Below are positions 1-64,000 of a stretch of 64,000 nucleotides of DNA, one piece after another. Location: assembly GCA_947642445.1 (NCBI GenBank), contig CANRSF010000003.1:1-64000 (forward strand), read 5' to 3'. This DNA comes from an uncultured Collinsella sp. Lineage in GTDB: Bacteria > Actinomycetota > Coriobacteriia > Coriobacteriales > Coriobacteriaceae. The notes under the pieces were generated by a model. The model had not been told where the DNA came from and searched no databases. It was given only the letters and a program-made list of their open reading frames with translations. A program made the position numbers and the translations under genes. The first letter of the stretch is position 1, and every line of letters begins with the position of its first letter.

Positions 1-122
1 GCCCTACCGGGAGTAGCCCCGACGGTTGACAAAACTATAGGAACACCCAATGACTAGGTGCGGTTGCTGCCAGGGGGTGTCCCGGAGTGCCGGCACAAGA
101 GGAACGTCCCTAACTGCCAGGT
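1..122. other. Gene-free left edge with a REP-like half site
   Basis: No coding region is supported here. The stretch ends with GAACGTCCCTAACTGCC (about 103-119). The same string recurs as one arm of the perfect palindrome at 24289-24346, so this looks like a single arm of that repeat family lying just past the stop of the acetyltransferase gene. An ACACCC/GGGTGT pair (about 43 and 75) could form a weak hairpin. Confidence 0.4.
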
Positions 123-764
123 TTAGGCCGTTAGGTCGAGTTCGTAGAGGAAGCTTTCGCGCGGCATGTCGTGGCGGCGCTCTTCGCGGTTGGCGCGGTG
201 CGTGGCCGTGCGCTTAAAGCCATGCAGCTCGTAGAACTTCCATGAGCAGTTGGAGTCGGTGTACAGGTGCGCTCTCGTTGCCCCGCGCGAGGACAGGTGC
301 GAGACCGCGGCGTCGAGCAAGACCGAGCCAACGCCCAGGCCATGGACATCGCGATCCACGGCAAGCAACGTGACCTCGTTGTCGTGTGGCAGGGGACTGC
401 TTTCGAGCAGGCGGTTGTTGGTGCGGATGGTTGCGCGCACAAACGAGAGATACTCGGCGCAGGCATCGGGCTCCAGCTCACGCATCTGCGATAGCAGCGC
501 GCGCTCGGTATCCATCCAATGTTCATTGACGGTGGCGCCGGAGCTTTGCCCCGCACGCGCGAGCGCAATGCCGCGCGCCTGGCCGTCGATGACGGCAACC
601 TGCGAAAACGTCGACGACGAAAGGCAGTAGGCAAGGTCGCAAGCGGCCTCAAGGCGGTTGTACTCATCGTTATCCGAATTGTTATGCCAAAGCTGCTGCA
701 GAATCAGCGCGATGGTGCCGAAGTCTTCGGTATCAAACGGTCGGTAGAGAACCCGCGAGACCAT
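123..764 (-). CDS. GNAT-family N-acetyltransferase
   Basis: A 213-residue protein with a GNAT fold in its C-terminal half. The acetyl-CoA pyrophosphate-binding loop (motif A) is seen as HGLGVG at residues 141-146, followed by a helix. The motif B region reads WKFYELHGFKR at 175-185, the usual 'Y/F..GF' end of the family. It should transfer an acetyl group from acetyl-CoA to a small molecule or protein amine; the substrate cannot be told. The N-terminal 120 residues look like no partner domain I recognise. The ATG at 764 is preceded by an AAGAGG ribosome site at good spacing. It is divergent from purH and stands alone. Confidence 0.8.
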   Translation of the reverse strand: MVSRVLYRPFDTEDFGTIALILQQLWHNNSDNDEYNRLEAACDLAYCLSSSTFSQVAVIDGQARGIALARAGQSSGATVNEHWMDTERALLSQMRELEPDACAEYLSFVRATIRTNNRLLESSPLPHDNEVTLLAVDRDVHGLGVGSVLLDAAVSHLSSRGATRAHLYTDSNCSWKFYELHGFKRTATHRANREERRHDMPRESFLYELDLTA

Positions 765-1041
765 GGTGCCTCTTTCTTTTGCGGATGCATATCGAGCACA
801 GTTCTACCACGCCATTGGCATCGAATTATGGTGCCCCTGTGTTCCATGAACTCACCGCGCCCGGTGCCGCGCCCATGCCCTCCGCTCGCAAGCTTTTTCT
901 GCACATGCGACCGTTGCGGGGTGCATCGACGCGCTCGATGCGCTACATTGAATCAGTATTTTCAATGCCGCTGCGCGAGCGCTGCAGATCGACGTATCAC
1001 CGACTCACAGAGCACGGCGGCGTACCAGACAGGAGGACTGC

Positions 1042-2649
1042 ATGGGATCTGATGTGAAGATCGCACGCGCGTTGATCTCGGTTACCGATAAAACGGGTGT
1101 CGTCGATTTCGCACGGACGCTGGTCGATGACTTTGGCGTCGAGATCATCTCTACGGGCGGCACGGCTCGTGCCATCGAGGACGCGGGCGTTCCCGTAACC
1201 CCCATCGAGGAGTTCACGGGCTATCCCGAGATGATGGACGGCCGCGTTAAGACCCTGCACCCCAAGGTTCACGGCGCGCTGCTGGCCCGCCGCGATTCCG
1301 AGCAGCACATGCAGGAGGCCGCTCAGCACGGCATTAAGCTGATCGACTTGGTCGTCGTCAACCTGTACGAGTTCGAGAAGACCGTTGCCAACCCCGAGGT
1401 CACCTTCGCGGATGCCATCGAGCACATCGACATCGGCGGTCCCTCCATGCTGCGCTCTGCTGCCAAGAACGCCACGAGCGTTACCGTCATCTCCGATCCG
1501 GCCGACTATGATGCCGTCCTGGCCGAGATGCACGAGACCGGCGGTTGCACCACGCTTTCCACCCGTCGTCGCCTGCAGGTGAAGGTCTACCAGACCACCG
1601 CCGCCTACGACACGGCTATCTCCCGTTGGCTTGCCGCCCAGGCAAGTGACGTGGCGGATACCTCTGCCAAGCTCGAGATTTCGCTGGAGAAGGTCGACGA
1701 CCTGCGCTATGGCGAGAATCCTCAGCAGAAGGCTACGGTCTACCGCTTTGCCGAGGGCTGCGAGAACACCGCGAGCTCGCAGTTCCCGCTCGTTGGCTCC
1801 GAGCAGATCCAGGGCAAGCCGCTCAGCTACAACAACTATCTGGATGCCGATGCCGCTTGGAACCTGGTCCGCGAGTTCGACGAGCCGGCCTGCGTGATCC
1901 TCAAGCACCAGAACCCCTGCGGTTCTGCCGTTGCCGAGGACATCACGGCTGCCTACGACCGCGCCTTCGCCTGCGATCCCAAGAGCGCCTTCGGCGGCAT
2001 CATCGCCTGCAACCGCGAGGTTCCCTATGAGCTGGTCGAGCACTTTGCCGATCAGAACAAGCAGTTCGTCGAGGTCATCATCGCCCCGAGCTACACTGCC
2101 GAGGCGCTCGAGCGCATGGCCAAGCGCCCCAACCTGCGCGTGCTGGCTACCGGCGGCGTGGACCACGGCGCCCAGGTGGAGCTGCGCTCCATCGACGGCG
2201 GCATGCTGGTGCAGGAGGTCGACCACGTGACCGAGGACCCCGCGACCTTTACGTTCCCCACCGACCGCAAGCCCACCGACGCCGAGATGGCCGAGCTCGA
2301 GTTTGCCTGGAAGGTCTGCAAGGGCGTTAAGTCCAACGCCATCCTGGTCTCCAAGGGTAAGGCCGGCATTGGCATGGGCCCGGGTCAGCCCAACCGCGTC
2401 GACTCTGCGCTACTTGCCTGCGAGCGTGCCGAGGACTTCTGCGAGCGCGAGGGCGTGGAGAAGGGCGGCTTTGCCTGCGCAAGCGACGCATTCTTCCCGT
2501 TCCGCGACAACGTCGACGTGCTTGCCGCGCATGGCGTGACCTGCATCATCCAGCCCGGCGGCTCTAAGCGCGACGACGAGAGCATCGAGGCGTGCAACGA
2601 GCATGGTATTGCGATGGTCTTCACGGGCGCCCGCCACTTTAGGCACTAA
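1042..2649 (+). CDS. purH: Bifunctional AICAR transformylase / IMP cyclohydrolase PurH
   Basis: A 535-residue enzyme of the last two steps of de novo purine synthesis: formylation of AICAR with 10-formyl-THF, then ring closure to IMP. The N-terminal MGS-like cyclohydrolase domain opens with ISVTDKTG and carries STGGTARAI near residue 38. The transformylase domain carries the catalytic signature KHQNPCG at about 288-294. Length is slightly above the usual 510-530. The ATG follows AGGAGG. It is monocistronic, bounded downstream by a strong terminator; I see no purine riboswitch in the 277-bp upstream region shared with the divergent acetyltransferase. Confidence 0.97.
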
Positions 2650-2678
2650 GTTTCGCCTCGGGACAAAATAATCTCTGC

Positions 2679-2714
2679 AAAAGACGGTCGCTCCGTTTGG
2701 AGGGCCGTCTTTTT
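2679..2714 (+). terminator. Rho-independent terminator of purH
   Basis: AAAAGACGG pairs with CCGTCTTTT across a short loop and runs into a T tract, 30 bases after the purH stop. Confidence 0.85.
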
Positions 2715-2730
2715 GGTATAAGAGGACGGA

Positions 2731-3462
2731 ATGACTAACACGAAAGGTACAACCATGCCCCAGATTGATGATGCAGAGCTGTTTGGCAATGCCGAGGATC
2801 AGCGTGCGTACGAGGACTTTTGCGCCAATCAGGAGGCGGTCGAGAAGTTTACGCTCGACAAGCCCGCGCTTATCTGCCGTTGGCGCATGTCCAACAAAAA
2901 GGTGCCCATGCTCAACCGTCACATTCGCGCGCTGTCCGAGCGCTTGGTGCAGGGCGAGCCGCTTACCCATAACATGCTCAGCTGGGCCAAGCAGCACGTT
3001 GAGTGGTCGCTTGCCGAGGGCGATTACACCGCGCACGACGGCGTACTCATGCTGGTGATCGACATCAACGGCAACGCTGCCATGACGGTGGGGGAGTACG
3101 AGCCGCTAGCCGATACGTCGGCCAAGGCGCTGCGTGCCCGCTCCGCCGAGGCCCGCTCCGAGGCCGACGAGACCGGCGTGGCGCCCGAGCTACTTGCCGC
3201 CGTCAACGACGGGAGGCTTGCCTTTGTGGCGCCGGCGGACGAGTGCCTGTGCGGCACGGCGACCCTTATTGAGCAGCTGGCCCAGACCAAGGGCATCCCG
3301 GTCACGCGCGTGGACATTCCCGCTCAGCTCAAGGGCGCGCTGTTCCTAGTGAGCGACGAGCACGGCGTGGTCCCCGCCGACGATACCGATGCCGCCGAGT
3401 CCGACGCCGCCACGGTCGCCTTCTTCGCCGAAGGCTACGAAAAGCTCCGCGCCCGCCGCTAA
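2731..3462 (+). CDS. Hypothetical protein, acidic, 243 aa
   Basis: I do not recognise a family. The product is soluble and acidic, with no signal peptide or membrane segment. A conserved-looking core (about residues 40-120) includes a WRMSNKKVP stretch and a VLMLVIDINGNAAMTVGEY strand region; the C-terminal third is alanine/aspartate rich. Two starts are possible: ATG 2731 after AGAGGA, or ATG 2755 (235 aa) after AAAGG; the first has the better-spaced ribosome site. It lies alone between the purH terminator and a two-component system. Its stop codon merges into a REP-like palindrome. Confidence 0.7.
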   Translation: MTNTKGTTMPQIDDAELFGNAEDQRAYEDFCANQEAVEKFTLDKPALICRWRMSNKKVPMLNRHIRALSERLVQGEPLTHNMLSWAKQHVEWSLAEGDYTAHDGVLMLVIDINGNAAMTVGEYEPLADTSAKALRARSAEARSEADETGVAPELLAAVNDGRLAFVAPADECLCGTATLIEQLAQTKGIPVTRVDIPAQLKGALFLVSDEHGVVPADDTDAAESDAATVAFFAEGYEKLRARR

Positions 3463-3507
3463 ATGATTTTTCTGGGACGGGGATTATTTAATCATTTGAT
3501 CCCCGCG
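3463..3507. repeat. REP-like palindrome with GGGACGGGGAT core
   Basis: AAATGATT (3463) is mirrored by AATCATTT, and CGGGGAT by ATCCCCG, around a short A/T-rich loop. The sequence starts directly at the preceding stop codon. The 177 bases between that stop and the response-regulator start otherwise hold GC-rich sequence without a supported gene. Confidence 0.5.
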
Positions 3508-3639
3508 CCCGCTGCGAGCGAGGGGCGAGCCAACGCTTTCGTTCGCGAACAGTTCTGTCACCTTGTTGCCGCGCGAGGCGCGTACTTGCGGCTCCGCAGC
3601 CATAATGGTGGCAAGACAACCAAGAAGGGAGCGGAATCC

Positions 3640-4311
3640 ATGGCGCTGATTTATATCGTTGAGGACGACGAGCCCATTCGTCGTGAGCTTATCGACATCC
3701 TTGCCCGCGCCGGGTTTGAAATCGAGGCCTGCGAATCGTTCGAGCATGTCTCGCGCGATATTCTCGCCGCCGCGCCCGATCTGGTGCTGCTCGACCTCAC
3801 GCTTCCCGTCAAGGACGGCCAGCATATCTGCCACGAGGTTCGCCGCGAATCCGAGGTCCCCATCATCGTCCTCACGTCGCGCACGACCGAGATCGACGAG
3901 GTCATGGCCATGACGCTCGGCGCGGACGACTTTGTTCCCAAGCCCTATAGCGGGCGCGTGCTCGTGGCGCGCATCAACGCACTGCTGCGTCGCACCGCGG
4001 CGTCAGGCGAGCGCAGCACGCTCGTCCACAAGGGGCTGGAGCTCGACCTCGCCCGCTCTATGGTCACCAACACGGCGACCGGCGACAGCACCGAGCTCAC
4101 CAAAAATGAGCTGCGCATTCTCTCGCTGCTCCTGAGCCGCGCGGGCAAGATCGTCTCGCGCTCGGCCATCATGCAGGACCTGTGGGACTCCGACGCCTTC
4201 GTGGACGACAATACGCTCACCGTCAACATCAACCGCCTGCGCACCACGCTCGAAAAAATCGGCATCAAGGGGTATTTGACGACGCATCGCGGCCAAGGCT
4301 ATTCGGTCTAG
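3640..4311 (+). CDS. OmpR-family response regulator (BceR/VanR-like)
   Basis: A 223-residue two-domain regulator. The receiver domain starts LIYIVEDDEPIR with the acidic pair, has the phospho-acceptor aspartate in LVLLDLTLP near residue 53, the switch threonine/serine in IIVLTSRT and the lysine in FVPKPY near 101. A C-terminal OmpR winged helix (about 125-222) ends in the typical TTHRGQGYSV. The ATG at 3640 sits after GAAGGGAGCG. An in-frame upstream extension to 3463 has repeat-like composition and is not credible. The sensor kinase follows 9 bases later, so both are cotranscribed and probably form one pathway. Confidence 0.9.
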   Translation: MALIYIVEDDEPIRRELIDILARAGFEIEACESFEHVSRDILAAAPDLVLLDLTLPVKDGQHICHEVRRESEVPIIVLTSRTTEIDEVMAMTLGADDFVPKPYSGRVLVARINALLRRTAASGERSTLVHKGLELDLARSMVTNTATGDSTELTKNELRILSLLLSRAGKIVSRSAIMQDLWDSDAFVDDNTLTVNINRLRTTLEKIGIKGYLTTHRGQGYSV

Positions 4312-4320
4312 GGGCCGGCT

Positions 4321-5364
4321 ATGTCGTTTGGCAAGTTCTTTAAAGATGCACTGCTTCCCGTCGCCGTGTGGACGTGCGGCGTGCTGCTGAGCTGCTTTGT
4401 GCTGACGGTCGCCGGCGCACCCGTTTCTATCGTGGTCGTGGCGGTTGGCGTGTCCTTTATCTTCGGTATGCTCGGCATCGTGATCGAGTACGCTCGCCGT
4501 CGCCGTTTTCTGCGTCAGTTGGAGCGCGCGGCAGAGGAGCTCGAGAGTCCCGCATGGGTGCAGGAGATGGTGCAATGCCCAACCTATGCCGAGGGCGAGC
4601 TCGAGTACGAGGTCCTGTGCCGGGTGGGCAAAGCCGCCTGCGACGAGGTTGCCGAGGGCCGGCGTCAGACCGAAGACTATCGCGACTATATCGAGAGCTG
4701 GGTCCACGAGGCCAAGCTGCCCCTGGCGGCGGCTCACCTGATTCTGGAAAACCTCGACGGCGGCGCAGATGACCCAACACGTGTCGATGACCTGGGTCGC
4801 GAGTTGGCTCGCGTGGAACGCTATATCGACCAGGCGCTGTACTACGCGCGCTCGGAAGTCGTGGAGCGCGACTACCTGATTCGCCGCTGGGACCTTAAGA
4901 CCTTGGTGACGGGTGCGATTAAGGCCAACGCGCGCGAGCTCATTGCGGCGCACGTGGCTCCGGTGTGCGAGAACCTCGACTTCGAGGTCTTTACCGACGA
5001 AAAATGGCTCGAGTTTATCCTGGGCCAGCTCATTCAGAACAGCATTAAATATGCGCGCGAGGACGGCGCGAAGATCGTGTTTTCGGGCGCGTTACTGGAC
5101 GAGGGCCTGGCGAGCGAGCGCATCGAGCTCACCGTTGCGGACAACGGCTGCGGCGTGTGTGCGGCAGACCTGCCGCGCGTGTTCGAGAAGGGCTTTACCG
5201 GCGACAACGGCCGCACCACCAAGCGCGCAACGGGCATCGGCCTCTACCTGGTGGCGCGCCTATGCTCCAAGATGGGCATCGACGTCACGGCGGCATCCGA
5301 CTCCGGCGAAGGCTTTGTCGTAACGTTCGCCTTCTCGACGAACAAGTTCCAATACTTTGAGTAG
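4321..5364 (+). CDS. Sensor histidine kinase, BceS/GraS-like (intramembrane-sensing type)
   Basis: A 347-residue kinase. Two closely spaced membrane segments (about residues 10-32 and 37-56) leave almost no extracellular loop, the layout of intramembrane-sensing kinases that detect cell-envelope stress with the help of an ABC transporter. The H-box reads IESWVHEAKLPL near residues 120-131, like the WxHEIKTP form of BceS. The N-box is QLIQNSIKYA, and the G boxes are DNGCG and ATGIGLYL. Such kinases normally sit beside a BceAB-type transporter; none is present here, so the signal partner is unknown. Confidence 0.88.
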   Translation: MSFGKFFKDALLPVAVWTCGVLLSCFVLTVAGAPVSIVVVAVGVSFIFGMLGIVIEYARRRRFLRQLERAAEELESPAWVQEMVQCPTYAEGELEYEVLCRVGKAACDEVAEGRRQTEDYRDYIESWVHEAKLPLAAAHLILENLDGGADDPTRVDDLGRELARVERYIDQALYYARSEVVERDYLIRRWDLKTLVTGAIKANARELIAAHVAPVCENLDFEVFTDEKWLEFILGQLIQNSIKYAREDGAKIVFSGALLDEGLASERIELTVADNGCGVCAADLPRVFEKGFTGDNGRTTKRATGIGLYLVARLCSKMGIDVTAASDSGEGFVVTFAFSTNKFQYFE

Positions 5365-5388
5365 CCGGGCCGTCTTGCGCTGCGGACG

Positions 5389-5453
5389 GCTATGTTCCCG
5401 AACGTGAACTTAGCTAAGGCAACTGGCGTTATGTTCCCGAACGTGAACATAAC
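5389..5453. repeat. Two tandem 26-bp inverted repeats
   Basis: At 5428-5453, GTTATGTTC and GAACATAAC are perfect 9-bp arms around CCGAACGT. At 5389-5414 a second copy has arms GCTATGTTC and GAACTTAGC (8 of 9) around the same spacer. The copies start 39 bases apart, about 25 bases after the kinase stop. They look like a paired operator or a short repeat, but no gene starts next to them. Confidence 0.6.
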
Positions 5454-5570
5454 TATGAGGCTCAAATGGATCTCCCAAAACAAAAACGTGCAGCCCAAAC
5501 AAAACGTGCCCCCCCCAACGGGGCGCCACGCCATCTTTTATCAGCCAACTCGCTGAAGTAAGGCTGCGAA

Positions 5571-5663
5571 GGCCGCGAGGCCGGGAGGGGTTTCCTAAGG
5601 GCACATCCCGCAGCCGCAACGCGGCGAGGACGTGCCCGTGGAAACCCCGCAGGCCCCGCGGCC
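5571..5663. repeat. Large imperfect palindrome (93 nt)
   Basis: Nested arms: GGCCGCGAGGCC with GGCCCCGCGGCC, GGGGTTTCC with GGAAACCCC, GGGCAC with GTGCCC, and GCCGC with GCGGC around a 3-base loop. It could fold into a ~40-bp stem. It lies between the convergent kinase and uspA genes, in a 312-bp stretch that holds no gene. A TTTATCAGCC string (5537-5546) flanks it and is found again in inverse orientation beside the palindrome at 10490-10604. Confidence 0.7.
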
Positions 5664-5676
5664 GGTGGGAGCAACG

Positions 5677-6114
5677 CTACTTTACGACCAAAATGTCGCA
5701 GTCCGTATTGCGCAGCAGGAACGTCGAAATCGAACCCAGCAGCGCATACTTGATCGAGGACAGGCCGCGGGCGCCGCAGAGCACCAGGTCGGGCTTGACC
5801 ACGTCGAGCATCTCGTCTTTGAGCGTCTCACGAATACGGCCGGCGCGAATCATGACTTCGACCTCGGGAATGTCGGGATTGGCCTTGGCCTCTTCGAGCT
5901 GCTTGGCGATGGAGTTCTTAAATGCCTCCTCTAGGCCGTTGACCAGATCGACCGGATAGGAACCGGCGCTCTCGAGCGCCGTGGAATCGATAACGTGGCC
6001 GATAATCAGCTTGGCGCCGTTGTTCGCGGCGACCTTGATGGCGCGTGCGAGCACAAAATCCTGCTGCTCAGTACCGTCGAGTGAAACAAATACCTTGGTG
6101 TAGCCCTCGTTCAT
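5677..6114 (-). CDS. Universal stress protein UspA family
   Basis: A 145-residue single-domain Usp. The ATP-binding signature G-x2-G-x9-G-S is complete: G114, G117, G127, S128 (GARG then GSIS), so it is probably of the ATP-binding type. The N-terminus shows the expected VFVSLDGT strand and acidic loop. It is cytoplasmic and binds ATP under stress; the exact role is not known for this class. Monocistronic, with the start ATG after AAGGAGG, divergent from uppP. Confidence 0.93.
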   Translation of the reverse strand: MNEGYTKVFVSLDGTEQQDFVLARAIKVAANNGAKLIIGHVIDSTALESAGSYPVDLVNGLEEAFKNSIAKQLEEAKANPDIPEVEVMIRAGRIRETLKDEMLDVVKPDLVLCGARGLSSIKYALLGSISTFLLRNTDCDILVVK

Positions 6115-6363
6115 GGTTTCCTCCTTGGTCTATCGCACGGGCGCGGGGCTCGTGCATCGGGCGGGCGCGGGCGCGTTGGCCGCCGGACACTTTATCTTGT
6201 TGCAGTTATACCCAAGGATTTGGGTTTGACCGCTCGCAATTCTGTGAACGGGCGAGTTTTTTGGTAAGGGTAGGCGCAGGCGCGCCGCCAACGGTTGATA
6301 ATGGGACATCGCCCGCACCGTCCGCAGAACATCTACCGGCGGGTGTCTAACGAGGGGGTCCCT

Positions 6364-7344
6364 TTGGATATTATCGAGCTTCTAAAAACTGCCTTCATGG
6401 GCCTGGTCGAGGGCATCACCGAATGGCTGCCTGTTTCGTCGACCGGTCACATGATCTTGGTGGACGAGTTCGTCAAGATGAACGTGAGCGAGACGTTCTG
6501 GAACATGTTCCTGGTCGTGATTCAGCTTGGCGCCATTTTGGCCGTCTGTGTGCTGTTCTTCCATGAGCTCAATCCGTTCTCGCCCAGCAAGGGCAAGGAG
6601 GGCCGTCGCGACACCTGGGTGCTGTGGGGCAAGATTGTGCTCGGTTGCATTCCTGCGGCGGCGATCGGCCTGCCGCTCAACGACTGGATGGAGGAGCATT
6701 TCTACAATGCTCCCGTCGTGGCGCTGGCGCTCATTGTGTACGGCGTGCTGTTTATCGTGATCGAGAACTGGCGCGCAAACAAGCGCGAGGAAATGGCCGT
6801 TGCCGGTTCGTTTGGTTCGCGTGCTGTGGTGTCGGGTGGACGTCCCGCCGGTGCGCACTTTGCGGCGCCCGCCACGGCTACCGCTGAGGATGAGGACGAT
6901 GACGAGAACCTGGACTTTGGCTCCATCGCCACGCTCGAGGACCTCAGCTGGAAGACTGCGCTGGGTATCGGCTGCTTCCAGGTGCTTTCGCTGGTGCCTG
7001 GTACGTCTCGCTCCGGTTCTACCATCATCGGCGGCCTGCTTTTGGGCTGCACGCGCTCGGTGGCGTCTAAGTTCACGTTCTTCCTGGCCATCCCTGTCAT
7101 GTTTGGCGCGAGTGCGCTCAAGCTGGTCAAGTACTTCATCAAGGGCGGCACGTTCGGCACCAACGAGATCGCCATCTTGGGCGTGGGCTGCGTCGTCGCC
7201 TTTGTGGTGTCGCTCATTGCCATCAAGTGGCTTATGGGCTTCGTCCGCCGTCACGACTTTAAGTGCTTCGGCGTCTACCGCATCATCCTGGGCATCGTGG
7301 TGCTCGCATACTTCTTCGTTCTGGAGCCTATGCTCGGCCTGTAA
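6364..7344 (+). CDS. uppP: Undecaprenyl-diphosphatase UppP (BacA family)
   Basis: Membrane enzyme that dephosphorylates undecaprenyl-PP to recycle the lipid carrier of peptidoglycan synthesis; it also gives bacitracin resistance. From a TTG start at 6364 (GAGGGGG six bases upstream) the protein is 326 aa. The first family signature LVEGITEWLPVSSTGH spans residues 14-29, with catalytic-region glutamates E16/E20 and H29; the second, PGTSRSGST, is at 212-220. It is longer than the usual ~270 aa because of an insert (about residues 139-198) rich in Ala/Gly and then in Asp/Glu, between membrane segments. A terminator follows. Confidence 0.93.
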   Translation: MDIIELLKTAFMGLVEGITEWLPVSSTGHMILVDEFVKMNVSETFWNMFLVVIQLGAILAVCVLFFHELNPFSPSKGKEGRRDTWVLWGKIVLGCIPAAAIGLPLNDWMEEHFYNAPVVALALIVYGVLFIVIENWRANKREEMAVAGSFGSRAVVSGGRPAGAHFAAPATATAEDEDDDENLDFGSIATLEDLSWKTALGIGCFQVLSLVPGTSRSGSTIIGGLLLGCTRSVASKFTFFLAIPVMFGASALKLVKYFIKGGTFGTNEIAILGVGCVVAFVVSLIAIKWLMGFVRRHDFKCFGVYRIILGIVVLAYFFVLEPMLGL

Positions 7345-7388
7345 CTTGGTTGACGCTGCGCGGCGGCCAGAGCGACAGCTTGTCATTC

Positions 7389-7432
7389 AAAGAGGGTGGC
7401 ATGACCAAAAGGTCTATGCTGCCCTCTTTTTT
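7389..7432 (+). terminator. Terminator of uppP
   Basis: AAAGAGGG..GCAT pairs with ATGC..CCCTCTTT and ends in a T tract, 45 bases past the stop. Confidence 0.85.
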
Positions 7433-7571
7433 GGGCGATGGGGTGGGTCCGATGGTGGCGCACGGAGTCGTGGTGTGATTTGCGTCGGTGTCCGCGCGGC
7501 TCGGTATACTGGTACGGCTCAAACTATGGCGCCGCCCGCAGGCGCGCCGTCCGTTAGATGAGGAGTCGCCC

Positions 7572-10475
7572 ATGACCCAGCCCCTGCCCTGGGAAAAGAA
7601 CACTGCGGTACCCGTGCCGCCTGCGCCGGAACCCGTGCCGCTCGATGCGTGCACCGCTCCCGCCGCGCCGGAACCCGAGCTCGTTCCGCTCGACATCTAC
7701 GACGCCCCGGCGCCGGCGCCCAAGCCCGCCAAGCCGCTCGTCGACATCGACAGCCTTAATCCCGCCCAGCGTGAGGCGGTCCTGTCCACCGAGGGCCCGT
7801 TGCTGGTGCTTGCCGGCGCCGGCTCGGGCAAGACCCGCGTCTTGACCTTTCGCATCGCGCATATGCTCGGCGACCTGGGCGTTAAGCCCTGGCAGATCCT
7901 TGCCATCACGTTTACCAACAAGGCCGCGGCCGAGATGCGCGAGCGTCTGGCGGCACTCATTCCCAGCGGCACCCGCGGCATGTGGGTGTGCACCTTCCAT
8001 GCCATGTGCGTGCGTATGCTGCGCGAGGACGCCGACCTGCTGGGCTACACCGGTCAGTTCACCATCTACGACGACGATGACTCAAAGCGCATGGTGCGTG
8101 ACATTATGCAGGCGCTCGGTATCGAGCAAAAGCAATTCCCCATCAATATGATCCGCAGCAAGATCAGTTCGGCCAAAAACGCCATGATCGGCCCCGAGGA
8201 CATGCTCAAGTCCGCCGATGGCCCCAACGACAAAAAGGCAGCGCAGGTCTACCTGGAGCTGGAACGCCGCCTGCGCGCCGCCAACGCGATGGACTTCGAC
8301 GACCTGCTCGTGCGCACGCTCGAGCTGCTGCGCACCCGCCCCGATGTGCTCGACAAGTACCAAGAGCGCTTCCGCTACATTAGCGTCGATGAGTATCAAG
8401 ACACCAACCACGTCCAGTACGAGATCGCCAACCTGCTGGCCGCCAAGTACCAAAACCTCATGGTCGTAGGCGACGACGACCAGTCCATTTATAGCTGGCG
8501 TGGCGCCGACATCACCAATATCCTGGACTTCGAGAAGGACTTTAAAAACTGCAAGACCGTCAAGCTGGAGCAAAACTACCGCTCCACGGGCCATATCCTG
8601 AGTGCCGCCAACGCCGTGGTGCGCCATAACTCGCAGCGCAAGGACAAGCGCCTGTTTACGGCCGAGGGCGATGGCGAGAAGATTCAGGCTTTCCAGGCAA
8701 GCGACGAGCGCGACGAAGGTCGCTGGATTGCCGGCGAGATCGAGAAGCTGCATGCCAAGGGTACGAGCTACGACGATATCGCCGTGTTCTACCGCACCAA
8801 CGCCCAGTCGCGTATCCTCGAAGATATGTTCCTGCGCGCGGGCGTGCCCTACAAGATCGTCGGCGGCACGCGATTCTTCGACCGCGCCGAGATTCGCGAC
8901 GTCATGGCCTACCTCAAGATGATCGTGAACCCGGCCGACGAGATGAGCGTCAAGCGCGTCATCAACACGCCGCGCCGCGGCATCGGCTCCACCTCGATCC
9001 AAAAGATCGAGCAGCTGGCGCGCGACAACCGCTGCTCGTTCTTCCAGGCCTGCGAGATCGCAACAGCCGAGACGGGCATGTTTAGTGCCAAGGTGCGCAA
9101 CGGCCTGTCGAGTTTTGTGGCGCTGGTGCGCGAGGGCCGCCGCATGGACGGCGAGCTCAAGGACGTCGTCGAGATGATTGTCGATAAGACGGGTCTGCTG
9201 CAGGCGTTTCGCGCCGAGGGCACCATGGAGTCCGAGAGCCGCGCCGAGAACATCCAGGAATTCCTGGGCGTCGCCGCCGAATTTGAGGAGACGCACGAGG
9301 ATATCGAGGGTACGCTCGAGAGCTTGGAAGAGCTGCGCGCGGCCGGTGTTGCCGACGTGCCGTCCGTCGCCGAGTCCGAGTCCGCCGTGGTGAGTGCGCC
9401 CGCGTCCGAGCCGGGGCCGTCCGCTCCGGCATCCTCGTTTGAGGCACTTGTCGGCGCTCGTGACGCCGCGGGCTCCAATCCGCTCGATAGCCTAGCCGCC
9501 CCGGCGCTCTCGCCGCAGGATGCCCTGGCCGCCGCCATCGCGGGCAACGCGTATGCCGTGCCAACAGAGCTACCGGCGGGCGTCGTGCATGCCGACGAGA
9601 TCGAGCGCACCTACGGTCCGCTCACCTGTAAGGCACTGCCGGCACTCATGGAGTGGCTGGCCCTGCGCTCCGACTTGGATTCCCTGGCCGGCGAGACGCA
9701 TGCCATTACCATGATGACCATCCACTCCGCCAAGGGCCTGGAGTTCCCGGCGGTGTTCGTGGCCGGCATGGAGGAGGGTATCTTCCCGCACGTGCACGAC
9801 TTTGGCGGCAGCGATGACCCGGGTAAGCTCGAGGAGGAGCGTCGCCTGGCCTACGTTGCCATCACGCGTGCCCGTAAGCGCCTGTTCCTGACCTATGCGG
9901 CCACGCGTCGCACCTACGGCTCGACCTCTGCCAACCCGCGCTCTCGCTTCCTCAACGAGATTCCGTTTGAGGATATCGAGTTTAGCGGTATCGGTTCTGC
10001 CGGTTTTGAGGGCACGGGCTGGGAGAAGCGCGGCGACCGTCACGGCACCTTTGGCTCGGGCATGGGCTCGGATATGTATGGCGGCAAGGTGTTCGGTTCG
10101 CATACGCGCTCGACCGGCGGTTCCGGTTCGCGCGGCGGATCGAGCTTCGACGATTTCTTTGGTGGCAGCACCTATGGCACCGAGCGCCATCGCGGGGTTT
10201 CGCCCGACGCCGGCCGTGTTGCCTCGACCTTTGGTTCGGGCGCGCCGCGAGCTAAAAAGCCGTCGTCCAAGGTGTCGCCGACGGTGGAGCGCAAGGTCGA
10301 TCGCGCCAGCGCGTCGCAGGACTTTGCCGCGGGCGATACCGTGAGCCACAAGACCTTTGGCACCGGTACCGTGATCTCGGTCGTCGGAGACATGATCGAG
10401 GTTCAATTCGAAAAGACCGGCCAGACCAAAAAGCTGATGAAGGGCTTTGCACCGATCGTTAAGCTGAATGCCTAA
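7572..10475 (+). CDS. pcrA: ATP-dependent DNA helicase PcrA/UvrD
   Basis: A 967-residue superfamily 1A 3'-5' helicase for repair and replication-fork maintenance. After a Pro/Ala-rich N-terminal leader of about 55 residues come the Q motif (NPAQREAVL), Walker A GAGSGKT at 82-88, the VDEYQD DEAD-box-like motif II, DDDQSIYSWRGA motif III, and TIHSAKGLEFP (motif V). Between domains it has a long low-complexity insert (about 590-690, Ala/Ser/Pro rich) and a Gly/Ser-rich linker before a C-terminal Tudor-like domain (last ~50 residues, SHKTFGTGTV), the part that binds RNA polymerase in PcrA. The length is well above the usual 720-780. ATG 7572 follows GAGGAG; a promoter -10 (TATACT) lies near 7505. 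Confidence 0.95.
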   Translation: MTQPLPWEKNTAVPVPPAPEPVPLDACTAPAAPEPELVPLDIYDAPAPAPKPAKPLVDIDSLNPAQREAVLSTEGPLLVLAGAGSGKTRVLTFRIAHMLGDLGVKPWQILAITFTNKAAAEMRERLAALIPSGTRGMWVCTFHAMCVRMLREDADLLGYTGQFTIYDDDDSKRMVRDIMQALGIEQKQFPINMIRSKISSAKNAMIGPEDMLKSADGPNDKKAAQVYLELERRLRAANAMDFDDLLVRTLELLRTRPDVLDKYQERFRYISVDEYQDTNHVQYEIANLLAAKYQNLMVVGDDDQSIYSWRGADITNILDFEKDFKNCKTVKLEQNYRSTGHILSAANAVVRHNSQRKDKRLFTAEGDGEKIQAFQASDERDEGRWIAGEIEKLHAKGTSYDDIAVFYRTNAQSRILEDMFLRAGVPYKIVGGTRFFDRAEIRDVMAYLKMIVNPADEMSVKRVINTPRRGIGSTSIQKIEQLARDNRCSFFQACEIATAETGMFSAKVRNGLSSFVALVREGRRMDGELKDVVEMIVDKTGLLQAFRAEGTMESESRAENIQEFLGVAAEFEETHEDIEGTLESLEELRAAGVADVPSVAESESAVVSAPASEPGPSAPASSFEALVGARDAAGSNPLDSLAAPALSPQDALAAAIAGNAYAVPTELPAGVVHADEIERTYGPLTCKALPALMEWLALRSDLDSLAGETHAITMMTIHSAKGLEFPAVFVAGMEEGIFPHVHDFGGSDDPGKLEEERRLAYVAITRARKRLFLTYAATRRTYGSTSANPRSRFLNEIPFEDIEFSGIGSAGFEGTGWEKRGDRHGTFGSGMGSDMYGGKVFGSHTRSTGGSGSRGGSSFDDFFGGSTYGTERHRGVSPDAGRVASTFGSGAPRAKKPSSKVSPTVERKVDRASASQDFAAGDTVSHKTFGTGTVISVVGDMIEVQFEKTGQTKKLMKGFAPIVKLNA

Positions 10476-10489
10476 CTGCGAGGTTGACC

Positions 10490-10604
10490 GGGCGCTCCGG
10501 GGGCTTTGGTCGCCTGCTCGGACAGTCCTGCTCGCACGGAGAGCACATTAAGTGCTCTCCGGCTCGTGCGGAACTCGCGATCGACCAAAGCCCCCGACGC
10601 GCCC
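10490..10604. repeat. Large imperfect palindrome (115 nt)
   Basis: Outer arms GGGCGC/GCGCCC, then the perfect 14-bp pair GGGGGCTTTGGTCG (10499-10512) and CGACCAAAGCCCCC (10582-10595), and an inner 9-bp stem GGAGAGCAC/GTGCTCTCC around a 5-base loop. It sits just after the pcrA stop in a convergent intergenic region. A GGCTGATAAA string (10682-10691) nearby is the reverse complement of the flank of the palindrome at 5571-5663. Confidence 0.7.
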
Positions 10605-10702
10605 TCTTCCTTGTGGCGTTTTAGCCTGCAGCTTGCGAACGTCGCTTTGCTCGTTCGCTTTTTGGTCTGGAGAGCCGGGTGGGCTGATAAATAGATATGA
10701 GT

Positions 10703-10736
10703 AGGGGCTCCTCCGTTGTTGAACGGGGGAGCCCCT
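10703..10736. terminator. Probable bidirectional terminator hairpin between pcrA and manA
   Basis: AGGGGCTCC(T)CCGT pairs with ACGG(G)GGAGCCCCT around a 6-base loop. There is no strong T run on either side, so the terminator call is moderate. Confidence 0.55.
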
Positions 10737-10762
10737 GGTTGCGTTTGGGTTGTTGTTGTGAC

Positions 10763-11695
10763 CTAGAGGTGGCTGATGATCAGTTCCATCTTGCCTTCGA
10801 GGTCGATGGAGCTGACGGTGCTCGGGGCTAGCAGGTGGCTTCCCTTGTGGACGGGGTCGCCGCAGACGGTGCCTTCGCCGTCGATGACCGACAGGCACAT
10901 GAAAGGCCAGCGCTGGTCGAGGGTCTTGCTGCCGTCGACACGCACGCGATCGACGGTGTAGCAGGGGTTGGACTCGAGCTCGGTTACGCCATCGACCTCG
11001 CGCGCGGTTACGGTACCGTCGGTCGGTGCCTGCGCGTTAAAGTTGATGCAATCTAGGCTCTGCTCAATGTGAAGTGGGCGCAGCTTGCCGTCGGTGCCGG
11101 GGCGGTCGTAGTCGTACAGGCGATACGTCACGTCGCTCGACTGCTGCGTCTCCAAAATGAGCGTACCGGTTTTGATGGCGTGCACGGTGCCGGAGTCGAT
11201 TTGGAAAAAGTCGCCCTTGTGAATCGGCAGCACGTTGAGCATCTCGTCCCAGCGGCCGTCCTCGATCATCTGCGCGGCCTCGGCGCGGTCGTGCGCGCGC
11301 TGGCCGACGATGATCGTGGCACCGGGCTCGCAATCAAGCACGTACCAGCACTCGGTCTTGCCCAGGCTTCCGTTCTCGTGCTCGGCGGCGTACTCGTCGT
11401 TGGGGTGAATCTGGATCGAAAGGTCGTCCTTGGCGTCCAGAATCTTGATGAGCAGCGGGAACTCCTTGCCCTCGCAATTGCCAAAGAGCTCGCGGTGCTC
11501 GGCCCACAGCCACGAAAGCGTGTGGCCTGTATACGGGCCCTCCGCAATCTGGCAGTCGCCGTTGGGATGGGCCGAGATGGCCCAGCACTCACCGATGGGA
11601 CCCTCGGGAATGTCGTAGCCAAACACGGTCTCCAGCTGGCGGCCGCCCCAGATCTTCTCGTGGAAGATTGGCGTGAGTTTAATCAAATCGGACAT
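10763..11695 (-). CDS. manA: Mannose-6-phosphate isomerase, class I
   Basis: A 310-residue zinc enzyme interconverting mannose-6-phosphate and fructose-6-phosphate; the length fits the short Bacillus-type ManA. The core reads IKILDAKDDLSIQIHPNDEYA, with the zinc-binding QIHPND at about 95-100, and LGKTECWYVL at 111-120; a later GTVHAI supplies another metal histidine. Start: ATG 11695 has GGGAG seven bases upstream, whereas the ATG two codons earlier is too close. It follows a GntR regulator by 72 bases on the same strand, so the two are probably cotranscribed. Confidence 0.95.
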   Translation of the reverse strand: MSDLIKLTPIFHEKIWGGRQLETVFGYDIPEGPIGECWAISAHPNGDCQIAEGPYTGHTLSWLWAEHRELFGNCEGKEFPLLIKILDAKDDLSIQIHPNDEYAAEHENGSLGKTECWYVLDCEPGATIIVGQRAHDRAEAAQMIEDGRWDEMLNVLPIHKGDFFQIDSGTVHAIKTGTLILETQQSSDVTYRLYDYDRPGTDGKLRPLHIEQSLDCINFNAQAPTDGTVTAREVDGVTELESNPCYTVDRVRVDGSKTLDQRWPFMCLSVIDGEGTVCGDPVHKGSHLLAPSTVSSIDLEGKMELIISHL

Positions 11696-11767
11696 GTGCA
11701 TACTCCCATAAGGTTGTGCGGGTGCCGCGTAGGACAGCTCAAAACGAGCACCCACCGGATTACAAAA

Positions 11768-12487
11768 CTAGGCCAGCGTTACGTTGTGCAGCTCAAAGCG
11801 GTCGCCTACGTTGTGCGAGACAGAATATTCAAACGCGGTGCCGCTATCCAAGAAGCCAATCTGGTTGAGTTCGAGCAGGGGAGAGCCGGGTTTGGTATCC
11901 AGGCGCTCAGCCTCTTCTTCAGTTGCCGCGACAGCGCGAATGGTACGGTGGAAACTTGAGATCTTGAGTCCGCACTGCTCGCGGATGAAGCTGTAGATCG
12001 ATGCGTACAGGTCTTTTTTCTTAAGGCCCGGAATCAGCTCGAGGGGCATGTAGGTGTACTCGATAACGATGGGCTTCTCGTCGACCTGGCGCACGCGCAC
12101 GATGTGATAGGCAAAGTCGTCCTCGGCAATTCCCAGCTGGGCAGCGACGTCTGCTGGCGGATTGACAATCGAGAAATCGTAGACCACCGAGGTCACCTTC
12201 TCCCCGCGGTGCTCATACGAAAAGCCCTGGGAGCGATCGTTCTTGCCCTGGAAAAACGCCTGGCCGGGAAGCCCCGCCGTGTCCTTAACGTAGGTGCCCG
12301 ATCCGCGCCGGCTGGTAACAAGACCTTCATCGGTAATCTGCTCAATAGCTCGTTTGACGGTGATTTTGGAAACGCTATAGAGCTCGCAGAACTCAACGAC
12401 GGTGGGCAGCTTGTCGCCCGGCTTTAGAGCGCCGTCCTCGATGCTTCGACGGATATCTGCAGCTATTGCCTCGTATTTGGGAATCAT
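11768..12487 (-). CDS. GntR-family transcriptional regulator (HutC/UTRA subfamily)
   Basis: A 239-residue regulator. The N-terminal winged helix (about 1-70) has the GntR pattern GALKPGDKLPTVVEFCELYSVS and the wing GSGTYVKD. The C-terminal part (about 95-235) is a UTRA ligand domain (a VRQVDEKPIVIEYTYMPLELIPGL-like segment and an ERLDTKPGSPLLEL end), which usually binds phosphosugars. The ATG at 12487 follows an excellent AAAGGAGG. Its position ahead of manA and divergent from a ROK sugar kinase suggests control of hexose use. A TATACT -10 box is visible on the minus strand near 12524. Confidence 0.88.
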   Translation of the reverse strand: MIPKYEAIAADIRRSIEDGALKPGDKLPTVVEFCELYSVSKITVKRAIEQITDEGLVTSRRGSGTYVKDTAGLPGQAFFQGKNDRSQGFSYEHRGEKVTSVVYDFSIVNPPADVAAQLGIAEDDFAYHIVRVRQVDEKPIVIEYTYMPLELIPGLKKKDLYASIYSFIREQCGLKISSFHRTIRAVAATEEEAERLDTKPGSPLLELNQIGFLDSGTAFEYSVSHNVGDRFELHNVTLA

Positions 12488-12827
12488 GGAACCTCCTTTC
12501 CGGCTTGATTGAGTACAAACGAAAGTATAGTCCACGCCTAAGCATCCCTATTGCGTTTTTGAAAAGTTCGAGAAAGATATAATCAAAAAACGCTTTTCTA
12601 TATTAACTAGAGCGCTCTAAATGGATATGCATTCGAATAATGTGGTATTGAGCAAATTGATCGGCTCGAAGATGGGGTTGGGCCGTTTTGCCGCCCAGCG
12701 AACCGAATCTCATGCCTTGCGTTTTCCCAGATAAAACCTGCCAAAACAAACCTGTCCCTTTTTGGCAGGTTTTTGTCTTGGGAGCGGTACCATACAGGCA
12801 ATGTTTAAACGAGAAAGGTGGGCTCCC
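12488..12827. promoter_or_regulatory. Divergent control region between gntR and the ROK kinase
   Basis: This 340-bp gene-free region holds a perfect 12-bp palindrome TAGAGCGCTCTA (about 12609-12620), an operator candidate. A wider inverted pair GCGTTTTT (12552) / AAAAACGC (about 12587) flanks an A/T-rich segment containing TATAAT. The terminator-like hairpin at 12733-12774 is listed separately. Confidence 0.45.
12733..12774 (+). repeat. Terminator-like REP hairpin upstream of the ROK kinase
   Basis: AAAACCTGCCAAA pairs with TTTGGCAGGTTTT across a loop containing CTGTCCCT, followed by a short T run. No gene ends just upstream on this strand. It may be a REP-family repeat or a leader terminator for the kinase that starts 54 bases later. 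Confidence 0.55.
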
Positions 12828-13781
12828 ATGGAACCTAAGCAGTACTATATCGGCATCGACGTCGGCGGCACTTCGGTTAAGGAGGGCCTGTTCGACGAGG
12901 ACGGCAACCTGCTTGCCAAGGCCAGCGTGCCCACGCCTCCCATCGTTGATGCTGCGGGCTTTGCCGCGGTGACCGAGGCTATCGACCAGGTGGTCGCCAA
13001 GGCGCAGATTCCGCGCGCCTTTGTGGCGGGCATTGGCCTGGCCGTTCCGTGCCCCATCCCGGCGTCGGGCGATGCCAAGGTCAAGGCCAACATTGCCATT
13101 AACCTGCCCGAGCTGAGGATCGCCATCCAGGAGCACTGCCCCGACGCGGTCGTCAAGTACGAGAACGATGCCAACGCCGCCGCCATGGGCGAGGCCTGGC
13201 TCGGTTCTGCCAAGGGCGTGCAAAACGTGGTGATGGTCACCATCGGTACCGGCGTGGGCGGTGGCGTTATCGTCAACGGCGACGTGGTATCGGGCGTTGT
13301 GGGCGCGGGCGGCGAGATTGGCCACATGTGCCTGAATCCCGACGAGGAGCGCACCTGCGGCTGCGGCGGCCATGGCCACCTGGAGCAGTATTCCAGCGCC
13401 ACCGGTGTGGTGAGCAACTACCTGGCCGAGTGCAAGAGGGCGGGCGTCGAGCCCATCGAGCTCACCGGGTCTTCTGATTCCAAGGACGTGTTCCAGGCCT
13501 GCCGCGAGGGTGACAAGCTCGCGCTGGCAGCTGCCGATACCATGGCCGACTATCTCGGCCGCGCCCTGGCGCTTATTGCCAACGTGGTCGATCCCGAGAT
13601 GTTCCTGATCGGCGGCGGTGCTTCCGCTTCGGCCGATGTCTACCTCGACAAGGTCCGCGAGCACTTTAAGCAGTACGCGCTCTCCGCCTCGCGCGAGACG
13701 CCCATTAAGGTCGCTTCGCTCGGCAACGACGCCGGCATCATCGGTGCCGCTTACGTAGCCCTGCGCGCCGCCGGTAAATAG
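12828..13781 (+). CDS. ROK-family sugar kinase (glucokinase-like)
   Basis: A 317-residue ROK protein, probably a glucokinase or related hexose kinase. The ATP-binding GIDVGGTSVK is at residues 9-18. The sugar-binding/catalytic END motif is seen in YENDANAAAMGEAW, and the second nucleotide site is GTGVGGGVI. The zinc site is atypical: H166, C177 and C179 are present, but the last cysteine of the C-x-C-G-x2-G-C motif is His184 (CGCGGHGHLE). There is no N-terminal helix-turn-helix, so it is a kinase and not a NagC-type repressor. ATG 12828 follows AAAGGTGGG. It is divergent from the gntR-manA unit. Confidence 0.9.
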   Translation: MEPKQYYIGIDVGGTSVKEGLFDEDGNLLAKASVPTPPIVDAAGFAAVTEAIDQVVAKAQIPRAFVAGIGLAVPCPIPASGDAKVKANIAINLPELRIAIQEHCPDAVVKYENDANAAAMGEAWLGSAKGVQNVVMVTIGTGVGGGVIVNGDVVSGVVGAGGEIGHMCLNPDEERTCGCGGHGHLEQYSSATGVVSNYLAECKRAGVEPIELTGSSDSKDVFQACREGDKLALAAADTMADYLGRALALIANVVDPEMFLIGGGASASADVYLDKVREHFKQYALSASRETPIKVASLGNDAGIIGAAYVALRAAGK

Positions 13782-13940
13782 CTGGTGCGGGGGCAGGTGG
13801 TGAAAGGGGGACAGGCTTCGTCCCTGACCTCGCCTCAGCGCTTGCCCCAAATTGTGCCGCGACCCTTCCGTCTCATAAGGTTCGGCGTCAGCGTGCTACC
13901 ATAGCTACGTCCAAGTACACATATCAAGTGGAGGATATCC

Positions 13941-14864
13941 ATGGCAAACGTTCTTGTCTTTGGTCACCAGAACCCCGATAACGACGCCATCATGAGCGCC
14001 GTCGTCCTGTCCCAGCTGCTCAACCAGGTTGAGTATGCCGGCAACACCTACGAGGCCTGCGCCCTTGGTCAGCTTCCGGCCGAGTCCGCCAAGCTGCTTG
14101 CCGACGCCGGCATTGCCGAGCCCCGCGTGATCGAGTCCGTCGAGGCCGGCCAGCTCGTCGTCCTCACCGACCACAACGAGTCCGCCCAGTCTGTCGCCGG
14201 CCTTAAGGACGCCACGGTCTTTGGCGTCGTCGATCATCACCGCATCGGCGATTTCGAGACCGCCGGCCCGCTGCACTACATCTGCCTGCCCTGGGGTTCC
14301 AGCTGCACCATCGTCACCAAGCTCGCCGGCGTGCTCGGCGTTGAGCTTTCCGACGTCCAGGCCAAGCTGCTGCTCTCGGCCATGATGACCGACACGCTCA
14401 TGCTCAAGAGTCCCACCACCACCGATGTCGACCGCGCTGTCGCCGCCAAGCTCGGCGAGCAGGTGGGTGTCGACCCGGTCAAGTTTGGCATGGAGGTCTT
14501 CCTCACCCGTCCGTCCGGCTCCTTCACCGCAGCCGAGATGGTCGGCAACGACATCAAGATGTTCGAGCCCGCCGGCAAGAAGCTGCTCATCGGCCAGTAC
14601 GAGACCGTCGACAAGAGTCGTGCGCTCGGCATGATCGACGAGATTCGCGAGGCCATGCGTGCCTACGCCGCCGAGAAGGGTGCCGATGGCATTGTCCTGT
14701 GCATCACCGACATCATGGAGGAGGGCTCGCAGGTCCTGCTCGAGGGCGAGACCGAGGCCGCTCAGAAGGGCCTGGGCATTGCCGACGAGCACGACGGCGT
14801 CTGGATGCCGGGTGTCCTCTCCCGTAAGAAGCAGGTCGCTGCCCCCATCATGGCCGCCTGCTAG
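13941..14864 (+). CDS. ppaC: Manganese-dependent inorganic pyrophosphatase (family II)
   Basis: A 307-residue DHH-family enzyme hydrolysing pyrophosphate to phosphate and so pulling biosynthetic reactions forward. Metal ligands are visible in GHQNPDND (H9, D13, D15), LTDHN and VVDHHRIGDF; the C-terminal DHHA2 domain carries the substrate loop SRKKQ near the end. Length and motifs match PpaC. The ATG follows GTGGAGG. A promoter with TACCAT lies near 13897. A strong terminator follows. Confidence 0.96.
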   Translation: MANVLVFGHQNPDNDAIMSAVVLSQLLNQVEYAGNTYEACALGQLPAESAKLLADAGIAEPRVIESVEAGQLVVLTDHNESAQSVAGLKDATVFGVVDHHRIGDFETAGPLHYICLPWGSSCTIVTKLAGVLGVELSDVQAKLLLSAMMTDTLMLKSPTTTDVDRAVAAKLGEQVGVDPVKFGMEVFLTRPSGSFTAAEMVGNDIKMFEPAGKKLLIGQYETVDKSRALGMIDEIREAMRAYAAEKGADGIVLCITDIMEEGSQVLLEGETEAAQKGLGIADEHDGVWMPGVLSRKKQVAAPIMAAC

Positions 14865-14883
14865 GTTTAGTTGACCAAACGCC

Positions 14884-14923
14884 ACGACCGGATCGCGGAC
14901 GTCCCGCGCTCCGGTCGTTTTTT
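14884..14923 (+). terminator. Terminator of ppaC
   Basis: ACGACCGGA pairs with TCCGGTCGT, followed by TTTTTT. Confidence 0.88.
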
Positions 14924-15131
14924 GTGCACGGCGCCGCGTCGTCTCTTGGACAGGCGTGCCCGTGCCGTTGAGCAAATAATGTTCAACCTGTGGTTCCGCT
15001 TTTCGGCCACGCCTGCGTGCTTGTCGTGCAGGGTAGGCTAGATGCAAGCGTAATACGTTAGAGCGCGGCGCCGCCACTTGGGCGGGCCGTGCTTTTTTAA
15101 GACGGGAGCTTTCCCGAGAAAGGAGCCGCCC

Positions 15132-16490
15132 ATGGCAGCAACTGAGCAGCTGTTCAACGTTCGTGAGCGCAAGCGCTTTGAACGTCACGACATTTGGGAG
15201 CGCATCGCCGAGAACGGCACGATTTCCGCCGCCGTCATGGTCTTCGCTGCCATCGCCGCCGTTATCTGCGCCAACACCGATGCCTACGAGGCCATCCATC
15301 ACTTTTTGGAGACCCCGCTGTATGTGGGCCTGGGCAACCTTACGGCTGGTCTCACCGTTGAGCTTTTCGTCAACGACTTCCTCATGGCGATTTTCTTTTT
15401 GTTGGTGGGCATCGAGCTTAAGTACGAGATGACGGTCGGTGAGCTCAAGAATCCGCGTCAGGCCATGCTTCCCATGCTGGCGGCCGTGGGCGGCGTTGTC
15501 GTTCCCGCCTGCATCTACCTGATCTTTAACCATGCCGGCGCCCGCAACGGTTGGGCCATCCCCATGGCAACCGATATTGCCTTTGCGCTGGGCGTGCTGT
15601 CGCTTTTGGGCAATCGCGTGCCCAACGGCGTGCGCGTGTTCTTCTCGACGCTCGCCATCGCCGACGACCTCATCTCCATCGCCGCCATCGCCATCTTCTA
15701 CGGTCAGAGCCCCAATCCGTTTTGGTTGGGCGCCGCTGCAGTTGTGACCTGCGCGCTTGTGTGGCTCAACAAGACGCAGCATTACCGCCTTGCCCCGTAT
15801 TCGGTGCTGGGTCTGCTGCTGTGGTTCTGCATGTTTAAGAGCGGCGTGCACGCCACGCTCGCCGGTGTCATCCTGGCCTTCACCATCCCGGCCAAGTGCG
15901 GTGTTAAGCTCGATAGCCTTACCGATTGGCTGGGCGAGTGCCTGCCGTTGCTCGACGACCGCTACGACGACGAGGCGCACATCCTGGGTCAGCACGACTT
16001 TACCGTCTCGACCACCAGAGTCGAGCGCGTCATGCACCGCGTGACCCCGCCGCTCATTCGCATGGAGCGCCTGATCTCCACGCCGGTCAACTTTGTGATC
16101 CTGCCGATCTTTGCATTTGTCAACGCGCAGGTTCGCCTGGTGGGCGTGGATATGGGCACGCTGCTGACCGACCCGGTGACGCTCGGCGTGTATTTTGGCA
16201 TGCTGCTGGGCAAGCCGATTGGCATCTTTGGCATGACGTTTGCCCTGGTTAAGCTCAAGATCTCCGAGCTGCCGCGCAACGTTAACTGGCACATGATTGC
16301 CGGCGTGGGCATTCTGGGCGGCATTGGCTTTACCATGTCGATTCTCATCAGCGGCCTTGCCTTCCCGACGGCCCAGTTTGAGGTTCTTGCAGCCAAGGCC
16401 GCTATTCTCGCCGGTTCGGTCACCGCAGCCGTGCTCGGCATGATCTACATGAGCGTGGTCTGCAAGCATCCCTCGCCCAAAGACGAGTAA
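15132..16490 (+). CDS. nhaA: Na+/H+ antiporter NhaA
   Basis: A 452-residue integral membrane antiporter, expelling Na+ in exchange for protons. About eleven to twelve hydrophobic segments are seen. The ion-binding region ATDIAFALGVLSLLG carries the first key aspartate, and IADDLISIAAIAIFY the paired DD motif that binds Na+. FFLLVGIELKYE and the C-terminal GIGFTMSILISGLAF are further family signatures. It is longer than the E. coli protein (388 aa) because of a ~30-residue N-terminal extension and a cytoplasmic loop near residues 265-300 (DDRYDDEAH). ATG 15132 follows AAAGGAG. Confidence 0.96.
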   Translation: MAATEQLFNVRERKRFERHDIWERIAENGTISAAVMVFAAIAAVICANTDAYEAIHHFLETPLYVGLGNLTAGLTVELFVNDFLMAIFFLLVGIELKYEMTVGELKNPRQAMLPMLAAVGGVVVPACIYLIFNHAGARNGWAIPMATDIAFALGVLSLLGNRVPNGVRVFFSTLAIADDLISIAAIAIFYGQSPNPFWLGAAAVVTCALVWLNKTQHYRLAPYSVLGLLLWFCMFKSGVHATLAGVILAFTIPAKCGVKLDSLTDWLGECLPLLDDRYDDEAHILGQHDFTVSTTRVERVMHRVTPPLIRMERLISTPVNFVILPIFAFVNAQVRLVGVDMGTLLTDPVTLGVYFGMLLGKPIGIFGMTFALVKLKISELPRNVNWHMIAGVGILGGIGFTMSILISGLAFPTAQFEVLAAKAAILAGSVTAAVLGMIYMSVVCKHPSPKDE

Positions 16491-16575
16491 GAGCGCGAAA
16501 ACCGGCTCCAGAACCGATTCGGGCGCGTTCAAAATGCGGATTCGGGCGGTGCTTGCCGCCTGCCAGACACGCCAG

Positions 16576-16803
16576 TGGTCAAAAAACGCCGTTTGTGAGT
16601 ACTGTCACAAACGGCGTATCATTTTAGGTGCGGAAAATAATGAACAAAGTTATAAGAACTGTACGTTAATGAGTGACCATCGACTTCCAATTTGGCGCTA
16701 GCTGACGGTGATTAGGGAGTTTCAAGTCGAGTTTTGCCGATTTCGACCAAGAATCGCTGCTACTAAAAAGGTAACAGTACTCATATTTGCCCTTTTTTGG
16801 CCA
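16576..16803. mobile_element. MITE-like element with terminal inverted repeats (copy A)
   Basis: A ~228-bp element in the 373-bp convergent gap between nhaA and the next minus-strand gene. The left end starts TGGTCAAAAAACG and contains TGAGTACTGTCAC; the right end, read on the other strand, starts TGGCCAAAAAAGGG and contains TGAGTACTGTTAC. Both ends match those of the element at 31149-31365. The right end carries an inner hairpin (CTGCTACT/GGTAACAG) beside the conserved TACTCATATTTGCC. No gene lies within. Confidence 0.65.
16586..16617 (-). terminator. Perfect 13-bp hairpin with T run on the minus strand
   Basis: ACGCCGTTTGTGA pairs perfectly with TCACAAACGGCGT around GTACTG. Read on the minus strand it is followed by TTTTTT, so the left end of the element may act as terminator for the minus-strand gene at 16864-17118. 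Confidence 0.6.
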
Positions 16804-16863
16804 CAAGCCCTAAAACAAGCCTCGCCAAGGTCGGGAAGCGGGCCAAATCGCCGGCCTCGAGGC

Positions 16864-17118
16864 TTATTCCACGGTGCCGTAGACGGCGCCCCAGCCGTGG
16901 GCGGCCAAGGCGGAGTTGAGCTGGTCGCAAAGTGACTGGCGGTCGTAGTAGCCGGGCGGCAAAAGATTCACGATCTCCATGAGGTCGGGCGCCAGGTCCA
17001 AGATTTCGGCCTGTACGATCAGATCCAGGCGGTCGATGGCGTGGCGGTCGTAAAACAGTCCGTCGACCAGGCGCTGCAAGTCGCCGAATTCCTCGGCCTG
17101 AAACGATCCGTACTCCAT
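16864..17118 (-). CDS. Small acidic hypothetical protein (84 aa)
   Basis: A short soluble acidic protein of no family I can name. It has a mostly helical pattern (FGDLQRLVDGLFYDRHAIDRLDLIVQAEIL) and a PPGYYDRQSL segment before the C-terminus. The ATG at 17118 has AAGGAGG at ideal spacing, which supports a real gene; an in-frame ATG ten codons upstream has no ribosome site. It is divergent from the aspartate aminotransferase gene. Confidence 0.7.
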   Translation of the reverse strand: MEYGSFQAEEFGDLQRLVDGLFYDRHAIDRLDLIVQAEILDLAPDLMEIVNLLPPGYYDRQSLCDQLNSALAAHGWGAVYGTVE

Positions 17119-17268
17119 AGTGCCTCCTTGGGCGCCCCACGCCGGCATGCGCGGCGATTCGTAATTGATTGCGATGAACTTAATCTATCACGGCTTCATA
17201 ACGTTGCGACGATGGCGGTCTATACTTAGACGAACTGCAACGTACCGCTTCGCGAAAGGTCGCACCCC

Positions 17269-18573
17269 ATGCAGACGATCTACCAGAAGATGGAAACCAC
17301 CGAACTCGATGCCGCCATCGAGGCGCTTAAAGCCGAGGTTGCCGAGGTCAAGGCCAAGGGCCTGGCGCTCGACATGGCGCGCGGCAAGCCGTCGCCCTCC
17401 CAGGTGAACATTTCTCGCCCCATGCTCGATATCCTCAATGCCGATGCCGATCTGCACGACGGCAATGTCGACTGCTCCAACTACGGTTGCTTCGAGGGCA
17501 TTCCCTCGGCACGCAAGCTGGCGGGGGAGTTCCTGGGTTGTCCTGCCGAGCAGACGCTCGTACTGGGCTCATCGAGCCTGCTGATCGAGCACGATATCGC
17601 CGGTATGTTCTGGCGTTGCGGCTCGTGCGGCAGCGACCCTTGGGAGGCTTACGAGGCAGCGCACGACGGCAAGAAGGTCAAGTTCCTGTGCCCCGTTCCC
17701 GGCTACGATCGCCACTTTGGCATCACCGCCGACTTGGGCATCGAGAACGTCCCCGTCGCGATGACCGACAACGGCCCCGACATGGACGAGGTTGAGCGCC
17801 TGGTTGCCACCGACGACTCCATCAAGGGCATCTGGTGCGTGCCCAAGTATTCCAACCCCACGGGCATCACCTTTAGCGAGGACACTGTGCGTCGCCTGGT
17901 CGAGATGCCCACGGCCGCGCCCGATTTCCGCATCTTCTGGGACAACGCCTACTGCGTGCACGACCTGTACGACGAGACCGACGAGCTCGCCAACATCTTC
18001 GATCTTGCCCGCGCGGCGGGCACCGAGGACCGCGTGGTGGCCTTTGCCTCGACGTCCAAGATCACCTTCCCGGGTGCCGGCATCGGCTTTATCGGTGCGA
18101 GCCCCGCGGTCATCGCCGAGTTCTCCAAGCGCCTGAAGGCCGGTCTTATTAGCGCCGACAAGCTCAACCAGCTGCGTCACGTGCGTTTCCTTCCCACCAT
18201 CGAGGCGGTCAAGGAGCACATGAAAAAGCATGCCGAGTTCCTGCGCCCGCGCTTTGAGGCCGTTGAGCGTAAACTCACCGAGGGCTTGGGCAACACGGGT
18301 TGCGCCACTTGGACTCATCCCCATGGCGGCTACTTTGTGAGTTTCGATGGCCCCGAGGGCTCGGCCCAGAAGGTCGCCGCGCTTTGTGCCGACCTGGGCG
18401 TCAAGCTCACGCCGGCTGGTGCCACCTGGCCTTATGGCAAGGATCCGCGCGACACCAACATCCGCATCGCGCCGAGCTATCCCACGGTCGAGGACCTGGA
18501 GGCCGCGCTCGATGTGCTGGTGCTGGCTGTCAAGCTCGTCGCTGCCGAGCTTGCGCGTACCGAGCGCGCCTAA
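17269..18573 (+). CDS. Aspartate aminotransferase, subgroup Ic
   Basis: A 434-residue PLP enzyme of the fold-type I class close to the MocR-aminotransferase domain family (known as class Ic aspartate aminotransferase, found in actinobacteria). It should interconvert aspartate/2-oxoglutarate and oxaloacetate/glutamate. The Schiff-base lysine is K264 in STSKITFPGAGIGF. The substrate region PKYSNPTGITF and the aspartate/tyrosine pair FWDNAYCVHDL fit. There is no DNA-binding domain. ATG 17269 lies after a GAAAGG ribosome site; the -10 TATACT is at about 17221. Confidence 0.9.
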   Translation: MQTIYQKMETTELDAAIEALKAEVAEVKAKGLALDMARGKPSPSQVNISRPMLDILNADADLHDGNVDCSNYGCFEGIPSARKLAGEFLGCPAEQTLVLGSSSLLIEHDIAGMFWRCGSCGSDPWEAYEAAHDGKKVKFLCPVPGYDRHFGITADLGIENVPVAMTDNGPDMDEVERLVATDDSIKGIWCVPKYSNPTGITFSEDTVRRLVEMPTAAPDFRIFWDNAYCVHDLYDETDELANIFDLARAAGTEDRVVAFASTSKITFPGAGIGFIGASPAVIAEFSKRLKAGLISADKLNQLRHVRFLPTIEAVKEHMKKHAEFLRPRFEAVERKLTEGLGNTGCATWTHPHGGYFVSFDGPEGSAQKVAALCADLGVKLTPAGATWPYGKDPRDTNIRIAPSYPTVEDLEAALDVLVLAVKLVAAELARTERA

Positions 18574-18639
18574 CGCGTAGGGCCCCGCAAGTCCGCGCCT
18601 AGTACTATCCGCACTTTCGATACGTAAAGGAGCGTATAC

Positions 18640-18954
18640 ATGGATTTGGGTATTTCCACCAACCCCACGCCAGAGCTCTACACCATTAAGGTGACCGGTG
18701 AGATCGATATCTCTAACGCCGATAGCCTGCGCAATGCCATCGACCTGGCGCTCGAGCAGCCCACTGAGGCCGTTGAGCTCGATTTTGCCCAGGTGAGCTA
18801 CATCGATTCGACAGGCATTGGCGTGCTTGTGGGCGCCGCACACCACGCAGCTGATCATGGTAAGCGTTTTAGCTGCGTCAACGTGCAGCCCCCGGTGATG
18901 CGCGTGGTTCAGCTGTTGGGTGTCGACCAGGAGATTTCGATCACCGCTGCATAA
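18640..18954 (+). CDS. STAS-domain anti-sigma factor antagonist
   Basis: A 104-residue single STAS domain of the SpoIIAA/RsbV type. The phosphorylatable serine is S57 in YIDSTGIGVL. Proteins of this kind are controlled by a kinase and a phosphatase and release a sigma factor from its anti-sigma partner. No anti-sigma kinase, phosphatase or sigma gene is adjacent, so the partners lie elsewhere. The ATG follows AAAGGAG. Confidence 0.9.
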   Translation: MDLGISTNPTPELYTIKVTGEIDISNADSLRNAIDLALEQPTEAVELDFAQVSYIDSTGIGVLVGAAHHAADHGKRFSCVNVQPPVMRVVQLLGVDQEISITAA

Positions 18955-19107
18955 TCTTTGCCCCCAAAAGGGCGTGCCGTTTGGCATATGTTTGTGATGC
19001 GCTCGGACGTTTTGGCGTCCGGGCGCTATACTTGACCGAATGAATAGACGAGTTCCGGCCGAATGGCGCGGTGCGGGCTCGACTCACATCGAGCCTTGGA
19101 GGTATGT

Positions 19108-19680
19108 GTGTTTGGTATTGGAGAGGGTGAGCTCGCGATCATCGTGGTCTTCGGCTTTTTGCTGTTTGGCCCGGATAAGCTCCCGCAGATGGGCCGCACG
19201 ATCGGCCGTGCCATCCGTCAGTTCCGCGAGACGCAGGAAAAGATGACGGCCGTTGTTCAGTCCGAGATTATCGATCCGGTGAGCGAGGCCGCGTCGGCCC
19301 CGGTCAAGCCCAAGAAGACTGCTGCGACCGACGACGATTCCGATGCGGACGAGGATGCCGCCGAGACGGCAGCGCCCGCCAAGAAGGAGACCTTTGCCGA
19401 GCGTCGCGCCCGTCTTGCTGCCGAGAAGGCCGCAAGCGAGGGCGCTGCTGAGGGCGAAGGCGCTGTTGATGAGGCCGAGGGTACAGAGCCTGCTACTGCC
19501 GTCGAGCCCGAGCCTGCTGCAGAGCCCGAGCCCGAGCCGGCAGAGCCCACGACGGCTGACCTCTACGCCCGCCGTCCCCGCAAGCGCAAGGCTGTCGTCG
19601 ACCAGCTCGCTCGCGAGCTCGAGGCCGAGGACGCTGCCGAGACTGCTGCCGCCGATGCCCCGAAGGGAGGCGATGAGTAA
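19108..19680 (+). CDS. tatA: Twin-arginine translocase subunit TatA/TatB
   Basis: From a GTG start at 19108 (GGAGG five bases before) the 190-residue protein begins MFGIGEGELAIIVVFGFLLF, a short membrane helix, followed by the FGPDKLP hinge and an amphipathic helix to about residue 50. The remaining ~140 residues are an acidic, Ala/Glu/Pro-rich tail ending in a basic patch (RRPRKRK), longer than usual for TatA and more like TatB. With only one TatA/B gene and TatC next to it, this protein may serve both roles. It overlaps tatC by one base (TAATG), implying translational coupling. Confidence 0.9.
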   Translation: MFGIGEGELAIIVVFGFLLFGPDKLPQMGRTIGRAIRQFRETQEKMTAVVQSEIIDPVSEAASAPVKPKKTAATDDDSDADEDAAETAAPAKKETFAERRARLAAEKAASEGAAEGEGAVDEAEGTEPATAVEPEPAAEPEPEPAEPTTADLYARRPRKRKAVVDQLARELEAEDAAETAAADAPKGGDE

Positions 19681-20471
19681 TGCCTATCGGACCTGCGCGT
19701 ATGCCGCTCTTCGATCACCTGGGAGAGCTCCGTCGCCGCCTGACCATCGTGGTCGTGTCGGTGTTTGCCGCCGCCATCGTGCTGTACTTTGCCACGCCCG
19801 TGGTGCTCGATATCCTCGAGGATCCCATCCGCTCGTTTGTGCCGGACGGTAAGTTCTACATCACCACCACGCTCGGCGGCTTTGGACTGCGCTTCTCGCT
19901 GGCCATCAAGATGGCCGTGGTCATGTGCACGCCCATGATCATCTGGCAGATCCTGGCATTTTTCCTGCCGGCACTGCGCCCCAACGAGCGCAAATGGGTC
20001 GTACCCACGGTGCTCGCCTCGACGGTGCTGTTCTTCCTGGGCGCCATCTTCTGCTACTTCATCATTATCCCGGCGGGCTTTGAGTGGCTCATCGGCGAGA
20101 CCTCGGCCGTCGCAACCGCGCTGCCCGACCTGGAGAACTACGTCAACATGGAGCTGCTCTTTATGATCGGCTTTGGTGTGGCGTTTGAGCTGCCGCTCAT
20201 CATCTTCTACCTGTCCGTCTTCCATATTGTGTCCTATGCGGCCTTCCGCAGCGCCTGGCGTTACGTATACGTTGGCCTGCTCGTGGGCTCGGCTGTGATT
20301 ACGCCCGACGGCTCGCCCGTTACGCTGGGTCTCATGTATGGCGCCCTGCTCTCGCTCTACGAGATTTCGCTTGCCATCGCTCGCGTGGTCATTACCGCGC
20401 GCGAGGGCAAGGAGGGCCTGTTCGTGAGCCGTCTGGACCTGTTCTCGGACGACGAGGACGACGAGGAGTAA
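19680..20471 (+). CDS. tatC: Sec-independent protein translocase TatC
   Basis: A 263-residue receptor subunit of the Tat pathway, which exports folded proteins with twin-arginine signals. The N-terminal MPLFDHLGELRRRL is the TatC signature that contacts the signal peptide. Six membrane segments follow, including FLPALRPNERKWVVP, with a charged cytoplasmic tail (DDEDDEE). It starts inside the tatA stop codon. The hypA gene begins 6 bases after its end, so tatA-tatC-hypA-hypB are probably one transcript. Confidence 0.96.
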   Translation: MPIGPARMPLFDHLGELRRRLTIVVVSVFAAAIVLYFATPVVLDILEDPIRSFVPDGKFYITTTLGGFGLRFSLAIKMAVVMCTPMIIWQILAFFLPALRPNERKWVVPTVLASTVLFFLGAIFCYFIIIPAGFEWLIGETSAVATALPDLENYVNMELLFMIGFGVAFELPLIIFYLSVFHIVSYAAFRSAWRYVYVGLLVGSAVITPDGSPVTLGLMYGALLSLYEISLAIARVVITAREGKEGLFVSRLDLFSDDEDDEE

Positions 20472-20477
20472 ATCGGT

Positions 20478-20834
20478 ATGCACGAGGTTGGCATTGTCAA
20501 CGGCATGCTCGATACAGTGATTCGCGCGGCGCGTGGGGCGGGGGCCTCGCGCGCCGTTTTGGTAACGCTTCGTATCGGGGATATGACCGAGGTCGTGCGC
20601 GAGGCGCTCGACTTTGCGTGGGAGACGTTTCGCGACGAGGACCCGCTCACGCGCGGCTGCGAGCTTGCCGTGGAGGAGGTCCATCCACAAAGCGAGTGCC
20701 TGGACTGCGGCGAGGTCTTTGAGCACGACCGTTTCCATTGTCGCTGCCCCCAGTGTGGCGGCGCCAACGTGCGCCTGCTGCACGGCCGCGAGCTCGATAT
20801 CGCAAGTATCGAAATCGAAACCCCCGACGATTAG
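20478..20834 (+). CDS. hypA: Hydrogenase/urease nickel incorporation protein HypA
   Basis: A 118-residue nickel metallochaperone. The N-terminal MHE (His2) binds nickel; the zinc site is formed by C74-x2-C77 and C90-x2-C93 with an extra C88. It delivers nickel to [NiFe]-hydrogenase precursors together with HypB. Its place between tatC and hypB fits export of a folded, nickel-loaded hydrogenase, although no hydrogenase structural gene is in the window. Confidence 0.95.
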   Translation: MHEVGIVNGMLDTVIRAARGAGASRAVLVTLRIGDMTEVVREALDFAWETFRDEDPLTRGCELAVEEVHPQSECLDCGEVFEHDRFHCRCPQCGGANVRLLHGRELDIASIEIETPDD

Positions 20835-20889
20835 CCCGCTAGCCATCTGGCGATGGGGTATAAAGGGGCCAAAGTAAGGAGCGCTAAGT

Positions 20890-21573
20890 ATGGCCGAGAA
20901 AACGATTGATATTGCTTCGCCGATTCTGTCGCGCAACGAGCGCCTGGCAGATCAGCTGCGTCATCGATTTGAGCAGACGAACACCTACGTGATCAATGTG
21001 CTGTCGAGCCCCGGCTCGGGTAAGACCACCACGATTCTGGGCACCAACGAGCGCCTGCGTGACAAAGCCGGCCTGCGCTGTGCCGTCATCGAGGGCGATA
21101 TCGCCTCGGATGTCGACGCCGTCACCATGAAGGAAGCCGGCATGCCCGCCATCCAGATCAACACGGGCGGTCTGTGCCACCTCGAGGGTAACATGATTAT
21201 GGAGGCTGTCGATGCGTTCGACCAAGCCGTCGGTCTGGAGAACATCGACGTCATCTTTATCGAAAACGTGGGCAACCTGGTCTGCCCGGTCGACTTTGAC
21301 CTGGGCGAGAACCTGTCCATCATGATTCTCTCGGTGCCCGAGGGCGACGACAAGCCCGTAAAGTACCCGGGCATCTTCCAACACGCCGGCGCGCAGCTGC
21401 TCAACAAGGTCGACGTAGCCCCGGCTTTCGATTTTGACATGGATAGGTATACTAAGACACTCGATGACCTCAATCCGCAGGCGCCGCGGTTTGCCGTGAG
21501 CGCGCGCAAGGGCGAGGGCATGGATGCCTGGTGCGATTGGCTCATCGGGCAGATCGAGCAAGCAAGGGCGTAA
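20890..21573 (+). CDS. hypB: Hydrogenase nickel incorporation GTPase HypB
   Basis: A 227-residue GTPase of the SIMIBI class that drives nickel transfer. The P-loop SSPGSGKT is at 39-46. The G-domain metal site C96-H97 (GGLCHLEG) and C132 (NVGNLVCP) is conserved. The N-terminus lacks both the CxxCGC high-affinity site and the histidine stretch of some HypB proteins, so nickel storage is not expected. The ATG follows AAGGAG; 55 bases after hypA. Confidence 0.95.
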   Translation: MAEKTIDIASPILSRNERLADQLRHRFEQTNTYVINVLSSPGSGKTTTILGTNERLRDKAGLRCAVIEGDIASDVDAVTMKEAGMPAIQINTGGLCHLEGNMIMEAVDAFDQAVGLENIDVIFIENVGNLVCPVDFDLGENLSIMILSVPEGDDKPVKYPGIFQHAGAQLLNKVDVAPAFDFDMDRYTKTLDDLNPQAPRFAVSARKGEGMDAWCDWLIGQIEQARA

Positions 21574-21627
21574 ATCGGCCGCCATACGGGCGGGCGTAGC
21601 CGCAGAGACACGAGATAGGAGCCTCTT

Positions 21628-24222
21628 TTGAAGCTCATCATCGCCGAGAAAAACGACGCCGCGCGTCAGATCGCCGAGCGTCTGTCCACGGGCAAACCCA
21701 AAAAGGACAAGGTGTACAACACCGCCATCTACCGTTTTGAGTGGAAGGGCGAGGAGTGCGTGACGATCGGCCTTGCCGGTCACATCCTTGCGCCCGATTT
21801 TTGCGACAGCGTGCTGTTCGATAAAAAGCTGGGCTGGTATTCGGTTACTGAGGACGGCGAGATGCTGCCGGCCGACATGCCCGATGGCCTGGCTCGTCCG
21901 CCCTACGACACCAAGCGCAAGCCGTTTCTTGCCGATGGTATCTCCATCAAGGGCTGGAAGCTCGAGAGCCTGCCCTATCTCACCTGGGCGCCCGTCATTA
22001 AGCTGCCGGCCGAGAAGGAGCTCATCCGCTCGCTCAAGAACCTTGCCAAGAAGTCCGACAGCGTCATTATCGCCACGGACTTCGACCGCGAGGGCGAACT
22101 GATCGGTTCGGACGCCCTCAACAAAGTGCGCGAGGTTGCGCCTGACTTGCCGGTCGCCCGCGCCCAGTATTCTTCGTTTACCAAGGCCGAGATTACGCAG
22201 GCCTTCGATAATCTTGTCTCGCTCGACCAGAATCTGGCCGACGCCGGCGAGAGCCGCCAGCACATCGATCTCATTTGGGGCGCGGTGCTCACGCGCTACC
22301 TGACGCTCGCCAAGTTTGGCGGCTTTGGCAACGTGCGCTCCGCCGGCCGCGTGCAGACGCCGACGCTCGCTCTGGTGGTCGAGCGCGAACGCGAACGCAT
22401 GGCGTTTGTGCCCGAGGACTATTGGCAGATTCGCGGCATGGGTGCCGCTCAGGGTGCTGCCGAGGATGACCGCTTTAAGATTGCGCACAAGACGACACGT
22501 TTTACCGACAAAGATGCTGCCGAGACGGCGTACGGCCACGTCGACGGCGCTACGACGGCAACCGTCGCCGCGGTGACCAAGCGCTCCCGCAAGCAGCAGC
22601 CGCCCACGCCGTTTGCGACGACCTCGCTGCAGGCTGCCGCCGCGGCCGAGGGCATCTCACCTGCACGTACCATGCGCATCGCCGAGTCCCTCTACATGGC
22701 GGGCCTCATCAGCTATCCGCGTGTCGACAACACCGTGTACCCTGCGACGCTCGATCTGGGCGCCGTGGTGAGCGACCTGGCAAAGATCAACCCGGCGCTG
22801 GCGCCCGTGTGCAAAAAGGTACTCGCCGGCCCCATGAAGCCCACGCGCGGCAAAGTCGAGACCACCGACCACCCGCCCATCTACCCCACGGGCGAAGGCG
22901 ATCCGTCCACGCTCGATGGCGGCCAGCGCAAGCTCTACGACCTCATTGCCCGCCGCTTCCTGGCGACGCTTATGGGTCCCGCGACCATCGAAAACACTAA
23001 GCTCGAGCTCGACATGAACGGTGAGCCGTTCGTGGCCTCGGGCGACGTGCTCGTGACCCCGGGCTTCCGCGAGGCCTACCCGTACGGCCTTAAGCGCGAC
23101 GAGCAGATGCCGCCGCTGGAGCAGGGCGACACGGTCGACGTGTTCGACATTAAGCTTGAGGCCAAGCAGACCGAGCCGCCCGCGCGCTACAGCCAGGGCA
23201 AGCTCGTGCAGGAGATGGAAAAGCGCGGCCTGGGCACCAAGTCCACGCGCGCGAGCATCATCGAGCGCCTGTATGCCGTGCGCTATCTCAAAAACGATCC
23301 CGTTGAGCCGAGCCAGCTGGGCATCGCCATCATCGACGCGCTGACGCAGTTCGCCCCGCGCATAACGAGCCCCGATATGACCAGCGAGCTCGACGGCGAC
23401 ATGACTCGCGTCGAGCGCGGCGAGGACACCGAAGAGCATGTCGTGACGCACTCGCGTGCGCTGCTGGCCGGCGTGCTCGACGAGCTGCTCAAGCATACGC
23501 AGGAGCTCGGCGACGCCATCAGCGACGCCGTCACGGCTGATGCGCGCGTGGGCGCCTGCCCCAAGTGCGGCAAGGACCTGGTTATGAAGACGAGCGCCAA
23601 GACCCGTGGCAGCTTCATTGGCTGCATGGGCTGGCCCGACTGCGACGTGACCTATCCGGTCCCGAGCGGCGTCAAGGTGAGCCCGCTCGAGGGCGAGGCC
23701 GCCGTGTGCCCCGAATGCGGTGCGCCGCGCATCAAGTGTCAGCCGTTCCGCCAGAAGGCTTTCGAGATCTGCGTGAACCCGACGTGCCCCACCAACTACG
23801 AGCCCGACCTTAAAGTGGGCGAGTGCAAGGTGTGTGCCGAGGCCGGACGCCATGGCGACCTGATCGCGCACAAGAGCGAGAAGAGCGGCAAGCGCTTTAT
23901 CCGCTGCACCAACTACGATGACTGCGGCGTGAGCTATCCGCTGCCGGCGCGTGGCAAGCTCGAGGCGACGGGCGAGACCTGTCCCGAGTGCGGCGCCCCC
24001 ATCGTGGTGGTCAACACGGCGCGCGGTCCGTGGCGTATCTGCGTCAACATGGACTGCCCGACCAAGGAGAAGAAGCCCGCCCGCGGTCGCAAGACCACAA
24101 CCAAGGCGAGCACGGCAAAGAAGACGACGGCGGCCAAGAAGACGACGGCTAAGAAAGCCACTGCCGCCAAGAAGACGACCGCGAAGAAGTCGACTGCCAA
24201 GAAAACAGCCGCCGACAAGTAA
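21628..24222 (+). CDS. topA: DNA topoisomerase I (type IA) with zinc ribbons and lysine-rich tail
   Basis: An 864-residue enzyme that relaxes negative supercoils. TOPRIM domain at the N-terminus (LIIAEKNDAARQIAERLS, then ATDFDREGELIG with the acidic triad). Catalytic tyrosine Y363 in GLISYPRVDN. Several C-terminal zinc-ribbon modules follow (CPKCGKDL, CPECGAPRIKC, CKVCAEAG, CPECGAP), then a ~50-residue Lys/Ala/Thr tail with repeated AKKTT units, similar to histone H1 and to mycobacterial TopA tails that bind DNA. The start is TTG 21628, with AGGAG seven bases before. The overall layout is nearer the archaeal-type TopA. Confidence 0.93.
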   Translation: MKLIIAEKNDAARQIAERLSTGKPKKDKVYNTAIYRFEWKGEECVTIGLAGHILAPDFCDSVLFDKKLGWYSVTEDGEMLPADMPDGLARPPYDTKRKPFLADGISIKGWKLESLPYLTWAPVIKLPAEKELIRSLKNLAKKSDSVIIATDFDREGELIGSDALNKVREVAPDLPVARAQYSSFTKAEITQAFDNLVSLDQNLADAGESRQHIDLIWGAVLTRYLTLAKFGGFGNVRSAGRVQTPTLALVVERERERMAFVPEDYWQIRGMGAAQGAAEDDRFKIAHKTTRFTDKDAAETAYGHVDGATTATVAAVTKRSRKQQPPTPFATTSLQAAAAAEGISPARTMRIAESLYMAGLISYPRVDNTVYPATLDLGAVVSDLAKINPALAPVCKKVLAGPMKPTRGKVETTDHPPIYPTGEGDPSTLDGGQRKLYDLIARRFLATLMGPATIENTKLELDMNGEPFVASGDVLVTPGFREAYPYGLKRDEQMPPLEQGDTVDVFDIKLEAKQTEPPARYSQGKLVQEMEKRGLGTKSTRASIIERLYAVRYLKNDPVEPSQLGIAIIDALTQFAPRITSPDMTSELDGDMTRVERGEDTEEHVVTHSRALLAGVLDELLKHTQELGDAISDAVTADARVGACPKCGKDLVMKTSAKTRGSFIGCMGWPDCDVTYPVPSGVKVSPLEGEAAVCPECGAPRIKCQPFRQKAFEICVNPTCPTNYEPDLKVGECKVCAEAGRHGDLIAHKSEKSGKRFIRCTNYDDCGVSYPLPARGKLEATGETCPECGAPIVVVNTARGPWRICVNMDCPTKEKKPARGRKTTTKASTAKKTTAAKKTTAKKATAAKKTTAKKSTAKKTAADK

Positions 24223-24244
24223 CGGCGCAGTCGAAACATTGCCC

Positions 24245-24286
24245 AAAAAAACGAGCGAGGACCCCGCGATCCTCGCTCGTTTTTTT
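24245..24286 (+). terminator. Terminator of topA
   Basis: AACGAGCGAGGA pairs with TCCTCGCTCGTT and runs into a T7 tract; the A tract on the left makes it usable from both sides. Confidence 0.9.
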
Positions 24287-24288
24287 GA

Positions 24289-24346
24289 CCGGCAGTTAGG
24301 GACGTTCTTTTTCTGCCGGCAGTTTAGGAACGTCCCTAACTGCCGG
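24289..24346. repeat. REP-like palindrome, perfect 19-bp arms
   Basis: CCGGCAGTTAGGGACGTTC (24289-24307) is the exact reverse complement of 24328-24346, around a 20-base spacer that itself repeats GCCGGCAGTT. One arm (GAACGTCCCTAACTGCC) is repeated at 103-119. Confidence 0.8.
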
Positions 24347-24364
24347 CTCGGGAACGACAAAGCG

Positions 24365-25348
24365 CTAGTTCACCTCGACAGGCTTGGCGCCGGGATAGCG
24401 CTCCTCAAAGTCTAGGCGGTACTTATTGTCATTGGTGCCCGCCACGTTGTCGCGCGACAGCGGCGCCACGATCTCATTCTTGTGGTCCGCAGGCTTGGCG
24501 TATTTCAGGCTGATCTCCCAGGCATCACAGATTGCGTCAATGCGGTGATCCAGGTCGTCGTACAGGGCGATGATGTCCTTCCAGGAGCTGTAGTTCTTGG
24601 AGCTCGTCGGGACGTCCAGGTCCTCGACGATGTCGTAATACTGCTCGATGGTGTCCTCCGTGCGCTCGGCGACGTCGGCGAGATTTTGACGGGTGGTTCG
24701 ATCCTCTTCCAGATAGTTGCCGTTGAAGTTCTGCGCGCAGCCACGGACCTGGCTGTCGAGATCTTCGAGCAGGTCGTAGTATTCGCTCAGGCGACGGCAG
24801 AGGTTCTGCTCGGAGAGCGTTGCTTCGCCGCCATCCTCGTCGTCATCGTCATCATCGTCGTACAGGCTGTTGGGATCGCCGAGAGGCTTTAGGTCATCGT
24901 CGTCGACGTCATGGTGCAGCTTAGCTACCGCGGCAGTCGTCTGCGTGGCGGCGTTGTCGAAAGGCTTGATCACAAAGAAAACGACCAGGGCGATGATGAT
25001 CGCCACCAGCACAACAATAACGGCGATAAGCGGCCCGGTGCCGCTCTTTTTGGGAGCGGGGGTCTGTGGCGAAGCGGGCGCGTATGCGGGAGCCGGCTGC
25101 TGTTGGGGCGAGCCGCTCGCGACGGGTATGCGCTGCGTGGTCTCGACGGCCTCGGTCCTTGCGGCAGGGTCGGGGCTATAGGCGAGGGAGTCATCCGCCT
25201 TGGCTTGCGGCGTATCAAGGGAGCCGGTCTGCTCAAAAGCGGGCTGGCTATCGCTTGCGGCTGTTTGCTCAACGGGTGCACCGCATGAGGTGCAGAACTT
25301 GGCATCATCTGCAAGAAGCTTGCCGCACGAGGCGCAATACCGAGACAT
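24365..25348 (-). CDS. Zinc-ribbon membrane protein with extracytoplasmic domain
   Basis: A 327-residue protein of unknown function. The N-terminus is a zinc ribbon (C5-x2-C8 and C19-x2-C22, MSRYCASCGK), followed by a Pro/Ala/Ser linker, one membrane helix (about residues 100-122) and an outside domain. That domain starts with an Asp-rich run (DDDDDDDED) and has a helical region with many tyrosines. This zinc-ribbon plus single-pass layout is common in Gram-positive envelope-stress or scaffold proteins. ATG 25348 follows AAAGGAG. It is convergent with topA. Confidence 0.75.
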   Translation of the reverse strand: MSRYCASCGKLLADDAKFCTSCGAPVEQTAASDSQPAFEQTGSLDTPQAKADDSLAYSPDPAARTEAVETTQRIPVASGSPQQQPAPAYAPASPQTPAPKKSGTGPLIAVIVVLVAIIIALVVFFVIKPFDNAATQTTAAVAKLHHDVDDDDLKPLGDPNSLYDDDDDDDEDGGEATLSEQNLCRRLSEYYDLLEDLDSQVRGCAQNFNGNYLEEDRTTRQNLADVAERTEDTIEQYYDIVEDLDVPTSSKNYSSWKDIIALYDDLDHRIDAICDAWEISLKYAKPADHKNEIVAPLSRDNVAGTNDNKYRLDFEERYPGAKPVEVN

Positions 25349-25416
25349 TGCCACTCCTTTCGCCACATTTCAATGCAATACGACGATTATACCCAGCATC
25401 CAAAATTCCCCATCAT

Positions 25417-25485
25417 AAGTTGCGGTGAAATAGGGACTGTTTGGCGGTCTCAGAGCTTCAATCAGTCCCTATTTCACCGCAACTT
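25417..25485. repeat. REP-like palindrome, perfect 23-bp arms
   Basis: The left arm, 25417-25439, runs AAGTTGCGGTGAAATAGGGA and then CTG. It is the exact reverse complement of 25463-25485, with a 23-base loop. The core TAGGGAC/GTCCCTA is shared with the palindrome at 24289-24346. Confidence 0.8.
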
Positions 25486-25505
25486 TGGAAAGGCGCCTTT
25501 AGCCA

Positions 25506-25535
25506 TTGGGGACGCGCCGAGCACTGGGGTATCAT
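25506..25535 (+). promoter_or_regulatory. Putative promoter of tmk
   Basis: TTGGGG (25506-25511) and TATCAT (25530-25535) are spaced 18 bases. The GGGGTATCAT context recurs upstream of the comF-like gene at about 29127-29136. Confidence 0.45.
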
Positions 25536-25587
25536 GGCTTGGTTGATATATCTGCATTTACGCGCCTTGTAGGAAGGGGCTGCGCCC

Positions 25588-26271
25588 ATGGCTTTTGAGC
25601 CTGCTCAACATAGCTTTATCACGCTCGAGGGCGTCGACGGTGCCGGCAAGTCCACGCAGGCGCGCCTGCTTGCCCGCGCGCTCGAACTCGCTGGCTATCA
25701 GGTCGTAACTCTGCGCGAGCCGGGTGGCACTGCCATCAGCGAAAAGATTCGCGCCCTGCTGCTCGACCCCGCCAACACGGCGATGGGCGATACCTGCGAG
25801 CTGTTGCTCTACGAGGCTGCGCGTGCCCAGTTGGTGCACGAGGTCATAGCCCCCGCCCTTGCGGCCGGCAAGGTGGTCCTGTGCGATCGCTTCTACGATT
25901 CCACGACCTGCTACCAGGCATTTGCCGACGGCCTCGATCGCCAGATGGTGCGCGACGCCAACAACCTGGCCGTCGCGGGAACGCACCCGGCGCTCACACT
26001 CGTCTACCACATCACGCCCGAGCAGGCGGCGCTACGCATGGCAGCCCGTGGCGCGGCAGATCGCATGGAGGCTAAGGGCATGGTATTCCAGGAGCGTGTC
26101 TACGAGGGGTTTTGCGCAATTGCTGCCGAGGAGCCAGACCGCGTAAAGCTCATCGACGCCACTACGACCGTCGAGGAAGTCTTCGAGAAGACGGTCGAGC
26201 AGGTTCGCGCGTACGGTCTCGACATTCCGCAGGAAGCCGTCGCCGCCGCGCTTGCCAAGGAGGCCGAGTAA
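25588..26271 (+). CDS. tmk: Thymidylate kinase
   Basis: A 227-residue enzyme phosphorylating dTMP to dTDP. P-loop GVDGAGKST at 15-23, the dTMP-binding LREPGGT, the DRFYDST motif and an LID region RGAADRMEAK are all present. The gene leads the tmk-holB-ricT string; holB starts one base after its stop, so the genes are cotranscribed, an arrangement also known from Bacillus. Confidence 0.96.
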   Translation: MAFEPAQHSFITLEGVDGAGKSTQARLLARALELAGYQVVTLREPGGTAISEKIRALLLDPANTAMGDTCELLLYEAARAQLVHEVIAPALAAGKVVLCDRFYDSTTCYQAFADGLDRQMVRDANNLAVAGTHPALTLVYHITPEQAALRMAARGAADRMEAKGMVFQERVYEGFCAIAAEEPDRVKLIDATTTVEEVFEKTVEQVRAYGLDIPQEAVAAALAKEAE

Positions 26272-26272
26272 C

Positions 26273-27400
26273 ATGGTCCCCGCTCAGGCAAGCCTGCTGG
26301 CCAAGCTCGACACCCAAGAGCGCGTGCGTGACTTTTTGACCAATGCCGTCGCTAGCGGTCGCGCATCGCACGCCTACCTGTTTTTGGGCGCTCCCGGCGC
26401 GGGCAAGCTCGACGCCGCGTGGGCGCTCGCCCAAGCCTTCCTGTGCGAGCAGAATGGCTGCGGCTCATGCGATAGCTGCGTGCGCGTCGCCCGCCATACG
26501 CACCCCGACGTGCACTATTACACGCCCGAGAGCGCCACGGGTTACCTCATTGCCCAGACCCGCGAGCTGCTCGATGACGTGCCACTGGCGCCCATCCGTG
26601 CCAAGGCCAAGGTCTACATCATCGACCGTGCCGAGCAACTGCGTGCCAACACCGCCAACGCACTGCTCAAAACGCTCGAGGAGCCGCCCGAGGGCGTTAT
26701 GTTTATCTTGCTGGGCACCTCGGCCGACGTGATGCTGCCCACTATCGTGAGTCGTTGCCAGTGTGTGCCGTTTCGGCTGGTATCGCCCGCCGTCGCCGCG
26801 CAGGCCGTGAGCCGCGCCACCGGTCAGGACCCTGCGCGTTGCCGCATGGCGGTCGCCGTGGCGGGAAGCCCCACACGCGGCATCGAGTTTCTTAAGAGCG
26901 CCGAGCGCCAGGACGCCCGCCGTCAGATGGTCCGTGCCATCGACTCACTCATTGCCGCCGACGAGGCCGACGTGCTCAGTCGCGCCAAGTCGCTCATCGT
27001 CGCCGTCAAGGCGCCGCTTGCCGAGGTCAAGTCCACGCAGGAAAAGGTACTCGAGCAAAACGCCGACTACCTGTCGCGTGGAGCATTGAAGCAGCTTGAG
27101 GACCGCAACAAGCGCGAACTCAACGCGCGCGAGCGTTCGGGTATCATGGAAGCGCTGGCGAGCGCGCGGACGCTCATGCGCGACGTGCTGCTGACACTTC
27201 AGGACGAGGCAGCCGACGTGGTGAACGAGGACGTGCGCGACACGATCGGTCGGCTTGCCGCCGCGACCAATGTTGCGGGTGCCACCCAGGCGCTCGAGGC
27301 GGTCGCGACCGCCGAGCGCAACATCGCCAGAAACGTTACTCCCCAGCTGGCCATCGAGGTCATGCTGTTCGATATCAGGAAGGCACTGAAATGCCGTTAG
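26273..27400 (+). CDS. holB: DNA polymerase III delta-prime subunit
   Basis: A 375-residue clamp-loader subunit of the AAA+ family. A P-loop-like GAPGAGKLDAA near residues 43-53, the zinc cysteines (C at NGCGSCDSCVR), the Walker B-like YIIDRAEQLRANTANALLKTLEEPP and sensor 1 TSADVMLPTIVSRCQ define the family. The SRC motif is present, as in delta-prime. ATG 26273 lies after AAGGAGG inside the end of tmk. It overlaps the next gene by 10 bases, so translation is coupled. Confidence 0.92.
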   Translation: MVPAQASLLAKLDTQERVRDFLTNAVASGRASHAYLFLGAPGAGKLDAAWALAQAFLCEQNGCGSCDSCVRVARHTHPDVHYYTPESATGYLIAQTRELLDDVPLAPIRAKAKVYIIDRAEQLRANTANALLKTLEEPPEGVMFILLGTSADVMLPTIVSRCQCVPFRLVSPAVAAQAVSRATGQDPARCRMAVAVAGSPTRGIEFLKSAERQDARRQMVRAIDSLIAADEADVLSRAKSLIVAVKAPLAEVKSTQEKVLEQNADYLSRGALKQLEDRNKRELNARERSGIMEALASARTLMRDVLLTLQDEAADVVNEDVRDTIGRLAAATNVAGATQALEAVATAERNIARNVTPQLAIEVMLFDIRKALKCR

Positions 27401-29085
27401 TCGTACCCGTTAAGTTTACCTACGCCTCGCGCGACCTGTGGTTTGACCCGCAGGACCTGGATATCCTCGAGGCAGATTACGCTATTTGCTCCACCGAGCG
27501 CGGAACCGAGATCGGCCTGGTCACGGCTGATCCCTTCGAGGTACCGCAAGACGAGATCGGTCAGCCGCTCAAGCCCGTGCTGCGTGTGGCGAGCGACATC
27601 GACCTGCAGCTTGCCGACGACCTGGCCATCCAGGGTGACGAGGCCATGGTCGATTTCCGCCGTCTGGTCAAAGAGCTCGACCTCGAGATGAAGCCGGTCG
27701 GCGTCGAGTACCTGTTTGGCGGCGAGAAGGCCGTGTTCTACTTTGCCGCCGAGGAGCGCGTCGATTTTCGCCAGCTCGTCAAGGATCTGTCCTCGACGCT
27801 GCACATTCGCGTCGACATGCGCCAGATCGGCGTGCGCGACGAGACTCGCCTGGTGGGCGGCTATGCCCAGTGCGGCCAGGAGCTCTGTTGCACGCGCTTT
27901 GGCGGACAGTTTGAGCCCGTCTCGATCCGCATGGCAAAAGAGCAGGACCTGCCGCTCAATTCCTCCAAGATCAGCGGCGTTTGCGGCCGCCTGATGTGCT
28001 GCCTGCGCTATGAGTTCGAAGCGTACAAGGACTTTAAGAGCCGTGCGCCCAAAAAGAAGACGCTCATCGATACGCCGCTCGGCAAGGCGCGTATTCAGGA
28101 ATATGACACGCCGCGTGAGCAGCTGGTGCTGCGCCTGGAGAACGGCAAGGTCTTTAAGGTCAACCTGGCCGATATGACCTGCTCGGAGGGCTGCAAAAAG
28201 AAGGCCGCCGAGCAGGGCTGCAACTGCCGCCCCGACTGCGTGACGCGCGACGTGCTCGAGCGCATCGAGTCGCCCGAGATGCGTCTGGCGCTTATGGAGC
28301 TCGACCGCGAGAACGGCGTCGACGTGGGCGATGGCCTGTCGAGCGCCGACCGTCTGGCGGGCATATCAATGCCCAAGCGCCGTCGCCGTGATGCTGATTC
28401 CGATGCCCGTGCCGGTCAGGGCCAGGGCGAGGGCCGTGGCCGCGGAAAGGGCCGTGGTAAGGACGAGGCACCCGAGGCCGAGGAGGCCGCCGGTGGTCGT
28501 CGCCGCCGCAAGCGCGCGGCGTCCGTCGACAACGGCGAGACCACAGACAAGAACGCTTCCCGCGAGCGCGAGGCTCAGCAGCCCCAGCAACAAAACCGCG
28601 GCGGTGGCATGAACCCCACGCGCCGTCGCCGCCGTCACCTGTCGAGCGAGGAGCGCGAGGATGCCTTCCGTGCCGCAGCTGCTCGCGAGGCCGGTGCCGC
28701 TCCCAAGGGCGCCTCGGCTTCCGATGCGCCTGCCGAAAAGGGCGGCAAGCCGCGCGGCGAGGAGGAGCGCGCGCCGCGTCCGCGCCGCCGCCATTCCTCG
28801 GGCACGCAGCAGAAGCCCTCGGTTCCTTCTGTGGCCGATCAGGTTTCGGATGGCGAAGTCAAGGTTATGCGTCGTCGCCCCGGCGATGGTGGGGGAGCTG
28901 CCGCCAAGGCTTCGCACGGCGGCGCTCGCGACGAGCGCGAACCGCGCGAGGATCGCGGTGGCGAGGGCTCGACCGACCAGGGTCAAAAGCGTCGCCGTCG
29001 CCGTCGTTCCCGTAAGCCGCGCCAGGACGGTGGCGAAGGCTCGATCCCGTCTTCGTCCGCACCGCAACCGCCCGCCGGCGAATAA
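27391..29085 (+). CDS. PSP1 / RicT (YaaT) family protein with Arg-rich tail
   Basis: A 564-residue protein. Residues 1-~290 are a PSP1 domain as in B. subtilis YaaT/RicT, a subunit of the RicAFT complex that binds Fe-S clusters and aids RNase Y processing. Cysteines C161, C166/C167, C198 and C203/C204 (CGQELCC and CGRLMCC) match the cluster-binding ligands, with another cysteine group near residues 265-285. The remaining ~270 residues are a disordered tail with many RRRR blocks, Gln/Gly runs and acidic stretches, unlike the Bacillus protein, and may bind RNA. The neighbours tmk and holB are as in Bacillus. Confidence 0.88.
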   Translation: MPLVVPVKFTYASRDLWFDPQDLDILEADYAICSTERGTEIGLVTADPFEVPQDEIGQPLKPVLRVASDIDLQLADDLAIQGDEAMVDFRRLVKELDLEMKPVGVEYLFGGEKAVFYFAAEERVDFRQLVKDLSSTLHIRVDMRQIGVRDETRLVGGYAQCGQELCCTRFGGQFEPVSIRMAKEQDLPLNSSKISGVCGRLMCCLRYEFEAYKDFKSRAPKKKTLIDTPLGKARIQEYDTPREQLVLRLENGKVFKVNLADMTCSEGCKKKAAEQGCNCRPDCVTRDVLERIESPEMRLALMELDRENGVDVGDGLSSADRLAGISMPKRRRRDADSDARAGQGQGEGRGRGKGRGKDEAPEAEEAAGGRRRRKRAASVDNGETTDKNASREREAQQPQQQNRGGGMNPTRRRRRHLSSEEREDAFRAAAAREAGAAPKGASASDAPAEKGGKPRGEEERAPRPRRRHSSGTQQKPSVPSVADQVSDGEVKVMRRRPGDGGGAAAKASHGGARDEREPREDRGGEGSTDQGQKRRRRRRSRKPRQDGGEGSIPSSSAPQPPAGE

Positions 29086-29148
29086 CGCCCGCGAGCGGAT
29101 TTAGCCCGCCTTGCCCCGAGCGCATCGGGGTATCATAGCGCCGAATCA

Positions 29149-29184
29149 ACAACCCTCCCTGCGACCGAATGTAGGGAGGGTTGT
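29149..29184 (+). promoter_or_regulatory. Hairpin that covers the ribosome site of the comF-like gene
   Basis: ACAACCCTCCCT (29149-29160) pairs perfectly with AGGGAGGGTTGT (29173-29184) over a 12-base loop. The right arm contains the only ribosome site (GGGAGG) of the gene starting with TTG at 29188. A -10-like TATCAT lies at 29131-29136, so the hairpin would be near the 5' end of the mRNA. Confidence 0.6.
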
Positions 29185-29187
29185 GTC

Positions 29188-29994
29188 TTGAAGAGCCATC
29201 TGAACATATCGAGCCGTCTGCAGGGTGCCGGTGCCCTACCGTTTGCGGACGAATTGCTACCGTTTGCCGAGCGGGTGGCACGCGAGGCGCTCGAGGCATT
29301 GTCGCCAACACGATGTGCCGGCTGCGAGCGCGCCGGTGCGCTTATTTGCCAAGACTGCCTGGCTGCGCTCACGCTCATCGACCCACGTCATAGCTGCACC
29401 CGATGCGGCGCCCCGTTTGGGGATTTGCTGTGCACTGAGTGTTCGGTCGAGGGCACGTCCTCGGCAATGGCGGAGGCGCTCGACCGCTGCCTGGCGTGCG
29501 CCGTCTATGCGCATCCGCTGCCGCGCATCATTAAAGCGTACAAGGATGCGGGCGAGCGACGTCTGGCTCCGTATCTGGCGGAGCTGCTCTACGACACCGC
29601 CCTGCATGCCCAGGTCGTAGCGCCCGAACGCTTAGGAGGTGTGCTGTCCGGTGCGGATGCGGTGGTGTTTGTGCCTGCGACGGCGGCAGCGTTTCGGCGG
29701 CGTGGTTTTGATCATATGGAGGCTATTGCGCGCCCATTTTGCGAGCTGTCGGGTGTTCCCCTGCTCGATGCTCTCGTCAAGTACGGGCATGGCGACCAGC
29801 GCGAACTCGGTCGTGAGGAGCGCCGCGAGCGTGCCCAAGGCATGTACGAGACGGTTGAGGATGTGCGGGGCAAGTGCCTGCTGCTTATCGACGACGTTAT
29901 CACCACGGGTGCGACGATGGCCGCGGCTTCGGCTGAACTCAAGCGCGCCGGCGCCGCAGCAGTCGATGGCCTCGCTATCGCACGCGTTTGGTAG
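29188..29994 (+). CDS. comF: ComF-family phosphoribosyltransferase-like protein
   Basis: A 268-residue ComFC-type protein linked to DNA uptake or recombination. The N-terminal zinc part has C43-x2-C46, C54-x2-C57, C70-x2-C73 and C82-x2-C85. The C-terminal PRT fold has the PRPP loop LLLIDDVITTGATM near residues 229-242. The start is TTG 29188, with GGGAGGG seven bases upstream, held in a perfect hairpin (see 29149-29184). Downstream, a GTG start follows 10 bases after its stop. Confidence 0.88.
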   Translation: MKSHLNISSRLQGAGALPFADELLPFAERVAREALEALSPTRCAGCERAGALICQDCLAALTLIDPRHSCTRCGAPFGDLLCTECSVEGTSSAMAEALDRCLACAVYAHPLPRIIKAYKDAGERRLAPYLAELLYDTALHAQVVAPERLGGVLSGADAVVFVPATAAAFRRRGFDHMEAIARPFCELSGVPLLDALVKYGHGDQRELGREERRERAQGMYETVEDVRGKCLLLIDDVITTGATMAAASAELKRAGAAAVDGLAIARVW

Positions 29995-30004
29995 GGGTGG
30001 TTTT

Positions 30005-31114
30005 GTGGCAGTAAAGATTGAGCGGTGCAACGAGCCGACAGGCGAACAGCTAGCGGCTTCCGTAATCCTAACAGGCGCCTCGGCGCTACGCATGATGCGC
30101 GCCGAGCGCCGACAAATGGGTTACATCAGCTGGAGGGACCTCGATCCCGATGAAGAGCGCCGTGTGCTGTGCACGTCGTCGCCCTCGACCGAGGACATCT
30201 ATCTTCCCGACTTGGTGCGGATTGGGGCCGCAAGCGGCGAGGTGCAAGAAGATCTTTGCTTGCTGGTGGGATCTGCGGCGCAGCGCCGCCGCATGCCTGG
30301 CGTGGGCTGGTCCGTATGCTCTGGGTTGCCCGCCGGCTCGATTCTAGAGGTGGAACCAGGGGTGTACAGTCTATCTCCCGAGGCCCTTTGTGTTGCCGTC
30401 GCCCACGAGGTCGGTTGTATCCAGGCATTTGCCCTGGCCCAGGAGCTGTGCTCTAAGATTTCGCTGAGCGACCGCGGGAAGTATCTGCCTCCCTACACCT
30501 CGCCTGTTACGAATAAACTTGCAAAGGACAAGGACCAGCCAGCAGACGTGGGCTACTTTGAAGTCGAGCCGGCGCTGACGCCCGATCGCCTGGCAGATTA
30601 CCTTGCGGCATGCAAGGGGAATGTGGCCAAACAGCTGCAGCGTCTGTGTCCCTATCTTTCGGAAAACCTGCTCTCGCCCATGGAGTGCATCATGCTCGCC
30701 CTGTTTTCGCTTCCGTTTTCCTATGGCGGGTTTGCCTGCGGACCTTTTAAGACCGACTACAAGGTCGAGTTCGATGACCGTGCGCAGGCAATCTCGGGGA
30801 TGCCTCATGCAGTTTGCGATGCGTATCAAGAGGCAGCCCGGTTTGACCTGGAATACAACGGTGAGCTGGGCCATTCCTCTCGGAGGGGACGTATCCATGA
30901 TGAAAAGCGCAACACGGGCTTGATTACTATGGGAATCGAGGTCGCGACGGTCAACAACGAAATGCTCTGTGACATGGAAGCGATGGAAGCGCTCGCATGG
31001 CGCATCCACCAGCGTATGCGAAAGCGGTACCGGAATCGTGTCGATGCCCGCAGGAAGAAGCAAGAGGCGTTGCTTAACACGCTGCGGGCGTGTTTTGGGC
31101 TTAAGCCGGTCTAA
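30005..31114 (+). CDS. Hypothetical protein with DUF559/Vsr-like endonuclease C-terminus
   Basis: A 369-residue protein from GTG 30005 (GGGGTGG four bases before). I recognise no full-length family. The C-terminal part has the order of conserved residues of the Vsr/DUF559 branch of PD-(D/E)XK nucleases. An E within FDLEYNGE is followed by a histidine (GH), a D-x2-R-type basic run (HDEKRN), then GLITMGIEVATVNNEML. The N-terminal part, with LPDLVRIGAASG and SGLPAGS, may be a regulatory or DNA-binding region like those of AbiEi-type proteins. The role, defence or housekeeping, is open. It follows comF by 10 bases and probably shares its transcript. Confidence 0.65.
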   Translation: MAVKIERCNEPTGEQLAASVILTGASALRMMRAERRQMGYISWRDLDPDEERRVLCTSSPSTEDIYLPDLVRIGAASGEVQEDLCLLVGSAAQRRRMPGVGWSVCSGLPAGSILEVEPGVYSLSPEALCVAVAHEVGCIQAFALAQELCSKISLSDRGKYLPPYTSPVTNKLAKDKDQPADVGYFEVEPALTPDRLADYLAACKGNVAKQLQRLCPYLSENLLSPMECIMLALFSLPFSYGGFACGPFKTDYKVEFDDRAQAISGMPHAVCDAYQEAARFDLEYNGELGHSSRRGRIHDEKRNTGLITMGIEVATVNNEMLCDMEAMEALAWRIHQRMRKRYRNRVDARRKKQEALLNTLRACFGLKPV

Positions 31115-31148
31115 TTCACGTCGAAAATAGGGGGTTAATCATATGCCC

Positions 31149-31365
31149 TGGCCAAAATATGGCAAATATGAGTACTGTCACTAAATCAGTAACAGCAAAA
31201 TCAAGGAATTTAGGACTCGGAGGCGTCATAAAGTAAGAAGATAATAAACAAATGTAGAATAACTAAGCATCAGGTTGGCGACACTGAGCGCAAAATCTGT
31301 CCGAGAGGCCAAAAATGCCTGTTACTAAATTGGTGACAGTACTCATATTTGCCATTTTTTGGCCA
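31149..31365. mobile_element. MITE-like element with ~47-bp terminal inverted repeats (copy B)
   Basis: A ~217-bp element. Its left end (TGGCCAAAATATGG...TGAGTACTGTCAC) and the reverse complement of its right end (TGGCCAAAAAATGG...TGAGTACTGTCAC) agree over about 47 bases with only a few mismatches. Each end has an inner hairpin (right: CTGTTACT/GGTGACAG, 31319 onward). The ends match copy A at 16576-16803; the interior is diverged (shared ATAAT-AACAAA string). No coding capacity. Confidence 0.7.
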
Positions 31366-31846
31366 CGGCACCCTAAGAAGGGTGTCCCGGAACTCACCGT
31401 AGGGGAGCTCCGGGCTTCACAGGGGCACGAATAGCCCACTCCGACCTGCGAAATCTGTACTCGCGATGCGAATGACGCCCCTAACCTTAAACTTTAGCTT
31501 GAACTTAGCTATAATGCGCTACGTTCCTACCAGGCTGTGGTTGCGGACGGACGAAATGCCCGTCCTAGTCCAAGACAGACGCGGTCAAAGGGATCCACGT
31601 AAGCGACCGCGTGCGCGCGGCGCGATCATGGCGCGTCCTAGATGTAAGCCGCACCGTCCGTTCTACTTTCTTTGGGGCAATACCGCCTCGCGGGCGAGCG
31701 GGCCAGTCGTGAAGGTGGCTGCGGCCTCCCGAGCAAACACCCCGGTGCGCAAGTGTGGGGTCAAATACCAGGTCAGCTGGTGGGAACAACCTGATATTCC
31801 GCGCAACGCACGGATCGTATACGACACAGAAGGCAGGGTAGTGGAC
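31366..31846. other. Gene-free stretch with a possible long structured leader or small RNA
   Basis: A hairpin CCGGA(A)CTC/GAG(C)TCCGG lies at about 31386-31413. A good -10 box TATAAT is at 31510-31515, about 330 bases before the lipoprotein start. The transcript would contain stems such as CGCGGTC/GACCGCG (about 31581-31613) and GGACGG/CCGTCC (about 31547). The frame is open upstream of the lipoprotein, but its translation is Arg/Pro rich and not protein-like. I could not match it to tmRNA, RNase P RNA, SRP RNA or 6S RNA by eye. Confidence 0.4.
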
Positions 31847-32872
31847 ATGGTGAGGGGCAGCTTGATGCACGCGGCTCGGTTGGGTGCTGGGACCGCAGCG
31901 GTCATTGCCGTTTTGGGCCTGAGCGGATGCGCGTTCAACCCGCTGTCTACGTTCACGACTCCCACGATCGACCAGATCGAGTACGAGACCGTCACGCCCA
32001 CGGTGTCGGATGATGCCCTGGTCACTCCCGGTACCCTGACGGTTGCCCTCGATACCTCCGATGCGCCGCAGGCCATGCAGGGCGCTGACGGCGAGCTCAC
32101 GGGGTATGCAGTCGACGCTGCCCGCGCCCTCGCAAGCCGCATGGGCCTTAAGGTCGCCTTTGTCGATGCGTCCTCGGCAGGTTCCGCGCTCGGCGACAAA
32201 AAGGCTGATATCTTTATCGGCGAGATCAACTCCACGGACGGGGACGTTAGCTCGCTCGGCACCTGCCTGTACGATGCCGCTTCCGTGTTCGGTAAAACCA
32301 GCGATGGTGGGTCGCTGAGCGTTTCCACCGATACCCTTAACACGTCTACTCTGGGTATCCAGATGTCCTCGGCCTCGCAGGAGGCGCTTGCTAAGCAGAG
32401 CATCACCGCCAACCAAAAGACTTACTCCAACATCAACGAGTGCTTTGAGGCGCTCGAGTCCGGCGAGGTCGACTATGTGATCTGCGACTCCACAGCCGGC
32501 GGCTATCTTGCACGCCTGATGAGCGAGGTCTCCTATGTCGGTGCGCTTGAGGCGCCCTCGACGCTTGGTGTTGCGGGCCTATCGTCCAATGACGAACTGT
32601 GCCGTGCCGTGAGTGATGCCCTCGACGACATCACGGTCGACGGCACGCTCGAGGCGGTTCACTGCGTCTGGTACGGCCAGATTCCCTACGACCTCACCAC
32701 TAAGACGGTTTCGGGCGCTAACGTGCAGCCGGGCGATTCTGAGTCCAGTGAGGCCATGTTCTCCGGCAGCGAGTCCTCCGATTCCAACAATGAGACCGCA
32801 TCCTCCGAGGACAAATCGTCCAGCCAGGAAGGCACTATCACCGACGACGACATTAACAAACTCAATAGCTAG
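31847..32872 (+). CDS. Solute-binding lipoprotein, SBP_bac_3 (amino-acid type)
   Basis: A 341-residue lipoprotein. Signal with basic start, hydrophobic core and lipobox LSGC (C28 if ATG 31847 is the start; ATG 31865 is an alternative). The mature part has the family-3 periplasmic-binding fold: TLTVALDTSDAPQAM, GYAVDAARALASRMGLKV, KADIFIGEINST and SGEVDYVICDS. The C-terminal ~50 residues are Ser/Asp/Glu rich. No permease or ATPase gene is next to it, so it may serve a transporter encoded elsewhere or act as a sensor. Weak point: exact start. Confidence 0.8.
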   Translation: MVRGSLMHAARLGAGTAAVIAVLGLSGCAFNPLSTFTTPTIDQIEYETVTPTVSDDALVTPGTLTVALDTSDAPQAMQGADGELTGYAVDAARALASRMGLKVAFVDASSAGSALGDKKADIFIGEINSTDGDVSSLGTCLYDAASVFGKTSDGGSLSVSTDTLNTSTLGIQMSSASQEALAKQSITANQKTYSNINECFEALESGEVDYVICDSTAGGYLARLMSEVSYVGALEAPSTLGVAGLSSNDELCRAVSDALDDITVDGTLEAVHCVWYGQIPYDLTTKTVSGANVQPGDSESSEAMFSGSESSDSNNETASSEDKSSSQEGTITDDDINKLNS

Positions 32873-32938
32873 TTATTGCTAGGGGTGGTGTCTCCTATAC
32901 GTTGGAAAGGAAACCTCTTCACGGTTTCAACACGCACT

Positions 32939-32972
32939 GCCGGGCTTTCCCAATAGGGGAGTCCGGCTTTTT
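32939..32972 (+). terminator. Terminator after the lipoprotein gene
   Basis: GCCGG...CCC and GGG...CCGGC form an imperfect stem followed by TTTTT. The rest of the 317-bp gap to hpf holds a small hairpin, CGCACTTT/AAAGTGCG near 33046-33069, and no gene. Confidence 0.6.
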
Positions 32973-33189
32973 CATCCCTATAAAACCAGCAGGTCAAAGC
33001 CATTTTTCGGGACCAAATACAAAGCCGTCGGCTCCCTCCTATAGCGCACTTTGCCACGGAAAAGTGCGAGACTTCGGTATGCGGTATCAAGCAATCGTTA
33101 TTCGGGTCTTTGAGAATCCGCGTGATTAAATGCATGGCAATGGGTACATAGCCAGTACAGTAAGTCCCCGAGGCAGATTGGAGCCACGT

Positions 33190-33774
33190 ATGGATATCAA
33201 GGTTTCTGGACGCAAGACGACGGTAACCGATGCTCTGCGTGCGCATGTGGATGAGAAGATCGGCGAGGCGCTCAAGGTTTTCGATATCGAGCCCATGACG
33301 GTCGACGTTGTACTTCGCTATGAGAAGAACCCCTCGAACCCCAACCCGGCAATCGTCGAGGTTACGGTTCGTGCCCGCGGTTCGGTGATTCGCGTTGCCG
33401 AGCACGGTGCAGATATGTACGCCGCGATCGACCTCTCCGCCGATAAGGTCACCCGCCAGCTGCGTAAGTTCAAGACCAAGGTCGTGGACAACCGCCAGGG
33501 CGGTGCCAGCGCCGCGGATGTTGCGCCGGTCGAGCGCGTCGAGGATCTGGCCGACCTGCTGCTGCCCGAGGAAGAGGACGACCTGCTCGTCCGCGAGAAG
33601 GTTATCGACGTCACCCCGATGACTGAGGAGCAGGCGCTGGTGCAGACCGATCTGCTGGGTCACGACTTCTACGTGTTCGAGAACGCGACGACCGGCCTTA
33701 TCAATGTGGTGTATCACCGTAAGAATGGTGGATATGGCATCATCAAGCCCCGCATCGAAACACTTGACGAGTAA
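33190..33774 (+). CDS. hpf: Ribosome hibernation promoting factor, long form
   Basis: A 194-residue protein. The N-terminal S30AE/YfiA domain (1-~100; MDIKVSGRKTTVTDALRAHVDEKI) sits in the decoding region of idle ribosomes. The C-terminal domain (about 135-190; DLLGHDFYVFENATTGLINVVYHRKNGGYGII) makes 100S dimers, as in other Gram-positive long HPFs. ATG 33190 follows TTGGAG; an in-frame upstream ATG at 33130 has no ribosome site. Confidence 0.95.
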   Translation: MDIKVSGRKTTVTDALRAHVDEKIGEALKVFDIEPMTVDVVLRYEKNPSNPNPAIVEVTVRARGSVIRVAEHGADMYAAIDLSADKVTRQLRKFKTKVVDNRQGGASAADVAPVERVEDLADLLLPEEEDDLLVREKVIDVTPMTEEQALVQTDLLGHDFYVFENATTGLINVVYHRKNGGYGIIKPRIETLDE

Positions 33775-33803
33775 AATACGTTAACTTGCATGAGTTAACG
33801 GTT

Positions 33804-33836
33804 GGCGGCCATCCCATGCGGGTGGTCGCCTTTTTT
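33804..33836 (+). terminator. Terminator of hpf
   Basis: GGCGGCCATCCC pairs with GGGTGGTCGCC, followed by T6. A separate perfect stem CGTTAACT/AGTTAACG (33779-33800) lies just before it. Confidence 0.85.
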
Positions 33837-33854
33837 ACGTAAGGAGTCGCTTTG

Positions 33855-34808
33855 ATGGACAAGGCCGCATCCGCCGGTCATTCGGACCGTTGCCGCATCG
33901 TCGTCGATACCTGCTGCGACTTTAGCCCCGAGGTCGCTGCGAACCTCGATGTCGATATCTTGGGCTTCCCCTTTATCATCGATGGCGAGGAGCGCACGGA
34001 CGATATCTGGTCGAGCATGAGCCCTAAGGAGTTCTACGACCGCATGCGCGCCGGTGCCCGCGTGTCCACCTCGGCTGTGTCGCTCGGTCGCTATATCGAG
34101 TTCTTTACCGAGTGCGCCAAAGAGGGCACGCCCACGGTCTACCTGTGCTTTACCTCGGCGCTGTCGTCGAGCTACAACTCCGCGTGCCAGGCGGCAGATG
34201 CCGTGCGCGCCGAGTATCCCGATTTTGAGCTGTATGTGGTCGACAACGCTCTGCCCTGTGCGACCGGCGAGCTCTTGGCGCTCGAGGCCGTGCGCCAGCG
34301 TTCGGCGGGGCTGACCGCCAAGCAGCTGGTCGATTGGGCAAACGAGGCAAAGACCTACGTCCACGGCTACTTTACGCTCGAGAGCTTCGATGCGCTGGCT
34401 GCCGGCGGCCGCATTCCGCCCGCGGCGGCACAGCTCACGGCAAAGCTCGACGTCAAACCCGAGCTGTCTTACGACCTGGCCGGCTCGCTGTCGCTGATCG
34501 GCGTCAACCGCGGTCGCAAGAAGGCACTCAAGTCCATCCTCAAGTCGTTCCGCGAGAACTATGTGCCCGATCGCACCATGCCCATCGCCATTATGACTGC
34601 CGATGCCGAGAAGGATGGTGACTGGCTCGAGGCCGCCGTTCGCAAGGAGGAGGGCTGCGCCGACGTCACGATCATCCGCAGCTCCGTGGGCCCCACCATT
34701 GGCTCGCACGTGGGCCCCGGCATGGTGGCACTTGCGTTTTGGGGCAAGAACCGCGCCGAGAAAGCCTCGCTTTCCGACCGCATCGCGCGCCGTGTGCGCG
34801 GTGAGTAG
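33855..34808 (+). CDS. DegV-family fatty-acid-binding protein (FakB-like)
   Basis: A 317-residue EDD-fold protein. IVVDTCCDFSPE at the start, the serine/threonine-rich lipid site in ARVSTSAVS, and the C-terminal GPTIGSHVGPGMVALAFWG are DegV signatures. Homologues (FakB) present a bound fatty acid to the kinase FakA so it can enter phospholipids; fakA is not in this window. ATG 33855 is placed 8 bases after AAGGAG; the TTG one codon before is less likely. Confidence 0.92.
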   Translation: MDKAASAGHSDRCRIVVDTCCDFSPEVAANLDVDILGFPFIIDGEERTDDIWSSMSPKEFYDRMRAGARVSTSAVSLGRYIEFFTECAKEGTPTVYLCFTSALSSSYNSACQAADAVRAEYPDFELYVVDNALPCATGELLALEAVRQRSAGLTAKQLVDWANEAKTYVHGYFTLESFDALAAGGRIPPAAAQLTAKLDVKPELSYDLAGSLSLIGVNRGRKKALKSILKSFRENYVPDRTMPIAIMTADAEKDGDWLEAAVRKEEGCADVTIIRSSVGPTIGSHVGPGMVALAFWGKNRAEKASLSDRIARRVRGE

Positions 34809-34900
34809 ACAGGCGCTACGACCACAGGCGCCCCGCAGCTCAAGCTCCGGCGCTGAGTATTCAACCTGGTAACAACACCCAACCCAAAAGGAAAGGTTTC

Positions 34901-35980
34901 ATGGCAAACAAGCTCTCTGTCGCATTTATCGGCACCGGAATCATGGGTGCCCCCATCGCCGGCCACATCCTGGATGCTGGCTATCCTGTCACGGTCAACA
35001 ACCGCACCAAGTCCAAGGCCGCCGCGCTTATCGAGCGCGGTGCCGCCTGGGCCGATATGCCGGCAGATGCCGTGGCTAACGCCGATGTCGTCTTTACCAT
35101 GGTGGGCTATCCCTCCGAGGTTGAGGAGCTCTACCTGGCGGGCGACGGCCTGCTCGCGTGCACCAAGCCGGGCGCGGTCTTGATCGACCTCACCACGAGC
35201 TCGCCCGAGCTCGCCCGTGACATTGCCGAGGCCGCCCAGGTTTCTGGTCGCATGGCGTTTGACTGCCCCGTCACCGGCGGCGAGTCTGGTGCTATCGCCG
35301 GCACGCTTACGGCTATCGTGGGCGCCACCGAGAACGACATCGCGCCGGTCCGCGACATCCTTGCCACCTTCGCGGCCAACATCTGCTGCTTCGACGGCGC
35401 CGGCAAGGGCCAGGCTGCCAAGCTCGCCAACCAGGTGTCGCTGGGCGCCTGCATGGTCGGCATGGCAGACGCCATGGCATTTGCCGAGCTGAGCGGCCTT
35501 GACCTGGAGAAGACCCGCCAGATGATTCTGGGCGGCACCGGCAAGTCCGGCGCCATGGAGAGCCTGGCCCCCAAGGCGCTCGACGGCGACTACAAGCCCG
35601 GCTTTATGGTCGAGCATTTCATTAAGGACCTGCGCTTGGCGCTCGCCTATGCCGACGACCGCGAGCTTGCGCTGCCCGGCGCCGACGTGGCCTTTACGCT
35701 CTACGACATGCTCGACGCCATCGGTGGTGCCAAGCTGGGCACCCAGGCCATCACGGTCCTCTATAAGGAGGAGGCCGACGCCATCGCCGCCGGTCTGGAC
35801 TGGTCGAAGTATCGTCCCGAGGAACACGGTGCTCACGAGGAAGGCTGCGGTTGCGGCGAGCATGGTGACGACCACGAGTGCGGTTGCGGACACCACCACG
35901 GCGAGGACCACGAGTGCTGCGGCGGCCATGCCCATGACGACGGTCACGAGTGCTGCTGCGGCCACCATCACGGGGAGTAG
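34901..35980 (+). CDS. Beta-hydroxyacid dehydrogenase (3-hydroxyisobutyrate/tartronate-semialdehyde type) with His/Cys-rich tail
   Basis: A 359-residue NAD(P) enzyme. Rossmann motif FIGTGIMGAPIAGHIL near residue 6, substrate-binding DCPVTGGESGA and the catalytic lysine in GKGQAAKLANQ fit the 3-HIBADH/GarR family, whose usual length is about 290-300. The last ~53 residues form an extra tail with 14 histidines and 9 cysteines (units such as CGCGHHHGE and CCCGHHHGE), expected to bind several Zn, Ni or Cu ions. The tail is in frame, ends at a normal stop, and the next gene's ribosome site overlaps that stop. The substrate is unknown. Confidence 0.88.
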   Translation: MANKLSVAFIGTGIMGAPIAGHILDAGYPVTVNNRTKSKAAALIERGAAWADMPADAVANADVVFTMVGYPSEVEELYLAGDGLLACTKPGAVLIDLTTSSPELARDIAEAAQVSGRMAFDCPVTGGESGAIAGTLTAIVGATENDIAPVRDILATFAANICCFDGAGKGQAAKLANQVSLGACMVGMADAMAFAELSGLDLEKTRQMILGGTGKSGAMESLAPKALDGDYKPGFMVEHFIKDLRLALAYADDRELALPGADVAFTLYDMLDAIGGAKLGTQAITVLYKEEADAIAAGLDWSKYRPEEHGAHEEGCGCGEHGDDHECGCGHHHGEDHECCGGHAHDDGHECCCGHHHGE

Positions 35981-35985
35981 CGCCC

Positions 35986-36414
35986 ATGAGCTGGACGTTC
36001 GTGGTGCTTGCGCTGGTGCTCTTTCTCTTTGCGATATACATCGGCTTTCTGTGCGGCCAGTGGGCGTGCGAAAAGCGCGTCATCACCAAGCGCGACTACT
36101 GGATCGCCAACTTTGCAGGAGCGGCGGCAGTCGTCCTGCTGACCTGGGTGTTCTCGCTGTTCCCGCTGGTGCAGTTTGCGCCGATCGGCTGGCTCGGTGG
36201 CTTTATCGCCGGCCTTAAGATGAGCTTTGGCGAGTCCGTCGGTCCGTGGCGCAAGCACGACGAGGTCTTTAACGTCAACAAGGCTCATCGAGCCGCCGCC
36301 GACGCGGGCGATGCCGAGGAACGCCGCCGTGCACGTCGCAATGGCGCGGCCGACCGACAGCTCATCTCGGTCACCGATGACAGCAAGGGTGCTGGCAAGC
36401 ACGCCAAGAAATAA
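35986..36414 (+). CDS. Small membrane protein of unknown function
   Basis: A 142-residue protein with two to three hydrophobic segments (residues ~3-25, ~37-58 and ~65-80) and a basic, charged cytoplasmic tail (ERRRARRNG). No family recognised. Start ATG 35986 has GGGGAG upstream, overlapping the stop of the preceding gene, so it is translated with the dehydrogenase. Confidence 0.7.
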   Translation: MSWTFVVLALVLFLFAIYIGFLCGQWACEKRVITKRDYWIANFAGAAAVVLLTWVFSLFPLVQFAPIGWLGGFIAGLKMSFGESVGPWRKHDEVFNVNKAHRAAADAGDAEERRRARRNGAADRQLISVTDDSKGAGKHAKK

Positions 36415-36429
36415 AAAGAAGAGGTAACT

Positions 36430-37128
36430 ATGGCAGAAAACAAAGACGAACAGCTCACCGACGAGGAGCTGGCACAGCTCCAGCTGGCAGAGGAGAACGA
36501 GAACGCCGTCGATCGACTGGTCCAGGAGCTCGGCTGCCCCACGCGCCGCATCCGCCAGTTTGCCGCCCGCGTGCTGCACCTGCTTGCCGAGCGCGATCCG
36601 CAGCGCGTCGAGCCCTGCGTACCCGCGCTGATCGAGGCGCTCGACCGCCCCGAGGCGCAGACCCGCTGGGAGGCCCTCGATGCCCTGACGGCGCTCGCCA
36701 CCACCTGCCCCGAGCAGATGGAGGACGCCTTTGAGGGTGCCGAGACCGCGCTGTTCGACGAGATCTCCTCCACGCTGCGCTATGCCGCCTTCCGCCTGCT
36801 GTGCGTGTGGGGTGCCACGAGTGTCGAGCGTTCGCGCGAGGCTTGGCCCATCCTGGACGAGGCCATCCAGTGCTACCACGGCGACCTTGAGTATCGCGAC
36901 ATGCTCGGTTGCCTGTACGAGTTTTGCCAGGGCGAGATCGACGCCGAGGTCGCAGAGAAGCTTGCGCTGCGCCTTAAGTTCGATGCCGAGAACGGTAAGG
37001 GCAGCTATCTCAAGGCCCGTTCGAGCGAGATTTGCGAAATGCTTGTTAAACGTTTTGGCCTGGATCTCTCCAAAAAGAAGAAGCGTGCTAGCGTTAAAAA
37101 ATCTGACGACGCCGAAGACGAGGAGTAA
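36430..37128 (+). CDS. HEAT-repeat-like hypothetical protein
   Basis: A 232-residue soluble protein with helical repeats resembling HEAT units: RQFAARVLHLLAERDPQRVEPCVPALIEALDRPEAQTRWEALDALTALA spans two of them at about residues 45-90. The C-terminus is basic then acidic (KKKKRASVKK, DDAEDEE). It is likely a protein-binding scaffold. It lies in a tight row with the membrane protein before it and isocitrate dehydrogenase 6 bases after it. Confidence 0.7.
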   Translation: MAENKDEQLTDEELAQLQLAEENENAVDRLVQELGCPTRRIRQFAARVLHLLAERDPQRVEPCVPALIEALDRPEAQTRWEALDALTALATTCPEQMEDAFEGAETALFDEISSTLRYAAFRLLCVWGATSVERSREAWPILDEAIQCYHGDLEYRDMLGCLYEFCQGEIDAEVAEKLALRLKFDAENGKGSYLKARSSEICEMLVKRFGLDLSKKKKRASVKKSDDAEDEE

Positions 37129-37134
37129 CAGATT

Positions 37135-38220
37135 ATGGCGCACGATGTAGTCCTGATTCCCGGTGACGGTATCGGTCCCGAGATTACGCAGGCCATGCGC
37201 CGCGTGGTCGAGGCCACCGGTGTCCAGATCAATTGGAACGTCCAGGAGGCCGGCGCCGGCGTCATGGACGAGTTTGGCACGCCGCTGCCCCAACATGTGC
37301 TCGATGCGGTTGCCGAGACTAAGGTCGCCATCAAGGGGCCCATCACCACGCCGGTCGGCACGGGTTTCCGCAGCGTCAATGTTGCTCTGCGTAAGCACTT
37401 CGATCTGTACGCCTGCGTGCGCCCCTGCCTGTCGCAGCCGGGCGACGGCTCGCGCTTCCGCGACGTTGACCTGGTCATCGTGCGCGAGAACACCGAGGAC
37501 CTCTACGCCGGCATCGAGTTCGACGAGGGCGCAGCCGAGGTCGAGGAGCTCTCACAGCTTGTCGAGCGCTCGGGTCAGAAGACCTTTGCCGCCGATTCCG
37601 CCATCTCGATCAAGCCCATCTCCATCGCCAAGAGCCGCCGCATTGTGGAGTACGCCTTTGAGTACGCCCGCCGTTGCGGCCGCAAAAAGGTGACGGCCGT
37701 GCACAAGGCCAACATCATGAAGGCAACCGACGGCCTGTTCCTGCGCGTTGCGCGCGAGGTGGCCGCGGGCTATCCCGACATCGAGTTCAACGACAAGATC
37801 GTCGACGCTACCTGCATGGGCCTGGTTCAGAACCCCAACGACTTCGATGTCCTGGTGCTGCCCAACCTGTACGGCGACATCGTGAGCGACCTGTGCGCCG
37901 GCCTGGTGGGCGGCTTAGGGATGGCCCCCGGCTCCAACATCGGTGCCGACTGCGCCATTTTTGAGGCAACGCACGGTTCGGCACCCGATATCGCTGGCCA
38001 GGATATCGCCAACCCCACGGCCGAGATCCTCTCTGCTGCAATGATGCTCGACCACCTGGGCGAGAACGATGCTGCCAATCGCATTCGTGCCGCCGTATCT
38101 GCCACGCTCGACGAGGGCGAGCAGGTTACCGGTGACGTGCGTCGTGCCCAGACCGGCTCCGTTGAGGGCGCTGTGGGCACGCAGGCCTTTGCCGATGCCG
38201 TTATCGCGCACCTGGCCTAA
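37135..38220 (+). CDS. Isocitrate dehydrogenase, NAD-type (IDH/IPMDH family)
   Basis: A 361-residue enzyme of the decarboxylating beta-hydroxyacid family. [11 protein letters not shown] at the start, [20 protein letters not shown] with the serine typical for isocitrate binding, [13 protein letters not shown], the catalytic lysine region AVHKANIMK and NLYGDIVSD. The short length and [11 protein letters not shown] fit NAD-dependent isocitrate dehydrogenase and not isopropylmalate dehydrogenase. It would supply 2-oxoglutarate; citrate synthase and aconitase are not near. Cofactor choice is inferred. Confidence 0.85.
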
Positions 38221-38279
38221 GGCATGCAGACTGCAAACGCCTAAATAGTACTTAAGTGTTTGCGTATAACCTGAGAATC

Positions 38280-38308
38280 AATACGCCCGGCGCTCTGTCG
38301 GGCGTATT
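38280..38308 (+). terminator. Terminator of the isocitrate dehydrogenase unit
   Basis: AATACGCCCG pairs perfectly with CGGGCGTATT; the following T run is weak (CTATT). Confidence 0.7.
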
Positions 38309-38346
38309 CTATTGCGGACTATGTTTCCTAACAAGGAGTAACTGAT

Positions 38347-39429
38347 ATGGGTCTGATTCAAAAGAAGGACGAGAAGGACGAGATCGATGGCATCCAGATC
38401 ATCGAGCGCGGCGAAGGCCCCGACGGTGACGAGGACGAGAAGATCGACCTGGTCGCCGGTACGTCTGCCGAGCACATTGCCGCCGGCACGACCGCCGAGG
38501 AAGAGGACGCTCGCCTGGAGGCAAAGATCGCCGCGGACGCCGCCGACGAGAACCTCATGCCCGAGGAACAGGACGAGGACGACTCCGATACGGACGACCA
38601 TGCATCCAAGCACAAGAAGACGATGATTGCCGCCTTTGTGGTCGCTATCGTGATCGCTGCTGTAGTCGGCTTCTTTATTGGCAATGGCGGCTTTGGCGGC
38701 AAGGGCGTCGGCTCGTCGACCCTGACCGAGGATCAGCTCGATTCGACCGTGGCAAGCTATAGCTACAACGGTAAGAAGAGCGACATCACCGCGCGCGAGG
38801 CCATCGAGAGCCAGTACAGCTTGGATACCGTCAAGGATAGCGATGGTAACTACACGGCTCCTTCTGCCGACGTCATCCTGTCCTACGTGCGCAACAAGAT
38901 TCTGCTCGATGCTGCCGAGGACGAGGGCATTACCGTCTCTTCTAAGGAGATGAAGAAGTACGCCGAGGATTCTATCGGCACTTCTGACTACGACACCATG
39001 GCCAAGCAGTACGGCGTGTCCAAGGACCAGGCCAAGCAGATCGTCCGCCAGTCCGCGACGCTGCAGAAACTCTACAAGAAGAAGGTCGGCGACAGCTCCG
39101 CAAACATGCCGACCGCCCCGACCGAGCCTGCTGACGGCAACGAGGAGACCGCGAGCAAGGACTACGCCGATTACATCATCAACCTTGCCGGTGACGAGTG
39201 GGATAGCTCTAAGGGCACCTGGAAGGACGAGAACGGCACCTATGCTAAGGCCTTCGCCGACGATGCCTTTACCGCCGATAGCGCCACCTATAAGCAGGCC
39301 ATGACCGCCTATTACACTGCTTACCAGCAGTATTCTTCGCAGGCTTCGAGCGCCAGCTCCAAGTGGACCGAGTATGCCAACGGCCTGTACGCCAAGGCCA
39401 ACATCAGCATCTACGGCCTGTTTGCGTAA
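38347..39429 (+). CDS. Membrane-anchored secreted protein, SurA/PrsA-N-like
   Basis: A 360-residue type II membrane protein. An acidic cytoplasmic N-terminus (~95 residues, many Asp/Glu) leads to one membrane helix (about 97-117; AAFVVAIVIAAVVGFFIG), and an outside helical domain follows. The segment SYVRNKILLDAAEDEGITVSSKEMKKYAED resembles the N-terminal chaperone part of SurA/PrsA proteins. No rotamase domain is seen, so it would be a chaperone or envelope factor only. Ribosome site AAGGAG; flanked by terminators. Confidence 0.7.
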   Translation: MGLIQKKDEKDEIDGIQIIERGEGPDGDEDEKIDLVAGTSAEHIAAGTTAEEEDARLEAKIAADAADENLMPEEQDEDDSDTDDHASKHKKTMIAAFVVAIVIAAVVGFFIGNGGFGGKGVGSSTLTEDQLDSTVASYSYNGKKSDITAREAIESQYSLDTVKDSDGNYTAPSADVILSYVRNKILLDAAEDEGITVSSKEMKKYAEDSIGTSDYDTMAKQYGVSKDQAKQIVRQSATLQKLYKKKVGDSSANMPTAPTEPADGNEETASKDYADYIINLAGDEWDSSKGTWKDENGTYAKAFADDAFTADSATYKQAMTAYYTAYQQYSSQASSASSKWTEYANGLYAKANISIYGLFA

Positions 39430-39471
39430 GATCTGTCTGCACTACTGCGCGCTAACCGATCTACCTGATTA

Positions 39472-39505
39472 AGCCCGCTAGAACAACGTTCTAGCGGGCT
39501 TTTTG
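39472..39505 (+). terminator. Strong terminator
   Basis: AGCCCGCTAGAAC pairs perfectly with GTTCTAGCGGGCT around AAC and is followed by TTTT. Confidence 0.9.
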
Positions 39506-39537
39506 CGTTGAGGGCGTGATTGGCGGCTTAATTATGG

Positions 39538-39777
39538 CTATTCATCTTTAAGCCCAAAGAGGCTATCGGCTTCATCGTCAGGTATGTATTCCAGAACATC
39601 GCCCGGTTGGCAGTCGAGTGCCCGGCATATCGCGTCAAGAGTTGAAAAGCGCACGGCAGAAACCTTGCCCGTCTTGATACGCGACATATTGACCTGGGAG
39701 ATACCCACGCGTTCAGCAAGCTCTTTGGATGAAATCTTGCGTTCGGCAAGCATGCGGTCGAGCCGCAGAATAATCAT
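39538..39777 (-). CDS. Small XRE-family (Cro/CI) helix-turn-helix regulator
   Basis: A 79-residue, one-domain DNA-binding protein of the YozG type: LAERKISSKELAERVGISQVNMSRIKTGK is the helix-turn-helix and LDAICRALDCQPGDVLEYI the final helices. Such regulators are commonly coded right after a DUF2975 membrane protein, as here (9 bases between the genes), and probably control that pair. Confidence 0.9.
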   Translation of the reverse strand: MIILRLDRMLAERKISSKELAERVGISQVNMSRIKTGKVSAVRFSTLDAICRALDCQPGDVLEYIPDDEADSLFGLKDE

Positions 39778-39786
39778 GGATTCCCC

Positions 39787-40425
39787 CTAGAGCAACTCGT
39801 CATCTTGTTTTTGCAGGATACACCCGTACTGGAAGATGCTAGCAATCAGGCTAATAATTAGGCCTGCAAAGAGCATAGAGAGGTCGAGATGCTGCCCGCC
39901 AAGTGCATCCGTAAAGCTGCCGCCAAATCCTGAGAGTATCAGCCCTGTGACTATGGCACCAAAAAGTTTCACGGCAGCGCCGCCGATAAGGAACAAATGT
40001 CCTATTTGACGTAGTATGCGAATGCATTCGAGGTCAAAGGGCCTGCCCGCCTTTTCAATGGCGGAGAAAAACCTGTATGCGCTTAGCGCGATGGCAAGCG
40101 CGAGGCATGCCATCATGCCGCTCCCTATGGCAGTATGACCGTCGTGCGCGACAAGCATAAGAGGAGTCTGTTCATTGGTGCCGACGAGAGCGAGAATTGG
40201 CCCTTCGCTAGCCTCAAGCTCTACGGATTGGAGACAGAACCCTTGGGAGAGGCTAGGCAATATGACTAGATCTTCGATTGCAATGACTGCGAGGAGTGCC
40301 AGAGCGAGCGCCACGATGGTGCAGATTGTGCCCCATTTGCAGTAGCGAGTGAGCTTCCTCAGTTTGGCTATTGCCTGTTCACGGTCGATGGCTTCATTCG
40401 ATTTGGATACGTTCCAGCGGATCAT
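39787..40425 (-). CDS. DUF2975-type membrane protein
   Basis: A 212-residue protein with four hydrophobic segments (after RYCKWGTICTIVALALALLAVI, then about residues 105-120, 145-165 and 180-198) and a short cytoplasmic end. The layout and its pairing with a small XRE regulator match the DUF2975 family, whose function is not known. ATG 40425 follows GGAGGAG. It has lower GC than its neighbours. Confidence 0.75.
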   Translation of the reverse strand: MIRWNVSKSNEAIDREQAIAKLRKLTRYCKWGTICTIVALALALLAVIAIEDLVILPSLSQGFCLQSVELEASEGPILALVGTNEQTPLMLVAHDGHTAIGSGMMACLALAIALSAYRFFSAIEKAGRPFDLECIRILRQIGHLFLIGGAAVKLFGAIVTGLILSGFGGSFTDALGGQHLDLSMLFAGLIISLIASIFQYGCILQKQDDELL

Positions 40426-40674
40426 AGCTCCTCCAACCAATGTCTTGGATGATACTTGTATCTTATAACATGCTTAACGACAAACGATAAACAATTACAT
40501 AATAGAGTAAGTAATATTTGTACGACGAATAGCGAGAGCTTATGGCACATTCAGGGAGTGGGAGTTTGGCGCGCGGGGGATGGACGAGTATCGAAATATC
40601 CTGCAACCGCGCAAGTGCTTCATCGGGCATCCTCAATTCATCCGGGAAAACGGCCGTAAACGATTGCAAATAAC

Positions 40675-40704
40675 CGGTGAACGGTCAAAAACTACCGTTC
40701 ACCG
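40675..40704. promoter_or_regulatory. Inverted pair of CGGTGAACGGT sites
   Basis: CGGTGAACGGT (40675-40685) faces its exact reverse complement ACCGTTCACCG (40694-40704), 8 bases between. A third copy is at 40893-40903, followed by the palindrome CACCG-tgag-CGGTG (40912-40925). Likely operator for an unidentified regulator. Confidence 0.55.
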
Positions 40705-40972
40705 ATAATATCGAAACTGGTTCTAACTGGTATTAAGTCAAAAAGACCAATTCACAAATCTTCACAATGACCTGCATTTTTTCTACACGCTATATTTAGC
40801 CGCCCTACGTTGTTTAGACACAGGAAAAGATCCGATCTTTTGCCAAAGCATTTCGAAACGGTTTCAAAACTGCAGGTAGAAGTGTTAACGAGCGGTGAAC
40901 GGTCGATTTATCACCGTGAGCGGTGCAAAAACGTTTTACTGTATGAATCAACGAAAGCGTCCTCTTCTGGGG

Positions 40973-41010
40973 TGATATAGTGACAACAACACGTCACGTG
41001 GTTACTACCA
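40973..41010 (+). promoter_or_regulatory. PTS promoter with NagR/DasR-like operator
   Basis: An extended -10 TGATATAGT (40973-40981) is followed by the palindrome TGGTTACTACCA at 40999-41010, about 12-20 bases past the expected transcription start, where a repressor would block. A further half-site pair ACCACTGGT lies at 41019-41027. The same 12-mer occurs at 45292-45303 before agaS. TGGT-n4-ACCA is the core of GntR/HutC-type NagR/DasR sites. Confidence 0.65.
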
Positions 41011-41127
41011 GTTTAGAAACCACTGGTCTTCAACGAACGCTTTCCAAGAAGCTTTAAGGGCGAGCGCCCGCTGGCTTCCGAAAATCATCGGACTCGTATT
41101 GCACATACCTTCGGAAGGGAAATTTGA

Positions 41128-41571
41128 ATGGTTGGCTTTATTCTTACCGGTCATGGACAGTTCGCACCCGGCCTCGCAAGCGCTATCGCTATGGTCGCTG
41201 GTGACCAGCCCGCTTTTACCGTCGTTCCTTTTGAGGGCGACCAGGCTGCTTCCTACGGTGAGGATCTCCGCGCCGCTATCACCGCCATGCGCGAGGAGTG
41301 CGATGGCGTGCTCGTCTTTACCGACCTGCTCGGTGGTACCCCGTTTAACCAGTCGATGATGATTGCCCAGGATGTCGACAATGTCGAGGTTCTGACCGGC
41401 ACTAACCTCCCCATGGTTATTGAGCTTCTGTTCCTCCGCGGCAATGCCACACTCGCCGAGCTTGGCGAACAGGCCGTGACCGTTGGCCAGACGGGCATCA
41501 CCGCCCAGACGGTCGCGTCCGTTGCCGGCTCCGACGAAGAGGATATCTTCGGCGACGAGGATGGCATCTAA
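41128..41571 (+). CDS. PTS EIIA component, mannose family
   Basis: A 147-residue phosphocarrier. Phosphorylated histidine H9 in ILTGHGQFAPG, then FTDLLGGTPFN, the second family signature. It accepts phosphate from HPr and passes it to EIIB. First gene of the PTS operon; it overlaps the next gene by one base (TAATG), showing tight coupling. Context (AgaS, NagA, PfkB-type kinase) points to N-acetylgalactosamine or another amino sugar as substrate. Confidence 0.93.
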   Translation: MVGFILTGHGQFAPGLASAIAMVAGDQPAFTVVPFEGDQAASYGEDLRAAITAMREECDGVLVFTDLLGGTPFNQSMMIAQDVDNVEVLTGTNLPMVIELLFLRGNATLAELGEQAVTVGQTGITAQTVASVAGSDEEDIFGDEDGI

Positions 41572-41852
41572 TGGCCGATTTCGGAGCCAGCGTCCTGAGC
41601 TCCTCGGTTGCCCTTTTAGGCCTGCTTGTCATTATGGGCTTGATTTACACCATCTGGTCGCAAATCAACATGAAGAAGAAGCAGAAGTACTTCAAGGAGC
41701 TGCACACCGAGCTCAAGCCGGGTCAGGAGGTTCTTTTCGCCGGCGGTATCTACGGAACCGTCAAGGGCATCGAAGGCGAAAAGGTCCAGATCAAAGTCCG
41801 ATCCGGTGCCGTCGTAGATGTTTCGCGTTACGCGATTCAGGAGATCAAGTAA
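41571..41852 (+). CDS. YajC-family membrane protein inside the PTS operon
   Basis: A 93-residue protein with one N-terminal membrane helix (about 10-30) and a small C-terminal domain with LKPGQEVLFAGGIYGTVKGIEGEKVQI, the YajC (SecDF-associated) pattern. Its ATG shares a base with the stop of EIIA. YajC genes also lie among PTS genes of streptococcal glycosaminoglycan-use loci, so this is probably a PTS-linked paralogue and not the Sec accessory protein, which normally sits near secD/tgt. Confidence 0.85.
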   Translation: MADFGASVLSSSVALLGLLVIMGLIYTIWSQINMKKKQKYFKELHTELKPGQEVLFAGGIYGTVKGIEGEKVQIKVRSGAVVDVSRYAIQEIK

Positions 41853-41888
41853 CTGTCGTCAGCAAATAACGAAAGGAAGCTGATCAAC

Positions 41889-42371
41889 ATGGCAGAACCC
41901 AACATTCTTCTTACCCGCATCGATAACCGACTGGTCCATGGTCAGGTCGCTACCCAGTGGAACTCCACCCTGGGCTCCAACCTCATCCTCGTCGCCAACG
42001 ACGATGTGTCGACCAACACCATGCGCCAGAACCTCATGAAGATGGCCGCTCCCGCCGGCGTCGCTACGCGTTTCTTCTCCCTGCAGAAGACCATCGACGT
42101 CATTGGCAAGGCGAGCCCGCGCCAGAAGATCTTCATCGTGGCCGAAACACCGGAAGACGTGCTTACGCTCGTCAAGGGCGGTGTGCCTATAAAGAAGGTA
42201 AACATCGGCAACATGCACATGTCGGAAGGAAAGCGCCAAGTCGCCACCTCCGTCGCAGTTAACGACGAGGATGTCGCTGCGTTTAAAGAGCTGCAGGAAT
42301 TGGGGGTGGAGTTGGAGATCAGGCGCGTTCCGAGCACGCCTGTTGAGGACACGAGCAAGCTCTTCTCGTAA
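41889..42371 (+). CDS. PTS EIIB component, mannose family (GalNAc-type)
   Basis: A 160-residue EIIB. The phosphorylated histidine is H17 in RIDNRLVHGQV. Other family features: LILVANDDVSTN, GVPIKKVNIGNMH and an EDVAAFKELQELGVELEIR end. It phosphorylates the sugar during uptake through EIIC/EIID. ATG after AAAGGAAGC. A paralogue without the histidine is encoded at 52750-53232. Confidence 0.94.
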   Translation: MAEPNILLTRIDNRLVHGQVATQWNSTLGSNLILVANDDVSTNTMRQNLMKMAAPAGVATRFFSLQKTIDVIGKASPRQKIFIVAETPEDVLTLVKGGVPIKKVNIGNMHMSEGKRQVATSVAVNDEDVAAFKELQELGVELEIRRVPSTPVEDTSKLFS

Positions 42372-42461
42372 TCCTCATGATCCACGCTGTCAGGAATGAA
42401 ACCCTGACATTCTGTACGTGAAATCCAAAGTGCGTACATACATTTTGAAAGGAGGAGCAAG

Positions 42462-43262
42462 ATGGAATACTCGATCATCCAGGTCGCTCTGGTCTTCATC
42501 GTCACGTTCGTCGCGGCAATCGACCAGTTCAACTTCCTCGAGTCTCTCTATCAGCCCATCGTCACCGGCGCCGTCATCGGTCTTATCCTTGGCGACCTCA
42601 ACACCGGTCTTCTCGTGGGTGGTACTTATCAGCTCATGACGATCGGCAACATGCCGATCGGAGGCGCTCAGCCGCCTAACGCCGTCATCGGCGGCATCAT
42701 GGCAGCCATTCTCGCTATCGCTACGGGCCTCGAGCCCAACGCGGCAGTCGGCCTTGCCATTCCGTTCGCTCTGCTTGGTCAGCTCGGCGTTACCCTGGTC
42801 TTCACGCTTATGTCGCCCCTGATGTCCTCCGCGGACAACATGGCTCATAACGCTGACACCAAGGGCATCGAGCGTCTGAACTACTTCGCCATGGCTTTGC
42901 TCGGCCTGATCTTCGCTGTCGTCGTCACCCTGTTCTTCATCGCTGGCGCTACCATCGGTCAGACCATCGCTTCCGCCATCCCGACTTGGCTGCAGACCGG
43001 TCTGTCCGCTGCAGGCGGCATGATGCGCTTCGTCGGCTTCGCCGTCCTGCTCAAGGTTATGATGAACCGCGATATGTGGGGCTTCTTCCTCATGGGCTTT
43101 GGCCTCGCGCTCATCACCGTTGCCAACGATTCTCTGGCAACCCCTGCCCTGCTCATCCTCGCTCTCATCGGCTTCGGCATCGCTTTCTGGGACTTCCAGC
43201 AGCAGACCGAGCTGAAGGGTGCAGCTGTTTCTGACGGAGGTGACTTCGAAGATGGCATCTAA
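42462..43262 (+). CDS. PTS EIIC component, mannose family
   Basis: A 266-residue membrane channel subunit with seven to eight hydrophobic segments. The signature GGTYQLMTIGNMPIGGAQPPNAVIGG (about residues 53-78) is the EIIC-Man pattern. The soluble C-terminus is acidic. ATG follows AAAGGAGG; it overlaps the EIID start by 11 bases. Confidence 0.94.
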   Translation: MEYSIIQVALVFIVTFVAAIDQFNFLESLYQPIVTGAVIGLILGDLNTGLLVGGTYQLMTIGNMPIGGAQPPNAVIGGIMAAILAIATGLEPNAAVGLAIPFALLGQLGVTLVFTLMSPLMSSADNMAHNADTKGIERLNYFAMALLGLIFAVVVTLFFIAGATIGQTIASAIPTWLQTGLSAAGGMMRFVGFAVLLKVMMNRDMWGFFLMGFGLALITVANDSLATPALLILALIGFGIAFWDFQQQTELKGAAVSDGGDFEDGI

Positions 43263-44334
43263 TGAGTATGTGATCCCGGAGCACTACGAGGATCTCACTC
43301 CTGCTCCGCAGCTCGACCAGAAGACCCTCAACAAGATGGCTTGGCGCTCCTGCTTCCTGCAGGCATCGTTCAACTACGAGCGCATGCAGGCCGCTGGCTG
43401 GCTTTACTCCATCATCCCCGGTCTGGAGAAGATCCACACCAACAAGAACGACCTCGCGGCTTCCATGAGCCACAACCTGGAGTTCTTCAACACCCACCCG
43501 TTCCTCGTCACCTTTGTTATGGGTATCGTGCTTTCGCTCGAGCAGAACAAGGTTGACATCCCCACGATCCGCGCCGTCCGCGTCGCCGCAATGGGCCCGC
43601 TCGGTGGTATCGGTGACGCCCTGTTCTGGCTGACGCTCGTGCCTATCACGGCCGGCATCACCTCCAACATGGCCATCAACGGCAACGCCGCTGCGCCGAT
43701 CATCTTCCTGGTGATCTTCAACGTCGTCCAGTTCGCTCTGCGCTTCTGGCTCATGAACTGGTCCTACAAGCTTGGCACCAGCGCTATTGACGCTCTGACT
43801 GCCAACATGCAGGCCTTCACGCGTGCCGCTTCCATCATGGGCGTCTTCGTCGTCGGTTGCCTGGTCGTCACCATGGGTGGCACCCAGATCAACCTCCAGA
43901 TCCCCAACGGCACCACCCGTGGCCTCTCCGCTACTACCGTGATCGTCTCCGAGAAGGAGGCCGAGAACTTCACCGGTATGGAGGGCATCGATACCGAGAC
44001 CGCTGAGGCCGGTACCATCGCCATGACCGATGAGGACGGCAACGCCCTCACCGCTTCCGATGCCGACGGCAACGCTGTCGAGTGCGGCGTCACCGATCTG
44101 GGCAACGGCATGGAGTCCGTTACCTACGGCACCGTCACCGAGGATCCGGTCAACTTCTCCGTTGCCGACACCCTCAACACCATCGTCCCGAAGCTCGTCC
44201 CGCTTATGCTTACGCTGCTGCTTTACTACATGTTCGCTAAGCACAGCTGGACCCCGACCAAGGGCATTCTGCTGCTCTTCGTCCTGGGCATCCTGGGCGC
44301 TGGCCCGCTTGGTCTCTGGCCGAGCATCTGGTAA
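43252..44334 (+). CDS. PTS EIID component, mannose family
   Basis: A 360-residue EIID (usual length 260-300). LNKMAWRSCFLQASFNYERMQAAGWLYSIIP and the AMGPLGGIGDALFWLTLVP signature are typical. Between the membrane part and the last two helices it has an insert (about residues 225-300) of Thr/Glu/Asp-rich, probably surface-exposed sequence (EAENFTGMEGIDTE...). ATG 43252 follows GGAGGT and lies in the end of EIIC. Last gene of the PTS operon; a terminator follows. Confidence 0.94.
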   Translation: MASNEYVIPEHYEDLTPAPQLDQKTLNKMAWRSCFLQASFNYERMQAAGWLYSIIPGLEKIHTNKNDLAASMSHNLEFFNTHPFLVTFVMGIVLSLEQNKVDIPTIRAVRVAAMGPLGGIGDALFWLTLVPITAGITSNMAINGNAAAPIIFLVIFNVVQFALRFWLMNWSYKLGTSAIDALTANMQAFTRAASIMGVFVVGCLVVTMGGTQINLQIPNGTTRGLSATTVIVSEKEAENFTGMEGIDTETAEAGTIAMTDEDGNALTASDADGNAVECGVTDLGNGMESVTYGTVTEDPVNFSVADTLNTIVPKLVPLMLTLLLYYMFAKHSWTPTKGILLLFVLGILGAGPLGLWPSIW

Positions 44335-44400
44335 GGCTCTAGCTTGAGGGGTGTGTCCCTACGCGGCTCACACCCCGACCCCTTAAGCCATGTGTATGTT

Positions 44401-44434
44401 AAAAGCCGCGTGCTCGAAAGAGCGCGCGGCTTTT
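44401..44434 (+). terminator. Terminator of the PTS operon
   Basis: AAAAGCCGCGTGCTC pairs with GAGCGCGCGGCTTTT around GAAA. Confidence 0.9.
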
Positions 44435-44519
44435 GTTTTCTTGATGATTCGGGTGTTGCGGACTGATAATGCTTAACACCCTAGGTAGTTAGCCGAATTC
44501 GAGCAAAAGGGAGGATAGG

Positions 44520-45251
44520 ATGGCGATCGGAGCGCGTAAGCAACCGCTGTACGATCAGCTGGTCGATATTCTGACCGAAAAGATTGACCATGAATATCGC
44601 GCCGGTGACATGATTCCTTCCGAGCGCGAACTTTCGGAGCGCTATGGTCTCTCGCGCACTACGGTACGCCTGGCTCTGCAGGAACTGGAGCGTTTAGGAC
44701 TGGTGGTTCGGCAGCACGGTCGCGGTACCTTTGTGACCGACCGTTCGGCAAAGGCAACCAATCTTATGCAGTCCTACAGCTTTACCGAGCAGATGCGCGC
44801 GATGGGTCGCGACCCCGAGACCACGATTCTCGAGTTTTGCGAGATGGAGGCCGATAAGAATCTGGCCGAGCATATGGGATTGCGTATCGGTGATCGCATT
44901 TTTAAGCTTAAGCGCCTTCGTTCTGCCGACAACATGCCCATGATGGTCGAACGCAGCTATCTACCGGTTCGTCAATTTCTGTCCCTAAAGCGACCGCTGC
45001 TGGAGCGTAAGCCGCTTTACGATGTGATTGAGCAAGACTTTCAGCAAAAGATACGCGTGGCCGAAGAGGAGTTCTATGCGAGCATAGCCCGTCCCACCGA
45101 TGCCCATCTTTTGGGAATTGTCGAGGGTTCGCCTGTGCTCGACTTGGTCAGGACTACTTATAACGAGTCATACGAGGTTGTGGAGTATACACTCTCGGTT
45201 GCTCGTGCCGATCAGTTTAAATACAAGGTTTATCACCAGCGTAGCGACTAG
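44520..45251 (+). CDS. GntR-family regulator, HutC/UTRA type (NagR/AgaR2-like)
   Basis: A 243-residue repressor or activator. The winged helix (about 8-75) has MIPSERELSERYGLSRTTVRLALQELERLGLVVRQHGRGTFV; the UTRA domain follows (FEQ..., LKRLRSADNMPMMVERSYLP, SPVLDLVRTTYNESYEVVEYTLSVAR). It is the only such gene in the amino-sugar region and lies between two copies of TGGTTACTACCA, so it is the obvious candidate to bind them; the ligand would be a phosphorylated amino sugar. The ATG follows GGGAGG. Confidence 0.9.
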   Translation: MAIGARKQPLYDQLVDILTEKIDHEYRAGDMIPSERELSERYGLSRTTVRLALQELERLGLVVRQHGRGTFVTDRSAKATNLMQSYSFTEQMRAMGRDPETTILEFCEMEADKNLAEHMGLRIGDRIFKLKRLRSADNMPMMVERSYLPVRQFLSLKRPLLERKPLYDVIEQDFQQKIRVAEEEFYASIARPTDAHLLGIVEGSPVLDLVRTTYNESYEVVEYTLSVARADQFKYKVYHQRSD

Positions 45252-45291
45252 TGTTCGCATTGTTTCCATATGATGATTCTTTGCATTTAAC

Positions 45292-45326
45292 TGGTTACTA
45301 CCAGATAACCAACCGAAGTGTATAAT
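45292..45326 (+). promoter_or_regulatory. agaS promoter with NagR/DasR-like operator
   Basis: TGGTTACTACCA (45292-45303), flanked as AAC...GAT, overlaps the -35 region of a promoter whose -10 is the consensus TATAAT at 45321-45326. It is the same 12-mer as at 40999-41010. Confidence 0.7.
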
Positions 45327-45365
45327 TGCACGTCAGAGGATTACTTCTAGAGAGAGGTATTAGAA

Positions 45366-46532
45366 ATGTTCGAGAAGAGTGTCGAGGAGCTCACCGAGCT
45401 CGGCGCCCAGATCACCACGGCCGAGATTGCTCAGCAGCCCGAGCTTTGGCGTGATACGCTCAACATCTATCGCGAGAGCAAGGAGGCCATCGAGGCCTTT
45501 CTGGCCGAGGCTCGCGCTATGGGCGAGGGCCGTCTGTCCGTTGTCTTCACCGGTGCCGGTACGTCCGACTATGTTGGCGATACCTGCGCCCCGTACCTGC
45601 GTCACGCTGGCAACACTGATCTCTACGACTTTAAGCCCATCGCCACGACCGATATCGTGAGCGCCCCGCGCGACTTCCTGCGCGCCGAGGATCCCACGCT
45701 CGTGGTTTCCTTTGCCCGCTCCGGCAACAGCCCCGAGAGCCTTGCTGCCGTCGCCGTTGCCAAGGAGCTCGTCCACAACGTCAAGTTCCTCAACATCACC
45801 TGCGCTCCCGAGGGCAAGCTCGCTGTCGAGTCCGCTGATGACCCCAATGCGCTGACACTGCTCATCCCGCGCGCCAACGACAAGGGCTTCGCCATGACCG
45901 GTTCCTACACCTGCATGACCCTGCTCTCCACCCTTATTTTCGACACTGCCTCTGACGAGCAGAAGGCCGAGTGGGTCGAGACCATCGCCAAGATGGGCGA
46001 GGAGGTTATCGCTCGCGAGTCCGAGGTCGCCGATTACCTCGCTGGCGACTTCAACCGCGTGACCTACCTGGGCTCTGGCTCCTTTGGCGGCCTTGCTCAG
46101 GAGAGCCAGCTTAAGATTCTCGAGCTCGCTCACGGTCTGGTCGCTACTTCTTACGACACCTCTATGGGTTATCGTCACGGACCCAAGTCCTTCGTCGACG
46201 ATAAGACGCTCGTCTTCGTGTTCGTTAACAACGACGCCTACACCCGTCAGTACGACATCGACATCCTCAACGAGATCGGTGGCGACAAGATCGCTCAGCA
46301 CACCGTCGCCGTTCAGCAGGAAGGTGCCACCGTCTATGAGGGTGAGTCCTTCACCTTTAAGGGCTACGAGGCGCTTCCCGAGGGCTACCTTGCTCTGCCG
46401 TTCGTGATGTTTGCCCAGGCTATCAGCCTGCTCAACTCCGTGCGTGTGGGCAACACGCCCGATACGCCGAGCCCCACCGGCACGGTCAACCGCGTGGTTA
46501 AGGGCGTGACGATTCACCCCTTCACCGCTTAA
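45366..46532 (+). CDS. agaS: AgaS-type SIS-domain sugar isomerase/deaminase
   Basis: A 388-residue protein with two SIS domains. VVFTGAGTSDYVGDT and SFARSGNSPESLAAV mark the first, YLGSGSFGGLAQESQLKILEL and YRHGPKSFVDDKTLVFVFV the second. AgaS converts galactosamine-6-phosphate to tagatose-6-phosphate and ammonia. It fits the pathway with NagA and the PfkB kinase here. It has its own promoter with the shared operator, and a strong terminator after it. Confidence 0.94.
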   Translation: MFEKSVEELTELGAQITTAEIAQQPELWRDTLNIYRESKEAIEAFLAEARAMGEGRLSVVFTGAGTSDYVGDTCAPYLRHAGNTDLYDFKPIATTDIVSAPRDFLRAEDPTLVVSFARSGNSPESLAAVAVAKELVHNVKFLNITCAPEGKLAVESADDPNALTLLIPRANDKGFAMTGSYTCMTLLSTLIFDTASDEQKAEWVETIAKMGEEVIARESEVADYLAGDFNRVTYLGSGSFGGLAQESQLKILELAHGLVATSYDTSMGYRHGPKSFVDDKTLVFVFVNNDAYTRQYDIDILNEIGGDKIAQHTVAVQQEGATVYEGESFTFKGYEALPEGYLALPFVMFAQAISLLNSVRVGNTPDTPSPTGTVNRVVKGVTIHPFTA

Positions 46533-46550
46533 TCGCGTCCCCCTGTAAGG

Positions 46551-46586
46551 GCGCCCGTCCGCTCATAACGGCGGGCGGGCGCTTTT
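46551..46586 (+). terminator. Terminator of agaS
   Basis: GCGCCCGTCCGC pairs with GCGGGCGGGCGC and is followed by TTTTT. Confidence 0.88.
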
Positions 46587-46650
46587 TGTTTTTACATGGA
46601 CCGGGTATAAGCATCACCACAGTCAACTGCTTTAGAAGCAAGGAGTGCAT

Positions 46651-47820
46651 ATGAGCACGTACGCAATTAAGGCTGACAAGTTCTTCTTGCCGGCAGGCCC
46701 GCAACTGGGCGGCTATCTTATGGTCGAGGATGGCGTCTTTGGCGCCTGGCAGGCCGACGAGCCCTCTTGCGAGATCAAGGACTACACGGGATCGTGGATC
46801 GCACCGGGTATGGTCGATACCCACATCCATGGCTTCTACAACCACTCAACTACCGATAACGACCCCGAGGGTATCGATATCAGCTCGACTGAGCTCGCCC
46901 GTCGCGGTACCACCAGCTGGCTACCCACGACGTTCACCGATGGCGTCGAGCAGATCAAGGACGCCTGCGCCGCCATCGCTCAGGCGGACGAGGGTCGCGG
47001 CCCCGACTTCTGCGGTGCTCGCATTCAGGGCATCTACCTGGAGGGCCCCTTCTTTACCATGAAGCACGTGGGCGCGCAGAACCCCGCTTATCTTATCGAT
47101 CCCTCCGAGGAGGTCTTTGATCAGTGGCAGGAGGCTGCGGGCGGTCGCATCGTTAAGAGCGCCATGGCGGCCGAGCGCGACGGTGCCGCTGCTTATGCGG
47201 CTGCTCTGAACGCCAAGGGTGTGGTGACCAGCATCGGTCACTCCGACGCCACCTACGATGAGTGCATCGCCGCCATCAACGCCGGTGCCAGCTGCTTTAC
47301 GCATACCTATAACGGCCAGCGCGGGCTGCATCACCGTGAGCCCGGTGTCGTGGGTGCTGCTATGTCCACGTCCGAGACCTACGCCGAGATCATCTGTGAC
47401 GGCAAGCACGTAAACCCTGCCGCCATCAAGGCGCTGCTGCAGGCCAAGGGCTGGCAGCACACGGTACTCATCACCGACTGCCTGGGCTGCGGCGGCATGC
47501 CCGAGGGCAGCTACACCAGCGGCGGCATGGACGTCATCATGAAGGACAACCTGTGCTGGCTCGCCGATGGCAAGAGCATTGCCGGTTCGGTGCTCACGCT
47601 TGCCCAGGGCGTCAAGAACATCGTCGACTGGGGCATCGCCAGCGCCGATATCGCCATTCGCATGGCAACCGAGGTGCCGGCACGCTCCGCGCACATCGAG
47701 GATAAGTGCGGCAGCATCATGCCGGGTCGCGACGCCGACTTTGTCGTGTTCGACCATGAGCTCACCCTCGTCGAGACGTATGTTGGCGGCCAGAGCGTCG
47801 GCAACGCCTTTACCGAGTAA
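46651..47820 (+). CDS. nagA: N-acetylglucosamine-6-phosphate (or GalNAc-6-P) deacetylase
   Basis: A 389-residue amidohydrolase. Metal-binding VDTHIHGFYNHST (about 55-67), the EGPFFTMKHVGAQNP segment, the histidine in SIGHSDATYDEC, THTYNGQRGLHHREPG and the catalytic aspartate in LITDCLGCGGMPEGSY are in place. It removes the acetyl group of the phosphorylated amino sugar; whether GlcNAc-6-P or GalNAc-6-P is preferred cannot be read from sequence. ATG 46651 follows AGGAG. A diverged fragment of a second copy lies at 50548-50679. Confidence 0.94.
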   Translation: MSTYAIKADKFFLPAGPQLGGYLMVEDGVFGAWQADEPSCEIKDYTGSWIAPGMVDTHIHGFYNHSTTDNDPEGIDISSTELARRGTTSWLPTTFTDGVEQIKDACAAIAQADEGRGPDFCGARIQGIYLEGPFFTMKHVGAQNPAYLIDPSEEVFDQWQEAAGGRIVKSAMAAERDGAAAYAAALNAKGVVTSIGHSDATYDECIAAINAGASCFTHTYNGQRGLHHREPGVVGAAMSTSETYAEIICDGKHVNPAAIKALLQAKGWQHTVLITDCLGCGGMPEGSYTSGGMDVIMKDNLCWLADGKSIAGSVLTLAQGVKNIVDWGIASADIAIRMATEVPARSAHIEDKCGSIMPGRDADFVVFDHELTLVETYVGGQSVGNAFTE

Positions 47821-47832
47821 CGAAAGAAAAAG

Positions 47833-47864
47833 ACGGCGGGCCCGAATCTGCTCGGACCCGCCGT
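47833..47864. terminator. Bidirectional terminator between nagA and flavodoxin gene
   Basis: ACGGCGGG(C)CCGA pairs with TCGG(A)CCCGCCGT around ATCTGC; A-rich sequence on the left serves the minus strand. Confidence 0.8.
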
Positions 47865-47895
47865 ACGGGTTAAACGCTCAAAAGCACCTTTACAG

Positions 47896-48480
47896 TTACA
47901 GCTTGCTAGCGATTTTCTTTGCCGTACGCTTAACGCCGGCCACCAGGCCTCCTGCAGGATGCTCCTTCTCGTATGCTAGGCGCTTCTCGCGCTTGGCGTA
48001 CTCTTCGACGATGATGTCTCCATACTCGTCTTCGATCTTGTCGAAGAAGTCGACGGCACCCTTAATTTCCTCAGCGGTCGGGTGCCCCTTTTGGACACCG
48101 CCGGCGAGTTTGAACGGCCCCCACGTATCAAAGCCGGGGCAGCCGTAGACACCCATAAAGATGGCCTGCCTCATGCGGCAGATGCCATCGATATCCTTGC
48201 CGTACCACTTGTTTTTGCCACCGTAGGTCATAAGGCCAAACACCTTGTCCTGCGGCTGCAACACGTTAGTGAGCACGCGTGCCATGTCCTTGTCGATCTC
48301 GGAGTAATAGATGCCCGTGGCGACACCAATCAGATGGTATTCGTGCAGGTTGGGATACTCGTTTTTGCCGAGTGTTTTCACGTCGAGGGTATCGATTTCG
48401 GGGTGCGCCTCGACGATGGCGTCCACGAGCTTTTTCGTATTGCCGTGGTGGCGTGAGGCATAAAGAATGATGGTTCGCAT
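47896..48480 (-). CDS. Flavodoxin-domain protein
   Basis: A 194-residue flavodoxin-like protein. The FMN phosphate loop is seen in LYASRHHGNTKKLVDAI (residues 6-22); further strands are HLIGVATGIYYSEI and KVFGLMTYGGKN, where the flavin ring would bind. The C-terminal ~50 residues are basic and helical (KREKRLAYEKEH, KRTAKKIASKL), longer than a plain flavodoxin. Likely an electron carrier or protoporphyrinogen-oxidase-like flavoprotein. Its ATG is at 48480 after GAAAGG. It does not obviously belong to sugar use. Confidence 0.82.
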   Translation of the reverse strand: MRTIILYASRHHGNTKKLVDAIVEAHPEIDTLDVKTLGKNEYPNLHEYHLIGVATGIYYSEIDKDMARVLTNVLQPQDKVFGLMTYGGKNKWYGKDIDGICRMRQAIFMGVYGCPGFDTWGPFKLAGGVQKGHPTAEEIKGAVDFFDKIEDEYGDIIVEEYAKREKRLAYEKEHPAGGLVAGVKRTAKKIASKL

Positions 48481-48637
48481 AAGAAGGCCTTTCAGCTGTA
48501 ATTGCATCAATGTCTGTATGGTACCCCGTTACATGGCCGGGATACCGGACGCATCGATGAGCGTGCGGGTTTGTTCTATGGTTAGGATTGAAACGGGCGC
48601 TTGCGTGAAATAAAGCAGTTGTTCGAAAGGATGGGTA

Positions 48638-49519
48638 ATGGAATACGCTCTCTCCAACGATTCGATTTCTATTAAGGTTTCCACGGCTGGTGGCTCGTTT
48701 ACCTCGATTGAGGCCGGAGGTCGCGAGTACTTGTGGCAGGGTGATCCCACCGTGTGGTCCGGCCAGGCGCCGATTTGCTTCCCGATTTGCGGAGGCTTGC
48801 GCGACAACAGCGCCATGACGTTTGCCGGGCATCATGTAAAGCTCGCTCGCCACGGCTTTGCGCGCAAGCAGGAGTGGAAGCTGCTGAGCCAAGGCGAGAA
48901 CGAGTTGGCTATGTGCCTGGCTTCGGAGGATAACGCCGCGCTGCTGAGCGATTATCCGTATCCGTTTAGGCTCGTCGCCCGCTATACGCTCGAGGACGCC
49001 GCCGTGCGTGTCTCCTATGAGGTTACCAACGAGGGCACCGAGGATATGCCGTTCTTTATCGGTGGGCATCCCGGCTTTAGGTGCCCGCTCGATGAGGGCG
49101 AGGCCTATACGGACTACGAGTTGCGCTTTGAGAAAGAAGAGGCTGCAGAGCTTTGCACCGCTGTCCCTTCGACTGGCTTGATTGACGTGGACAAGCGCTC
49201 CAAGAACCCCATGGTGGGAAAGACGCTGCCCCTGTCGCACGAGCTCTTCGATTTTGCGGAGACCATCTTTGACGTGCTCGAGAGCCGCCAGGTCACGCTT
49301 TCCAAAAAGGGCGAGGACAAGGGCGTCCGCCTGAGCTTTGAGGGCTTCCCATATCTCATTGTGTGGAGCAAGCCCGAGGGTGATTTTGTGGCAGTTGAGC
49401 CTTGGGGCGGCCTTTCGACCTGCTCCGATGAGGACGACGTGCTTGAGCATAAGCGTGGCTGCCTTGTCGCCAAGCCCAAGGAGACCGTCGTTCGCTCGTT
49501 CACGATTGAGATTCTGTAA
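48638..49519 (+). CDS. Aldose 1-epimerase family protein (LacX-like)
   Basis: A 293-residue beta-sandwich sugar epimerase of the LacX/YeaD branch. Signatures: QAPICFPICGGLRDN near residues 44-58, the histidine in RHGFARKQEW, FIGGHPGFRCPL with the catalytic-type histidine, and the glutamate in VAVEPWGGLSTC. LacX genes accompany tagatose-6-phosphate pathway genes in lactic acid bacteria, and here the kinase gene follows 59 bases later. Confidence 0.9.
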   Translation: MEYALSNDSISIKVSTAGGSFTSIEAGGREYLWQGDPTVWSGQAPICFPICGGLRDNSAMTFAGHHVKLARHGFARKQEWKLLSQGENELAMCLASEDNAALLSDYPYPFRLVARYTLEDAAVRVSYEVTNEGTEDMPFFIGGHPGFRCPLDEGEAYTDYELRFEKEEAAELCTAVPSTGLIDVDKRSKNPMVGKTLPLSHELFDFAETIFDVLESRQVTLSKKGEDKGVRLSFEGFPYLIVWSKPEGDFVAVEPWGGLSTCSDEDDVLEHKRGCLVAKPKETVVRSFTIEIL

Positions 49520-49578
49520 TTCCGTTTTGTCGACTCGTATCGCGAGGCACAAGGAGCCTGCGAGATAAGGAGCTAAAA

Positions 49579-50514
49579 ATGATCCTCACCGTTACGATGA
49601 ACCCGTCCGTCGATACACGCTATCAGCTCGATGAGCTCATTATCGACGACGTTAACCGTGTGACGCCCGAAAAGACCGCCGGCGGCAAGGGTCTCAACGT
49701 GGCCCGTGTACTGGGTCAGCTGGGCGACGACGTTGTGGCAACCGGTCTACTCGGCGGCCACATGGGCGCCTACATGGCCGAGCTCATGGATGCCAACGGC
49801 ATTAAGAATGATTTTGTACCCATCAAGGGCGAGACTCGCATTTGCCTTAACATCCTCCACGCCGGCAACCAGACCGAGCTACTCGAGAGCGGCCCGACGA
49901 TTGCCCCCGAGGAGCTCGATGCCTTTACCGCCAAGTTCGCCGAGCTTGCGAGCAAGGCCGCTGTCGTTACCATTTCGGGTTCGCTGCCCCGCGGTGTCGA
50001 GGCAGACTACTATGCCAAGATCACGGGCATTGCCGAGAACGCCGGCGCCAAGGTGCTGCTTGATACCTCGGGTGCTTCGCTCGAGGCCGCCCTTAAGTCC
50101 GAAATTAAGCCCGAGCTGGTCAAGCCTAACCTGACCGAGATTAACGGCCTTCTGGGCACGAGCTTTACCACCGACGATGTGGACGAGCTCCGCGCCGCGC
50201 TCGCCTCTGATGCCCGCTTCTCCGATATTCCCTGGGTCGTCGTGTCCATGGGCGCTGCCGGCTCCGTGGGCTTCCATAATGGCCGTGCATTCCGCGCCAA
50301 GACCCCCGATATCCCCGCCGTTAACGCTACGGGCTCTGGCGATTCGACCATTGCCGGCTTCGCACATGCGATTGCTGCTGGCGCGGATGACGAGACGGTG
50401 CTGCGTACCGCCAACACCTGCGGCAAACTCAATGCCATGGATCCCATGACTGGCCATCTGGTCATGGACCGTTGGGACGAGGTCTACAACGGCGTTGTCG
50501 TGACCGAGCTGTAA
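49579..50514 (+). CDS. PfkB-family kinase, tagatose-6-phosphate kinase / 1-phosphofructokinase type
   Basis: A 311-residue kinase. LTVTMNPSVDTRYQLDE at the start, the family signature AGGKGLNVARVL (about 35-46) and the catalytic VNATGSGDSTIAGFAHA (about 252-268) are the LacC/FruK/PfkB pattern. Given AgaS upstream, which makes tagatose-6-phosphate, the most likely reaction is tagatose-6-phosphate to tagatose-1,6-bisphosphate (LacC). A 1-phosphofructokinase role cannot be excluded, but no fructose PTS is adjacent. Confidence 0.88.
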   Translation: MILTVTMNPSVDTRYQLDELIIDDVNRVTPEKTAGGKGLNVARVLGQLGDDVVATGLLGGHMGAYMAELMDANGIKNDFVPIKGETRICLNILHAGNQTELLESGPTIAPEELDAFTAKFAELASKAAVVTISGSLPRGVEADYYAKITGIAENAGAKVLLDTSGASLEAALKSEIKPELVKPNLTEINGLLGTSFTTDDVDELRAALASDARFSDIPWVVVSMGAAGSVGFHNGRAFRAKTPDIPAVNATGSGDSTIAGFAHAIAAGADDETVLRTANTCGKLNAMDPMTGHLVMDRWDEVYNGVVVTEL

Positions 50515-50547
50515 AAGCCTGGGCGTCGGCCCCGGCATTGCTTGCTA

Positions 50548-50679
50548 GCTCATGTCGACGACAAGTGCGGTAGCATTATGCTGGGGCGCGACGCCGAGTT
50601 TGTCGTATTCAATCCCGACCTTACCCTGGTCGAGACGTATGTGGGTGGCAACAGCGTCGGCAATGCGTTTGCCGAGTAG
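50548..50679 (+). pseudogene. Remnant of a second nagA (C-terminal 43 codons)
   Basis: In one frame the segment codes for DDKCGSIMLGRDAEFVVFN and then ...LTLVETYVGGNSVGNAF, ending at TAG. This matches the last ~43 residues of the NagA encoded at 46651-47820 (EDKCGSIMPGRDADFVVFD ... TLVETYVGGQSVGNAF) with about three quarters of bases alike. The rest of the gene is absent: the kinase stop is 34 bases upstream. It is thus a relic of a duplicated, diverged nagA deleted down to its 3' end. Confidence 0.85.
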
Positions 50680-50711
50680 CCGCCAAAGAAACGATCCGAG
50701 AGGGGATTTAA

Positions 50712-51185
50712 ATGATTTACGGTGCATTGGGCGATATCGAGGAATACCGCGGAATGCTCAAGGGTCTCGATGTGCTGATCGACTGGCTCGAGGAGAACGA
50801 CCCGGCAGAGCTCGAGGTCGGCAGCCATCCGATTCTGGGCGACAAGGTCTTTGCGAACGTCATGGCTCCCACGACGCGTCCCGAGGCCGAGGCTCACTAC
50901 GAGACGCATCAGCGCTATCACGACTTGCAGATTGACGTCGAGGGTCGTGAGGCCTTTAAGGTTGCCACGGGCAGCCTGACGCTGGTCCAGGAGTTTGACG
51001 AGAAGGACGACTACGACCTGGTCGATTCCGACGCTTCGATCGCCGGCGATCTTGCTGACGACAAGTTTGCACTGTTCGTTGCCGGCGAGCCTCACATGCC
51101 CACACTCGAGTTCCCGGGCGATGGCGCGCAGCCGGTCAAGAAGATCTGCTTTAAGCTGCTTGCCGACGCCTACTGGGAGGAGTAG
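50712..51185 (+). CDS. YhcH/YjgK/YiaL (NanQ/TabA-like) cupin-fold protein
   Basis: A 157-residue protein with the family pattern GDKVFANVMAPTTRP, YETHQRYHDLQIDVEGRE (a metal-site histidine cluster) and FALFVAGEPHMPTL with a final H for metal. Members include NanQ, a sialic-acid/amino-sugar anomerase, and TabA. This fits acetylated sugars as substrates of the locus. ATG after AGAGGGG. Confidence 0.88.
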   Translation: MIYGALGDIEEYRGMLKGLDVLIDWLEENDPAELEVGSHPILGDKVFANVMAPTTRPEAEAHYETHQRYHDLQIDVEGREAFKVATGSLTLVQEFDEKDDYDLVDSDASIAGDLADDKFALFVAGEPHMPTLEFPGDGAQPVKKICFKLLADAYWEE

Positions 51186-51216
51186 CGAGCTGCTCGGCTG
51201 AGCTGTTCGTCTGATG

Positions 51217-51300
51217 GCGTGATTCCCCTAGGGAAATCACGCTAGGACCCCGCCAAACGGGTTTCCCTAGGGAAATCACGTTTGGCGGGGTTTTCTGTTT
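51217..51300 (+). terminator. Double palindrome with terminator
   Basis: GCGTGATT-CCCCTAGGG-AAATCACGC (51217-51242) is a palindrome. It is followed at 51247-51300 by ACCCCGCCAAAC paired with GTTTGGCGGGGT around an inner TTTCCCTAGGGAAA, then a T-rich tract. CCCTAGGGAAATCACG is directly repeated in both. The second unit is a good terminator for the YhcH-type gene. Confidence 0.75.
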
Positions 51301-51319
51301 TTGAATAGGGAAGCCTCAT

Positions 51320-51685
51320 TTATTTGCGAAGAACATCGGCTAGCCGCAGGATTGAAATCATCGACCGATAAGTGAGTTCCACTTTTTCGCCCGCAAGCAG
51401 TCGTTTCGAGCCAATCTCATCTAGCCCCACAAGCCGAGAAAACAGCGGGCCGCTCATCGTTCCCTCGTCAATTGATTCCCTTATGGTCTTCAAAACGTCC
51501 GTATCATGAAGCGATGCCGAGCTGTAGGGGGCAACACGAGCGGAACTCTCAATTAACGACGAGACAAAAGGATGGAGATGCTTTGGACATAGTCCATCAA
51601 ACACCACATCCCCATTGTCGTTCGAGCCGACCAGGCGCCAAGTATAATGATCGACCCAGTCATCTCCGTCATATATGGCGTCCAT
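51320..51685 (-). CDS. Hypothetical protein, AT-rich gene
   Basis: A 121-residue protein of unknown function. From ATG 51685 (GGGAAG seven bases upstream) it begins MDAIYDGDDWVDHYTW. The C-terminal segment SRLVGLDEIGSKRLLAGEKVELTYRSMISILRLADVL has a helix-turn-helix-like spacing. Composition is lower in GC than the neighbours. It follows the secreted protein gene on the same strand by about 14 bases; a longer start overlapping that gene is possible. Confidence 0.5.
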   Translation of the reverse strand: MDAIYDGDDWVDHYTWRLVGSNDNGDVVFDGLCPKHLHPFVSSLIESSARVAPYSSASLHDTDVLKTIRESIDEGTMSGPLFSRLVGLDEIGSKRLLAGEKVELTYRSMISILRLADVLRK

Positions 51686-51699
51686 GAGCAACTTCCCGT

Positions 51700-52209
51700 C
51701 TAGAGAGAGAAACCTATTTGGACATCGGGGCGCAAGACCGCAATCCATATCGGGCCTGCAGCAGCTCCAACCCAACGCACCACATAGGTTCCCTTTCGTA
51801 CATGTGTATCAATCTGCCCCGAAATGCCGGTGAATGCAATTCCAGACCCGTTTGTCGGATAGCAATCGACGTATTTTTGTTTTCCGCTCACAACCTTGTA
51901 TAGATATATCGTTCCAGCAAAAGAGAAGGGATCGTTCGCAATTTTGTCCAGAAGAACTTGCCACCTCAAAATCCCGCTACCAATATGGTCAAGCTTGACC
52001 GTTCCGCCGTCCCCCTCAAAAGTGGCAAGGGGATTTACCCCAGACTGAGAGTCGGCATCGCCCTCCTTAGCAGTTATCAGCAGGCTGCCCGTATAAGACT
52101 GCTGAGGCTCACCTTCAGGACAGGCAGCCTCGGCCCAAGAAGGGCCACTCAGGCAGAACAGTCCGAGCAGCATCATTACCAACAAAAGAAAACCCTTAGT
52201 TCTTTTCAT
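51700..52209 (-). CDS. Secreted hypothetical protein, AT-rich gene
   Basis: A 169-residue protein with a clear Sec signal peptide (MKRTKGFLLLVMMLLGLFCLS, cut near AEA-AC around residue 29). The mature part is rich in Gly, Thr and Ser with beta-strand pattern (GTIYLYKVVSGKQKYVDCYP, GTYVVRWVGAAAGP), which suggests a small beta-sandwich. No family recognised. Lower GC and different codon use from its neighbours suggest transfer. Confidence 0.6.
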   Translation of the reverse strand: MKRTKGFLLLVMMLLGLFCLSGPSWAEAACPEGEPQQSYTGSLLITAKEGDADSQSGVNPLATFEGDGGTVKLDHIGSGILRWQVLLDKIANDPFSFAGTIYLYKVVSGKQKYVDCYPTNGSGIAFTGISGQIDTHVRKGTYVVRWVGAAAGPIWIAVLRPDVQIGFSL

Positions 52210-52432
52210 CTATATCGCCAATATCTCTCGACATTTGTATATTGTGACTATTTTAGATCTATATGGCCAATTCGAGCCCTCACCATGGCAATTGTTGCAG
52301 CTGGGTTTCTTTTCATTAAGATTTCACTTTGGTAAATCCCCGCCCCTAAGCATTAAACCCGAAGTCCACCGAGTGGGCCGCCGTTGACGTGGCGATGTTT
52401 GGATTGACGCGCACGCACTCAAAATCGGCAAC

Positions 52433-52456
52433 AAAAAAGCCGCCCGAAGGCGGCTA
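52433..52456 (-). terminator. Terminator of tRNA-Thr
   Basis: On the minus strand AGCCGCC-TTCG-GGCGGCT is followed by TTTTTTG, ten bases after the tRNA 3' end. Confidence 0.9.
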
Positions 52457-52466
52457 TCTTGTGTAA

Positions 52467-52542
52467 TGGAGCCAGCGACCGGGCTCGAACCGGTGACCCC
52501 CGCTTTACGAGAGCGGTGCTCTACCAACTGAGCTACGCTGGC
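52467..52542 (-). tRNA. tRNA-Thr (anticodon CGT)
   Basis: A 76-base cloverleaf on the minus strand. The acceptor stem GCCAGCG/CGCTGGC, D arm (GTAGCTCAGTTGGTAGAGC), anticodon loop CTCGTAA with CGT (reads ACG), T arm (CCGGTTCGAGCCCGG) and an encoded CCA end are all visible. A terminator follows directly. Confidence 0.97.
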
Positions 52543-52749
52543 GGCCATATGATGACGCAACTGAGGCGTCAACGGCTGTCTATGATACGGGACATCGCAC
52601 ATCCGCGCAAGTGTTCTGACGGCTTTTCTCACTTTAAATGCACTAATATTAGAGGCGTGATGTCTGCAGTGCCCATTTGTTACTTGACCTGCTGTTGAGT
52701 TGGTGGTCGACGTCCCGCTCGTATGGGTCTCAAACAGAATGGGGCAGCC

Positions 52750-53232
52750 ATGGCTCAACCCAAGATTCTTCTTACGCGTATCGATGACCGTTTCATTTAC
52801 GGGCAAGACGTTGAGCTGTGGAACGAAGCCGTGGGTTCCAACCTTGTCCTAATCGTCAACGATGAGATCGCGGCGGATTCGCGCCAATGGGCACCAATGA
52901 GGGTGGCGGTGCCAGAAGGCGTTTGGACGCGGTTTTTCTTGGTGCAAAGGACTATCGACATCATTCATACCGCAACGCCGCGTCAATGGATCTTGATCAT
53001 AGTGGCCTCACCCGCCGATGCGCTCGCGCTGGTTAAGGGTGGTGTGCCAATAACCAAGATCAGCATTGGCCATATGCAGGCAGGGGAGGGCAAGCGCTCT
53101 GCAACGCCTACCATTGCCGTAGACGATACGGACATCGCCGCCTTCAAAGAGTTGCAAAAGCTCGGCATAGAGCTAGAAATCCGCTATCTCCCCAGTTCCG
53201 CCCCCGACCCCATTGGCAATCTGTTCAACTGA
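52750..53232 (+). CDS. Orphan mannose-family EIIB paralogue lacking the active-site histidine
   Basis: A 160-residue protein alignable end to end with the EIIB at 41889-42371 (MAQPKILLTRIDDRF against MAEPNILLTRIDNRL; shared KGGVPI, GEGKR, DIAAFKELQKLGIELEIR and a final NLFN/KLFS). At position 17 the phosphorylated histidine is tyrosine: RFIYGQD instead of RLVHGQV. It cannot act as a normal EIIB. No EIIA, EIIC or EIID is adjacent. It may be a decaying duplicate, or a sensor or decoy of the PTS. ATG 52750 is chosen from the alignment; ATG 52723 is in frame. Confidence 0.88.
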   Translation: MAQPKILLTRIDDRFIYGQDVELWNEAVGSNLVLIVNDEIAADSRQWAPMRVAVPEGVWTRFFLVQRTIDIIHTATPRQWILIIVASPADALALVKGGVPITKISIGHMQAGEGKRSATPTIAVDDTDIAAFKELQKLGIELEIRYLPSSAPDPIGNLFN

Positions 53233-53299
53233 TCCCTTGGGGACGGAGGAAAACGGATCATTTTGCCCTTGCGAGGGACGCGTGCGATGCCGCCTGTCA

Positions 53300-53451
53300 A
53301 AAACTATGCCCATTTACTACGTTTGATTGGCTATCGTCGAGCATGTCGAATTTGAGATAAACAAAACCGCAGGTATACTGCTCACAAATGTAACAAAAAC
53401 CGGTGCATGGTCGAGCATCCCGGGCTAAACGTAGTAAATGGGCATAGTTTT
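53300..53451. mobile_element. 152-bp element with perfect 25-bp terminal inverted repeats
   Basis: The left end AAAACTATGCCCATTTACTA plus CGTTT (53300-53324) is the exact reverse complement of 53427-53451. The interior has an A-rich stretch (GATAAACAAAACC), a small hairpin GCAGgtataCTGC and two copies of GTCGAGCAT. No gene. It fills most of the 326-bp gap between the orphan EIIB and galM; the remainder, just after the EIIB stop, has a GGGGACGG string of the REP type. Confidence 0.75.
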
Positions 53452-53500
53452 GATATGTCACTCATACAGTCACAGAAAAAACGAGCCTAAAAGATGAAAA

Positions 53501-53532
53501 AGCGCCCGCTGGCGGTGGTGCCGGCGGGCGCT
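53501..53532 (-). terminator. Terminator of galM
   Basis: AGCGCCCGC...GCGGGCGCT, followed on the minus strand by TTTTTC. Confidence 0.88.
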
Positions 53533-53558
53533 GCTGTGCGATATGTCGCGTTGCGGGC

Positions 53559-54611
53559 TTAGTGCCTCATAAAGTGGTATTCGATCACATTGCTGTAGGG
53601 ATGGCCCGGGCCCACAATGCCCTGCGGGAACAGAGGCTGGTGCGGCGTGTCGGGGTACATCTCGGCCTCGAGGGCAAAGCCGGCGCCCCAGCCATAGTTG
53701 GCATCGTCCTTGGCGTGCTCGTCGCCCAGCCAGTTGCCGGTGTAGAGCTGCACGCCCGGGGCAGTGGTGTAGTAGTCCATCTCACGACCGGTCCACATCT
53801 CCTCGACGTGCATCGCGCGGCGCAGGTTGCGGCCGTACTGATAGCCATCGATGCACAGGCAGTGATCGTAGCCACGGGCCTGCTTGATCTGCGGGTCGTC
53901 GGCCTCCATGCCGGGTGCGACGGGGCGAAGCTCGCGAAAGTCAAACGGTGTTCCCTCGACCGGAGCAATCTCGCCGGTGGGGATGTTCTGCTCGTTAATG
54001 GGCAGGTAGTGGGCGGCGTTGGCGACAAAGAAATGTTCGCAGTCCATGCCGGCGTTATGGCCTGCAAGGTTAAAGTACGTGTGGTTGGTCATGGACACGT
54101 AGGTGGCGCGGTCGCTCTCGCAGCCATAATCGATGCGGAAGACGCCGGTGCGCGTAACGGTAAACACGGCCGTAAAGGTTCGGTTGCCGGGCAGGCCCAG
54201 CTCGCCATCCTTAAGCGAGGTGGTCATGCGCACGGCGTTATGGACCTCGTCGAGCTCAACATCCCACACACGTTTGTGCAGGCCGTGCTCAAGGTCGCTG
54301 TGCAGGTTGTTGGCGCCCTCGTTGGCGGGCATATGCCAGTCCGTGCCGTCGATGGCGATCGTGGCGCCAGCGGTGCGGTTTGCCACGGGGCCGATGGTCG
54401 CACCAAAGCAGGCGGGGTTGTCAAAGTAATCCTCGAGCTTATCAAAGCCCAGCACCACATCGCGTACGTTGCCGGGAATGTCGGGCACATCGATGCCCAG
54501 CACGGTGGCGCCATAGTCCATAATGCGAACGCAGATCTCGGGCCCGTTGAGGGTGTAGCGATGAACGGGGGTACCGCACGGCGCGGTGCCGAAAAGCTCG
54601 GAAGTGATCAT
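53559..54611 (-). CDS. galM: Aldose 1-epimerase (mutarotase)
   Basis: A 350-residue GalM. Signatures: YGATVLGIDVPD, GATIGPVANR, NNLHSDLEHGLHKRVWD with the substrate histidine, SMTNHTYFNLAG with the catalytic histidine, and the glutamate near the C-terminus (FALEAEMYPD). It converts alpha and beta anomers of hexoses. ATG 54611 follows AGGAACC. Divergent from a DeoR regulator, which may control it. Confidence 0.94.
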   Translation of the reverse strand: MITSELFGTAPCGTPVHRYTLNGPEICVRIMDYGATVLGIDVPDIPGNVRDVVLGFDKLEDYFDNPACFGATIGPVANRTAGATIAIDGTDWHMPANEGANNLHSDLEHGLHKRVWDVELDEVHNAVRMTTSLKDGELGLPGNRTFTAVFTVTRTGVFRIDYGCESDRATYVSMTNHTYFNLAGHNAGMDCEHFFVANAAHYLPINEQNIPTGEIAPVEGTPFDFRELRPVAPGMEADDPQIKQARGYDHCLCIDGYQYGRNLRRAMHVEEMWTGREMDYYTTAPGVQLYTGNWLGDEHAKDDANYGWGAGFALEAEMYPDTPHQPLFPQGIVGPGHPYSNVIEYHFMRH

Positions 54612-54816
54612 TTGGTTCCTAACATCGAGGTATTCCGACAAACTGTAGCGCGAACAGGCGAGATTATCACTACACCCCACTAAAGCTGGGGGTATTTTTC
54701 TCAAAAAAGTGATGATTGGAGCTGTGCGGGCGTTGATTTTTGACGCGTACGAGTCTGATACAATTTGTTCGTTACTGTTTGAATGATATGCGCGCAAAGA
54801 ACGGCGAGGATTCATC

Positions 54817-55581
54817 GTGATTAAGGCAGAGCGACAGGATAAGGTTCGTCAGCTGCTCGAGGAGCAGGGCACGGTCTCGGTCAAAGAGATTTCGGATGCG
54901 TTGGGCGTTTCGGACATGACGATTCGCCGCGACCTCGAAGAACTTGCGAGCCTAGGCGAGATTGAGCGCGTGCACGGCGGAGCCCGCAGTGCACAGGGCC
55001 GTCCGCACGCTATGTTGCGCCATGAGTATTCGCACAGCGAAAAGCGCACTAAGCATGCCGAGGAAAAGCTGCAGATTGCGCGCCGTGCTGTGGAGCTTAT
55101 CGAGGAGGGCTCGACCATCTTTTTGGGCACGGGCACCACGGTTGAGCAGATGGCCTCGATGCTGCCGACGTTTCGCCTGCGCATTGTGACCAATTCGCTT
55201 TCGGTGTTTAACCTGCTCGAGGCGCGCGAAGACTGCGAGCTGTGCCTCGTGGGCGGTATGTACCGTCGCCGCACCGCCGCTTTTGTGGGACCAACGGCCG
55301 AGGATACCCTGCGCGCGCTGGGCATCGATGCGGCGTTTATCGGCGCCAACGGCATCTTGGACGGTGACGTGTCTACGTCCAACATGGACGAGGGCCGTAT
55401 CCAGCAGCTCGCCTTTAGCAAGGCCGACTCGCGCTACCTGATCGCCGACTCCAGCAAGATCGGCAAGCGCGACTTCTACACCTTCTGCCGCCTGGACAGC
55501 TTGGACGCCGTGGTGTGCGAGCCGGATATTGCCGACGAGGACCGCGCCGCCATCGAGGAGCACACGCAGGTCATTTGCTAG
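54817..55581 (+). CDS. DeoR-family transcriptional regulator (LacR/AgaR type)
   Basis: A 254-residue repressor. The helix-turn-helix (about 6-57) reads GTVSVKEISDALGVSDMTIRRDLEELASLGEIERVHGGA, the DeoR signature. The C-terminal DeoRC sugar-phosphate sensor domain has FLGTGTTVEQMASML, TNSLSVFNLL and LIADSSKIGKRDF. GTG start at 54817 after GGCGAGGA. The gap to galM (205 bp) should hold its operator; a TACAAT box with TTTGTTCGTTACTGTTTG after it is near 54765. Confidence 0.92.
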   Translation: MIKAERQDKVRQLLEEQGTVSVKEISDALGVSDMTIRRDLEELASLGEIERVHGGARSAQGRPHAMLRHEYSHSEKRTKHAEEKLQIARRAVELIEEGSTIFLGTGTTVEQMASMLPTFRLRIVTNSLSVFNLLEAREDCELCLVGGMYRRRTAAFVGPTAEDTLRALGIDAAFIGANGILDGDVSTSNMDEGRIQQLAFSKADSRYLIADSSKIGKRDFYTFCRLDSLDAVVCEPDIADEDRAAIEEHTQVIC

Positions 55582-55595
55582 CGAGTGCCGCCGTG

Positions 55596-55901
55596 CTAGA
55601 TCAGGCGGGCGTAGTCCTGTGACTGGTGAAAGACGTGGGCGATATAGATCGCATCGTGCTCAAACTTGTAAAGGCACGCGTAGTTGTCGACGGGAAACGA
55701 TCGATAATTGCGTGTCGCCAGTTCCCGTATGTGGGAGAGGGGCCGTAGGAGCGACTGCTCGCGAAGCAGGTCAAGCTGATATTCAAACTCGGCAACAAAA
55801 TTGCCCGCTGCACGTGGATTCATGAGGATTTGAGCAAGGTATCCGACAATACTCTCGTACTCATATCGTGCGCTTTTGAGTATTACGACGTTATAGGTCA
55901 T
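55596..55901 (-). CDS. RelE/ParE-type toxin
   Basis: A 101-residue protein with the ParE/RelE fold: VVILKSARYEYESIVGYLAQ at the start, LLREQSLLRPLSHIRELATRNYRSFPVDNYACLYKFEHDAIYIAHVFHQSQDYARL at the end, with the usual basic/aromatic residues (R, Y). Whether it cleaves mRNA or targets gyrase is not clear. It overlaps the antitoxin gene by 11 bases, the normal arrangement with the antitoxin first. Confidence 0.85.
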   Translation of the reverse strand: MTYNVVILKSARYEYESIVGYLAQILMNPRAAGNFVAEFEYQLDLLREQSLLRPLSHIRELATRNYRSFPVDNYACLYKFEHDAIYIAHVFHQSQDYARLI

Positions 55902-56157
55902 ATTTGTCTCGCATCGCGGTCGCGAAGGAGTCGTAGTCGCTGTAGTCGCCTTGCGATATCTCGTCTTCTGCCAGCATCATACGAGACAGCAGCTTGGCTT
56001 TGGCGATTTCTTCTTGCATGAGGCGATACTGGTCGCTGCTGATGCAGTGCATGGCCTCGTAGCCGTTCTTAGTTACGGTGACGTCGCGCTCAGACTCAAC
56101 AAGTGCGGTGAATGTGGCAGTGTCCTTCATGTCTCGGACGGGCACACAGATGGGCAT
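55891..56157 (-). CDS. Phd/YefM-type antitoxin
   Basis: An 88-residue protein beginning MPICVPVRDMKDTATFTALV, with the Phd/YefM pattern in ERDVTVTKNGYEAMHCIS and a C-terminal helical tail (SQGDYSDYDSFATAMRDKYDL) that would wrap the toxin. ATG 56157 follows AAGGAG. It is expected to neutralise the toxin and autoregulate the pair. Confidence 0.85.
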   Translation of the reverse strand: MPICVPVRDMKDTATFTALVESERDVTVTKNGYEAMHCISSDQYRLMQEEIAKAKLLSRMMLAEDEISQGDYSDYDSFATAMRDKYDL

Positions 56158-56638
56158 AGGTATCTCCTTCGCATTGGGACATAATTGTGCCACGTCATAA
56201 AAAATTGTCGGCGCCGCTGAATTGTCTCAATCTGTAACAGGTAGGACCGAAAAGTTCGGTTAGATGTTACGGATTGAGACAAACGTGCGGCGCGGGCCGC
56301 TCAAAAGCAAAAAAGGCAGATACGACCAAGGATGCGGGGCATCTACCGGGAAGGTCGTATCCGCCACACGGAAAGAGGCGCATGGACGCAGCGCCCATGC
56401 AATCGGGATTGGTAAGGTGCTCAATCGCGCGCGATAGTCGCGGCGGCCGGTGGAGCAGGCTTGCAAGCAGGGGCAAGTGACACGCTCAACACGATTCTAA
56501 AAACAAAAAGGCCAGGATGCAGTTCATCCGGTGGTGTGTTCATCGCCTTCGTTGCCAGATTGCTCTGCACGCTGGCGCGTTGCGACGAGTTATGAGCCCA
56601 TATCATGCTGAGAAGGCAAAGCCCAAGAACAAAAGTAT
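56158..56638. other. Gene-free stretch with several palindromes
   Basis: No gene is supported between the antitoxin start and the D-LDH terminator. A 61-base hairpin at 56222-56282 has arms TTGTCTCAATCTGTAACA / TGTTACGGATTGAGACAA (one wobble) and an inner ACCGAA/TTCGGT stem. A second structure has GATACGACC/GGTCGTATC around GATGC/GCATC at about 56315-56362. A third has GCATGG/CCATGC near 56378-56397. These could be repeats or folded RNA. Confidence 0.5.
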
Positions 56639-56665
56639 CCCCGTCGGACCTAAGTTCCGACGGGG
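56639..56665 (-). terminator. Terminator of the D-LDH-like gene
   Basis: CCCCGTCGGA pairs perfectly with TCCGACGGGG; on the minus strand it is followed by ATACTTTTG. Confidence 0.7.
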
Positions 56666-56698
56666 GCTACGGTGCGCTATCGCGCTGAATGGGTGTGA

Positions 56699-57688
56699 TT
56701 ACAATTGAGTGGCACAGGTACCCTCAACCATAGCGGGAACAGCGGCAACGCCCTGCTCGACCATGCAGTTTACATCGATATCGGTGTAGAACGCGATGTG
56801 GTTGGTGAGCAGCACGTTGGGGAACTGGCGTAGGTAAGCCATCTTGCGGTTGGCAAGAATGTCGTGCATACGGTTCTCATGGTAGATGCCCACTTCGTCC
56901 TCGAAGACGTCCATAGCAAGCGCACCGATCTTTTCGGACTCAATCGCCTCGATGACGGCATCGGTGTCGATGAGCTCACCGCGCGAGACGTTGACGATGG
57001 TCACATCTTCGCGCATCTTGGCGATGGCATCGGCATTGATGATGCCGCGGGTGGAGTCCATGAGGGGCACGTGCAGGGTGATGACGTCGGAGTTGGCAAC
57101 GAGCGTATCCATGTCAACGTACTCGAGGCTGTCGCGGTTTGCCAGCTCGGCATTGGGGTAGGGATCGTAGGCCAAGATCTTGCAGCCAAAGCCGGAGAGG
57201 TTGTCGATGACGGTGCGACCAATGCGGCCGGTGCCAACCACGCCCACGGTCAGCGTGCGCAGTTCGCGGCCCAGCAGCCCGTCCAGGGAGTAGTCATTCA
57301 CCTGCTGGCGCCAAATGGCGGCCTTGCAGCGGCGCAAGGCCATCAGGATGAGCATAACGGTGAACTCGGCAACGCCGTAGGGCGGATAGGCGGTGTTGCA
57401 CACCTTGATGCCCAGCTCCTGGGCGCGCTTGACGTCCACGTGGTTGAAGCCGACGCAGCGGATAGCGATGTAACGAACGCCCAGCTCGTGCGCGCGCTCC
57501 ACCAAAGCGGCGGACATCACGGATTTGTTGTTGATGATGATTCCCTCGCAGCCTGCAACGGAGTCAATGTTAGCTTCGGAGAGGATTTGAGTGTCAAAGG
57601 AGATGGAGTAGCCTGCTGGAAGATTGGCGGCAGCGCGCATGTAGGCGGCGACCTCGTCGTCGCGCAATTCGAACAGTCTGATGTTCAT
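56699..57688 (-). CDS. D-lactate dehydrogenase-like 2-hydroxyacid dehydrogenase
   Basis: A 329-residue NAD enzyme. The Rossmann motif VGVVGTGRIGRTVI is near residue 150. The catalytic arginine lies in NVSRGELID, the glutamate in DVFEDEVG and the histidine in LLTNHIAFYTD, the pattern of D-lactate dehydrogenases and VanH. It would reduce pyruvate to D-lactate in fermentation or a related 2-oxoacid. Divergent from a PRD regulator; a shared operator candidate lies in the gap. Confidence 0.9.
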   Translation of the reverse strand: MNIRLFELRDDEVAAYMRAAANLPAGYSISFDTQILSEANIDSVAGCEGIIINNKSVMSAALVERAHELGVRYIAIRCVGFNHVDVKRAQELGIKVCNTAYPPYGVAEFTVMLILMALRRCKAAIWRQQVNDYSLDGLLGRELRTLTVGVVGTGRIGRTVIDNLSGFGCKILAYDPYPNAELANRDSLEYVDMDTLVANSDVITLHVPLMDSTRGIINADAIAKMREDVTIVNVSRGELIDTDAVIEAIESEKIGALAMDVFEDEVGIYHENRMHDILANRKMAYLRQFPNVLLTNHIAFYTDIDVNCMVEQGVAAVPAMVEGTCATQL

Positions 57689-57853
57689 AGCGTTCCTTTT
57701 CTATGTCGGCGTATGATACGTCGCGGCCGGTGCCCGTGTGGCCCGTCCGCCGCGCTCGGGGATACCGTTCCCGTGGCGCGTTCATCGTCGTTACGATAAT
57801 AGGCGGGTTTTTCGTGCTGCAACATCGCATAACCAGCACTTCCACGATTGCTA

Positions 57854-57872
57854 TTTCACCTACGCGGTGAAA
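57854..57872. promoter_or_regulatory. Palindromic operator TTTCACC-n5-GGTGAAA (copy 1)
   Basis: Seven-base arms around TACGC, in the divergent gap between the D-LDH-like gene and the PRD regulator. A TATAGT -10 box at about 57915-57920 places the site near -55 to -73 of the regulator gene. The identical layout occurs at 61381-61399. Confidence 0.6.
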
Positions 57873-57947
57873 GATTTGAATGCGCGTGAAATTGGCAGGT
57901 CCTATGACGGAAGGTATAGTTATCTGAGACGATGATAGGAGGGTGCC

Positions 57948-59858
57948 GTGAGTTCCGATCGAAGCAGGGAAATTGTTCGTATTCTCGAAAGCGGGGCGTC
58001 CTGGACCACGGCGTCTCAGATCGCTTCGCAGGTTGGATGCTCTTCCCGTACTGTCAAAAGCGACATCACCGCGCTGAATCGCACCCATGAGGGCATGATT
58101 GTTGCCAGCTCGAAGGGCTATCGTATCGAGGATGCCACAGCAGCGGCGCAGCTGCTGTCGCAGCAGGCGAACGAGGTGCCGCAGACGGCCGAGGCGCGCA
58201 AGCGTTATATTCTGTTTGAACTGCTGATGCGCCACCGCAAGGTGCGCGCGGCTGATTTGGCGGAAAGCCTCTATATCTCGCTTGCGACGCTCGATAATGA
58301 GCTGGTTGCCATCAAACGAGAGTTGTCCGGGTACGGCCTGGTGCTGCGTTCGCGCGCGGGCTCGCTGTATATCGAGGGCAGTGCATCGGGTGAGAAGAAG
58401 ATGGTCAACCAGCTGATCTTTGACGAGACGAAGGACTATTTCAGCCAAATCGACCTTATCAATCGCTATTTCCCCAAGCTCGACCTCGCGCAGTTGCAGG
58501 AGCGCATCGACGCATGCCTGAAGCGCCGCGGGTTCTACATCAACGGCTATGCGCTCTCGAGCCTCATCATACATATTGCCATCTTCGTGGAGCGCACAAG
58601 CAATGGGTTCGAGTCGGTACCGACGACGGTCAAGGCGGCTCAGCCCGCCGGTAACGAGGCGCGCGAGGGTCTTGACGAGGTGGCGGGTGAGGTTTGCGCG
58701 GCTATCGAGGACCTTTTCTCTATGCTCGTGTCCGATGCCGATCGCGATGCCGTCCGCTTGATGCTGGGTGCAAACTTGATTCATGCGAATCGTTTTGAAC
58801 CAAGTGACCCGGAGCACCGGCATGCGCGCGAGCTGTTGGGTGCGATTGTGGAGCGCGTGCACGATCAATTCGGGCTTAATTTGAGCGATGGCGAGTTTGA
58901 GCTTCGTTTCTCTCTGCATCTGGCCAATATGCTATCCCGCGTGCGCTGCGGGATGCTGTTGCGTAACCCGCAGCTCGAGGCCATCAAGAGCAGTCAACCG
59001 TTTATTTACGATGTTGCGGTGTTTGTCGCCGATGTCATCGCTGCGGAGACCGGCGTTTCTGTCAACGAAGACGAAATCGCCTACATCGCGCTCCACGTGG
59101 GGTGCTTGGTGGAGGGGCAGCGCGCCAATGCCGATAAACTGCATGCGCTGGTGGTGTGCACACGTCACAACGCCTACGAGACTCATATCGACAGTTTCCT
59201 CGATGCCCTTGATGCTTGTGTGGTGGTTGAGGGTATCGTGCCTGCCATCGACGCGGCGGGTGACATCTCGCGCGTTGACCTCGTGATTTCAACCGTGCCG
59301 CTGTCGGGGTATTGCCCGGTACCGGTGGTTAATGTCTCTCCGTTCTTTAGCAAGCAAGATATTTCGCTGATGCGTGAGCGTGTCGAAGCGCTGCTTAAGG
59401 CGCGCCTGCGGACAAACCTTGAGTGCAGCATGCGCACCTTCTTCACCGAGGATTTCTTTGCGATCGAGCCCGAGGTTGACGATTGGCGCGATGCGATTTG
59501 CAAGATGAGTGCGCCGCTGATCGAGGGTGGCTACGCGTTTGAGAATTTTACTGAGCGCCTACTGGAGCGTGAGGACATCAGCTCCAGTGCATACTGTGAC
59601 ATCGCGATGCCACACCCGCTCGATATGGACGCCAAGCGCACTGCCGTCTCGGTCGCTCTGTTCCCGCGCGGCCTTGCGTGGAACAACGCGACGGTGCATG
59701 CGGTGATCATGCTGTCGATTACCCGTGATGACCGGGCGTTTTTTGGCGAGCTGTTCAATTACATCTCGGGCGTGCTACTCAAGCCCGGTGCTGTGCGCGC
59801 CATCTCCCATGCAAAAAGCTACCAGGAGTTCTTGGACGCCCTGTTGCGTTGTGCGTAG
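57948..59858 (+). CDS. PRD-containing PTS-controlled transcriptional regulator (BglG/MtlR/FrvR type)
   Basis: A 636-residue regulator. Two N-terminal helix-turn-helix parts (ASQIASQVGCSSRTVKSDI near 20-40 and RAADLAESLYISLATLDNEL near 100-120) are followed by two PRD domains with phospho-histidine candidates (LHLANMLSRVR; YIALHVGCLVEGQ). Then comes an EIIB-Gat-like part (about 400-490) and an EIIA-type domain (about 495-636) with AMPHPLD. PTS phosphorylation of the PRD/EIIA parts would tie its activity to sugar supply. GTG start after GGAGGG. Likely target: the M42-PTS operon at 61494 onward. Confidence 0.9.
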   Translation: MSSDRSREIVRILESGASWTTASQIASQVGCSSRTVKSDITALNRTHEGMIVASSKGYRIEDATAAAQLLSQQANEVPQTAEARKRYILFELLMRHRKVRAADLAESLYISLATLDNELVAIKRELSGYGLVLRSRAGSLYIEGSASGEKKMVNQLIFDETKDYFSQIDLINRYFPKLDLAQLQERIDACLKRRGFYINGYALSSLIIHIAIFVERTSNGFESVPTTVKAAQPAGNEAREGLDEVAGEVCAAIEDLFSMLVSDADRDAVRLMLGANLIHANRFEPSDPEHRHARELLGAIVERVHDQFGLNLSDGEFELRFSLHLANMLSRVRCGMLLRNPQLEAIKSSQPFIYDVAVFVADVIAAETGVSVNEDEIAYIALHVGCLVEGQRANADKLHALVVCTRHNAYETHIDSFLDALDACVVVEGIVPAIDAAGDISRVDLVISTVPLSGYCPVPVVNVSPFFSKQDISLMRERVEALLKARLRTNLECSMRTFFTEDFFAIEPEVDDWRDAICKMSAPLIEGGYAFENFTERLLEREDISSSAYCDIAMPHPLDMDAKRTAVSVALFPRGLAWNNATVHAVIMLSITRDDRAFFGELFNYISGVLLKPGAVRAISHAKSYQEFLDALLRCA

Positions 59859-59890
59859 GGTTTGCGTACAAGCGGGGGTGGCTACGTCAA

Positions 59891-60009
59891 AAAGGCCCTC
59901 CGTCGGGTGGTCGCCTTCTCGCTTGTCGCTTCGCGACATTTCAACTCATAAATAACAACGCCCGCTCGAGCACATACTCGGGCGGGCGTTGCATGAAAGG
60001 AGGGCCTTT
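59891..60009. repeat. 119-bp segment bounded by an 11-bp inverted repeat
   Basis: AAAGGCCCTCC (59891-59901) and GGAGGGCCTTT (59999-60009) enclose the convergent terminator and a small GTCGC/GCGAC hairpin. It resembles the palindromic blocks at other convergent gene ends of this window. Confidence 0.45.
59957..59990. terminator. Bidirectional terminator between the PRD regulator and the C-S lyase
   Basis: AACGCCCGCTCGAG pairs with CTCGGGCGGGCGTT around CACATA. Confidence 0.75.
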
Positions 60010-60025
60010 GATACGCGGGCGAGGT

Positions 60026-61213
60026 CTACTTGATGAGCTGGTGGGTAGCCATGCGATCCATGGCCTCGATGACCAGCTTGCGAGGCATGCCCAGGTTCAA
60101 GCGCACGAAGTCGGCGCCGTTCGCGACATAGAAGGTGCCATCGCCCACGATGACGCCCGCCTTCGCTGCCATGTGGTTGCAGATTTCGGTTGCCGTGGCG
60201 CCCGTGCCAGCGATGTTCACCCACGGTAGGTAGGATGCATCCATACGCATGAGCTCCCAACCCTTCATCTTCTCCTCGATGAAGGCGGCGGTCTGTGCAT
60301 AAGACTCGCGCAGATAGTCGGTGATCTGGTCCAGCCACTCCTCGGACTCATCGTAAGCGGCGATGATGGCGGCGCAGCCAAACGTGTTGGGAGAGGTAAT
60401 AGAGTTCATCTCCAGGCGATGGCGGAAGATAGTGCGGATGCGCTCGCTGGGGATCATAGAGTAGGAAGTCTTGAGGCCGCCCAGATTAAAGCCCTTGTTG
60501 GGCGAGGTGAGTACGATAAGGTTGTCCAGATAACGCTCGGGCAGCTGCAGGGCCGAGATGAACGAGCCGGCCATGATGTGCTCGCAGTGAACCTCATCGA
60601 CCACCAGTAAGCAGTTGTACTTGTGGCAGATCTCGGCGACGCGGGTGATTTCATCGAGCGTCCAGATGCGACCACCGGGGTTGTGCGGCGAGCAGAACAG
60701 GTGCACGCGTGGACGGAAACGATCCATCTGTTCCTCGAGCAGGTCGAAGTCGATGCGATAGGTGCGATCGCGATAGATGAGCGGGTTTTCGATTACGCGG
60801 AACCCGTTGTTGTGCGCCGCGTAGCCAAAGGGGTCGTAGACCGGCGTGTTGAGGATGACGCAGTCGTTGGGCTGGCAGAATGCCTGATACAGGTAGTGGA
60901 TGGTCGGGACGGTTCCATAGGCGAGTGTGATCCACTCGCGCTTGACCTCGTTGTTATGGCGGCGGCGCTGCCAGTTGATGACGGCGTTGTAAAAGCCGTC
61001 GTGCGCATAGCCATAGCCGTATGCTCCGTTTTGGGCTACTTCGGCCAGACGCGTGCAGATTGCGGGGGCGGCGGCAAAGTCCATGTCGGCGATCCACATG
61101 GGAATGTAGTCATCCCCAGCCTTAGGGAATTTCTGCTTGATGATGGCGGGGTCCCACTTGCGAGCGTGATCGAGCGAGCGGTCAGCCATGGAATCGAAGT
61201 CGTAAACCGGCAT
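60026..61213 (-). CDS. PatB/MalY-type PLP C-S lyase (cystathionine beta-lyase-like)
   Basis: A 395-residue PLP enzyme. YIPMWIADMDFAAAPAI at the start and SPHNPGGRIWTLDEI are hallmarks of the MalY/PatB group; the Schiff-base lysine lies in TSPNKGFNLGGLKTSY. It would cleave C-S bonds of cystathionine or cysteine conjugates giving a thiol, pyruvate and ammonia. E. coli MalY also acts as a regulator. ATG 61213 follows GGAGGATA. Divergent from the M42 peptidase gene, with shared operator candidates between them. Confidence 0.9.
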   Translation of the reverse strand: MPVYDFDSMADRSLDHARKWDPAIIKQKFPKAGDDYIPMWIADMDFAAAPAICTRLAEVAQNGAYGYGYAHDGFYNAVINWQRRRHNNEVKREWITLAYGTVPTIHYLYQAFCQPNDCVILNTPVYDPFGYAAHNNGFRVIENPLIYRDRTYRIDFDLLEEQMDRFRPRVHLFCSPHNPGGRIWTLDEITRVAEICHKYNCLLVVDEVHCEHIMAGSFISALQLPERYLDNLIVLTSPNKGFNLGGLKTSYSMIPSERIRTIFRHRLEMNSITSPNTFGCAAIIAAYDESEEWLDQITDYLRESYAQTAAFIEEKMKGWELMRMDASYLPWVNIAGTGATATEICNHMAAKAGVIVGDGTFYVANGADFVRLNLGMPRKLVIEAMDRMATHQLIK

Positions 61214-61355
61214 AAGGTATCCTCCTCGGCGATATAGGCGCGACCCGCGGATGTGGGTCGCACACCGCCGGCGTGGTTCGCATCAGCGGCGTATGTTGCA
61301 GATAAGTATGACAAAGATGCATATGGAGCCCCATCCCCAGTAATTGCACGGCCGT

Positions 61356-61399
61356 GGTGAAAGGGGAGGGGCTTTCACCGTTTCACCGCTACGGTGAAA
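61356..61399. promoter_or_regulatory. Operator cluster with TTTCACC-n5-GGTGAAA (copy 2)
   Basis: TTTCACCG-cta-CGGTGAAA (61381-61399) has the arms and spacing of the site at 57854-57872. Immediately upstream, GGTGAAAG (61356) faces CTTTCACC (to 61379), giving four half-sites in 44 bases. The cluster can also be read as a 12-bp perfect inverted repeat GGCTTTCACCGT/ACGGTGAAAGCC (61370-61402). It lies between the lyase and the peptidase genes. Confidence 0.65.
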
Positions 61400-61493
61400 G
61401 CCCGGATACATCATTTGCGGCGCGCTGTCGATACACTCGCATACAGACGCCGCCACTACGGGCGCCGCCATACGACCACAAGGGGGGTTACCT

Positions 61494-62540
61494 ATGAACA
61501 AGGAGCTTATGTTCGCCTTGAGCAACGCCGACGCTGTCGCTTGCCGCGAGGGCGAGGTCCGCTCCATCATGCATGCCGAGCTTGACGATATCGCCGACGC
61601 CGTCGAGTACGACAAACTCGGTTCGATCATGTTTAAGAGCGCGGGTACCGAGGAGAATCCGGTCCGCATTCTGTTCACCGGCCACATGGACGAGGCCGGC
61701 TTTATGGTTCGCTATATTTCCGATATCGGCATGGTTCATGTGATCGGCGTGGGCGGCCCGCGTAAGAACAGCGTCGAGAGCCAGATTGTGCGCATCAAGA
61801 CGCGTAGCGGCGAGAAAGTTCGCGGCGTGTTGTTTGCCAAGCGCGATACCGACGGCACTCCGACCGATATGTACATCGACTTTGGCTGCGAGACGGCTGA
61901 AGAAGTCCGTGAGCTGGGCATTGAGATTGGCGACTGGGGAACCTTTGCGGCCGAGTGCGAGCTCAAGCCCGTGAGTGACATTCTGCTGGGCAAGGCGTTC
62001 GACGACCGCGCCGGTGTGTATGTGGTGACCGAGGCCATGAAGCGCCTGGCCAACACCCCGCACGCAGCCGAGCTGTGGTTCGCCGGTTCCTCTTCCGAGG
62101 AGGTTGGCTGCCGTGGTGCTCAGACGGCTGCGGCGCACCTGGATGCCGATATCGTCATCCCAGTGGACATCGCTAATCCGCCCGAGTTCGATCGCGGTTG
62201 GAATAACAGCCGCAAGAACGGCCACGGTCCCATGATCGTGCACTACGACCGCATGCATGTCCCCAACGAGAAGCTGCTGCACTTCATCGTGGACACCGCC
62301 GAGAAGAACAACATCCCCTTCCAGCGTGACCTGTTCAAGGGCGGCGGCACCGATGCCGGCACCGCTCATCTAGTGGGAGACGGCAAGCTGGCAACGGTGA
62401 TCGGCGTGCCGTTGCGCTACTGCCACGGTTCGTGGTCTGTCATGCGTGGTGCCGATTTGGACGCGGCAGTCGATCTGGTATGCGCGCTGGCAACCTCGAT
62501 CGATCGCGTCACCTATGAGGAGCTTAAGAGCTTCGAGTAG
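61494..62540 (+). CDS. M42-family aminopeptidase (FrvX/CelM-like)
   Basis: A 348-residue metallopeptidase. Metal ligands and catalytic residues are in FTGHMDEAGFMV, KAFDDRAG, GSSSEEVGCRGAQ, VIPVDIAN and the final CHG (RYCHGSW). M42 enzymes form tetrahedral dodecamers that trim peptides; relatives such as FrvX and SgcX are coded in PTS operons of E. coli. Here it leads a lactose/cellobiose-type PTS. ATG follows GGGGGG. Confidence 0.92.
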   Translation: MNKELMFALSNADAVACREGEVRSIMHAELDDIADAVEYDKLGSIMFKSAGTEENPVRILFTGHMDEAGFMVRYISDIGMVHVIGVGGPRKNSVESQIVRIKTRSGEKVRGVLFAKRDTDGTPTDMYIDFGCETAEEVRELGIEIGDWGTFAAECELKPVSDILLGKAFDDRAGVYVVTEAMKRLANTPHAAELWFAGSSSEEVGCRGAQTAAAHLDADIVIPVDIANPPEFDRGWNNSRKNGHGPMIVHYDRMHVPNEKLLHFIVDTAEKNNIPFQRDLFKGGGTDAGTAHLVGDGKLATVIGVPLRYCHGSWSVMRGADLDAAVDLVCALATSIDRVTYEELKSFE

Positions 62541-62619
62541 CGCTTCGGCAGTCAACGGTTTCAATCGGGCGCGCCGTCAAAGCGGTGACGTGCCCGCCGA
62601 GCAGAAAGGGATTATCCCG

Positions 62620-62952
62620 GTGGAAAACAACGAACAGCAAATCATGACCATCATCGGCTCTGCTGGCGCCAGCAAGGGCAAGGCGTTCGCCGCGCTCGCT
62701 TGCGTGCGTGAGCGCGACTACGAGGGCGCCCGTGCGCTGCTTGCCGAAGCCAAGGAGGCCGATCTGGCCGCCCATGCCGCCCAGACCGAGGTGATTACCC
62801 GGGCCCTGTCCGGCGCGGAGAACGCCGCCGCTGCGAGCCTGCTTATGGTCCATGCCCAGGATCACTACATGACCTCTCAGCTCGCCCGTGACCTCATCGA
62901 GGAGATCGTCAAGATCTTCGAGGAGCGCGACGCCGAGGCCAAGCAGGCGTAA
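62620..62952 (+). CDS. PTS EIIA component, lactose/cellobiose family
   Basis: A 110-residue, all-helical EIIA. The phosphorylated histidine is H78 in LLMVHAQDHYM, the same position and context as in lactococcal LacF. A start at GTG 62620 gives a normal length and has AAAGGG upstream; ATG 62644 is the next option. It is in the same unit as the M42 peptidase (79 bases before). Confidence 0.9.
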   Translation: MENNEQQIMTIIGSAGASKGKAFAALACVRERDYEGARALLAEAKEADLAAHAAQTEVITRALSGAENAAAASLLMVHAQDHYMTSQLARDLIEEIVKIFEERDAEAKQA

Positions 62953-63045
62953 GAAACACGTCTGCGAAGGAGCGATGCGCGCTACGAGCGCTGCGGTCCG
63001 TTCCTTCTCCAACAGTATTCAATTGCCGTTAGAAAGGGATAAACA

Positions 63046-63408
63046 ATGGCAAAGATGAACATCGTTTTGTGCTGTGCCGGTGGTTTCTCCACCACCATGC
63101 TGATGGATCGCATCAAGCAGACGATCCACAACAGCCAGAAGCTCAACGACGATGACTTTGAGCTCAAGGCCATCGCTGCCGACCTGCTGGACCAGGAGGT
63201 CGACCACATGGACGCGTTGATTATGGGTCCTCAGATCGCCCATAAGCTCGAGTCCATCAAGCCCCTGATTGAGCCTCGTCACATCCCATACGTGATCGTC
63301 GATCAGGAGACCTACGGCAAGATGGACGGTGCTACCGTGTTTAAGCAGCTGCTCATCGCCAAGAAGAAGGCTGACATGGCCCGCGAGGCCGCCGAGGCAA
63401 ACCAGTAA
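63046..63408 (+). CDS. PTS EIIB component, lactose/cellobiose family
   Basis: A 120-residue EIIB. The phosphocysteine is C9 or C10 in IVLCCAGGFSTTML. ADLLDQEVDHMDALIMGPQIAHKLESIK follows, as in ChbB/CelA. The ATG follows AGAAAGG. It receives phosphate from the EIIA next door and phosphorylates the sugar held by EIIC. Confidence 0.92.
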   Translation: MAKMNIVLCCAGGFSTTMLMDRIKQTIHNSQKLNDDDFELKAIAADLLDQEVDHMDALIMGPQIAHKLESIKPLIEPRHIPYVIVDQETYGKMDGATVFKQLLIAKKKADMAREAAEANQ

Positions 63409-63447
63409 GCCCCTGTTTGATATATCCTGAAGTGGAGGATGCGACGT

Positions 63448-64000
63448 ATGTCGGAAGCTGTAGAGAAAAAGCAGAGTGCCTTTGATAAATTCGAAAACCT
63501 GCTGAACACCTATCTTGGCCCTGTTGCCGAGAAGATGGACAAGCAACGTCACCTGTCCGCAGTTAAGAAGGCCATGATCGCCATGACCCCGCTGCTACTG
63601 ATTGGTTCGTTCTGCCTGATCCCGGCCGCCATTCCCAACATGATTGGCGAGACCAACCCCATCTCCGTTTGGATTCTGAACAACACCCAGTACTTCGATT
63701 TGGCCTATAACGTTTCCATGGGCCTGATGTCGGTCTTCGTTTCCGTCGTTACCGCCTACCACCTGGCCAAGTCCTATGAGCTGGACGCTCCCGGCTCCAT
63801 GTCCATGGCCCTCGTTGCCTTCCTGTTGCTCGGCATGGAAATGGACGAGGCCGGCGGCATCGCGCTGCGTGGCATGGGTTCCAAGGGTCTGTTTGTTGCC
63901 ATGGTCGCTTCGCTACTCGCGGTCGAGGTGTACCGTTGGTGCAAGAAGCGTCACTTCACCATCAAGATGCCTGATACCGTGCCCGACTTCATCTCGAGCT
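63448..64000 (+). CDS. PTS EIIC component, lactose/cellobiose family (cut by window end)
   Basis: The first 184 codons of a membrane permease: MSEAVEKKQSAFDKFENLLN, HLSAVKKAMIAMTPLLLIGSFCLIPA and further hydrophobic segments match CelB/ChbC-type EIIC. ATG 63448 follows GGAGGAT. The 3' part lies beyond position 64000. The sugar is not known; a beta-glucoside or chitobiose-like disaccharide is typical for this family. Confidence 0.9.
   Translation, partial: MSEAVEKKQSAFDKFENLLNTYLGPVAEKMDKQRHLSAVKKAMIAMTPLLLIGSFCLIPAAIPNMIGETNPISVWILNNTQYFDLAYNVSMGLMSVFVSVVTAYHLAKSYELDAPGSMSMALVAFLLLGMEMDEAGGIALRGMGSKGLFVAMVASLLAVEVYRWCKKRHFTIKMPDTVPDFISS

Follow-up and report, generated by a model that had tools for sequence, protein, structure and literature searches.

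A putative metal-binding His/Cys tail on a beta-hydroxyacid dehydrogenase of Coriobacteriaceae and Atopobiaceae

Why does a dehydrogenase for whose catalysis no metal is expected end in a long run of metal-ligand residues? Tails of this kind are usually carried by SlyD and HypB, and the human gut bacterium Collinsella, which like Olsenella and Atopobium is a common member of the human microbiota, has one on a beta-hydroxyacid dehydrogenase. The gene lies at 34901..35980 (+ strand) of the window, that is, the whole stretch of 64,000 nucleotides analyzed here, which comes from the Collinsella aerofaciens clade (orthologues 97-99% identical). It is present in a single copy in the genome and encodes a protein of 359 aa, divided into a catalytic body (34901..35818, + strand) and a His/Cys-rich tail of 53 aa (codons 307-359, 35819..35977, + strand) that ends at a TAG stop codon (35978-35980, + strand).

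The tail and the enzyme that carries it

The tail consists of 14 His, 9 Cys, 15 Asp/Glu, 13 Gly and 2 other residues, exactly the His and Cys counts that a first-pass annotation of this DNA had given for the last 53 residues. With 23 His+Cys it has no equal in the window, where the next densest 53-aa stretch in all six frames holds 13. Its DNA is a degenerate tandem array at 35870..35977 (+ strand; period 36 bp, 3.0 copies by Tandem Repeats Finder) with the consensus GACCACGAGTGCTGCTGCGGCCACCACCACGGCGAG (DHECCCGHHHGE), so that the protein carries three degenerate copies of a unit of about 12 residues resembling DHEC-C/G-C/G-GHHHGE. A pattern search for the exact motif C-x-C-G-H-x-H finds three matches genome-wide, two within the tail and the third at C7:12786. 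AlphaFold2 places most of the body at a pLDDT above 90 and residues 311-359 below 50, a model in which a tail predicted to be disordered extends from a well-folded enzyme, and no PDB sequence matched the tail when it was used as a direct query.

The body belongs to the beta-hydroxyacid dehydrogenase superfamily by domain architecture, fold and motifs. It is made up of a Rossmann domain (NAD_binding_2, PF03446, residues 7-162, 155.1 bits), a helical C-terminal domain (NAD_binding_11, PF14833, residues 168-285, 96.3 bits), both above their cut-offs, and a conserved GLDWS segment (residues 298-302). Searches by sequence and by structure both rank L-serine 3-dehydrogenases of Pyrobaculum as the best relatives, and the nearest solved relative is of this type; the body matches the P. 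calidifontis enzyme 5xvh with an E value of 1.7e-28 and a TM-score of 0.87 by target. With this enzyme (PDB 5xvh, 3w6u; ~39% identity) and other beta-hydroxyacid dehydrogenases it shares the body fold and the GxGxxG, DxPVxGG and catalytic-lysine motifs, and Lys174 (codon 35420..35422, + strand) occupies the place of the conserved catalytic lysine, corresponding in the alignment to Lys170 of the Pyrobaculum enzyme, the residue mutated in 3w6z. Among 36 aligned orthologues, both tailed and tail-less, G11, G13, G16, D121, P123, G126, G127, K174, K242 and D243 are invariant, and these residues make up the GxGxxG dinucleotide motif, the DxPVxGG substrate motif, the catalytic Lys and the KD motif. 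The listed PDB relatives have about 280-320 residues, and their alignment covers the body alone.

The more specific label of a 3-hydroxyisobutyrate-type dehydrogenase, used in the first-pass annotation, is not established, because the protein scores far below the NCBIfam equivalog cut-offs both for 3-hydroxyisobutyrate dehydrogenase (TIGR01692, 174.2 against 291.6) and for tartronate semialdehyde reductase (TIGR01505, 196.9 against 340.75), and because the solved structure nearest to it belongs to an L-serine 3-dehydrogenase. The accompanying statement that the host family needs no metal agrees with what is established for the family. The dehydrogenase itself is not a SlyD, having no match to the FKBP_C prolyl isomerase domain (PF00254).

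The surroundings of the gene give no hint of metal handling. A DegV-family protein is encoded upstream (33852..34808, + strand) and a small membrane protein of 142 aa starts 5 bp past the dehydrogenase stop (35986..36414, + strand); no metal-handling gene is recognizable in the neighborhood, no conserved upstream regulator box is seen by eye beyond clade-level similarity, and promoter and terminator scans at the locus are near chance.

Distribution of the tail and selection on its ligand residues

Mapping the orthologues across the order, we found a match (E <1e-40) in all Coriobacteriaceae genomes and most Atopobiaceae genomes searched, and no Eggerthellaceae-type genome (group f2) among the matches, with the family names of the genome groups inferred from named loci. 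Nearly all loci with flanking sequence are syntenic, with HPF and DegV genes upstream and a HEAT-repeat gene downstream. Outside the order, the eight nearest relatives in a phylum-wide sample lack a tail and end near residue 285-300.

The C-terminus of the syntenic orthologue is readable in 131 genomes of Coriobacteriaceae and Atopobiaceae. Of these, 104 have a His+Cys tail (42/43 Coriobacteriaceae and 62/88 Atopobiaceae), so the tail is not peculiar to one strain, and the refuting case of a tail unique to this strain, named in the first-pass annotation, fails. The other 27 comprise 9 with a His-only tail, 1 with a Cys-only tail and 17 without a tail. The 104 tailed orthologues have 93 distinct tails, which run for 30-89 residues after the conserved GLDW motif, have medians of 13 His and 8 Cys and a median His+Cys fraction of about 40%, and contain two or more HEC motifs in 59 of the 93. 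A maximum-likelihood tree built from the body shows at least 11 changes of the His+Cys tail state (present or not); the simplest reading is that the ancestor of both families was tailed and that losses followed repeatedly, with the change counts themselves leaving the direction unfixed.

Several loci depart from the common pattern. In Atopobium deltae (L080/L183) the tail keeps nine Cys in SCDC-like repeats with Asp, Ser and Thr, and His is nearly gone. In L156 (genome G093) a GAG stands where the sister locus L149 has the stop TAG, which joins the dehydrogenase, the tail and the downstream membrane protein into one frame of 489 residues, possibly by sequencing error. Some Atopobiaceae loci (L056, L149, L150, L162-L164 and L204) have an extra gene of ~260 aa (IAVLIDYENLALGTG...) between the dehydrogenase/membrane protein and the HEAT-repeat gene, which none of the inspected Collinsella loci showed and whose product presumably resembles NYN-domain proteins.

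Selection holds the His and Cys residues of the tail. In 20 coding sequences of the C. aerofaciens clade, pN/pS at tail His/Cys codons is 0.006 with synonymous change near saturation (pS 0.56), compared with 0.127 at the other tail codons, 0.051 over the whole tail and 0.043 over the body; the only variable His/Cys positions are two His, each changed in one strain. Frameshift or chance coding as the origin of the tail is rejected by this purifying selection, by conservation in orthologues and by the unmatched His/Cys density, and because the tail shares its reading frame with a dehydrogenase whose catalytic residues are intact and is kept in orthologues, an assembly artefact is excluded along with a frameshift.

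A SlyD-like tail on a different carrier

The tail resembles that of SlyD in kind, as the first-pass annotation had suggested: it is terminal, predicted to be disordered, about 50 aa long and rich in His and Cys. The tail of Escherichia coli SlyD (b3349) has 51 aa with 15 H, 6 C and 16 G, near in length and composition to the 53 aa with 14 H, 9 C and 13 G of Collinsella, and both are terminal segments of His and Cys spaced by Gly, Asp and Glu, with disorder predicted for that of Collinsella. They sit on different proteins, an FKBP prolyl isomerase and a Rossmann-fold dehydrogenase. The alignment of the two tails scores 110 against a shuffle mean of 86 (sd 12), a score reached by 40/1000 composition-matched shuffles (4%), so that convergence and homology of the tails are indistinguishable by this comparison. 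E. coli SlyD is reported to bind up to 7 Ni(II), and Helicobacter pylori SlyD to bind Ni(II) or Zn(II) (PMC7055735).

The source genome's own SlyD (L254) and HypB have no metal tail. Among 70 SlyDs, a His/Cys tail occurs on four (L311, L317, L321 and L322), all in one Atopobiaceae genus (g96), and the dehydrogenases of these four genomes have no tail or a His run only. A SlyD tail occurs in 0/47 genomes with the His/Cys tail on the dehydrogenase versus 4/21 without it (Fisher 0.007, kinship ignored), and since all four cases lie in g96, they possibly go back to a single event. In two further g96 genomes neither protein carries a His/Cys tail. This pattern fits a portable module that is not part of dehydrogenase catalysis. 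HypB as an alternative carrier is rejected, with no N- or C-terminal metal tail on any of the 30 HypBs inspected.

Other bacteria offer precedents with their own differences. The closest in kind is the His/Cys-rich C-terminal extension of H. pylori HspA (GroES), a lineage-specific extension on a housekeeping protein that functions in nickel sequestration and hydrogenase maturation (PMC4671568, PMC5116745). The HspA host, however, is a chaperonin linked to hydrogenase, whereas the dehydrogenase tail occurs in Atopobiaceae in which no NiFe hydrogenase was found (62 genomes). The His-rich tail of Klebsiella UreE is terminal, metal loading and dispensable for the core job of its protein, but UreE is a dedicated nickel chaperone of urease, and its quoted tail has His and no Cys, unlike that of Collinsella (PMC7055735). 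In the open-access literature, which our search covered, we found no mention of a tail like this in Coriobacteria or on any beta-hydroxyacid dehydrogenase.

Buffer, switch or nickel donor

Taken together, the conserved composition of the tail, the purifying selection on its His and Cys, the predicted disorder, the likeness to the SlyD tail, the lack of tails on the genome's own SlyD and HypB and the presence of an equivalent tail on SlyD in four genomes whose dehydrogenase has no His/Cys tail lead us to propose that the tail is probably a SlyD-like metal buffer of broad specificity, attached to a housekeeping enzyme. The tail is almost certainly of the metal-binding type, in support of the first-pass annotation. 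It would bind metal in the cytosol and would serve in buffering or storage, not in delivery to one client enzyme. Its carrier is a housekeeping dehydrogenase with metal-independent catalysis, which may be abundant and may form oligomers, each of them displaying several tails. Zinc, nickel, cobalt and copper are all possible metals. The at least 17 genomes that live without any tail on the dehydrogenase count against a buffering role, as do the lack of a recognizable metal-handling gene or shared upstream box at the locus and the confinement of the tailed SlyDs to a single genus, and the frequent loss of the tail with catalytic residues kept argues against its being essential for catalysis.

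The tail could instead be a metal-responsive switch, through which metal alters the oligomerization or activity of the dehydrogenase and couples redox metabolism to metal status. Such regulation has a parallel in the reversible inhibition of E. coli SlyD isomerase activity by Ni(II) (PMC7055735), and it would account for the attachment of the tail to the same enzyme throughout two families, though any protein could carry it. However, the sequence and length of the tail (30-89 aa) vary widely, the tree has at least 11 changes of tail state with the catalytic residues of the tail-less orthologues intact, and four genomes have an equivalent tail on SlyD in place of the dehydrogenase; we therefore consider a switch unlikely.

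A nickel store that makes up for the tails lacking on SlyD and HypB and passes nickel to HypB for [NiFe]-hydrogenase maturation would fit the tail-less state of both proteins here; for the HypB of the window (20890-21573), inspection confirmed the remark in the first-pass annotation that it has no such tail. It also agrees with the presence of HypB in 38/41 tailed Coriobacteriaceae scored, several of which have matches to the NiFe-hydrogenase large subunit. Against it, 40/104 tailed genomes lack HypB, including the single-contig genomes G025 and G086; the large subunit was found in 0/62 Atopobiaceae genomes, yet the tail is present on 62/88 orthologues from that family; and independent pairs on the tree show no covariation of tail and HypB. 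We reject a nickel/hydrogenase link as the conserved role of the tail on these grounds, leaving nickel, one of the two stored metals suggested in the first-pass annotation, and a link to HypB or hydrogenase unsupported, and regard nickel donation to HypB as quite improbable.

The genomes hold some further observations on metal genes. In the window HypB comes after tatC, and HypB is apparently an orphan in many Atopobiaceae that gave no match to the NiFe-hydrogenase large subunit (HypB loci L345-L374). A link to the Co/Ni transporter gene cbiM was also tried and rejected: CbiM is present in 18/26 Atopobiaceae without the His/Cys tail versus 10/62 with it (Fisher 2.5e-6), with no association in independent tree pairs. 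A CbiM match is missing in genome G000 though found in other sampled genomes of the C. aerofaciens clade, and since the G000 assembly is 96.6% complete, this may be a gap.

If the tail were a structural Zn site, a few ligands would stabilize an oligomer or a small fold of the zinc-knuckle type and the remainder would be filler. The regular HEC...GHxH spacing of many tails and the recurrence of HEC would suit such a site, but the tail is predicted to be disordered and the orthologues share no invariant ligand set, with His-only tails (e.g., HHHHHHHH) and one Cys-only tail among them, which makes it very unlikely. That the tail is a neutral, functionless expansion of a low-complexity C-terminal repeat is scarcely credible: it is a tandem repeat at the DNA level whose copy number varies between species and whose state has changed repeatedly, but its His/Cys codons have a pN/pS of 0.006 with saturated synonymous change, and about 40% His+Cys is kept across 93 distinct tails.

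The buffer that we favor also admits a bolder form, which we hold to be doubtful, in which two host-associated families of Actinomycetota would rely on the dehydrogenase as their main metal buffer in the cytosol, a part played elsewhere by SlyD, HspA or Hpn, with a portable tail that moved to SlyD in one genus and a metal load that may feed back on redox activity. Because these are natural tails of metal-binding type on a dehydrogenase, some of them plain octahistidines, the proteins should bind metal-affinity resin. How Collinsella, Olsenella and Atopobium keep their metals in balance seems little studied, with searches of the open-access literature returning nothing. If the dehydrogenase tail is indeed a metal buffer, metal-buffering capacity would be a portable trait, tied neither to nickel enzymes nor to a particular carrier.
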